Part shown: positions 1-34,860 of the stretch, one piece after another | Numbering within the stretch: the first letter of the stretch is position 1 | Layout of the letters: each line of letters starts with the position of its first letter | DNA from: an uncultured Bacteroidia bacterium | Lineage (GTDB): Bacteria; Bacteroidota; Bacteroidia; Bacteroidales; Prolixibacteraceae | Direction: 5' to 3' | Length of the DNA stretch: 34,860 nt | Assembly (NCBI GenBank): GCA_903923905.1 | Contig: CAIXZH010000025.1 | Coordinates: 1 to 34,860 of the forward strand | Notes under the pieces: generated by a model | What the model was told of the DNA's origin: nothing | Seen by the model: only the letters and a program-made list of their open reading frames with translations | The model's database searches: none | Position numbers and translations under genes: made by a program

Positions 1-915
1 AAACAGGGAGGAACCGTTTCTGAATTTACCATAGAGGATAAAATACAAGGTTACTCCCAGAACAAATCCTAAAATCCAGCCAATATGCTGAGGATAGTCA
101 CCAAACCACTGAGGCCAGTTATTCAGAAAATTTGTGGCTTCGAAGGCTGGTTTACCCGTAGCCGGATTCAAATATGTCGGGTCGCCCTGAGGATAGGTCA
201 GAGCTGAAGCCAACATTTTGTCGAGACCGGCAGCTCCAAGCAAAAGTTGAATAACCCATCCGCCAAGAGCACCCCCAGCCGCAAAAAGAGGGAGAAAAAT
301 CCGGTCACGGACACCACGACGTTGATAAAGATCATAAACTCCAGCTCCGAGAAGTCCAAAAAATGCATGAAGGTAATAGGTATCAAACCAATACAATGGA
401 TTCTTATGACGCGACCAGGTATCATCAAATCCAGCGCCGGGCTGGAGCCATTTGGCAATTGGATCTTCAATGAGGGTCAATAAAATTGAAGCACCAATGA
501 TAAACATAAATGGTTTAAAAATATTTACCAATCGGTCTCTTGGAGCAACAGCTGCAAATGCCGTCCCTGCCGCTCCCAGACCGGCCCACATAAAACCAAT
601 AAAAAAGAGGGCCATGTAACCATACCATTGAGAGATGGCGTGGCCACTATCGGTATAGGCGATTACCTGCATATAAGACTGAGAAGCTCCAAATCCCCAG
701 CCAAGTGCTCCGAAAAAAGCAAAATAGGGAACACGGTTACGCCAGTCTTCCCGACCAGATAAAAGTGCGACTGTAATTGCAGCAAGGCATCCGGCAAATT
801 CAGCCCCATATTCATGACCAAAATTGCCCCGGATTCCCCAACCAATTGAAAGCGAAATTCCGACTAAAAAAATGGTTCCGGTTCGCCAACCCGGATTGAG
901 TTTGGTAGATTGCAT
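1..915 (-). CDS. Multi-pass membrane protein of unknown function (partial, C-terminus beyond the window)
   Basis: An open frame runs from an ATG at 913-915 to the left edge without a stop (305 codons); a TAA three codons upstream of the ATG makes this the first possible start. I do not recognise the family. The translation begins MQSTKLNPGWRTGTIFLVG and shows about eight hydrophobic segments (roughly residues 12-27, 38-52, 62-80, 98-122, 133-147, 178-195, 207-226, 284-300) separated by short loops rich in Trp, Gly and aromatic residues. A conserved-looking GWGIRGNFGHEYGAEFAG stretch lies at 24-41. It follows amtB on the same strand, but a strong hairpin separates them, so it is probably its own transcription unit. 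A transporter or sensor role would be a guess. Confidence 0.75.
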   Translation of the reverse strand, partial: MQSTKLNPGWRTGTIFLVGISLSIGWGIRGNFGHEYGAEFAGCLAAITVALLSGREDWRNRVPYFAFFGALGWGFGASQSYMQVIAYTDSGHAISQWYGYMALFFIGFMWAGLGAAGTAFAAVAPRDRLVNIFKPFMFIIGASILLTLIEDPIAKWLQPGAGFDDTWSRHKNPLYWFDTYYLHAFFGLLGAGVYDLYQRRGVRDRIFLPLFAAGGALGGWVIQLLLGAAGLDKMLASALTYPQGDPTYLNPATGKPAFEATNFLNNWPQWFGDYPQHIGWILGFVLGVTLYFILYGKFRNGSSLF

Positions 916-1035
916 CGTTATTTAATTTAGTTGGTGAATTATATGAGAACAGACAGGGGGGAAAAATAGTAAATTAAAATATTGCTTGTATCCAAAGGCG
1001 AATATTCAATCTAAAGTGGTCAAAAAACTACTATG

Positions 1036-1098
1036 TCAAAATTCAATTAAAACAAAAAAGCCGGAAAAACCGGCTTTTTTGTTTTAATTGAATTTTGA
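1036..1098. terminator. Perfect 29-bp inverted repeat, terminator of amtB
   Basis: Arms 1036-1064 and 1070-1098 are exact reverse complements with a 5-nt all-A (plus strand) loop. The core is GCCGG/CCGGC flanked by A6/T6, so in either direction it forms a GC stem followed by a U-tract. The AT-rich outer 18 bp extend the pairing up to the amtB stop codon at 1100-1102. It should end the glnB-amtB transcript before the membrane-protein gene starting at 915. The length of the perfect arms is unusual for a simple terminator. Confidence 0.9.
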
Positions 1099-1099
1099 G

Positions 1100-2485
1100 C
1101 TAATCAGCCTCGTTATAGGCAATTTCGTCGTGTTGGGTAAGATCAAGACCTAAAATCTCCTCCTCATCAGTGGCACGTATACCCAGAGTTTTCTCAACGA
1201 TTTTAAAAATAACCGCTGTGAGTACACCTGAATAAATTAAGGTTACAATAATTGCAATAAATTGAATTCCAAGCTGTTTTGGATTTCCGTAAAATGCACC
1301 GCTGTAGGCAGACTGGATTACCGGAGTAGCAAAAAGTCCAGTTGCTATTGCTCCCCAGATTCCACCTATACCATGTACCCCGAACGCATCCAGAGAATCA
1401 TCATAGCCAAGTTTTCGCTTAACAACACTGACCATGAAAAAGCACATTACAGAGACCAATAATCCAATGATAATAGCTCCGCTCACATCAACAAATCCGG
1501 CTGCAGGAGTAATTGCAACAAGACCAGCAACAGCACCCGTCGAAATGCCTACGATGGTTGGTTTTTTATTGCTAAACCAGTCAAGTAATACCCAGGAAAG
1601 TGCTGCAGCAGCAGCGGCGATATGAGTCACCATAAATGCATTTGCTGCAAGGCCATCAGCTGCCAATCCACTTCCCGCGTTAAAGCCGAACCAGCCAAAC
1701 CAAAGCAAGGCAGCACCAATAACTACAAAAGGAATATTGTGAGGAGGTGTAATATGCTGGCCCTTAGGCAATTTTCGTTTTCCAAGCATGATCGCAGTAA
1801 CCAACGCTGCAATACCGGCATTGATATGAACAACCGTTCCTCCCGCAAAATCAAGAGCTCCAAGCTTAGCCAGCCAGCCTTCGGCCGACCATACCCAATG
1901 GGCCACAGGATTATATACAAAGACAGCCCACAATAATGAGAAAATCAGGAATCCCCGGAATTTCATCCGTTCAGCAAAGGCGCCGATAATAAGTGCTGGT
2001 GTAATCACAGCAAACATACACTGGAACATTATAAAAACAATATGTGGTATGCGCTCGGTAGCCTGAGAGATATAATACGGACTTACATCTGTAGTCCGAA
2101 TCCCTTTCAGAAAAGCCCAGTCAAACCCGCCGATATACGGAGCTAAAAATCCGGAAGATGAACCAAATGCGTTACTATAGCCAAAAGCCACCCATTCAAG
2201 ACTTATCACAGCCATAAGGATAAAACACTGTATAAGAACATTCAGAATATTTTTATTCCGAACCAATCCTCCGTAAAAAAGTGCAAGTCCCGGGATAGTC
2301 ATTAACATAACCAGGGCTGTGGCAACAATCATCCACGCAGTATTCCCCGCACTGATAAAAGGTACAGGAGCAATAACGGCTGCTACCGGAGCAGCAGATG
2401 CAACTGACTGAGCGAATGTAGAGAAAGGTAAAACAATAAAGCAACCGATCAGGAAACTGAAATAAATGAAATATTTGTTTTTCAT
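1100..2485 (-). CDS. amtB: Ammonium transporter, AmtB type
   Basis: Inner-membrane ammonium channel (Amt/MEP/Rh family). The start at 2485 is chosen because it gives MKNKYFIYFSFLIGCF..., a signal peptide as in other Amt proteins, ending near FAQ. A longer frame back to 2545 would overlap the PII gene upstream and adds an unlikely leader. After the signal come about eleven hydrophobic helices. Amt landmarks are visible: GLALFYGGLVRNKN after the first helix, the first pore histidine in GGTVVHINAGIAALV, LLWFGWFGFNAGSGLAADG, and the second pore histidine in FGVHGIGGIWGAIATGLF. It lies 22 bp after the PII gene, the classic glnK-amtB pairing in reversed order, so PII presumably gates this channel. 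The downstream hairpin ends the unit. Confidence 0.95.
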   Translation of the reverse strand: MKNKYFIYFSFLIGCFIVLPFSTFAQSVASAAPVAAVIAPVPFISAGNTAWMIVATALVMLMTIPGLALFYGGLVRNKNILNVLIQCFILMAVISLEWVAFGYSNAFGSSSGFLAPYIGGFDWAFLKGIRTTDVSPYYISQATERIPHIVFIMFQCMFAVITPALIIGAFAERMKFRGFLIFSLLWAVFVYNPVAHWVWSAEGWLAKLGALDFAGGTVVHINAGIAALVTAIMLGKRKLPKGQHITPPHNIPFVVIGAALLWFGWFGFNAGSGLAADGLAANAFMVTHIAAAAAALSWVLLDWFSNKKPTIVGISTGAVAGLVAITPAAGFVDVSGAIIIGLLVSVMCFFMVSVVKRKLGYDDSLDAFGVHGIGGIWGAIATGLFATPVIQSAYSGAFYGNPKQLGIQFIAIIVTLIYSGVLTAVIFKIVEKTLGIRATDEEEILGLDLTQHDEIAYNEAD

Positions 2486-2507
2486 AAAATGCAATTTAAT
2501 TTTCAAA

Positions 2508-2855
2508 CTACTTAATATCGTATAAGGATTCATCCCCTTTATCACCCGTTCTGATCCGGATAGACTGTTCGATTTGGGTCACAAAAATCCGCCCGTCACC
2601 ACTCTCACCGGTATATGCAGACTTAAGAATGGCGTTAATCGATTTTTCAAAATTTATGTCGCGTACCACAAAAGAGATAAAAATACGGGCGACCGAATTT
2701 ACGTCGTAGGCAATACCTCTGAAAATAAGTCCCTGTTTGGCAGTCCCCTGTCCTTTTACTTCCCACCAGGAGAGGAAGTCAATATCAGCTGCATGCAAGG
2801 CTTCGCGCACCTCTTCAAATCTCGATTTCCGAACAATCGCTTCAATTTTTTTCAT
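2508..2855 (-). CDS. Nitrogen regulatory protein PII (GlnB/GlnK family)
   Basis: Trimeric PII signal protein, 115 aa, usual family length. It starts MKKIEAIVRKSRFEEV as most PII proteins do. The B-loop TGESGDGRIFV and C-loop IRIRTGDKGDE needed for ATP/ADP and 2-oxoglutarate binding are present. The T-loop FRGIAYDVNSVAR is shortened by about one residue and divergent, but Tyr50 sits where the uridylylated Tyr51 of E. coli GlnB would be. The loop has Arg rather than Lys at the equivalent of Lys58. It is directly upstream of and presumably co-transcribed with amtB (2485→1100), whose pore it likely blocks when nitrogen is plentiful. Whether it is covalently modified cannot be told from the sequence. 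Confidence 0.93.
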   Translation of the reverse strand: MKKIEAIVRKSRFEEVREALHAADIDFLSWWEVKGQGTAKQGLIFRGIAYDVNSVARIFISFVVRDINFEKSINAILKSAYTGESGDGRIFVTQIEQSIRIRTGDKGDESLYDIK

Positions 2856-3214
2856 ATCAATAATATTTGTATTTATAAAAAAGGAGGAATAATAGTTTTA
2901 AAACCATTATTTAAAATCGGTGCGAAAATACAAATAAATTTGATTCTACTATATATTTAAGGGTATTGTCGCATAAAAACAATAAATTTAACATTGCAAA
3001 GTGATATTTTAGGGGAGGGCATCGCAATATTTTAGCATTTTATTACTATTTTTTTTAATTAGTATCCATCAAATTTAAACTACTATAACAAAAAAAAGGT
3101 GCCTCAAAATTGAGACACCCTGTTTGAAATCCAAATTAATTTAAAGGAGAGAATCGATTAATCTGAAGTTCAACGCCTAATTCATGTAAACAATATAAAA
3201 AATCTAAATTAAAA
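2856..3214. other. Spacer between the two PII genes (359 bp)
   Basis: This AT-rich spacer holds the glnK terminator (3091-3119) and must contain the promoter for the PII-amtB pair that starts at 2855. I saw no good match to the Bacteroidota TTG/TAnnTTTG promoter; the closest on the minus strand is TATTTTCG near 2925 without a partner TTG. No convincing small gene was seen. Confidence 0.6.
3091..3119 (-). terminator. Rho-independent terminator of the second PII gene
   Basis: On the minus strand GGTGTCTCA (3111-3119) and TGAGGCACC (3098-3106) form a 9-bp stem with one U·G pair around a 4-nt loop, followed by seven T residues (3091-3097). It lies about 95 bp after the PII stop codon and separates the porin-amt-PII unit from the PII-amtB unit. 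Confidence 0.85.
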
Positions 3215-3565
3215 TTAATCTTTATTATACATAGAATCGTCACCGGATTCTCCTGTACGGATTCTGTAAGATTCATCGACTGAAGAGACAAAAATCTTCC
3301 CGTCTCCGATTTCACCTGTCCAGGCACTTTTCAAAAGGCAGTCTACCGTTTTCTTAAGATTAATATCGCGCACAACGATTGTGAGGGTTCTGCGGGAAAT
3401 AAATTCAGTGTCATCGGAAGTCCCCCGGTAAGAACCTTTTCTTTTCTTCTCATTTCCGACACCGATTGTGTCATAATAGGAAAAGAAATCAATATCAATA
3501 GCATGTAAAGCCTCCTTTACCTCCTGGAATTTGGATACCCGTATGATTGCTTCGATCTTTTTCAT
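3215..3565 (-). CDS. Nitrogen regulatory protein PII lacking the T-loop tyrosine
   Basis: Second PII paralogue, 116 aa. It begins MKKIEAIIRVSKFQEVKEAL; the B-loop TGEIGDGKIFV and C-loop YRIRTGESGDD are intact, so effector binding is likely kept. The T-loop (about residues 37-56) reads YRGTSDDTEFIS: the position of E. coli GlnB Tyr51, the uridylylation site, is Asp51, and the preceding stretch KKRK is strongly basic. It follows the second ammonium transporter by 63 bp on the same strand and is followed by a clear terminator, so it is probably the dedicated gate for that transporter. Regulation by uridylylation at Tyr51 is excluded by sequence; control by ADP/ATP and 2-oxoglutarate alone is the inference. 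Confidence 0.92.
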   Translation of the reverse strand: MKKIEAIIRVSKFQEVKEALHAIDIDFFSYYDTIGVGNEKKRKGSYRGTSDDTEFISRRTLTIVVRDINLKKTVDCLLKSAWTGEIGDGKIFVSSVDESYRIRTGESGDDSMYNKD

Positions 3566-3628
3566 TTCAATATATTTTAATGTGATTGTTTATTCAAAAA
3601 TACGAAAAAACTTAGTCTGATGTTATTT

Positions 3629-5170
3629 CTAGTTATGGTATGCTTCTGCACCATGTTCGAAGACATCGATACCACCAGGACCGGTTTCACCGTGGGCTTC
3701 AACACGAAGTTTAAAAGGATAAGGCAATTTCATAACTGCATACATTAAAAGCATGGAAATTGCAAATGTTGCTACAGTAATAATGAAACTCCCAATAGCC
3801 TGTGCTCCCAGCACACTCCATCCACCTCCATAAAAGAGACCTGTTACTAGAGAAGAGACGTCACTACCTGTTGGAGTAGAAGCTCCGAATTGGCCGGAAG
3901 CGAACAAACCAAGGGACAAAGTACCCCAGATACCGGCAAGCCCGTGGACTGAAACTGCACCTACCGGATCATCAATCCGTAGAAATTCAAGCAGATACAC
4001 ACCGCCAAATACTACTGCACCAGCAACAAGTCCAATGATTATTGATCCAAATGGGGAAACCCAGTAACATGGACAAGTAATTGCAACTAATCCAGCCAAC
4101 ATGCCGTTTAAGGCAAATCCTGTATCAAATTTCCCTTTGAAAGGACCAACTTTGAGGGCAAGAAACATCGCGGCGAGCGATCCGGCACAGGCAGCAAGAG
4201 TTGTATTTGCAGCTATACGGCCAATACCTTGAAAATCCATAGCTGAAAGTGTACTCCCCGGGTTAAAGCCGTACCAGCCAAACCATAACAGAAAGGCACC
4301 AATAGTTGCCAAAGGCAAACTATGTGCTGCGGGTAATCCCCCCCTTTGCTTGTCATCCCTTAAAAAGACCCTTCCAATCCGGGGACCCAAAACAATTGCT
4401 CCGGCCAATGAAACGACACCTCCAATGGTATGAACTACAGTTGAACCGGCGAAATCACGGAACGGCTGTCCAAGAGAAGTTAAGAACATATCGGCACTAC
4501 CCATTGTGGCCAGGAATCCGTCAGGACCCCATGCCCAATGTCCGATAATCGGATAAATGAAGGCCGTTACTCCGATGCTGTAAATAATATCACCGCGGAA
4601 ACTTGTACGGCCGATCATAGCACCAGAGGTAATCGTAGAGGCCGTATCTGCAAAAGCAAACTGGAAAATCCAGTGGGCTAATAGAGCCACACCCGTAGCT
4701 TCGTATGTATCGGGAGCACCCTGTAGGAAAAACCAATGGTAACCAATAAATCCATTTCCATGACTAAACATGAATGCATAACCGATAGCATAGAATGAAA
4801 TACCACAAATCGCAGTATCTAAAACACACTCAACCAATATATTGACAGTTTCGCGTTTCCTGGCAAAGCCTGCCTCCAGCATTACAAAACCAGCCTGCAT
4901 ACCGAAAACCAGGAATGCGGCGACCAAGGTCCAAACGGTATTTAAACTGTTAATTAATGAGGTTTCATGCGGAGTATAAGTATCCGCTGCCATTGCTGAT
5001 GTTCCGAATATTCCGGGAATCATCATCATTGCCATAAGGACCAGTAACAGACCGATCATTTTCCCTGCTAAGATTGTAAAACCCAGTTTCCAGTTTTTGG
5101 GTTTAGACATGTTATCGCTCAGACGAGCTAAAAACTGACCCCTGTGGGGCGTAAATGTTGTTGAATCCAT
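3629..5170 (-). CDS. amt: Ammonium transporter, second Amt subfamily
   Basis: Inner-membrane ammonium channel of a different Amt subgroup from the neighbouring amtB. It has an N-terminal signal-like segment (hydrophobic core about residues 32-60, possible cleavage near SAMAAD); an internal start at 5110 (MSKPKNWKL...) would give a more ordinary signal peptide, so the first 20 residues are uncertain. Landmarks: GMQAGFVMLEAGFARKRETVN (first helices), first pore His in AGSTVVHTIGGVVSL, LLWFGWYGFNPGSTLS, second pore His in VSVHGLAGIWGTLSLGLF. The LEAGFARKRE motif resembles plant AMT1/cyanobacterial Amt1 proteins rather than E. coli AmtB. It lies between a putative porin gene upstream and a PII gene downstream, all in one direction. 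Confidence 0.95.
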   Translation of the reverse strand: MDSTTFTPHRGQFLARLSDNMSKPKNWKLGFTILAGKMIGLLLVLMAMMMIPGIFGTSAMAADTYTPHETSLINSLNTVWTLVAAFLVFGMQAGFVMLEAGFARKRETVNILVECVLDTAICGISFYAIGYAFMFSHGNGFIGYHWFFLQGAPDTYEATGVALLAHWIFQFAFADTASTITSGAMIGRTSFRGDIIYSIGVTAFIYPIIGHWAWGPDGFLATMGSADMFLTSLGQPFRDFAGSTVVHTIGGVVSLAGAIVLGPRIGRVFLRDDKQRGGLPAAHSLPLATIGAFLLWFGWYGFNPGSTLSAMDFQGIGRIAANTTLAACAGSLAAMFLALKVGPFKGKFDTGFALNGMLAGLVAITCPCYWVSPFGSIIIGLVAGAVVFGGVYLLEFLRIDDPVGAVSVHGLAGIWGTLSLGLFASGQFGASTPTGSDVSSLVTGLFYGGGWSVLGAQAIGSFIITVATFAISMLLMYAVMKLPYPFKLRVEAHGETGPGGIDVFEHGAEAYHN

Positions 5171-5263
5171 ACTACATTTTTTAAATTAAATAATATAAAT
5201 TGAAAAGACTGCTTCTTTTTATTTTTCGATTAATTATATCTCGTTATTTGGAAAATCAACTGA

Positions 5264-5932
5264 TTATATCGTAAATCCAAAAACAAAGAAGATCTGTTGT
5301 TTTTCAGGGTTCAGAATCACTTTCCCGGTAAGAGGCAATGTGAATTTATCCGAGATCACCACATTTTTAGAGGTAGATATCCCAATATTACAGATGTTAA
5401 AATTTGTATCGGTTGTATACATCTGATTTCCGCCCCCCAGGAAAAAATTAACCGTTTTAAAAGCATAACCAGCTTCAACATAAATATCATTGTTGGCATT
5501 GGCGAAGAAATAATTCCCGGTAATGCTGAACTTTCCAACCGTGTAGCTTGGGGAAATTTCAAAGAACTGATACTTTTTCGCATTGTAATTAAAATAGTGA
5601 CCCACGCTTCCCGGTTCAGAAGGGAAATAATAATCAGTTGCAGTCAGCGAAAACCCACCTTTGAAAGCATAAGTCAGGAATAGATCAGCCTCTGTAGCGG
5701 TTGTATTATTAGACAACGAATAACTACCCCATGCGCCACCAGTAAATCCCCCACTAACATATTTTATAGTTGGCTGCACTACCGGCGAATTTCCAAGGTC
5801 AGACCCTCTCCAGTTGTAACGGTTGAAAAAATCGGCTCCGGTTGTCCAAGCACCTTTTGCATCTTGCGCTGAACCGACATACGATCCGGCTAAAAGAAAT
5901 AGTGCGATTGCGATTAAAGTAACTTTTTTCAT
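5264..5932 (-). CDS. Putative outer-membrane porin-like protein (TorF-type) in the ammonium-uptake unit
   Basis: A 222-aa secreted protein starting MKKVTLIAIALFLLAGSYVG with a signal peptide ending near GSAQ. The start at 5932 is preferred over the Met three codons upstream because MKK gives a normal signal peptide. The mature part is made of alternating aromatic/polar strands (for example FNRYNWRGSDLGN, GAWGSYSLSNN, YFFANANNDIYVEAGY) and ends in FVFGFTI with a hydrophobic C-terminus, as expected of an outer-membrane beta-barrel of 10-12 strands. The SxYxxRGxx-type opening resembles the TorF/TIGR02001 putative porin family; this assignment is from memory of the motif and is moderate. It sits 93 bp upstream of the second ammonium transporter and is probably its outer-membrane partner. 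Confidence 0.65.
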   Translation of the reverse strand: MKKVTLIAIALFLLAGSYVGSAQDAKGAWTTGADFFNRYNWRGSDLGNSPVVQPTIKYVSGGFTGGAWGSYSLSNNTTATEADLFLTYAFKGGFSLTATDYYFPSEPGSVGHYFNYNAKKYQFFEISPSYTVGKFSITGNYFFANANNDIYVEAGYAFKTVNFFLGGGNQMYTTDTNFNICNIGISTSKNVVISDKFTLPLTGKVILNPEKQQIFFVFGFTI

Positions 5933-5941
5933 AGTGAACAT

Positions 5942-6440
5942 TTTAAATTAAACAATAATTAAGGTATTCCTTTTTTTAAATAACTGCAATAACTTAAAAG
6001 AGTGTTTTCAATTAATTTCAATCATTACCCCTATTAAAAACATCTTTATGACGCAAATATATGCTTTTTATTGTACCATACCCCATTATTTTTATATATT
6101 TTCATCATAATAACATTAATTTAACACTCGTACCCCATTTTTATTATTTTTAAAATCATAAATGGTACATTTTAAGCTATTTGATTATTATTCGCTTTTA
6201 ATTTGCCTTTTTGATATTTTAAAAATATATTTTAATCACATGATTATATTTATTTCATTTATATTGTCTTTTTGATATTCAAACTTAAAATTTAACCGGT
6301 CAGGAATTGGAGGTAAAAAATTAGATTTCGGAACAATTCAAAGGGGTATCTGTAGTTTAAGAATAATGTTTAAATTTGAAAAAAACCCTTACAAAATGGA
6401 GTTAATTCTATTTACCATTTAAAAAGCAAATTATAAACGA
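5942..6440. other. Divergent intergenic region, AT-rich, with repeated motifs
   Basis: This 499-bp spacer separates the minus-strand porin-amt-PII unit from the plus-strand metallophosphoesterase and must carry both promoters. On the minus strand TATATTTG (complement of 6054-6061) matches the TAnnTTTG -7 element, but no TTG is found at the expected distance. It also contains three TACCCC motifs at 52-53 bp intervals (6026, 6079, 6131) and a 12-bp direct repeat CTTTTTGATATT (6207-6218, 6268-6279). No gene was seen. Confidence 0.5.
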
Positions 6441-7820
6441 ATGAAAAGCACTCGAAAAAAACTGATTTGGCTGGCTCTCCCATTTCTGATTGCAGTAATA
6501 CTTTGGTTCAAGTGGGGCAATTGGTTTTTTAATCCCCCTGAACCCGCTTACATTCCAACATCCACCCCCTCAAGAATTATGCTTACCTGGTCAGGCAACC
6601 CCCTGAATTCGCGCGACGTAACCTGGGAGGGTGATACAGCAACACACCTGGGAATCCTCCAAATAACCAACAGTTCTTTCAAAGGTGACACCTCTATATA
6701 TCAATCCCGCTCAAAAATCATCAAAACATCAGGTGGGGCCTCCGCCTTTTTTAAAGTAGGAATCATTAACCTCAAAGCAGGTGAAACCTACCATTACCGG
6801 GTTGCCAATGGCCCCTACTGGTCAGAATGGTATTATTTCAGGATAGGCAGCAGTCAGGATAGCACCTACTCTTTTATCTATTTAGGTGATGTTCAGGATT
6901 CAATTAACGGAACATCCGGCAAACTATTCACAAAAGCTTATGAAAGCCGACCCAATGCCGCTTTCATGCTTTTTATAGGCGATATGATAGAGCGACCTCA
7001 TGATGCCTACTGGGGTGAATTTTTCCGGGAAGGGGGAGCTATTTTCAGAACGACTCCTGTCATTGCCTCTCCGGGAAACCATGAGTATTATAAAGGACTA
7101 TTTCAGAAACTGGATGAAAGATGGATGGCCCATTTTTCCTTTCCGCAAAATGGACCACCTGATTTTCTGGGCCGTGCATGCTTTTGGGATTACCAGAATA
7201 CCAGGATTATAAGTCTGGATTCCAATGGAATACAAACAATACCGTCGGCTTTGGAACAGCGGAAATGGTTAAAATCAGTTCTGGAATCTACCCATCAGAA
7301 ATGGATTATCGTCATTATGCATCATCCGTTATATTCCACAAGCCGTGGACGTGATTACTTTTATCTCCGGACCCTATTTAAATCATTATTTGATCAATAT
7401 AATGTTGATCTTGTACTTGCAGGACATGATCATGCTTATGGCAGAGCAATGCATATACCAAATAGTAATTTAAAAAATAAACAAGGAGCAGTCTATGTCG
7501 TTACTCATGCAAGCCCTAAATTATACGATATAGGGTTTTCCGTGAAGATGGACAAACTGGCGAGCAATACCCAAATGTATCAGTTACTGGATGTATCAAA
7601 CGATTCCATTAAATTTAGTGCCTTTACTTTCGATGGCTCTTTCTTCGATGGCTTCACAATTCATAAAGATGCCACCGGAAAAAAAACAGTTACTGATCAA
7701 GCCCCAAAAAATTCAAGCAGTTTTCTTAGGCCTACCAAAGGGTTTATAAAGGGAAGCTCTAAAAAAGAGATCGAGAAATATAATCAGGAAATGGAGAGAT
7801 GGGAAAAAACCAGGAATTAA
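6441..7820 (+). CDS. Membrane-anchored metallophosphoesterase, purple-acid-phosphatase-like
   Basis: A 459-aa protein with an uncleaved-looking N-terminal membrane anchor (about residues 8-23, preceded by KSTRKK), so the catalytic part should face the periplasm. Residues about 40-135 look like the fibronectin-III-like N-terminal domain of purple acid phosphatases (strands ending AGETYHYRVANG). The calcineurin-like domain follows with metal motifs GDVQD (149-153), GDMIE (180-184), GNHE (212-215), IMHHPLYS (292-299) and GHDHAYGR (328-335). Together they give the dinuclear-metal phosphoesterase site. The natural substrate (phosphomonoester, nucleotide or other) cannot be read from the sequence. 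It stands alone, 121 bp before argH on the same strand; no functional link with its neighbours is evident. Confidence 0.88.
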   Translation: MKSTRKKLIWLALPFLIAVILWFKWGNWFFNPPEPAYIPTSTPSRIMLTWSGNPLNSRDVTWEGDTATHLGILQITNSSFKGDTSIYQSRSKIIKTSGGASAFFKVGIINLKAGETYHYRVANGPYWSEWYYFRIGSSQDSTYSFIYLGDVQDSINGTSGKLFTKAYESRPNAAFMLFIGDMIERPHDAYWGEFFREGGAIFRTTPVIASPGNHEYYKGLFQKLDERWMAHFSFPQNGPPDFLGRACFWDYQNTRIISLDSNGIQTIPSALEQRKWLKSVLESTHQKWIIVIMHHPLYSTSRGRDYFYLRTLFKSLFDQYNVDLVLAGHDHAYGRAMHIPNSNLKNKQGAVYVVTHASPKLYDIGFSVKMDKLASNTQMYQLLDVSNDSIKFSAFTFDGSFFDGFTIHKDATGKKTVTDQAPKNSSSFLRPTKGFIKGSSKKEIEKYNQEMERWEKTRN

Positions 7821-7941
7821 TTCAGGTTCTATATTAAATTTCCGGCTAAATTGATCCTTTGGAATGCCAAAAGATTGTCGCAAGGTCAATTTTTGCTTGG
7901 ATTATAATAATTTTACAAAATAAATTAAATAAAACATTGGA

Positions 7942-9288
7942 ATGAAGCTCTGGGATAAAGGGACTGAAATCAACGCGCTCATTGAGGCCTTTACCATTGG
8001 CCGTGATACTGAAATGGACTACTTTCTTGCCGAATTCGATGTTATTGGATCACTGGCTCATATTCAGATGCTTGAATCCATTGGTTTGCTTTCCGCTCAG
8101 GAACTAAAAGTAATTTCTAAGGAATTACGGGAAATTTACAAAATAATTAAATCGGGCAAATTCATCATTGAAGCAGGAAGCGAAGATGTTCATTCCCAGA
8201 TTGAACTGATGCTTACAAGGAGACTCGGGGACGCAGGAAAAAAAATTCATAGCGGAAGATCCCGAAATGATCAGGTGCTACTTGACTTAAAACTGTTTAC
8301 GCGCGCTGAAATAAAAACGGTGACCGGGCTGGTTTATGATCTATTTGATTTACTGATGGTACAGAGCGAAAGATATGAAAAGGCATTGATGCCTGGCTAT
8401 ACTCATCTGCAGGTCGCAATGCCCTCTTCTTTTGGTTTATGGTTTGGGGCTTACGCTGAAAGTCTGACTGACGACCTGCTCTTGCTTCAAACAGCTTACC
8501 GGATAGCCGATCAGAATCCTCTTGGTTCTGCTGCAGGATACGGCTCTTCATTTCCGCTCAACAGACAACTAACAACAGATCTTCTGGGATTTGAATCGAT
8601 GAGTTATAATGTAATTTACGCGCAGATGGGGCGCGGAAAAGTCGAAAAAACCGTTGCTTTTGCACTTGCCTCAGTAGCTGCAACTCTGTCACGACTGGCC
8701 TATGATGTCTGTCTTTTCATGAGTCAGAATTTCAATTTTGTATCGTTGCCTGACGAATTAACTACAGGGTCTAGCATTATGCCACACAAAAAAAACCCCG
8801 ATGTCTTCGAATTGCTCAGGTCCCACTGTAACCGGATTCAATCATTACCTAATCAGATCCTTTTGATTACCAACAATCTTCCAAGTGGATATTTTCGTGA
8901 TTTACAACTAATTAAGGAAATATTTGTACCCTCCTTTGCTGAATTAAGAAGCTGTTTGTCAATTGCCTGTTTTGCGATAAGCAACATGAAAGTAAACGAT
9001 AAAATACTGGATGATACCCGGTACGAGAATATTTACAGCGTTGAAGAGGTGAATCGTTTGGTTATCCAGGGTGTGCCTTTCAGAGAAGCCTACCGGCAAG
9101 TTGGTGAATCGATCAGGAAAAATGATTTCCATCCCGACAAAACCATCAACCATACTCATGCAGGGAGTATTGGGAATCTATGTCTTGCTCAGATTCGGGA
9201 AAGGATGGATGGAATAATCAGGCGTTTCAACTTTCAAAGAGTAGAAACAGCTTTTAACCAACTTTTATCACAGGATATTCAACCGTAA
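7942..9288 (+). CDS. argH: Argininosuccinate lyase
   Basis: Cytosolic enzyme of the fumarase/aspartase superfamily that splits argininosuccinate into arginine and fumarate, the last step of arginine synthesis. Length 448 aa, normal for the family. The substrate-binding HSGRSRNDQ motif is near residue 95, the catalytic His region GYTHLQ follows, and the signature GSSIMPHKKNP lies at 276-286 with Ser278 as the likely catalytic base. It is on the plus strand about 17 kb from argE-argB-argF', which lie on the other strand; argG, argC and argD are not in the window. Divergent at some positions (QNFNFVSLPDELTTG before the signature) but all key motifs are present. Confidence 0.97.
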   Translation: MKLWDKGTEINALIEAFTIGRDTEMDYFLAEFDVIGSLAHIQMLESIGLLSAQELKVISKELREIYKIIKSGKFIIEAGSEDVHSQIELMLTRRLGDAGKKIHSGRSRNDQVLLDLKLFTRAEIKTVTGLVYDLFDLLMVQSERYEKALMPGYTHLQVAMPSSFGLWFGAYAESLTDDLLLLQTAYRIADQNPLGSAAGYGSSFPLNRQLTTDLLGFESMSYNVIYAQMGRGKVEKTVAFALASVAATLSRLAYDVCLFMSQNFNFVSLPDELTTGSSIMPHKKNPDVFELLRSHCNRIQSLPNQILLITNNLPSGYFRDLQLIKEIFVPSFAELRSCLSIACFAISNMKVNDKILDDTRYENIYSVEEVNRLVIQGVPFREAYRQVGESIRKNDFHPDKTINHTHAGSIGNLCLAQIRERMDGIIRRFNFQRVETAFNQLLSQDIQP

Positions 9289-9675
9289 TAAATTGAATAA
9301 ATACTTGGGTAAAGAGTAAGGTAGATTTAAAATCAAACTGTTTATTTCCTTTTTGTCGGGAATCTGGAATTTTAAGTTTCATAATGACATTTAATAATTA
9401 TTTAATATCTCCAACCATAATGCTGATTATTAGATTATTTGAGCCTGAAAACTAAAATATCATGTTCCAAGGACAAAAAAAATACAAATAAAGGCAGATA
9501 CAACCAAGGATATTTGACGTATAAATTGTACTTTTGATTTTAGTTTTTAAGCAATAGCTGTTATTTACTTACATTTTGTTACAGATTATTGCTTTTTATC
9601 GAGTAATTACCAATAGATAATATCATATTCTTCCTGTCTGATCGTAGCCGGGAAGTTTTGCTAATTTTATATCAA
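9289..9675. other. Spacer between argH and gltB (387 bp)
   Basis: AT-rich leader region of gltB. I found one -7-like octamer TACTTTTG at 9529-9536, but the nearest upstream TTTG (9513-9516) is only 12 bp away instead of about 19, so no promoter is called. No hairpin with a T-tract ends argH here, and no small gene was seen. Confidence 0.5.
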
Positions 9676-12600
9676 ATGGAATCAAATAGTTTTCCAAAAG
9701 CTCAAGGGCTGTATGATCCTAATAATGAACATGATGCCTGTGGAATTGGGTTTGTTGCCCATATTAAGGGGCAGAAGTCACACGACATAATTCAGCGTGG
9801 GCTTACTGTATTGTTGAATATGGATCATCGTGGGGCAACGAGTTCAGACAATAAAACCGGTGACGGTGCCGGAATATTAATGCAGTTGCCACATGATTTC
9901 TTTCTTTCGCTGAAGATTGCCGTTCCGGAATCAGGCAAATACGGGACAGGTCTTGTTTTCTTACCTCAAAATGAAGAAGAAGCTGCCTATTGCGTGGAAG
10001 TACTCAACCGTTATGTTGAATCTGAAGGGCTGCAATTGATCAGTTGGCGCGATGTCCCGGTTGATAACTCAGTAATCGGCGAAATAGCCAAACGCTCAGA
10101 ACCCATTATCCGTCAGATATTTGTAAAAGGAAATTACGAACAGGATATCCTTGAACGCAAACTTTATCTTGCTCGAAAACAAGCTGAAAGAATAATCAGA
10201 GAATCACAGTTATCTGAAAAAGAGGTCTTTTACCTGCCGAGCTTTTCAAGTAAAGTACTGATATACAAAGGAATGTTCACGCCAGGTCAGTTGCGTGATT
10301 ATTTCAAGGACTTGACGAATCCTGCAATGACCAGTGCAATTGCACTGGTGCACTCCCGTTTCAGTACAAATACTTTCCCTACCTGGAGTCTTGCACAGCC
10401 ATTCCGGATTATCGCCCATAACGGAGAGATAAATACAATCAAGGGAAACCGTCAATGGATGCATGCCCGGGAGTCCCTGCTCCAGTCTGACCTTTTTGGT
10501 GACGACCTTGAAAAACTATATCCGATTATCGAACCAGGGAAATCGGACTCTGCATCATTTGACAACACCCTGGAATTTCTCCATATGACGGGGCGCAGTA
10601 TGCCTCATTCGTTGTGTATGCTGATTCCTGAGTCGTTCAATGAGAAAAACCCTATTCCGGAAAGTTTGAAAGCATTCTACGAATATCATTCCACGCTTAT
10701 GGAACCCTGGGACGGACCTGCCTCCATGGTCTTCTCCGATGGCCGGTATATTGGCGGAACGCTGGATCGCAGCGGATTACGTCCTTCAAGATATGTCATT
10801 ACCAAAAATGATATGATTGTCATGGGATCTGAAGTCGGTGTTCAGGTTTTTCCGGCAAGTGAAATCAAAGAGAAAGGACGTCTTAGACCCGGGAAATTAT
10901 TGCTGGTTGACACCCATTTAGGGATAATTATTCCCGATAAAGAGGTTAAAGCAGAGTTGAGCCGTAAGAATCCGTATGTCAACTGGCTGAAGGAAAACAG
11001 ATTAGAACTGGAGGCTATTAAAGTAAAACAGGATGTCCCTTCAAATATGGGAGATCAGTTTGGTCCCTACTCCAAGGTTTTTGGATACAGTAAGGAAGAG
11101 ATGATGCTGATCATCAAAGAGATGTCGGAAACTGCACAAGAGCCAACCAGTTCAATGGGTAATGACACCCCGTTGGCTGTCTTTTCAGAAAAGCCAAAAC
11201 GATTCTTTAGTTATTTCCGACAGTTGTTTGCCCAGGTTACCAATCCTCCTATCGATCCTATCCGTGAAGGGTTGGTTATGTCATTAACCAATTATATCGG
11301 ATCACTGAGCAGTAATATACTGGATGAGACACCAAATCATTGCAAACTGATCAAATTCGACAGCCCGATTATTACCAATACCGATCTTGGTAAAATTAAG
11401 GATCTAAAGCATGAGACATTTACCCATGCAACGATTCCGATGCTATTCCCGGTCAAAGAAGGCGTTGAGGGATTCAAAAAGGCCTTTAAAACAATGCTTG
11501 AAAGCGCTGAAAAAGCAGTTGATGAGCATAAAAATTTTATCATTCTAACCGATCGGAACGTATCGGAAGATATGGTTCCAATCCCTTCGTTGCTTTCAGT
11601 TGCTGCTGTGCATCATCACCTGATCAAGAATAAAAAAAGAATGCAGGTAGGGATCATTGTTGAAAGTGCCGAACCCAGAGAAATAATGCATTTTGCGTTG
11701 TTACTCGGTTATGGTGCGAGTGTTGTAAACCCATATCTGGCTTTTGCAGCGATCGATTATCTGGTAACAGAAGGTGAAATTAAGGTCCCATATTACGAAG
11801 CCCGCAAGAATTACATTAAGGCAATCGATAAGGGACTTCTTAAGATACTTTCCAAAATGGGAATTTCAACTCTTCGTTCTTATCACGGATCCCAGCTTTT
11901 TGAAGCTGTTGGTGTGAGTGATGATCTGATTGATAATTATTTCAAAGGAACACCTTCACGCATTGGAGGAGTCGGTTATGAGGAGATCTTCCGGGAAGCC
12001 ATGATGTTTCATGACGAAGCCTTTAAAAATCCGGAAAAGAAAGTTTCTTTCTCAACCGTTGGCGAATACCATTACCGAAATAACGGAGAGTTCCATGCCT
12101 GGAATCCTCAAAGCGTTGCTCTTCTTCAATGGGCCACTAAATCGGATGATTATCAGGTATATAAAAAATTCAGCAAGCTGGTTGATGAACAAAATGCACA
12201 GCCAGCCTTTATCCGGGGAGCTTTAAAATGGAAAAATAACCCGATCCCCATTGAAGAGGTTGAACCGGCCCAAGCCATCATGAAACGATTTGTAACCGGA
12301 GCAATGTCTTATGGATCAATATCTAAGGAGGCTCACGAAGCTATTGCCGTTGCCATGAACACAATCGGTGGAAGAAGCAACACGGGTGAAGGAGGAGAAG
12401 ATGCCGGCCGCTTTGGCACAGACAGAAATTCAAAAATAAAACAGATTGCCTCCGGTCGTTTTGGTGTGACCAATAATTACCTGATAAATGCCCAGGAGTT
12501 ACAGATAAAAATTGCACAAGGAGCAAAACCCGGTGAAGGGGGACAATTACCCGGATTTAAAGTTAATAAGATAATCGCTAAGCTGAGGCACTCAACCCCG

Positions 12601-14193
12601 GGGATTACCCTGATATCTCCTCCGCCTCATCACGACATTTACTCTATTGAGGATCTTGCCCAGCTTATTTTTGATTTAAAAAATGTTAATCCTGATGCTA
12701 AAGTATCTGTAAAACTTGTAGCAGAATCGGGAGTAGGAACAATAGCAGCAGGGGTTGCCAAAGGATTTTCTGATATTATTATCATAAGCGGTTGTGAAGG
12801 GGGTACCGGAGCTTCACCTGCCAGTTCAATTAAACATGCCGGGCTGCCTGCTGAATTTGGGATTGCTGAAACACAGCAGACCCTGGTAATGAACAATCTC
12901 CGTGGTCGTGTGAAACTTCAGGTTGACGGTCAGTTAAAAACCGGTCGGGACGTAGTTATCATGGGTATGCTGGGAGCCGAAGAATTTGGGTTTGCAACCG
13001 GTGCTTTGATTTCATTAGGTTGTATTATGATGCGTAAGTGTCACCTGAACACCTGCCCAGCCGGCGTAGCAACCCAGAATAAGACCCTGAGAAAGCGTTT
13101 CCTGGGACGTTCCCAAAATGTAATTAATTATTTCACCTTTATTGCGGAGGAAATTCGGGAATATATGGCCGAAATAGGAGTTCGCAACTTCGATGACCTG
13201 GTCGGACGGGTTGACCTTTTGGAGCAAAATCCGGCGGTAACAAACTGGAAGATGAAAAATGTCGATTTATCGAAATTTCTGAATCTTCCTGAAGAAGCAC
13301 GACTAAATCCGATTCGCAATACCCATCCCAACACCAAGAATCTGGATGACGTCATTGACAAAACATTGATCCGCGATGCCAACAAGGCGATCAAGGGGGG
13401 TGAAAAAGTTTGGCTTGCCTATAAGATACATAATGCTATGCGTACAGTTGGGGCGATGCTTTCAGGACAAATATCCAAACGATATGGAGAAGAGGGGTTG
13501 CCAAAGGACACTATAAATTGCACCTTCAGCGGAACAGCTGGCCAGAGTTTCGGTGCATTTTTGGTGAAAGGGGTAAATTTCAGACTCGAAGGAGATGCCA
13601 ATGATTACCTCGGGAAAGGTCTTTCAGGAGGTAAAATCATTGTCGTTCCTCCAAACGGTTCAACATTTGCTCCTGATAAAAACATCATTGTCGGAAATAC
13701 CACACTTTATGGGGCAACCAGTGGCGATGTATATATTCAGGGAGTAGCAGGTGAACGTTTTTGTGTTCGTAATTCGGGAGCCAAAGCAGTTGTAGAAGGT
13801 TCAGGTGATCATTGCTGTGAATATATGACCGGGGGACGCACTGTTGTTCTTGGAGCCACGGGCAGGAATTTTGCAGCAGGAATGAGTGGAGGAATTGCTT
13901 ATGTATTGGATGAAAATGGTGATTTTGAATATTATTGCAATAAAGGGCTGGTTGAGCTGGGTCCGGTTGAAGATAAGGCAGATATATCAGAGTTGCAGGA
14001 TATGATCGGCAAACACCTGCTTTATACCCAAAGTCCGCTGGCTGGAAAGGTTCTTACTAATTGGGAAGAATACCTCCCTAAATTTGTCAAAGTTATTCCT
14101 CTGGAATACAAAAAAGTGTTGAACGAACAGAAACTAAAAGAGGTGAAACGGAAGCTGGAAATGGCCGAAGATGTCCCGGACAGGAGAGAGTAA
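9676..14193 (+). CDS. gltB: Glutamate synthase (NADPH) large subunit
   Basis: Makes two glutamates from glutamine and 2-oxoglutarate with electrons from GltD; about 1505 aa, normal length. The ATG at 9676 is chosen (MESNSFPKAQGLYDPNNEHD); an upstream TTG at 9658 is in frame but unlikely. Cys22 in DACGIGFVAH is the amidotransferase nucleophile, exposed after removal of a 21-residue propeptide. Domains: Ntn-type glutaminase (22 to about 430), central domain, FMN/2-oxoglutarate barrel (about 800-1200, with GGEDAGRFG), 3Fe-4S cysteines 1116, 1122 and 1127 in CIMMRKCHLNTC, and a C-terminal glycine-rich beta-helix (about 1250-1470, for example GSGDHCCEYMTGG). gltD follows 51 bp later; together they form the complex. 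Confidence 0.98.
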   Translation: MESNSFPKAQGLYDPNNEHDACGIGFVAHIKGQKSHDIIQRGLTVLLNMDHRGATSSDNKTGDGAGILMQLPHDFFLSLKIAVPESGKYGTGLVFLPQNEEEAAYCVEVLNRYVESEGLQLISWRDVPVDNSVIGEIAKRSEPIIRQIFVKGNYEQDILERKLYLARKQAERIIRESQLSEKEVFYLPSFSSKVLIYKGMFTPGQLRDYFKDLTNPAMTSAIALVHSRFSTNTFPTWSLAQPFRIIAHNGEINTIKGNRQWMHARESLLQSDLFGDDLEKLYPIIEPGKSDSASFDNTLEFLHMTGRSMPHSLCMLIPESFNEKNPIPESLKAFYEYHSTLMEPWDGPASMVFSDGRYIGGTLDRSGLRPSRYVITKNDMIVMGSEVGVQVFPASEIKEKGRLRPGKLLLVDTHLGIIIPDKEVKAELSRKNPYVNWLKENRLELEAIKVKQDVPSNMGDQFGPYSKVFGYSKEEMMLIIKEMSETAQEPTSSMGNDTPLAVFSEKPKRFFSYFRQLFAQVTNPPIDPIREGLVMSLTNYIGSLSSNILDETPNHCKLIKFDSPIITNTDLGKIKDLKHETFTHATIPMLFPVKEGVEGFKKAFKTMLESAEKAVDEHKNFIILTDRNVSEDMVPIPSLLSVAAVHHHLIKNKKRMQVGIIVESAEPREIMHFALLLGYGASVVNPYLAFAAIDYLVTEGEIKVPYYEARKNYIKAIDKGLLKILSKMGISTLRSYHGSQLFEAVGVSDDLIDNYFKGTPSRIGGVGYEEIFREAMMFHDEAFKNPEKKVSFSTVGEYHYRNNGEFHAWNPQSVALLQWATKSDDYQVYKKFSKLVDEQNAQPAFIRGALKWKNNPIPIEEVEPAQAIMKRFVTGAMSYGSISKEAHEAIAVAMNTIGGRSNTGEGGEDAGRFGTDRNSKIKQIASGRFGVTNNYLINAQELQIKIAQGAKPGEGGQLPGFKVNKIIAKLRHSTPGITLISPPPHHDIYSIEDLAQLIFDLKNVNPDAKVSVKLVAESGVGTIAAGVAKGFSDIIIISGCEGGTGASPASSIKHAGLPAEFGIAETQQTLVMNNLRGRVKLQVDGQLKTGRDVVIMGMLGAEEFGFATGALISLGCIMMRKCHLNTCPAGVATQNKTLRKRFLGRSQNVINYFTFIAEEIREYMAEIGVRNFDDLVGRVDLLEQNPAVTNWKMKNVDLSKFLNLPEEARLNPIRNTHPNTKNLDDVIDKTLIRDANKAIKGGEKVWLAYKIHNAMRTVGAMLSGQISKRYGEEGLPKDTINCTFSGTAGQSFGAFLVKGVNFRLEGDANDYLGKGLSGGKIIVVPPNGSTFAPDKNIIVGNTTLYGATSGDVYIQGVAGERFCVRNSGAKAVVEGSGDHCCEYMTGGRTVVLGATGRNFAAGMSGGIAYVLDENGDFEYYCNKGLVELGPVEDKADISELQDMIGKHLLYTQSPLAGKVLTNWEEYLPKFVKVIPLEYKKVLNEQKLKEVKRKLEMAEDVPDRRE

Positions 14194-14244
14194 TTGAACC
14201 AAAAAGAAAACGTTTAACACGAACAACGATTAAAGTTTAAAAAA

Positions 14245-15663
14245 ATGGGAAATCCAAAAGGTTTTATCGAAATAGATCGGAAAGTGGGCGGCTATCGTCC
14301 GGTAAATGAACGGATATTTGATTATGGGGAAGTAGAACAAACGCTGAATGAAAGTGATCGTAAAGACCAGGCATCCCGATGCATGGATTGCGGAATCCCT
14401 TTCTGTCACAGCTCTTGTCCTGTAGAAAGCAATATTCCCGAATGGCAGGATGCTGTCTATCGCGGGAAATGGGAAGAGGCCTATGATTTACTTTCGGCAA
14501 CCAACAGCTTTCCGGAATTCACCGGCCGGGTATGCCCTGCTCCCTGTGAGAAATCCTGTGTGTTGGCTATTCACGAAGAAGCAGTAACAATTCGGGAAAA
14601 CGAATGCTCCATTGTTGAAAAAGCATTCGATATGGGACATGTTGTAGAGCAGATCCCATCCAGAAGAACCGGGAAGAAAATCGCAATTATCGGTTCCGGG
14701 CCTGCAGGACTATCAACGGCTGACTTGCTTAATAAGGCGGGGCATTCAGTAACTGTATTTGAGCAGGATGATAAAGTCGGAGGATTGCTCAGATACGGGA
14801 TTCCGGATTTCAAATTGAATAAGACAGTGATTGACAGAAGAATCAATTTGTTTGAAAAAGAGGGCATTACGTTCAAAGTCAATACAAAAGTTGGAGTTGA
14901 CCTACCCGCCAACAAGTTGCTAAAGGATTTCGATGCGGTCTGTCTCGCTTGTGGAGCCATGGAGCCTCGTGATTTACCCGCTGAGGGACGAAATCTGAAA
15001 GGCATTTATTTTGCTATGGAATTCCTTCGCCAGCAAAATAAAGTAATCAGCGGTCAGCAGATTCCGGAAACCGAAAGGCTGTTAGCAAGGGACAAGCGTG
15101 TTTTGGTGATTGGGGGTGGGGATACAGGCTCTGACTGTGTTGGGACATCTATCCGGCAGAAAGCCTCTTTCGTAACTCAGATTGAAATTCTCGACAAACC
15201 ACCGGTTAAAAGATCTGAAGATAATCCTTGGCCTTACTGGCCTAATACGCTCCGGACGTCAAGTTCCCATCTGGAAGGTTGTGAAAGAAGATGGAACCTT
15301 GCGACCAAAAGATTTGTAGGGACCAATGGCATTCTTACAGGTGTTGAAGTTGTTCAGGTAGAATGGATCCGGGAAAATGGAAGGATGATCATGAAAGAGA
15401 TTCCGGGGACTATTGAATTGATTGAAGCTGACCTTGTATTGCTTTCGATGGGATTCCTGTCCCCTTCGCATAAGGGTTTACTCGATGATTTAGGGGTTGA
15501 ATATGATGAGCGGGGCAATGTAAGATCAATCGAAAATGCCACAAACCTCGATAAAATTTTCGTAGGCGGTGATGCAACCCGGGGTGCAAGCCTTGTTGTA
15601 TGGGCTATCCGCTCAGGCCGTGATGCCGCCAAGAGGATTCATAAATATGTAATGGACAAATAA
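14245..15663 (+). CDS. gltD: Glutamate synthase (NADPH) small subunit
   Basis: FAD- and 4Fe-4S-containing subunit that passes electrons from NADPH to GltB; 472 aa, usual length. N-terminal cysteine clusters CMDCGIPFCHSSC (C46, C49, C54, C58) and CPAPCEKSC (C97, C101, C105) bind the 4Fe-4S centres. FAD-binding GSGPAGL is at 151-157 and the NADPH-binding GGGDTGSDCVG starts near 290. The C-terminal FAD motif FVGGDATRGASLVVWAIRSG is also present. The gene follows gltB by 51 bp on the same strand and ends just before a strong bidirectional terminator. Confidence 0.98.
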   Translation: MGNPKGFIEIDRKVGGYRPVNERIFDYGEVEQTLNESDRKDQASRCMDCGIPFCHSSCPVESNIPEWQDAVYRGKWEEAYDLLSATNSFPEFTGRVCPAPCEKSCVLAIHEEAVTIRENECSIVEKAFDMGHVVEQIPSRRTGKKIAIIGSGPAGLSTADLLNKAGHSVTVFEQDDKVGGLLRYGIPDFKLNKTVIDRRINLFEKEGITFKVNTKVGVDLPANKLLKDFDAVCLACGAMEPRDLPAEGRNLKGIYFAMEFLRQQNKVISGQQIPETERLLARDKRVLVIGGGDTGSDCVGTSIRQKASFVTQIEILDKPPVKRSEDNPWPYWPNTLRTSSSHLEGCERRWNLATKRFVGTNGILTGVEVVQVEWIRENGRMIMKEIPGTIELIEADLVLLSMGFLSPSHKGLLDDLGVEYDERGNVRSIENATNLDKIFVGGDATRGASLVVWAIRSGRDAAKRIHKYVMDK

Positions 15664-15680
15664 GCTGCAAGCGAGAATAT

Positions 15681-15716
15681 ATAAAAAAGACCGGCTCGCT
15701 AACCGGTCTTTTTTAT
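15681..15716. terminator. Bidirectional terminator between gltD and the nitroreductase gene
   Basis: Arms 15681-15694 and 15703-15716 are perfect 14-bp inverted repeats with a GACCGG core flanked by A/T runs and an 8-nt loop. It works as an intrinsic terminator for gltBD on the plus strand and for the nitroreductase gene on the minus strand, whose stop codon at 15716-15718 touches the repeat. Confidence 0.92.
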
Positions 15717-16345
15717 TAGAACTTTATAAATAAATCTTCCGGGCTCTTTCGCACCTTAGGAAGATACTGGTATTTGTCATCTGAAGCTCGATAACCAACT
15801 GCCAAAACAATCTTCGACTTCAACCCCAATTTCTCAAGATCCAGAATTGTGTCAAATTCAGCAGCATTAAACCCTTCCATCGGGCAGGTATCAATTCCGA
15901 GAACCGCTGATGAAACCAGACCAAACCCGAGCGCAATATAAGCCTGTTTGCTCACCCAGGTTTCAACCTGTTCGTGATTCATCCTATTCAGAGAACCTTT
16001 CATCATATCACCATATCCGCCAAGACTTTCCAGTGGCAGACTACGTGTCGCTGCAACCAGTGAAACATAATCATCAATTGTCTTTTCATTGGTTTCAGCA
16101 TTTGCCGCAAAGATCAGCAAAGCCGATGCATCGGTGATCTGAGGTTGATTCCAGGCAGCTTTACGAAGCTCAACCCTGATTTCAGGATCTTCAACTACTA
16201 AAATTTTATACGGTTGTAATCCAAAAGAGGAAGCAGAGAGCCTGATTGCTTCAAGTAATTTTTCCATATCAGCGTTCGAAATCTTTTTGGAAGAATCGAA
16301 TGCTTTTGTTGCATAACGTTTATTCAATTGTGTAATAATATCCAT
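15716..16345 (-). CDS. NAD(P)H-dependent nitroreductase family protein (NfsB-like)
   Basis: A 209-aa flavoprotein of the nitroreductase superfamily. The N-terminal RYATKAFDSSKKI matches the FMN-phosphate-binding RxSxRxF-like start, LRLSASSFGLQPYKILVVED-type features follow (SASSFGLQPY at about 37-46), and PMEGFNAAEFD plus the C-terminal LAVGYRASDD are typical of NfsB/YdgI-like oxygen-insensitive NAD(P)H reductases. It would reduce nitroaromatics or quinones with FMN as a dimer; the physiological substrate is unknown. It lies 118 bp downstream of the DUF1460 gene on the same strand and may be a separate unit; the shared terminator with gltD lies at its 3' end. Confidence 0.9.
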   Translation of the reverse strand: MDIITQLNKRYATKAFDSSKKISNADMEKLLEAIRLSASSFGLQPYKILVVEDPEIRVELRKAAWNQPQITDASALLIFAANAETNEKTIDDYVSLVAATRSLPLESLGGYGDMMKGSLNRMNHEQVETWVSKQAYIALGFGLVSSAVLGIDTCPMEGFNAAEFDTILDLEKLGLKSKIVLAVGYRASDDKYQYLPKVRKSPEDLFIKF

Positions 16346-16463
16346 CTTATGTCTTTATTTTAAATACAATACAAGATTACAACTCTATCCGGTATCAGGC
16401 ATTCATAAGTACATTAATAAATGGTTAATTCAGGAGAGATGGCTTTAATGAAGTTGAAACCGC

Positions 16464-17324
16464 CTATTTAGACCTGACCACAAAGATTCCGGTGACGTTT
16501 TTCAAGCCTTTGAGGTATTCAACAAGCGGAAACCTGGTTAATTCAACTTTACCACCAGTCGATGAGGCATTTAAGAGGAATACCACCCCGTTCTTTTTAC
16601 TGATCAGTCCCAGATGGGAAACATCCAAGCCAGGAATCCTGGTAGTCAAAGCGATAATATCTCCATCCATCATTTTAGTTTCCTGATCACTTATCATCTC
16701 CTTTGGAATAAAATAAAACGGATGTGCAGATACTTTTTTCTCAATTTGTTTTATCCGGACAATCTGCAAAGGATCCTCTTTAAGCTGAGCATAAAAATCA
16801 GGGTGAGTACCCATGAAATTAAGTAAAACCGGATGCCTGATACCACCCAGATTCACCGTTATATCTTTCACTATACCTTTGGTCTCGTTATCGGTGATCC
16901 ACTCACTGAAATAGTGCAACCTGCTGGAATAGCCATCCAACCGGCCATTTCGGTACCTTATTCTTTCAAGTTGCGTAATAAATTGATCGAATGTAGGTTC
17001 CCCGTTTTTGAGAGAAAGAGCAATTGCCAGACAGTTCTCGACAAAGGTGGTGCAATCAAATTCGCGAAGGTTTATGACCAGGTTTTCTTCGGCATTCAGG
17101 TCAAGTGTTTTGGCAACATAGGGAGTCCCTTCAAAATCCAACCCAATCCGATACATCAGCTCTCCCACTGAAAGGTCGTGCTGGCTTGAAAATTTATCGA
17201 ATTTTTCCTGAAGAATTAATTTATCCTTCTCATTGCCAATGACTTTTGGTGCAGCTATTGCTATTGAAGCAACAAAACCAAAGCATAAAATCCCCGCTAT
17301 CAGAACTAATAATTTTATCCTCAT
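16464..17324 (-). CDS. DUF1460 family NlpC/P60-like amidase, exported
   Basis: A 286-aa protein with a signal peptide (MRIKLLVLIAGILCFGF..., cleavage near IAIAAP). The catalytic cysteine Cys91 lies in FDCTTFVEN and the likely histidine His237 in GLDVSHLGLI, after a DGDIIALTT strand; this arrangement is that of DUF1460 proteins, described in Bacteroidota as N-acetylmuramoyl-L-alanine-amidase-like enzymes with a papain-type fold. It should act on peptidoglycan fragments in the periplasm. It starts 18 bp after hisIE, so it is probably the last gene of the his transcript, although its role has no obvious link to histidine. Confidence 0.85.
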   Translation of the reverse strand: MRIKLLVLIAGILCFGFVASIAIAAPKVIGNEKDKLILQEKFDKFSSQHDLSVGELMYRIGLDFEGTPYVAKTLDLNAEENLVINLREFDCTTFVENCLAIALSLKNGEPTFDQFITQLERIRYRNGRLDGYSSRLHYFSEWITDNETKGIVKDITVNLGGIRHPVLLNFMGTHPDFYAQLKEDPLQIVRIKQIEKKVSAHPFYFIPKEMISDQETKMMDGDIIALTTRIPGLDVSHLGLISKKNGVVFLLNASSTGGKVELTRFPLVEYLKGLKNVTGIFVVRSK

Positions 17325-17342
17325 GGTTTTAATTGTCTGACT

Positions 17343-17942
17343 CTATTTATGCCTTTTTTTCAATTCGCGGGCGATATCTTCAATGCCAAGACCCTTATGT
17401 GAAAGAAGAACAATGAGATGATAAACAAGATCGGAGGCTTCGTAAAGCAACCTTTCATCGTTATTGGCCATCGCTTCGATCACCGTTTCTATGGCCTCCT
17501 CTCCAACTTTCTGTGCCATGCGTGAGAGTCCGTCTTCGAAAAGCGAGGTGGTATAGGAACCCTTTGGCATTTCCTTCCTGCGCTTATCAATAAAATCCTG
17601 CAATTGTTTAAGAAACTGAATGTCATCGGTCTTATTCTGCTCGCCCCAACAGGTATCGGTCCCTTTATGACAAACCGGTCCCACAGGATTAACTTTAATC
17701 AGCAAAGTATCTTCATCGCAATCAGACTGGATAGAGACCACATTTAAAAAATTGCCCGACTCCTCCCCTTTTGTCCAGAGTCTGTTTTTGGTCCGGCTAT
17801 AGAAAGTCACCAGATTGGTGGCAACAGTCTTATCATATGCCTCTTTATTCATAAACCCAAGCATTAACACCTTGCTTGTTGTATTATCCTGAATAACAGC
17901 AGGAACAAGTTCACCTGCCAGTTTAGAAAAATTAAGTTCCAT
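17343..17942 (-). CDS. hisIE: Phosphoribosyl-AMP cyclohydrolase / phosphoribosyl-ATP pyrophosphatase (fused HisIE)
   Basis: Bifunctional enzyme for the second and third steps of histidine synthesis, 199 aa as usual for the fusion. The HisI half (about 1-110) carries FYSRTKNRLWTKGEESGN, the metal-binding SDCDEDTLLIKV and the zinc cysteine stretch CHKGTDTCW. The HisE half (about 115-199) carries SYTTSLFEDGLSRMAQKVGE followed by the EAxExVIEA and ExxDLxYH metal-binding helices. It is 91 bp downstream of hisF and 18 bp upstream of the DUF1460 gene. Confidence 0.98.
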   Translation of the reverse strand: MELNFSKLAGELVPAVIQDNTTSKVLMLGFMNKEAYDKTVATNLVTFYSRTKNRLWTKGEESGNFLNVVSIQSDCDEDTLLIKVNPVGPVCHKGTDTCWGEQNKTDDIQFLKQLQDFIDKRRKEMPKGSYTTSLFEDGLSRMAQKVGEEAIETVIEAMANNDERLLYEASDLVYHLIVLLSHKGLGIEDIARELKKRHK

Positions 17943-18033
17943 AAAGTAATTCTATCAAATTTTGCTTTGCGGCTCTGCATCTGTTGCAAAAACCAATATA
18001 TTCCATTGAGCGGGTTTCAATTTTTTCATTAAA

Positions 18034-18786
18034 CTACCTCACGCAAATCCCGCGTCCGCGAAGGTAGTGCTTTAGATCGGGAATGGCAATTTCGTGAAAA
18101 TGGAAAATACTCGCGGCAAGTCCGGCATCTGCCTTACCCAGAGTAAAAACATCAGCGAAATGTTCCATACTTCCGGCTCCTCCGGAGGCAATCAACGGAA
18201 TAGTCAAGTTATCAGACAATTTTGCCAGTTCATTATTAGCAAAACCGTTTTTAGTGCCGTCGTGATTCATGGAGGTGAACAGGATTTCACCGGCTCCACG
18301 GCTCTCTGCCTCTTTTGCCCAGGAAAATAGCTCCTTATCGGTAGGGATTCGACCACCATTAACTGTAACAGTCCAATAATCATGGACTTCACGTGCATCA
18401 ATGGCGACTACCACAAACTGACTGCCAAAATTGCGGGCCAGATCGTCAATAAGTTGTGGATTCCTCACTGCGGAAGAGTTGATTGAGATTTTATCAGCAC
18501 CGGCAGCCAACAGAGCTTCGGCATCGCGGATTTCGCTGATTCCACCCCCAACGGTAAATGGGATATCAAGATTCCGGGCAATTCGCTTGACCAGTTCCAC
18601 AAATGTTTTGCGACCCTCGTGTGTAGCGGTAATATCAAGGAACACCAGCTCATCGGCACCCTGTTCGGCGTATAGCTTTCCGAGTTCAACCGGGTCACCC
18701 ACATTAATGATATTTACAAAATTAACCCCTTTCACGGTTTGTCCGTCCCGGATATCGAGACATGGTATGATTCGTTTTGCGAGCAT
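18034..18786 (-). CDS. hisF: Imidazole glycerol phosphate synthase, cyclase subunit
   Basis: TIM-barrel subunit that uses ammonia from HisH to make imidazole glycerol phosphate and AICAR. 250 aa, full length. The two catalytic aspartates are at the canonical places, Asp11 ([10 protein letters not shown]) and Asp130 (VVAIDARE). Phosphate-binding loops VGGGIS (79-84) and ASGGAGS are intact. It lies 229 bp downstream of hisA, the largest gap inside the operon, which holds a small inverted repeat. Confidence 0.98.
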
Positions 18787-19015
18787 ATTCTTAGAGTTTA
18801 ACAGTTATAAAAGGCAGAAGGCAGAAGATAAAAAAATGAAGTGCTTCCTAATTGCCTGTTTGCCTGTTGACTTTGGTTGTTTATTAAATAAAATTTCACC
18901 TTATCGATTTTTGCCAGACAATTAATTCTCTGTAAGTTTTCATGACATCTAATTTAGTAAATATCCTTTTTACCTCTCACTTCATGAACCAACTTCTCCC
19001 TTCTGCCTTGTGTCT
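18787..19015. repeat. hisA–hisF spacer with GGCAGAA heptamers in inverted orientation
   Basis: The plus strand has AAGGCAGAAGGCAGAAG at 18811-18827 (two heptamer units GGCAGAA) and, about 180 bp away, CTTCTGCCTT at 19000-19009, the exact reverse complement of 18811-18820. Between them GCCTGTTTGCCTGTTG forms another short direct repeat. No T-tract, promoter or credible small gene was seen. It could be the remnant of a small dispersed repeat. Confidence 0.5.
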
Positions 19016-19762
19016 TTACCCTTCGGCCTTACTTATAAAACACTCAATCTCCTTCATAGTTATCCTTCCTTCATAGATTGCTTTCCCGGTAATTACAGCC
19101 GGAATGCCGGCATTTTGCAATTCCAGGATATCTGACATTGAACTCACCCCGCCGCTGGCAATCAGGTAAGTCCCAGGTACAGCCTGAAGTATTTTCCGGT
19201 AAAGGTCGGTTGCCGCACCCTCCAGCATTCCATCGCGGCTGATATCCGTACTGATGATTTTCCGGATGCCGGCAGCATACCATTTTGTGATATACGAAAA
19301 GATATCCGATTCTGTGCTCTCCTTCCACCCGGCCACAGCAATCATTTCATTTTTGGCATCGGCACCCAGGATTATTCTTTCGGCTCCATATATTTCAATC
19401 CATTTCAGGAAAGTCTCAGGAGATTTAACAGCTATGCTTCCTCCGGTAACCATTGATGCTCCCGAGTCGAATGCAATTTTGAGGTCCTCATCCGATTTGA
19501 GTCCGCCACCAAAATCGACAATCAATTTTGTATTTAGCGTAATATTCTTTAAAACATTTTGGTTTACAATATGATGAGCCTCAGCTCCATCCAGGTCAAC
19601 CAGATGAAGCCGTTTCAGTCCTGCACTCTCAAACATTTTTGCCACCTCCAGCGGATTTTCATTGTAAATCGTCTTGCGGCCATAATCGCCCTGGCTCAAA
19701 CGGACACATTTACCATCGATAATATCAATGGCCGGAATAATTTCAATACTGTTATTTTTCAA
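19016..19762 (-). CDS. hisA: ProFAR isomerase
   Basis: Half-barrel-duplicated TIM-barrel enzyme for the Amadori rearrangement of ProFAR to PRFAR. 248 aa. Catalytic aspartates are Asp13 (IPAIDIIDGKCVRL) and Asp135 (LGADAK). Phosphate loops DFGGGLKS and ASGGVSS are intact. The start is a TTG at 19760-19762 whose TTGA overlaps the hisH stop codon by 3 nt; no ATG lies before the conserved IPAID, so translation is probably coupled to hisH. Confidence 0.96.
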   Translation of the reverse strand: MKNNSIEIIPAIDIIDGKCVRLSQGDYGRKTIYNENPLEVAKMFESAGLKRLHLVDLDGAEAHHIVNQNVLKNITLNTKLIVDFGGGLKSDEDLKIAFDSGASMVTGGSIAVKSPETFLKWIEIYGAERIILGADAKNEMIAVAGWKESTESDIFSYITKWYAAGIRKIISTDISRDGMLEGAATDLYRKILQAVPGTYLIASGGVSSMSDILELQNAGIPAVITGKAIYEGRITMKEIECFISKAEG

Positions 19763-20364
19763 ACGTTTAGATTTATAAAGTTGCTGAGGATTTTTGCACC
19801 GGTCGCACCGCTTTTTTCAGGATGGAATTGGGTGGCGTAAAAATTATCGCGTTGAAGTGCGGCACTAAACGGGATCAGATAATCGCAGGTTGCCGCGGTA
19901 TCGGGGCCGGCAGTGGCATAAAAGGAATGGACAAAATAAAAATAGTCATTCTCACTAATCCCGGAGAAAAGCGGGGTTTTTAAATCAGAAACACTGTTCC
20001 AACCCATATGCGGAATCTTAAACGAAGAGGAATCGGTGGAAAGAAGCTCAAATTTTCTGACCTTTTCAGGAAATATGCCAAGACAGGTGGTGTCTCCTTC
20101 CTCGGAATGGGTACACATCAGTTGAAGACCAAGGCATACTCCAAGCACGGGCTGCCTGAGATCACAAATCAAGGTGTCAAGCTTATGCGCTGCCAGATAG
20201 CTCATTGTGGTTGAAGCTTCTCCAACTCCCGGGAAAATGATCCTGTCGGCACTTCTGATTTCATCATGATCATCCGTAATCAATGCCGAAACGCCAAGCC
20301 TTTGAAGCGCAAAGTCGACCGACCGGATATTTCCGGCATTGTATTTAATAATTACAACCTTCAT
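19759..20364 (-). CDS. hisH: Imidazole glycerol phosphate synthase, glutaminase subunit
   Basis: Class-I glutamine amidotransferase that feeds ammonia to HisF. 201 aa. The catalytic triad is visible: Cys77 in LGVCLGLQL, His181 and Glu183 in QFHPEKSG. The oxyanion region PGVGEAS is present. The gene overlaps hisA and starts 24 bp after the thioredoxin-like gene. Confidence 0.98.
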   Translation of the reverse strand: MKVVIIKYNAGNIRSVDFALQRLGVSALITDDHDEIRSADRIIFPGVGEASTTMSYLAAHKLDTLICDLRQPVLGVCLGLQLMCTHSEEGDTTCLGIFPEKVRKFELLSTDSSSFKIPHMGWNSVSDLKTPLFSGISENDYFYFVHSFYATAGPDTAATCDYLIPFSAALQRDNFYATQFHPEKSGATGAKILSNFINLNV

Positions 20365-20388
20365 TTAAAATTTGTTGCTAAATAGTTT

Positions 20389-20952
20389 TTATTTTAAAAG
20401 CACCCCGATAATCCTGACCATCTCTCTGAATTCCCGTTCTTTAAATAACCTGGTCATATAAACGATCTTGCCCTCGCGATTGATGATCACATTTCGGGTT
20501 ACTCCCGCTCGTTTATCAGCGAACAGACCAAAAATATCCGCATTCGGATCGACTGCCAGCGGATACGAAATATTCATATCCTTTTGGTACTGTTTGACCT
20601 TTTCCAATGGCTCATCACGATCTACACCAAACAGCAGAAAATTGGAATTGTGTTTATTTTTAAACCATATATCCTGCTGAATATAAGGTATTTCCTTCCG
20701 GCAAATACCGCACCAGCTGGCTGTAAACTGTAACATAACCACTTTCCCTCTCCAGTCTTTGGAAGATATCTTTTTCCCATTGGAAAGGGTGAGGGTAAAA
20801 TCGGGTATTTTATCCCCTATTTTTGCCGTAAATTCGTATTCTTCAGGAATATCCTGTTTAGGAATTTCAACTCCTGATTGGCCAAAAGCATTGGTAAAAA
20901 TCAAAATTCCCACCAAAGCGGCAATCCTGTGATTTCGAAAAATGCTTTTCAT
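20389..20952 (-). CDS. TlpA/ResA-like thioredoxin-fold protein, exported
   Basis: A 187-aa protein with an N-terminal signal or anchor (about residues 8-24, ending near AFGQS) and a thioredoxin-like AhpC-TSA/TlpA domain (44-187). The redox motif is WCGIC with Cys81 and Cys84 in FTASWCGICRKEIP, and the cis-proline-containing VTRNVIINREG strand follows. Typical of periplasmic thiol-disulfide oxidoreductases in cytochrome maturation or redox repair. It sits in the his operon, 12 bp after purU and 24 bp before hisH, without an evident reason. Confidence 0.88.
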   Translation of the reverse strand: MKSIFRNHRIAALVGILIFTNAFGQSGVEIPKQDIPEEYEFTAKIGDKIPDFTLTLSNGKKISSKDWRGKVVMLQFTASWCGICRKEIPYIQQDIWFKNKHNSNFLLFGVDRDEPLEKVKQYQKDMNISYPLAVDPNADIFGLFADKRAGVTRNVIINREGKIVYMTRLFKEREFREMVRIIGVLLK

Positions 20953-20964
20953 TTGAATTTATTT

Positions 20965-21849
20965 TTAGTTAAAAACGACTGTCCGGTTGTTATATACCAG
21001 TATTTTTCGTTGCAAATGTTTGTAAACTGCCTCACTCAGAACGATTTTTTCCAGATCCCTTCCTTTCCGGATTAAACTATCCACATTATCGATATGGGAA
21101 ATCCGGACAACATCCTGGGCTATGATTGGACCGGCATCTAGATCTGTGGTAACATAATGACTGGTTGCCCCAATAATCTTTACGCCCCGTTCATGCGCTG
21201 CATGATAAGGTTTTGCTCCGGCAAATGCCGGCAAAAAGGAGTGATGAATATTAATGATCCGATTGGGATAGCTGGCAACAAACTGATCAGACAGCACCTG
21301 CATATACCTTGCCAGGACCACAAAATCTATATCATACTGCTGAAGAATTTCAATCTCACGTTTCTCCTGTTCCGCTTTATTGGAATTATCCTTCTCGATC
21401 AGCACGAAATCTATTCCAAACCGCTGTGCAACAGGCTTTAATAAATCATGATTACTGATGATCAATGGTATTTCAGTCTCCCAATCACCAGCGGTATATC
21501 GGGATAGGATATCAAAAAGACAATGAGACATTTTCGAAACAAATACTGCCATTCTCGGTTTTTTGTCTGAAAAATGGAGCGAGTATTTAATTGAAAATTT
21601 ACGTGCAATAAGTGTTTCAAAGTAATCCGAAATTTTCTCCCGGGGGATGGCAAATTTTTCCAGTTCCCATTCAACACGCATATAGAATAGACCTTCCTCA
21701 TGATCGACATGCTGATCGAGATAAATGATATTTCCGCGGTTTTCATTTAAAAATTCGGTTACGGCAGCCAAAATTCCCTGCTTATCCGGACAATAAATGA
21801 GTAAAATCGCTGTATTTCGGATTCCGGTAATCTTGCGAATCGATTGCAT
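20965..21849 (-). CDS. purU: Formyltetrahydrofolate deformylase
   Basis: Hydrolyses 10-formyl-THF to THF and formate, balancing one-carbon pools and supplying formate for purine synthesis. 294 aa. An N-terminal ACT domain (about 13-90, LLIYCPDKQGILAAV) is followed by the formyltransferase-like domain with VFVSKMSHCLFDIL, the catalytic NIHHSFLP (Asn200, His202), the PurU-type AFAGAKPYHAAHERG and Asp238 in TTDLDAGPII. The ACT domain and the GATSHYVT stretch separate it from PurN. It lies between hisB and the thioredoxin gene in the his operon; since HisF releases AICAR, which needs formyl-THF for conversion to IMP, a metabolic link is plausible. Confidence 0.96.
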   Translation of the reverse strand: MQSIRKITGIRNTAILLIYCPDKQGILAAVTEFLNENRGNIIYLDQHVDHEEGLFYMRVEWELEKFAIPREKISDYFETLIARKFSIKYSLHFSDKKPRMAVFVSKMSHCLFDILSRYTAGDWETEIPLIISNHDLLKPVAQRFGIDFVLIEKDNSNKAEQEKREIEILQQYDIDFVVLARYMQVLSDQFVASYPNRIINIHHSFLPAFAGAKPYHAAHERGVKIIGATSHYVTTDLDAGPIIAQDVVRISHIDNVDSLIRKGRDLEKIVLSEAVYKHLQRKILVYNNRTVVFN

Positions 21850-21902
21850 AAATAATATTTAATAGTTTCTAAGATTTGACAGGTTCAATTGCTTTAAAAT
21901 CT

Positions 21903-23027
21903 TTAAAGGACACCTTTAGTACTTGGAAGTGATTTAACAAAGGGGTCTTTGCGGATCGCCATCTTCAGGGCCCGGGCAAACGCCTTAAAGATCCCTTCGA
22001 TTTTATGATGTTCATTCGTCCCTTCGGCCTGAATATTCAGGTTCGCCAGGGCCGAGTCAGAGAGTGACTTAAAGAAATGAAAGAACATCTCAGTAGGCAT
22101 ATCCCCAACTTTCTCACGGTTAAATTCCGCTTTCCAGACGATCCAGGGTCTCCCGCCAAAATCGAGTGCAACCTGTGCCAGGCAATCGTCCATCGGCAGG
22201 CAATACCCATATCTTTCAATTCCCCGCTTGTCACCCAGGGCTTTCCGGATTGCCTCGCCAAGGGCTATACCAGTATCTTCGATGGTATGATGCTCATCCA
22301 CAGAGAGGTCCCCCTTAACTTGAATGGTCAGGTCACAACCTGAATGACGCCCGATCTGGTCAAGCATATGGTCAAAAAATGCGAGTCCGGTATGGATATT
22401 ACATTTCCCTGTTCCATCCAATTTTAGCTCAACAAAAATATCTGTCTCGGCTGTTTTCCGGCTCACGATGGCAGACCGCTCACCGATAACCAGGAAATTA
22501 AAAATAGTTTCCCACTGATCGGTTGCCAGGACACAATGCCCATCCAATCCACTTTCTTTTAGCTTAGTGATCTGATCTTCATGAACGAAAAAGATTCCTT
22601 TCGCCCCAAGGTTTTTGGCTAATTGGATGTCCGTAATCCGGTCGCCAATCACAAAAGAACCTGCAAGGTCATATTCCGGAGAGAAATATTCCTTTAACAT
22701 TCCTGTGCCAGGCTTACGATTAGGGGAGTTTTCTTCAGGAAAGGTTGGATCAATATGAATTTTATGGAAAGTAACCCCTTCATTTTCAAATGCTTTCAGC
22801 ATCATTTGCTGAGCAGGCCAGAAAGTCTCCTCAGGGTAGGAGGATGTCCCCAAACCATCCTGGTTTGAAACGATAACCAATTCAAAATCGGTCAGTTTTT
22901 GGATATTATACAGGTTTCGGAATACGCCAGGTATAAATTCGAGTTTTTCGAGTGAATCAACCTGCATATCGCTGGTTGGCTCCACGATCAACGTTCCGTC
23001 CCGATCTATAAAAAGAATCTTCTTCAT
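21903..23027 (-). CDS. hisB: Histidinol-phosphatase / imidazoleglycerol-phosphate dehydratase (fused HisB)
   Basis: Bifunctional enzyme for two late steps of histidine synthesis, 374 aa, the usual fusion length. N-terminal HAD phosphatase (about 1-165): nucleophile motif DRDGTL (Asp8, Asp10), SNQDG, and GDRITD as the acidic HAD motif. The four zinc ligands of E. coli HisB (Cys93, His95, Cys101, Cys103) are replaced by Asp93, Thr95, Ser101 and Asn103 at identical numbering. The C-terminal dehydratase (about 185-374) has [14 protein letters not shown], the metal motifs DEHHTIED (244-251) and NEHHKIEG (338-345). The spacer to purU is 53 bp. Confidence 0.97.
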
Positions 23028-23183
23028 TATTACACATATTTGTCCGAAGCCCGACCTTCAGTGTGACATTTGAGATTCCAATCTATTAAAGATACGAAAT
23101 CGCCACCAGAAAAGCTGGGTTTTGTTATTATTTTTTATGCCAGTTCCGACGTTTCGGGGCTTAATCTACAATTTGTTTAAATT

Positions 23184-24221
23184 TTAAATCAACTGATCAA
23201 ATGCCTCCATTAAAGTTGCATTTTCCTCGGGTGATCCGATACTGATTCGGAGACACCCTTCACAAAGAGCAATTGAAGATCGGTCCCGAACAATAATTTT
23301 TTCGTCAACCAGGTAATTATAAATACCCCGGGGATCATACACCTGGACCAGCACAAAGTTCGCATCCGACGGATACACCTTAATCACAAAGGGATAAAGT
23401 AATAAATTCCGGATCATCTTCTCCCGTTCCTTAAGGATTATTTTTACCCACTCATTTTTCAGCTGCTCACCTGCCAGCAGTTCAAGCCCTTTTTGCTGAG
23501 TCAGGATATTGAGATTATAGGGATATTTTATCCGGCTTAACACCTCGATGATCTTTTCATTGGCAAAGGCCATTCCAAGCCGCAGTCCTGCCATTCCCCA
23601 TGCTTTTGAAAAGGTTTGAAGAATAACCAGGTTGGGATATTTATCCAGATCCGGAAGCAATGACTTTTCAGGACAAAAATCAATATAGGCTTCATCAACT
23701 ACGACAAGGCCATTAAAATTACTGATTATCTGCAATATACCACAGTTATCAAGGGTATTTCCCGTAGGATTGTTAGGGGAACACAGAAAAATAATCTTGG
23801 TTTCGGCAGTTACTGCAGCCAGGACAGATCCGGCATCCAGCTCAAAGTCTGAAGTCAGCGCGACCTGATTAACGGCAATATTATTGGTGTCAGCTGCCAC
23901 CCGGTACATTCCATAGGTTGGATTTATTGACACAACATTATCTTTCGCCGGTTCGCAAAATGCACGAAACAGCAGATCGATGGGTTCATCGCTTCCGTTA
24001 CCCAAAAAGATTTTCTCTGTCGGGACATGCTTAATTTCGCACACCTTCTCCTTCAGTATTCGCTGGTGCGGATCGGGATAGCGGTTCCATGGGGAATTAT
24101 ACGGATTTTCGTTGGCATCCAGAAATACTGCAGCCTCACCCGAAAATTCATCCCTTGCACTGGAATAGGGTTTCAGGTTGCGGATATTCCTGCGTAATAA
24201 TCTGTCGATATCAAAATTCAT
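23184..24221 (-). CDS. hisC: Histidinol-phosphate aminotransferase
   Basis: PLP-dependent class-I/II aminotransferase converting imidazole-acetol phosphate to histidinol phosphate with glutamate. 345 aa. The PLP lysine is Lys206 in QTFSKAWGMAGLRLG; Asp176 and Tyr179 (VVVDEAYIDF) contact the cofactor and the C-terminal LRISIGSPEEN binds substrate. The start codon overlaps the stop of the preceding 60-aa gene (ATGA), and a 156-bp spacer without clear structure separates it from hisB. Confidence 0.97.
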   Translation of the reverse strand: MNFDIDRLLRRNIRNLKPYSSARDEFSGEAAVFLDANENPYNSPWNRYPDPHQRILKEKVCEIKHVPTEKIFLGNGSDEPIDLLFRAFCEPAKDNVVSINPTYGMYRVAADTNNIAVNQVALTSDFELDAGSVLAAVTAETKIIFLCSPNNPTGNTLDNCGILQIISNFNGLVVVDEAYIDFCPEKSLLPDLDKYPNLVILQTFSKAWGMAGLRLGMAFANEKIIEVLSRIKYPYNLNILTQQKGLELLAGEQLKNEWVKIILKEREKMIRNLLLYPFVIKVYPSDANFVLVQVYDPRGIYNYLVDEKIIVRDRSSIALCEGCLRISIGSPEENATLMEAFDQLI

Positions 24222-24400
24222 ATCTTATCTTGCTTTTTTAATTTTGTCCGCCCAACATATTTCCCAATATAATAAGCTATTAATACAATTACAACTGAAA
24301 ATTGTGACAGGAGTTTTGAATTTCCCCACTGGATAATCAAGGTGAAGATTACTCCACAAAAGATGATGAATAAAAAATCAAAGTACCGGAACCTGTTCAT
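24218..24400 (-). CDS. Small two-helix membrane protein in the his operon
   Basis: Unrecognised 60-aa protein: MNRFRYFDFLFIIFCGVIF, then two hydrophobic segments (about 7-24 and 31-46) separated by a short polar turn (QWGNSKLLS), and a strongly basic tail ending GRTKLKKQDKI. By the positive-inside rule both ends should be cytoplasmic. It is taken as real because it is 23 bp after hisD, its TGA overlaps the hisC ATG (ATGA, translational coupling), and no other frame there is coding. A function cannot be inferred. Confidence 0.72.
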   Translation of the reverse strand: MNRFRYFDFLFIIFCGVIFTLIIQWGNSKLLSQFSVVIVLIAYYIGKYVGRTKLKKQDKI

Positions 24401-24423
24401 TTCAGTTGAATTAAATTGTAGGA

Positions 24424-25707
24424 TTATTTCGCTTCTTTCATTCTCAGGGTTGCGGCATTCTTATGGGCAAACAGCTGCTCTGCCTGAGCCATCTCCTCGA
24501 TCACCGGTCCAAGGTTTTTAATTCCTTCACTGGTGATCTCCTGGAAAGTTACTTTCTTGCAAAAGCTGTCGAGGCCAATGCCGCTGAACGATTTTGCCCA
24601 ACCATTAGTAGGAAGGGTGTGATTTGTTCCTGAAGCATAATCTCCGGCACATTCCGGAGTGTAGTTTCCGATAAAGACAGATCCTGCATTAATAATCCTA
24701 TCTGCGATAACTGCTGCATCTTTTGTGGCAATAATCAAATGTTCAGGCGCATAAAAATTAATCAATGTAAGCATCTCCTCAACATCCTTCACGAGTATAG
24801 CACGGCTGTTTTCGAGCGCTTTAGCGGCAATTTCTGATCGTGGAAGGGCTTTGAGCTGTTTTCCCATGACCTTTATCACATCCTTAATCAATTGTTCTTC
24901 AGTGGTTACCAAAATAACCTGACTGTCCGGGCCATGCTCTGCCTGGGACAGCAGATCAGCGGCAACAAAAGCCGGATTCGCTGTTTCATCAGCCATAACG
25001 GCCACTTCTGACGGACCGGCGGGCATATCAATGGCACACTCGGAGTTGGATACAAATTGTTTGGCCGCAGTCACCCATGAATTGCCGGGACCAAAAATCT
25101 TATCGACCTTTGGAACTGTTTCGGTACCGTAAGCCATGGCTCCAATGGCCTGCATACCTCCAACTTTATAGATCTCAGTAATATGACAAACCGATGCGGC
25201 AAACAGGATTGCAGGATGGATTTTCCCGTTCCGGTCCGGGGGAGTACAAAGGATGACATTACGACAACCCGCTATCATGGCCGGGATTCCCAACATTAGC
25301 ACAGTGGAGAACAATGGGGCTGAACCTCCGGGGATATATAATCCGACCTTTTCAATAGGAACCGATTTCTGCCAGCATTTCACGCCAGGCATGGTCTCTA
25401 TAATCCTATAAACCGCCTTTTGGGCAACATGAAATGTATCGATATTTTGTGCGGCAATATGAATTGCATTTTTTAGTTTGGGCTCCAATATTTGATCTGC
25501 CTCATCTATCTCATCAGCCGAAACTCTATAATCAGCAAGATCAGCATGATCAAATTGAAGGGTGAATTTACGTACAGCAGCATCACCTTCAGCACGGATT
25601 TTAGACATTACCTTACTAACCGTCTCAATTTTCTCCAGAAAATCAGCTGTTGGACGCCGGGTAATTTCCGGCCACGTATTAAACAGGGGATAACGGTAGA
25701 TTTGCAT
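24424..25707 (-). CDS. hisD: Histidinol dehydrogenase
   Basis: Zinc- and NAD-dependent enzyme that oxidises histidinol to histidine in two steps. 427 aa. The signature region SEVAVMADETANPAFVAAD-LLSQAEHGPDSQ holds the zinc ligands (Gln, His), and the catalytic Glu-His pair lies in NFYAPEHLIIA; the C-terminal YASGTNHTLPTNG motif with its zinc-binding residues is present. The gene is 11 bp after hisG and 23 bp before the small membrane gene. Confidence 0.98.
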   Translation of the reverse strand: MQIYRYPLFNTWPEITRRPTADFLEKIETVSKVMSKIRAEGDAAVRKFTLQFDHADLADYRVSADEIDEADQILEPKLKNAIHIAAQNIDTFHVAQKAVYRIIETMPGVKCWQKSVPIEKVGLYIPGGSAPLFSTVLMLGIPAMIAGCRNVILCTPPDRNGKIHPAILFAASVCHITEIYKVGGMQAIGAMAYGTETVPKVDKIFGPGNSWVTAAKQFVSNSECAIDMPAGPSEVAVMADETANPAFVAADLLSQAEHGPDSQVILVTTEEQLIKDVIKVMGKQLKALPRSEIAAKALENSRAILVKDVEEMLTLINFYAPEHLIIATKDAAVIADRIINAGSVFIGNYTPECAGDYASGTNHTLPTNGWAKSFSGIGLDSFCKKVTFQEITSEGIKNLGPVIEEMAQAEQLFAHKNAATLRMKEAK

Positions 25708-25718
25708 GGCATTAAAAT

Positions 25719-26579
25719 TTATAAAATCATTTTCTCAATTGGGAGGACCAAAATACCTTCAGCCCCATTTTTTTTCAGGTTGCCGATCACTACCCAGAAC
25801 TCACTTTCGTTAATTACCGAGTGTAAGGAGCTCCAACCCGCTTTCGCCAAAGGCATAATCGTAGGGGAAGTCATTCCGGGAAGCACTTTGATAATCTGAT
25901 CGAGTTTATCATTCGGTGCATTTAGCATGATATACTTTTTCCCTCTTCCCTTTTCAACTGCTTCAATCCGGAAGATCAGTTCATCCAGAATCACTTGCTT
26001 CTCGATGGAAAGATTGGGGGTTGCCACTAAAACTGCTTCAGAGTCAATAATAGTATGGACCTCCTTCAACCTATTACTAACCAAAGTACTTCCGGAACTT
26101 ACAATATCGAAAATAGCATCTGCCAGACCGATTCCAGGAGCAATTTCAACTGAACCGGCAATAAAGTGAGTATTAGCCACCAATTTATTTTCAGCAAGAA
26201 AATCTTTTAAAATCCGTGGATATGATGTGGCAATCTTCTTTCCTGCAAACCATTCAAGACCATTAAATTGTTCATCTTTTGGAATTGCCAGGGAGAGCCT
26301 GCACTTACTGAATCCCAAATGTTTAACGATCTCAACTTTTTGCTGCTGTTCCATCACCTCATTCTTCCCGACTATCCCGATATCGGCCACCCCATCTGCA
26401 ACACATTGAGGGATATCATCATCTCGCAGGAATAGCGCTTCAAGCGGGAAATTTTTGGCTGCAGAGATCAATCTCCGGCTGCTCGAAACTAATTTGATGC
26501 CAGTCTCAGAGAGCAAAGACATTGAATCTTCGTTCAAACGACCCTTGGTCTGTATGGCAATTCTTAAAATCGAATCCAT
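25719..26579 (-). CDS. hisG: ATP phosphoribosyltransferase, long form
   Basis: First and committed enzyme of histidine synthesis; 286 aa, the long form with its own C-terminal regulatory domain, so no HisZ is needed. The N-terminal catalytic part starts LRIAIQTKGRLNEDSMSLL; DIGIVGKNEV and the PRPP-binding loop EIAPGIGLADAIFDIVSSG (about 143-161) are clear. The C-terminal ACT-like domain (about 210-286) ends with the GITSPTI-like PGMTSPTIMPL and AEGILVLPIEKMI and should bind histidine for feedback inhibition. It is the first gene behind the his leader, which also controls its transcription. Confidence 0.98.
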   Translation of the reverse strand: MDSILRIAIQTKGRLNEDSMSLLSETGIKLVSSSRRLISAAKNFPLEALFLRDDDIPQCVADGVADIGIVGKNEVMEQQQKVEIVKHLGFSKCRLSLAIPKDEQFNGLEWFAGKKIATSYPRILKDFLAENKLVANTHFIAGSVEIAPGIGLADAIFDIVSSGSTLVSNRLKEVHTIIDSEAVLVATPNLSIEKQVILDELIFRIEAVEKGRGKKYIMLNAPNDKLDQIIKVLPGMTSPTIMPLAKAGWSSLHSVINESEFWVVIGNLKKNGAEGILVLPIEKMIL

Positions 26580-26591
26580 TTTTATAAAATT

Positions 26592-26624
26592 AAAAAAGGC
26601 CCACCTGATTGATAAGGTAAGCCT
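26592..26624 (-). terminator. Attenuator terminator of the his leader (segments 3:4)
   Basis: On the minus strand AGGCTTACCT (26615-26624) pairs with AGGTGGGCCT (26597-26606), a 10-bp stem with two U·G pairs and an 8-nt loop. A run of T follows (26592-26596), then hisG starts 13 bp further at 26579. It is an intrinsic terminator placed before the operon, as expected of an attenuator. Confidence 0.92.
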
Positions 26625-26678
26625 GAGTTTTGGTCATATGATTATGGACACACCAACACAAGCTCACCTTAAGGTAAG
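26614..26678 (-). promoter_or_regulatory. His attenuator: alternative RNA pairings 1:2 and 2:3
   Basis: Segment 1 CUUACCUU (26671-26678, within the leader's last codons) pairs with segment 2 AAGGUGAG (26663-26670). Segment 2 can instead pair with segment 3 GCUUACCUU (26614-26622) in a 12-bp helix with two U·G pairs (26659-26670 with 26614-26625), which extends with interruptions over UUG/GGU on one side and ACC on the other. Segment 3 is the 5' arm of the terminator. Segments 1 and 3 share the identical octamer CUUACCUU. A ribosome stalled at the His codons (26678-26692) covers segment 1, frees segment 2 to pair with 3, and prevents termination; fast translation favours 3:4. The mechanism is inferred from known leader-peptide attenuators. 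Confidence 0.88.
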
Positions 26679-26719
26679 TGATGTAGATGATGTCCGGTAT
26701 AAATGCTGAGCTTTGTCAT
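26669..26719 (-). CDS. hisL: His operon leader peptide, 16 aa with four histidines
   Basis: A 17-codon frame from ATG (26717-26719) to TAA (26669-26671) encodes MTKLSIYTGHHLHHLP. His codons 10, 11, 13 and 14 (CAT CAT CTA CAT CAC) give four of five consecutive codons for histidine, which is very unlikely by chance directly ahead of hisG. The stop codon lies inside the segment 1/2 hairpin, the position needed for ribosome stalling to control the alternative RNA structures. The start is about 17-20 nt from the predicted transcription start. The peptide itself has no expected function. The name hisL is by analogy with enterobacterial leaders; no sequence homology beyond the His run is claimed. 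Confidence 0.9.
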   Translation of the reverse strand: MTKLSIYTGHHLHHLP

Positions 26720-26735
26720 ATTTATTTTGCTTTTG

Positions 26736-26765
26736 CAATATTAATTAAAAATCAGATTCGATCAA
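26736..26765 (-). promoter_or_regulatory. Predicted his operon promoter (Bacteroidota type)
   Basis: On the minus strand TTG (26763-26765) is followed after exactly 19 bp by TAATATTG (26736-26743), one mismatch from the Bacteroidota -33/-7 consensus TTG-N19-TAnnTTTG. The expected start point about 5-8 nt later leaves room for a short 5' end before the leader ATG at 26719. It lies about 50 bp after the argE stop codon. Confidence 0.65.
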
Positions 26766-26816
26766 CCCATTCCAGCCCCGAAATGTTAAATTTAAATTAA
26801 ATGTCTCGCTTAAACC

Positions 26817-27881
26817 CTAAAACTTCAACCCTTCCAGCAGTTTGATATAGGTTTCAATTCCCCCGCTAATTTCCGATATCAGGATATATTCATTCGCAGT
26901 ATGGGAGCGTGCAGAATCACCGGGGCCCATTTTGACTGAAGGGTAAGGGATCACTGCCTGATCAGAGGTTGTAGGTGAACCGTAGGTATTTAATCCCATT
27001 TCGACAGCACGCTTGACCAATGGATGGCTCGGACTGATCCGTGAAGAATTGAGTCTGAAAGAGCGCGGGCGAACCTCCGATTCAATTAGTCCAGCAATAA
27101 CATGAAAAGCCTCATCGTTTGAATAGAACTCATTGGTACGCACATCGATCACAAAACGGCATGAATCAGGCACCACGTTATGTTGGGATCCCGCTTCAAT
27201 TTGTGTGACAGTCAATTTCACCGGTCCCAGTACGGGAGACTCCAGCGGAAACCGGTATTGCTCAAGAATCTGAATATCCTTAATGGCTTTATAGATGGCA
27301 TTAACCCCTTCATTACGGGCTGCATGACCAGCTTTCCCTTTAGCCTCACAATCCAGAACTATTAATCCTTTTTCTGCAATAGCCACATGCATTTGTGTGG
27401 GTTCACCTACAATCGCCAGATTTATTTTGCCAAGCTGATCCAGAACGGAGGCCACTCCATTTGGACCGGAAATCTCCTCTTCGGCGCTGGCACAGAAGAT
27501 CAGGTTATATGGCAGGTTTTCAACATGGTAAAAATAACGGAATGCTCCCAGCAAAGCAACCACTGATGCTCCTGCATCGTTGCTTCCAAGACCAGTCAAC
27601 CGGTCTTCTTCAACAGTTGCTTTAAAAGGTTCGTAGATCCACCCCTTCCCTGAACGCACGGTATCGACGTGGGAATTAAACAAAACAACCGGTTTCGATT
27701 CGGACCAGTCGGCGCTGCGGATCCAGATATTATTTCCACTTCTTTCAAATGGCAGTTCCCACAATCTGAATTTCTCCTCCAGGTAATCAACGACCTCTTT
27801 TTCCTCCCTGCTTAACGAAGGGATCTCAATCATCGCTTTGAGCAGCTCAATACTATCTGAAATGATTATCTCTTTCAGCAT
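26817..27881 (-). CDS. argE: M20-family N-acyl-ornithine/-citrulline deacylase (ArgE-like)
   Basis: Zinc-dependent M20 metallopeptidase that removes the acyl group in arginine synthesis; 354 aa. Metal ligands and base are visible: His71 and Asp73 in FNSHVDT, Asp102 in GSNDAGAS, Glu134/Glu135 in SAEEEISG, Glu159-region GEPT, and the C-terminal His in SARSHTANEYI. Given ArgF' with Pro90 next to it, the substrate is probably N-succinyl- (or N-acetyl-) citrulline rather than acetylornithine; this is inference from the pathway described in Bacteroides. It is 3 bp after argB and the last gene of the cluster; no terminator is seen before the his promoter. Confidence 0.92.
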   Translation of the reverse strand: MLKEIIISDSIELLKAMIEIPSLSREEKEVVDYLEEKFRLWELPFERSGNNIWIRSADWSESKPVVLFNSHVDTVRSGKGWIYEPFKATVEEDRLTGLGSNDAGASVVALLGAFRYFYHVENLPYNLIFCASAEEEISGPNGVASVLDQLGKINLAIVGEPTQMHVAIAEKGLIVLDCEAKGKAGHAARNEGVNAIYKAIKDIQILEQYRFPLESPVLGPVKLTVTQIEAGSQHNVVPDSCRFVIDVRTNEFYSNDEAFHVIAGLIESEVRPRSFRLNSSRISPSHPLVKRAVEMGLNTYGSPTTSDQAVIPYPSVKMGPGDSARSHTANEYILISEISGGIETYIKLLEGLKF

Positions 27882-27884
27882 AAA

Positions 27885-28661
27885 TCAGAGTACTAACCTT
27901 GTTCCTCTCAAACCTCCTGAAATACCCTGTGCATTGGTAATTACAACCGCACTTACACCCCTGCGGAGCGCATTAAATCCACTTTCAAGTTTGGGAATCA
28001 TACCCCCTGAGACCACACCCTGAGATTTGAGTTCTTCGAATAATCCAGGGTCAATTTCAGGTATTATTGATTTATCGTCTGCTTCATTGGATAGAACTCC
28101 TTGCTTTTCAAAACAGTATATCAGCCTCAGTTCATATCTCCCGCATAAAGTGGTTGCTAATTCTGACGCGATATTGTCAGCATTAGTGTTCAATAGTGAA
28201 CCCTTACCATCGTGAGTGATGGGTGCGATAACAGGAACAGCCCCATTTTCAATCAAATCATACATCGCCTGTGCATTTACCCAGTTGATATCTCCTACAA
28301 AGCCATAATCAACAACTCCAACCGGTCGCTTGACGGCCCTGATAATATCGAGATCGGCACCGCAAAGTCCTATTGCATTATTTCCTAAAGCCTGTAAACC
28401 GGCCACTATATTTTTATTCACTAATCCGGCATAGACCATTGTGGCAACTTTGAGGGTTTCCGCGTCTGTGATACGACGTCCATCTACCATTTTGGTTTCA
28501 ATACCCAGTTTTTCAGACAATGCAGTTGCACTCTTTCCACCCCCATGAACCAGAATTTTGCCACCGGCTATGCGTGAAAAGTCCTTTAACAGGGTGCGAA
28601 GGGATCCCTCCTCTTCGACGATCTGTCCACCTACCTTAATGATTATCAAATGTTCTCTCAT
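27885..28661 (-). CDS. argB: N-acylglutamate kinase (acetyl/succinyl)
   Basis: Amino-acid-kinase-fold enzyme that phosphorylates N-acetyl- or N-succinylglutamate; 258 aa. IIIKVGGQIV at the N-terminus, the glycine loop LVHGGGKSAT (37-46), the substrate loop VDGRRITDAETL, and the C-terminal LNTNADNIASELA and GGMIPKLESGFNALRRGV motifs are all typical of NAG kinase. No arginine-binding N-terminal helix is present, so feedback inhibition by arginine is not expected by that route. It is 1 bp after argF' and 3 bp before argE, a tight operon. Confidence 0.96.
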   Translation of the reverse strand: MREHLIIIKVGGQIVEEEGSLRTLLKDFSRIAGGKILVHGGGKSATALSEKLGIETKMVDGRRITDAETLKVATMVYAGLVNKNIVAGLQALGNNAIGLCGADLDIIRAVKRPVGVVDYGFVGDINWVNAQAMYDLIENGAVPVIAPITHDGKGSLLNTNADNIASELATTLCGRYELRLIYCFEKQGVLSNEADDKSIIPEIDPGLFEELKSQGVVSGGMIPKLESGFNALRRGVSAVVITNAQGISGGLRGTRLVL

Positions 28662-28662
28662 A

Positions 28663-29607
28663 CTACCCTTCCAAAATCATTTTTAAAACTGTCTGGGCCG
28701 AATATACACGATTTTCCGCTTCATCAACTACAATTGAAGAAGGTCCATCTAGAACTTCATCAGTTACGATCATATTTCGCCGAACAGGGAGACAATGCAT
28801 GAACCGGGCATGGTCTGTCAGCGCCATCTTTTCTGTGGTGACGGTCCAGCTCATATCCTTCGACAGAATTTCTCCATATTCGGTATAGGACGACCAGTTT
28901 TTGGCATAAATAAAGTCGGCACTTTCGAAGGCTCTATCCTGATCATATTCCACCTTAAGGTCACCCATAAACATAGGACTGAGCTCATACCCCTTGGGAT
29001 GTGTAACCACAAATTCATAATCGGTCTGGCGCATCCATTCGACAAATGAGTTAGGCACTGCCTGAGGAAGAACCTTTGGATGCGGAGCCCAGCTCAACAC
29101 AACCTTTGGGCGCGGTTTTGTTTTGTATTCTTCAATGGTCAACAGGTCTGCAAAGCTTTGCAACGGATGCCTGGTAGCAGCTTCCATGCTTACAACCGGC
29201 ACACCGGATAATTGGATAAACTGATTCAGTATTTTTTCAGCATAATCATCCTCACGGCTTTCAAAATTTGCAAAGGCCCTTACTCCGATGATATCACAAA
29301 ATCTTCCGATGACAGGGATCGCTTCACGCAAATGTTCCGGTTTATCACCATCCATGATTACACCCAACTCACTCTCCATTCGCCATCCGTCCTGATTCAC
29401 ATTGAGAACCATCGTATTCATTCCCAGATTCATCGCCGCCTTTTGGGTACTTAACCGGGTGCGAAGGCTTGAATTAAAGAAAATCAACACCATGGTTTTA
29501 TTCTTTCCAAGATGTTGAAAACCAAACGGATTACTTTTGATTTCACAGGCCATCTTTAATGCATTGGCTAAATCAGGAAGGTCGAAAACAGATGTAAAGT
29601 GTCTCAT
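28663..29607 (-). CDS. argF': N-succinylornithine carbamoyltransferase
   Basis: Transcarbamylase that makes N-succinylcitrulline from N-succinylornithine and carbamoyl phosphate, as described for Bacteroides fragilis ArgF'. 314 aa. Carbamoyl-phosphate loop FFNSSLRTRLS (43-53), HPLQSFADL and the HCLPVRRN motif are intact. The key residue is Pro90 in MDGDKPEH: known work distinguishes the succinyl enzyme (Pro) from acetylornithine transcarbamylase (Glu) at this position. The ornithine-binding SMG motif of ordinary OTCases is absent. It lies downstream of proA and directly upstream of argB. Confidence 0.95.
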   Translation of the reverse strand: MRHFTSVFDLPDLANALKMACEIKSNPFGFQHLGKNKTMVLIFFNSSLRTRLSTQKAAMNLGMNTMVLNVNQDGWRMESELGVIMDGDKPEHLREAIPVIGRFCDIIGVRAFANFESREDDYAEKILNQFIQLSGVPVVSMEAATRHPLQSFADLLTIEEYKTKPRPKVVLSWAPHPKVLPQAVPNSFVEWMRQTDYEFVVTHPKGYELSPMFMGDLKVEYDQDRAFESADFIYAKNWSSYTEYGEILSKDMSWTVTTEKMALTDHARFMHCLPVRRNMIVTDEVLDGPSSIVVDEAENRVYSAQTVLKMILEG

Positions 29608-29749
29608 ATTCGTTTATAACTAAATTTCTATTCATTTTTTAAATACCCAGGATCATCCAAATCAAATGATACCGAAACCAATGATCCTGCAGTAACCATT
29701 GAATGACCACTTTGCATTTTGCATTTTGCATTTTGCATTTTGCATTTTT
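29608..29749. repeat. proA–argF' spacer with five TTTGCAT heptamers and a hairpin
   Basis: Five perfect tandem copies of TTTGCAT (plus strand) lie at 29711-29745 and end in a T-run at the proA stop codon (29750-29752). Nearer to argF' an inverted repeat CAGGATCAT/ATGATCCTG (29648-29656 and 29681-29689, 24-nt loop) could form an mRNA hairpin without a T-tract. No gene was seen. Confidence 0.85.
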
Positions 29750-30997
29750 TTAAGGACGTATTTGTCCGTCTCCTTCAACCAGCCATTTAATACTCGTCAG
29801 CTCTTCGAGTGCCATTGGACCACGGGCATGCAACTTCTGGGTACTAATCCCTATTTCAGCCCCTAATCCAAATTGTGCACCATCGGTGAAAGCAGTACTT
29901 GCATTGACATAAACAGCAGCGGCATCCACCACTTTGAGGAACAGATCACAATTCTTCCTGTTCTCAGAAATAATAGCTTCACTGTGCTTTGAACTGTATT
30001 TAACAATATGGGCAATAGCCTCATCGAACGAGGCAACAGTTTTAATCGCCATTTTATAAGATAGGAATTCGGTTCCATACGATTCATCGCTGGTATTCTT
30101 CAGCAGATGATCAGGATATTTTCCTTCAAGGACATCGAAGGAAAATTTATCGGCAAAAATTTCCACCTCGCTTTTGGCAAGGAGTTTAGCAATCGCAGGG
30201 AGTTCACGTAGTCTTGACTGATGGATAATCAGGCAGTCGAGGGCATTGCAAACACTTACTCTGCGGGTTTTTGCATTATTGATAATCTGGATACCCTTTG
30301 CGAGATCGCCAAATTCGTCAAAATAGGTATGGCAAATCCCGGCTCCGGTTTCAATTACAGGGATTGTGGCATGTTTCCGGACATAGTCAATCAACCCCTG
30401 GCTTCCACGGGGAATGATCAGATCAACATATCCTCTGGCATTGAGCAATTCAGTGGTCGCTTCCCTTCCGGCAGGAAGAAGTGTTAAAATATTTTTATTT
30501 ATATTATTAATATCCAATACGTTATGAATTATACTAACAATTGCCTGATTGGAATAAATGGCATCGCTTCCCCCTTTTAAAACACAGGCGTTACCCGATT
30601 TCAGGCAAAGGGAGAATACATCAAAGGTAACATTAGGGCGGGCTTCGTAGACTATTCCGATTACACCGAAAGGGACTGTGATTTTGGTGATTTTCAATCC
30701 GTTTGGTCTTAAAGAATCTGAGAGTATTCTTCCCAGCGGTGAAGGTAATGAAGCAACATTACGGATATCATCTGCAATACTTCTGATGCGGTCAGCGCTT
30801 AGTTTCAACCGGTCGTATTTTGGATCAGAATTTTCCATACGGGCCAGATCTTTCTGGTTTTCACGCAGAATAAAGGCTGTGCTCTTTTCAGCGGCATCCG
30901 CAATTTTCAATAGAATTTCATTAACCTTTTCTACACTTAAAAGATTTAATTCGCGGCTGGCACTTAACGTATTTTCAAATTGCTGGTGAAAATTCAT
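29750..30997 (-). CDS. proA: Glutamate-5-semialdehyde dehydrogenase
   Basis: NADPH-dependent reduction of glutamyl-5-phosphate, second step of proline synthesis. 415 aa, family length. ALDH-superfamily landmarks: [22 protein letters not shown] (substrate/cofactor region), [23 protein letters not shown], the catalytic Cys250 in [11 protein letters not shown], and [17 protein letters not shown] near the C-terminus. It is 12 bp after proB, so the two should be co-translated; ProB and ProA form a complex that protects the labile acyl phosphate. Confidence 0.98.
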
Positions 30998-31009
30998 AGA
31001 ACATAGTTT

Positions 31010-32095
31010 TTAAATCAGATACAAATAATCGTAATGGATAAAAGGTTTGGAAACTCTTCCGCCCATCCCTTTAAGCACTTCTTCCGAAGAATACGAGGCT
31101 TTACCAAGCCCAATTAATTCGTCGTTAACATCTTTAACCCGTACAATATCCCCTTCTTTAAAGAATCCGGTAACACTGGTAATCCCGATAAGAAGAAGAC
31201 TTACAGCCTGATCTGAAAGAAGAGCCTCTTTTGCACCGCAATTGATAATCACTTCTCCTTTTGCAAAATCATCAGAATGAGCAAGCCATTTCCTTACCCC
31301 TGTTGATTTCTTTTGGGATGGTATGAAATGAGTATGTACAGCTGACTGATCTGTCACTAAAATATTGGTTAGCGTATTCGCTTTAACGCCATTCGTAATA
31401 TGAACTGAAATGCCCTGGTGCGCCAGTTTGGAGGCAATATGAAATTTAGTCAGCATTCCACCTCTTCCAAAATTCGATTTTTTCCCCGAAATGGCCTCAA
31501 CATCAAGTGTCTCTCCAAGATTGATCGAAGCGATCAGTTTGCTATCCGGTGCATCGGGCGAACCGGTAAATACCCCATCTACATTGGTCAGAATAATGAG
31601 TGCATCCATATCCATCATCGAAGCAATCAATCCGGACAGCTCATCATTATCGGTGAACATCAGTTCGGTTACCGAAATTGTATCATTTTCATTGACTACA
31701 GGAACAACATCATTTTCGAGCAAGGTGGTCATGCAATTACGCATGTTCAGGTAATGGTGACGGTCACTGAAGTTCTCTTTGGTCGTCAAAACCTGAGCGC
31801 AGGTAATCCCATTTTCGCGGAAAAGATTTGAATACTGGTTAATTAACTTCACCTGACCAACTGCAGACCACAATTGCCGGCTTGAAACAGGGTCAAGTTT
31901 ACGCTGAAGCTCCACCTCTGCCCTTCCGGCCGCAACGGCACCTGAAGTTACAAGAATTACCTGCAACCCCTCTTTTCGAAGCAACGACAACTGATCGACG
32001 ATATGACCCATTCTTGCCACGTTAAGCATCCCATCTTCACGTGTCAGAACATTACTGCCAACCTTTACTACGATTCTATTGTATAATAATGACAT
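31010..32095 (-). CDS. proB: Glutamate 5-kinase with C-terminal PUA domain
   Basis: ATP-dependent phosphorylation of glutamate, committed step of proline synthesis. 361 aa, including a PUA domain (about 278-355). IVVKVGSNVLTRED (8-21), ILVTSGAVAAG, VPVVNENDTIS, LIILTNVDGVFTG and the phosphate-binding NFGRGGMLTKFHIA identify it. Feedback control by proline is known for the family. It lies between the acyl-CoA ligase (23 bp upstream) and proA. Confidence 0.97.
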   Translation of the reverse strand: MSLLYNRIVVKVGSNVLTREDGMLNVARMGHIVDQLSLLRKEGLQVILVTSGAVAAGRAEVELQRKLDPVSSRQLWSAVGQVKLINQYSNLFRENGITCAQVLTTKENFSDRHHYLNMRNCMTTLLENDVVPVVNENDTISVTELMFTDNDELSGLIASMMDMDALIILTNVDGVFTGSPDAPDSKLIASINLGETLDVEAISGKKSNFGRGGMLTKFHIASKLAHQGISVHITNGVKANTLTNILVTDQSAVHTHFIPSQKKSTGVRKWLAHSDDFAKGEVIINCGAKEALLSDQAVSLLLIGITSVTGFFKEGDIVRVKDVNDELIGLGKASYSSEEVLKGMGGRVSKPFIHYDYLYLI

Positions 32096-32118
32096 ATCAA
32101 ATTTAATAATTCCCGGGA

Positions 32119-33792
32119 TTATTTTAAACTCCTCTTGAGTTCGCTTTTTTCCCTGATTTCGACACGCCGGATTTTTCCGCTGATCGTTTTGGGTAATTCC
32201 GTTACAAATTCCACAATCCGTGGGTATTTATAAGGTGCAGTAACCGTTTTAACGTGTTCCTGGATCTCCTTTGCCAAATCTTCACTTCCCGGCCTGTATG
32301 CTTGTGCCAGGATTATGGTGGCTTTGACCACCTGTCCCCGGATATCGTCCGGAGCACCGGTAACGGCACACTCAACAACGGCAGGGTGTGTCATCAGCGC
32401 GCTTTCCACTTCAAATGGACCAATCCTGTAGCCCGACGATTTAATCACATCATCCACACGCCCGACAAACCAGTAATAACCGTCTTCATCGCGCCAGGCC
32501 AGATCGCCTGTATAATAAAGTCCACCGAAATGGCAGGAAGCCGTTTTTTCATCATCCTTATAATATCCTGAAAATAAACCAACTGGAATTTTTTTGCTGG
32601 TTCGGATTACAATTTGTCCTACCTCACCGTCTTCACAATCCTTATTTTCAGAATCAATTAACTGTACATCGAATTGGGGTGACGGAACTCCCATCGATCC
32701 GGGCTTGGGTTCCATCCAGGGGAAGGTGGCAATCTGCAAAGTGGTTTCAGTCTGGCCAAAACCCTCATGAAGCTTTAACCCGGTTAACTGATAAAAGGTA
32801 TCGTAAACAATAGGATTGAGTGGCTCACCGGCTACCGTCGCCCATTTGAGTTTCGAAAGGTCATATTTTGAGAAATCTTCCCTGATCAGATACCGGTAAA
32901 TGGTAGGAGGAGCACAAAAGCTTGTCACCCCAAAGGTGCTGATTTTTGAGAGCATATCATCCGGAACAAACTTCTCATAGTCGTATACAAATACTGCAGC
33001 ACCGGCAAGCCATTGACCATAAATTTTTCCCCATACTGATTTAGCCCATCCGGAATCAGAAACCGTAAAATGGAGTCCGTTGTTTTCGACATTCTGCCAA
33101 TATTTGGCTGTAACGATATGACCCAGCGGATAGGTGAAGTCATGTACCACCATCTTAGGATTTGCGGTTGTCCCCGAAGTAAAATAAAGGAGCGAAATGT
33201 CGTTTTTCGCGGGTGCAGATTCACCTTGTGGCCGGACAAATAGGTTTGCATTTTTTTTGCCTTCACGGAAAGATATCCACCCTTCAGGAGTTGGATCGCC
33301 AACTGTTACCAGTTTTTCAACCGTAGGGGAATTGGCTATTGAATCATTGATACTATTTATAATATCCGGTTCTGAAACTGTAATAATCATCTTTACTCCA
33401 GCAGCGTTATTGCGGTATACCAAATCCTTGGTTGTTAACAGATGGGTTGCTGGAATTCCAACTGCCCCTATTTTATGCAATGCCAGGATAGAAAACCAGA
33501 ATTCGTAACGTCTTTTCAGAATCATCATCACCTTGTCACCACGACCGATTCCCAGAGACTGAAAAAAAGAGGCCGTTTCGTCACTCGCCTTTTTTAGATC
33601 ACCAAATGAAAATTCATGCTTTTCGCCCTTATCGTTAACCCAACTGATTGCTCTTTTGGATGGAGCGGTCCGGGCATATTCGTCAACCACATCGTATGCA
33701 AAATTAAATTGCTCAGGAACAACTATTTCAAAGTTTTGCTTGAAATCTTCGAGGGATTCGAAAACCGATTTCTTTAAATATTTCTCAAACAT
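32119..33792 (-). CDS. Acyl-CoA synthetase (AMP-forming), medium-chain/ACS-like
   Basis: A 557-aa ANL-superfamily adenylating enzyme that should activate a carboxylic acid to its CoA ester. Core motifs: ATP loop [13 protein letters not shown] (203-215), [27 protein letters not shown], the hinge [12 protein letters not shown], and the catalytic lysine Lys540 in TISGKIRR. The sequence around the substrate region resembles medium-chain acyl-CoA ligases more than acetyl-CoA synthetase, but the actual substrate is unknown. It follows the XRE/cupin gene by 12 bp and precedes proB by 23 bp; this pair is often found next to proC in Bacteroidota. Confidence 0.93.
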
Positions 33793-33804
33793 GCAAACTA
33801 AAAA

Positions 33805-34356
33805 TTATAGGATTATTGCTAAAAATCTGGCGGTTTCATTATCAAGAGCGAGCATTCCGTGCGGCAATCCTGAATCGAAATAGACCGAATCGCCTGGTTC
33901 GAGAATCATCTCCTTCTTCCCAATGAAAAATTTCAGTTTACCTTCGAGTAAATAATTGAATTCCTGACCCGGATGGGCATTGTAACTTACTTTTGCATCC
34001 GGCTTGGGCTCTACCACTACCATAAACGGATCGGCCTTACGTTTCAGAAAATTACCGGCAAGTGCCTGATATTTATAGGCTTTTTGCCGTTCAACACCAA
34101 TTCCCTTGTCTTTCCTGGTTAATGTATAAGCATGCATATGTGGCTCTTCACCTGTAAGCAGTGTAGTAAGATCCATATTGAATTTCAAAGACATCCGATG
34201 GAGAATACTCACCGGAATATCGGTATGTCCACCTTCAATCTCCAAATATTGCTGGCTGGTAAGGTCACAGGTTAATGCAGCTTCCTCGAGTGATATCCCA
34301 AGTATTTCACGCATTTCACGTAAACGATTGGCTATAATTCTGATCTGTTCTTCCAT
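33805..34356 (-). CDS. XRE-family regulator with cupin sensor domain
   Basis: A 183-aa transcription factor: helix-turn-helix of the XRE/HTH_3 type (about 8-65, RLREMREILGISLEEAA), linker, and a C-terminal cupin_2 barrel (about 112-183) with likely metal ligands His128 and Glu132 (NAHPGQEFNYL) and His166 (GLPHGML). Such proteins sense small molecules, often carboxylic acids or amines. It is 12 bp upstream of the acyl-CoA ligase and 29 bp after proC, so it probably regulates the ligase or the whole proline/arginine cluster; this is inference. Confidence 0.9.
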   Translation of the reverse strand: MEEQIRIIANRLREMREILGISLEEAALTCDLTSQQYLEIEGGHTDIPVSILHRMSLKFNMDLTTLLTGEEPHMHAYTLTRKDKGIGVERQKAYKYQALAGNFLKRKADPFMVVVEPKPDAKVSYNAHPGQEFNYLLEGKLKFFIGKKEMILEPGDSVYFDSGLPHGMLALDNETARFLAIIL

Positions 34357-34385
34357 AGGTCCGGGTATTAAATATAGGTTACCGG

Positions 34386-34860
34386 TTATTTAGCGTTGTT
34401 TATTTTATTGTACGAAACCAGAAGTCCCCTGATCAGCGAGGACGAAAACCCCTGGTGTTCCATCTCGTTTAGACCCGAGATTGTAATCCCTTTCGGAGTG
34501 GTAACTTTGTCTATTTCCTGTTCCGGGTGGTGGCCGGTTTGCAGAATCAACTCAGATGCCCCTTTAACAGTCTGGGCAACAATTTGCTGCGCAACATCTG
34601 CGCCAAAACCAATTTCGACGCCACCCTGGATTGCTGCACGAATGAAGCGAAGGGCAAAGGCAATTCCACAGGCTCCGAGGACCGTAGCCGCAGCCATCAA
34701 TTCTTCGTTGATAAAGATCACCTTTCCAAGCGATTCAAATAATTCCTGGACCAGATCAAGCTGAGCCTGGGAACAATCCGGAGCTGAAATCAGGGTCATC
34801 GATTCCTGAAGTGCTACTGCAGTGTTCGGCATTACGCGTAAGGGAATGACCCCTGATGGT
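34386..34860 (-). CDS. proC: Pyrroline-5-carboxylate reductase (partial, N-terminus beyond the window)
   Basis: C-terminal 157 residues, open at the right edge: the frame continues upstream of the Met at 34832 as PSGVIPLRV before MPNTAVALQES, so this Met is internal. The RVMPNT motif, EELMAAATVLGACGIAFALRF-type helix start (short stretch near residue 45 of the visible part) and the C-terminal TTPKGITISGLNEMEHQGFSS motif are characteristic of ProC, which reduces P5C to proline with NAD(P)H. The missing part carries the nucleotide-binding Rossmann fold. Together with proB and proA it completes the proline pathway. Confidence 0.96.
   Translation of the reverse strand, partial: PSGVIPLRVMPNTAVALQESMTLISAPDCSQAQLDLVQELFESLGKVIFINEELMAAATVLGACGIAFALRFIRAAIQGGVEIGFGADVAQQIVAQTVKGASELILQTGHHPEQEIDKVTTPKGITISGLNEMEHQGFSSSLIRGLLVSYNKINNAK

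Follow-up and report, generated by a model that had tools for sequence, protein, structure and literature searches.

The region between an argE-like gene and hisG in this uncultured Bacteroidia genome very probably controls the histidine operon by ribosome-mediated transcription attenuation, and a comparable arrangement of leader and switch lies before hisG in the majority of the related Bacteroidota genomes sampled. The parts of the element, their conservation, the mutual exclusion of its RNA pairings, covariation in the wider sets of relatives and the geometry of the ribosome relative to the pairings are directly supported by sequence, comparison and folding. We infer from them a response to histidine and termination in the cell: according to the folding model, high histidine would most likely turn the his genes off. 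The enterobacterial type of his attenuation logic that the earlier note had proposed for this site is thus upheld by the parts, the conservation of the His run, the wider-set covariation and the folding switch.

The window (the whole stretch of DNA analysed, 34,860 nucleotides) carries proB, proA, an N-acetylornithine carbamoyltransferase gene, argB and the argE-like gene 5' of the leader, all on the same strand, and hisG is presumably co-transcribed with the his-cluster genes that follow it (Table 1). As a separate observation, purU and the thioredoxin-like gene (20389-21849) are inserted in the his cluster, between hisB and hisH. The nearest relatives among the named loci are uncultured Bacteroidia, Mariniphaga and Prolixibacteraceae genomes. 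Re-reading of the sequence confirmed the leader ORF and its histidines at residues 10, 11, 13 and 14, as well as the octamer CUUACCUU common to segments 1 and 3, all of which had been noticed earlier. The description of the element as unusually compact had to be abandoned: the 140 nt that separate the leader start from hisG fall inside the normal span of the relatives (196 nt in E. coli). A-rich DNA with no evident Shine-Dalgarno sequence lies 5' of the leader. Further upstream are a possible -33 box, assigned with TTG, which we take to be the consensus, and a -7 box whose form TAnnNTTG is retained in the genus alignment. The TAnnTTTG promoter consensus, as described in PMC9723704, was found at most 50 nt 5' of the leader start in 96 of 181 loci with a His leader, as compared to 5.65 in shuffles, and the relaxed form TAnnNTTG in 130 of 181 as compared to 16.45. 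The window's leader is probably preceded by an active promoter and probably translated.

Table 1. Features of the his leader region and its neighbourhood in the window
Feature	Position	Strand	Basis or remark
argE-like gene	26817-27881	-	flanks the leader region on the 5' side
Possible -33 box, TTG	26763..26765	-	19 nt 5' of the -7 box; sequence only, weak
-7 box, TAATATTG	26736..26743	-	TAnnTTTG with one change; 16 nt 5' of the leader start
Leader peptide ORF, MTKLSIYTGHHLHHLP-stop, 16 residues	26719-26669	-	sequence; His run in relatives
His control codons (H10, H11, L12, H13, H14)	26678..26692	-	sequence; His run also in relatives
Extended 1:2 (pause) hairpin, takes in the His codons	26646..26695	-	minimum-energy fold
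1:2 core, 6 bp	26673-26678 with 26663-26668	-	z -2.87
Segment 2, 5' arm of the antiterminator	26659..26670	-	folding, alignments
Segment 3, 3' arm of the antiterminator, overlaps the terminator 5' arm	26614..26625	-	folding, alignments
Segment 4, 3' arm of the terminator	26597..26606	-	folding, family alignment
T-run of the intrinsic terminator	26592..26596	-	sequence; ends 12 nt 5' of the hisG start
hisG, first gene under control	25719..26579	-	NCBIfam TIGR00070, 192.8 bits
hisD, hisC, hisB, purU, thioredoxin-like gene, hisH, hisA, hisF, hisIE	17343..25707	-	3' of hisG

Folding of the leader RNA recovered the three pairings that had been read from the sequence, with one correction. The 3:4 hairpin (26615-26624 with 26597-26606; 10 pairs, an 8-nt loop and the T-run; -14.7 kcal/mol, z -4.65) was found at its expected place by both a terminator scan and folding, and the 12-bp 2:3 antiterminator (26659-26670 with 26614-26625; -24.9 kcal/mol, z -5.61) forms where it had been predicted once segment 2 is free. 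The 1:2 pairing is correctly located, but the eight base pairs written for it in the earlier note would leave no loop, and the folded core has six. That note had also overlooked the extent of the 1:2 hairpin, which covers the His codons and ends with GGA-CAU (Gly and the first His codon) at 26695 and GUCC at 26646; its core covaries in the alignment of family f1, the window's own family, and its outer part is paired in only 80.5% of the cells of the genus alignment. As a whole, the 146-nt transcript (-38.6 kcal/mol, z -3.44) folds into the extended 1:2 hairpin and the terminator.

We then surveyed the DNA upstream of hisG in relatives. The gene was detected in 32 of 41 genomes comprising the window's own genome and its relatives, in 110 of 247 genomes of the class and in 213 of 247 of the phylum, these sets overlapping. 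Upstream DNA was taken from a part of the hisG matches, hand-picked for spread, and from 36 named loci; the fetch left out, among others, further members of f59, f62, f73 and f93 (families are denoted by numeric labels). Removal of duplicates and of two loci in which the hisG start is missing (L063, L064) gave 217 distinct upstreams, i.e. those of 200 genomes in a manually compiled family table and 17 named loci. Thirteen loci (L142, L223-L228, L230-L235) were oriented by their listed strand, with no alignment.

A short ORF with at least three His in seven residues precedes hisG in 181 of the 217 upstreams (116 of 4340 base shuffles), and one with at least four in 153 (2 of 4340 shuffles), fractions that pertain to a hand-picked rather than a random sample. 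At the lower threshold the run was seen in 167 of the 200 genomes, belonging to 49 of 60 families, and in 14 of the 17 named loci; a few of the loci included in these counts (L076, L078) look spurious. The His codons are constant while the remaining residues of the peptide vary. No other amino acid reached four in seven residues in more than 28 of the 217 upstreams, the same scan of the reverse strand yielded 1 of 217 at four His and 9 of 217 at three, and among 27 upstreams of trpE, ilvD and PDT genes a single one reached three His. Loss of the run in relatives had been set as a refutation of the attenuator; it is in fact present in all 22 genomes of family f1 that were examined. In the genomes sampled from 11 of the 60 families no His leader was found: a single genome each from f22, f65, f74, f96 and f101, and 0/4 in f62, 0/2 in f82, 0/3 in f90, 0/10 in f93, 0/3 in f94 and 0/2 in f113. 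For f93, f96 and f113 even hisG is matched weakly (E about 1e-32 to 1e-38), but elsewhere, as in f94, the match is strong, which indicates that certain lineages with a similar hisG genuinely lack the leader.

Short ORFs rich in other amino acids were observed upstream of other genes, among them ilv leaders and tandem trp leaders in the window's genus. In the window's own genome (L248), as well as in L249 and L251-L254, a pair of Trp leaders lies in tandem before trpE, with a terminator-like hairpin after each: the first contains SIWLWWGNTFLC and has a CCGGCUUACC-type hairpin, and the second contains WRWQ and has a hairpin of the ACGG(U/C)UUAUCG type. Both leaders are found in 6 of the 8 full-length trpE loci examined. 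Upstream of ilvD, a leader with a Leu/Val/Ile run (MKNIFSHSLLLVVILILV...) occurs in the own genome (L263) and in the relatives L261, L262, L264, L265 and L267-L270; at least six L/V/I in seven residues were counted in 9 of 10 loci (a raw count), L266 being the exception, and the seven aligned loci have a terminator-like hairpin. Phe/Tyr-rich short ORFs, e.g. MNIFGFAYYFFFYFYFTK, lie upstream of PDT (pheA-type) genes from two further families of the order (L246, L237); a candidate pheA leader in the window's genus was not convincing.

Of the 181 loci, 168 have a hairpin with a T-run in the interval from the His run to hisG, and 152 have a strong terminator there (-8 kcal/mol or better). Four of the latter (L006-L009) are absent from the tests on 148 loci described below, the hairpin finder having taken their 2:3 helix. 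As an observation apart, four loci with no strong terminator (L074, L075, L086, L142) have leaders ending in HHSS and a palindrome of the UCCUCC-stop-GGAGGA type at the stop codon.

The linker between leader and terminator pairs with the 5' arm of the terminator better than its own dinucleotide shuffles (mean z -2.31, 148 loci): the antiterminator ranks in the best 5% of shuffles at 86 loci and in the best 1% at 54, the other 62 lying outside the best 5%. A control in which the linker was compared to those of other loci gave a weaker result, the own linker being in the best 5% for 24 of 148 loci and in the best 25% for 87. The position of the antiterminator is conserved as well, since its best site falls in the first third of the linker at 76% of 140 loci (42% in shuffles). 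The terminator arm varies by lineage and segment 2 changes with it: GGCUUACC is paired with GGUAGGCC in the window's order and several other families, CCCGUUUGAG or CCCGUCUGAG with CUCAAGCGAG or CUCAGGCGAG in what we call the flavobacterial type, and CCCCGGCG with GCGCCGGU in f92.

These data bear on the idea that the hairpin with its T-run does no more than end transcription of the upstream arg genes, the short ORF having arisen by chance. The site does lie between two same-strand gene groups, where a terminator would block read-through from the argE-like gene, and chance terminator-like matches are to be expected in such AT-rich DNA: the terminator scan alone is not significant, with 2 found and 1.6 expected in the region. 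Yet an arg terminator accounts neither for a His run shared by 49 families, nor for a promoter-like box placed shortly before the leader in 130 loci, nor for an antiterminator conserved together with its position, and we regard it as very improbable.

Covariation was examined in alignments of the genus (16 sequences), of family f1 (21), of the flavobacterial type (24; so named after a single named locus, L062) and of f92 (13). The last three were hand-picked, and the counts from 500 shuffles given here do not account for relatedness. The genus alignment displayed zero double changes in any stem, its variation being too low. In family f1, the 1:2 and 3:4 pairings taken jointly are paired in 98.2% of cells with double changes at 5 pairs, a result reached by 3 of 500 shuffles, and the 2:3 pairing (84.5% paired, 2 pairs) did not exceed shuffles (64 to 497 of 500 depending on the measure). 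In the flavobacterial type, which like the f92 set was chosen by arm type and thus leans towards the structure, the 2:3 helix is paired in 94.3% of cells with double changes at 3 pairs and in 10 cells (0 of 500 shuffles), the 3:4 hairpin in 93.4% with 3 such pairs (17 of 500), and the 1:2 hairpin in 84.2% with 2 pairs (97 of 500 by pairs, 1 of 500 by covariation score). In f92, the 2:3 helix (90.8% paired, 3 pairs) was matched by 59 of 500 shuffles by pairs and by none by covariation score, and the 3:4 hairpin (90.4%, 2 pairs) did not go beyond shuffles (58 to 156 of 500). Compensatory changes, whose loss had been named as the second refutation, are present for 1:2 and 3:4 in family f1 and for all three stems in the flavobacterial type, but absent within the genus and no more frequent than in shuffles for 2:3 in f1; the support from covariation comes from the wider comparison.

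The attenuator would operate as follows. Transcription would start at a promoter just 5' of the leader, and the first stretch of RNA would code for a peptide of 16 residues, four of them specified by His codons. When charged tRNA-His is scarce, the ribosome would stall early in the His run, covering segment 1 and leaving segment 2 free; 2:3 would then pair ahead of the synthesis of segment 4, and the polymerase would continue into hisG. When histidine is plentiful, the ribosome would reach the stop codon and cover segment 2, so that 3:4 could form and transcription would stop before hisG.

The spacing of the parts suits such a mechanism. Where the antiterminator is significant (86 loci), the distance from the first His codon to the start of segment 2 is 22-34 nt (5-95 percentile); its lower bound is partly built in because the search for segment 2 began after the last His codon. 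Relative to the stop codon, segment 2 starts from -19 to +3.5 nt. What counts against the mechanism is that at 21 of the 86 loci segment 2 starts less than 12 nt past the last His codon (10 nt in the window), so that a ribosome stalled at that last codon would overlap segment 2.

At equilibrium, the switch is clear in the window, with a predicted terminator probability of 0.97 for the free RNA, 0.0003 with a ribosome stalled in the His run and 0.976 with a ribosome at the stop codon, but only 17 of 148 loci (18 of 2960 shuffles) switch in this manner. We therefore added a test on truncated RNA, in which 13 nt downstream of the A-site codon are masked and the capture of segment 3 before segment 4 is made is scored. 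In the window, predicted capture is 0.999 with the ribosome at the first His codon and 0.10 with the ribosome at the stop codon; the means over the 148 loci are 0.73 and 0.17 (0.44 and 0.35 with shuffled linkers). A switch was obtained at 112 of 148 loci, spanning 33 families, compared to 412 of 2960 shuffled linkers; 80 loci beat all 20 of their own shuffles, and 36 do not switch. Since few loci switch at equilibrium, most would rely on folding during transcription. For an untranslated leader, the folding results disagree: the long 1:2 hairpin may tip the balance towards termination, as in the equilibrium fold, but the truncated RNA of the window prefers 2:3 (0.95) in the absence of a ribosome, which counts against a superattenuated untranslated state. 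Altogether, the modelled element displays the features of the attenuator class, namely a leader ORF rich in codons for the end product, a predicted terminator, mutually exclusive 1:2, 2:3 and 3:4 pairings and distinct predicted masking by a stalled ribosome and one at the stop codon.

The leader could instead act on translation, by altering access to the hisG start codon; attenuators of this kind are known, as PMC9413887 recounts. The predicted openness of the hisG start is nevertheless nearly equal with a stalled ribosome and with a ribosome at the stop codon (0.57 and 0.59, means over 152 loci), and strong terminators with T-runs at 152 of 181 loci speak against translational control, for which we see very little chance.

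Transcription attenuation may nonetheless have been modified in two clades, where a His leader is found with no strong terminator: all 11 f99 genomes examined (L206, L208, L210-L212, L215, L217, L218, L221, L222, L236) and all 6 from f59 (L172, L175, L177-L180). Past the leader stop, the f99 sequences are C-rich and G-poor, with a C/G ratio of 2.67 (10 loci) compared to 0.91 at the 152 terminator loci, a composition that hints at replacement of the terminator by a Rho-dependent mechanism, or by another one without a terminator, for reading out the same histidine sensor. Consensus folding of f99 predicted no pairs and no shared fold, and we saw no sign of sequestration of the hisG start codon in this family. 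One may speculate, although we would wager somewhat against it, that leader-peptide attenuation is an old and general mode of regulation in Bacteroidota, with a phylum-wide his attenuator of which at least two clades have kept the leader and lost the strong terminator.

As for known RNA families, the window contains zero Rfam matches at gathering score, and 20 relatives gave only an SRP RNA (in L096), with no His_leader and no T-box; the 7 matches obtained at E up to 10 include none that is credible. As a control, E. coli hisL scored 131.6 bits against RF00514 (His_leader). That a riboswitch or T-box senses histidine or tRNA-His directly, the peptide being incidental, is the least probable reading of all: his genes are under T-box control in Firmicutes, according to PMC9413887, but neither the Rfam searches nor the retention of His codons in an otherwise variable peptide fits it. 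The absence of an Rfam match for the ribosome-mediated attenuator indicates a gap in the Rfam catalogue.

Classical attenuation requires a ribosome that follows closely behind RNA polymerase. The spread of the attenuator in a phylum of which at least the flavobacteria lack Shine-Dalgarno sequences, as stated in PMC9723704, makes transcription-translation coupling in Bacteroidota directly testable. The his leader is also a candidate histidine-responsive regulatory part for Bacteroidota strains.

In a full-text search of open-licence papers, we recognised none that sets out a his attenuator for the phylum. Attenuators in Bacteroidetes may, reportedly, have been predicted by Lopatovskaya et al. 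in 2010. Several published statements come close. In the passages concerned, PMC2965389 (2010) knew of no system of this kind outside Proteobacteria and Actinobacteria except its own Firmicutes case and ermC; PMC4833913 discusses leader genes in many phyla including Bacteroidetes and names hisG attenuation for other groups only; and PMC7366714 describes short ORFs of B. thetaiotaomicron as reminiscent of leader peptides. The main text of a survey of his genes in the superphylum (PMC8305728, 2021) does not contain the word "leader" and uses "attenuation" once, for enterobacteria; how these his operons are regulated seems to have been overlooked.

Compared to known systems, the element resembles the enterobacterial his leader (hisL, RF00514) in having a His-run peptide before hisG, a hairpin over the His codons, an antiterminator and an intrinsic terminator, the E. 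coli features being cited partly from general knowledge. It differs from E. coli hisL in its 4 His instead of 7, its length of 140 instead of 196 nt, its arm sequences, its A-rich 5' stretch with no evident Shine-Dalgarno sequence and its TAnnTTTG-type box, and from RF00514 in that neither the window nor the 20 relatives match the covariance model. With the His leaders described in three Firmicutes lineages (PMC9413887), to which we liken it by description, it shares a run of 3-5 His codons followed by attenuator, antiterminator and terminator, in another phylum. The closest precedent is the Flavobacterium psychrophilum study of Guerin et al. 2021 (PMC9723704), which, in its treatment of amino-acid biosynthesis operons, reports strong clues for leader-peptide attenuation and a structured 5' element before hisG that has no Rfam hit, as in the window. 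Unlike the present analysis, that treatment gives conservation for other Flavobacteriaceae only, and comprises no peptide, pairing scheme or phylum survey. The principle was thus partly anticipated: the his attenuator is a well-supported case of a known mechanism, for which priority lies in part with the 2021 paper.
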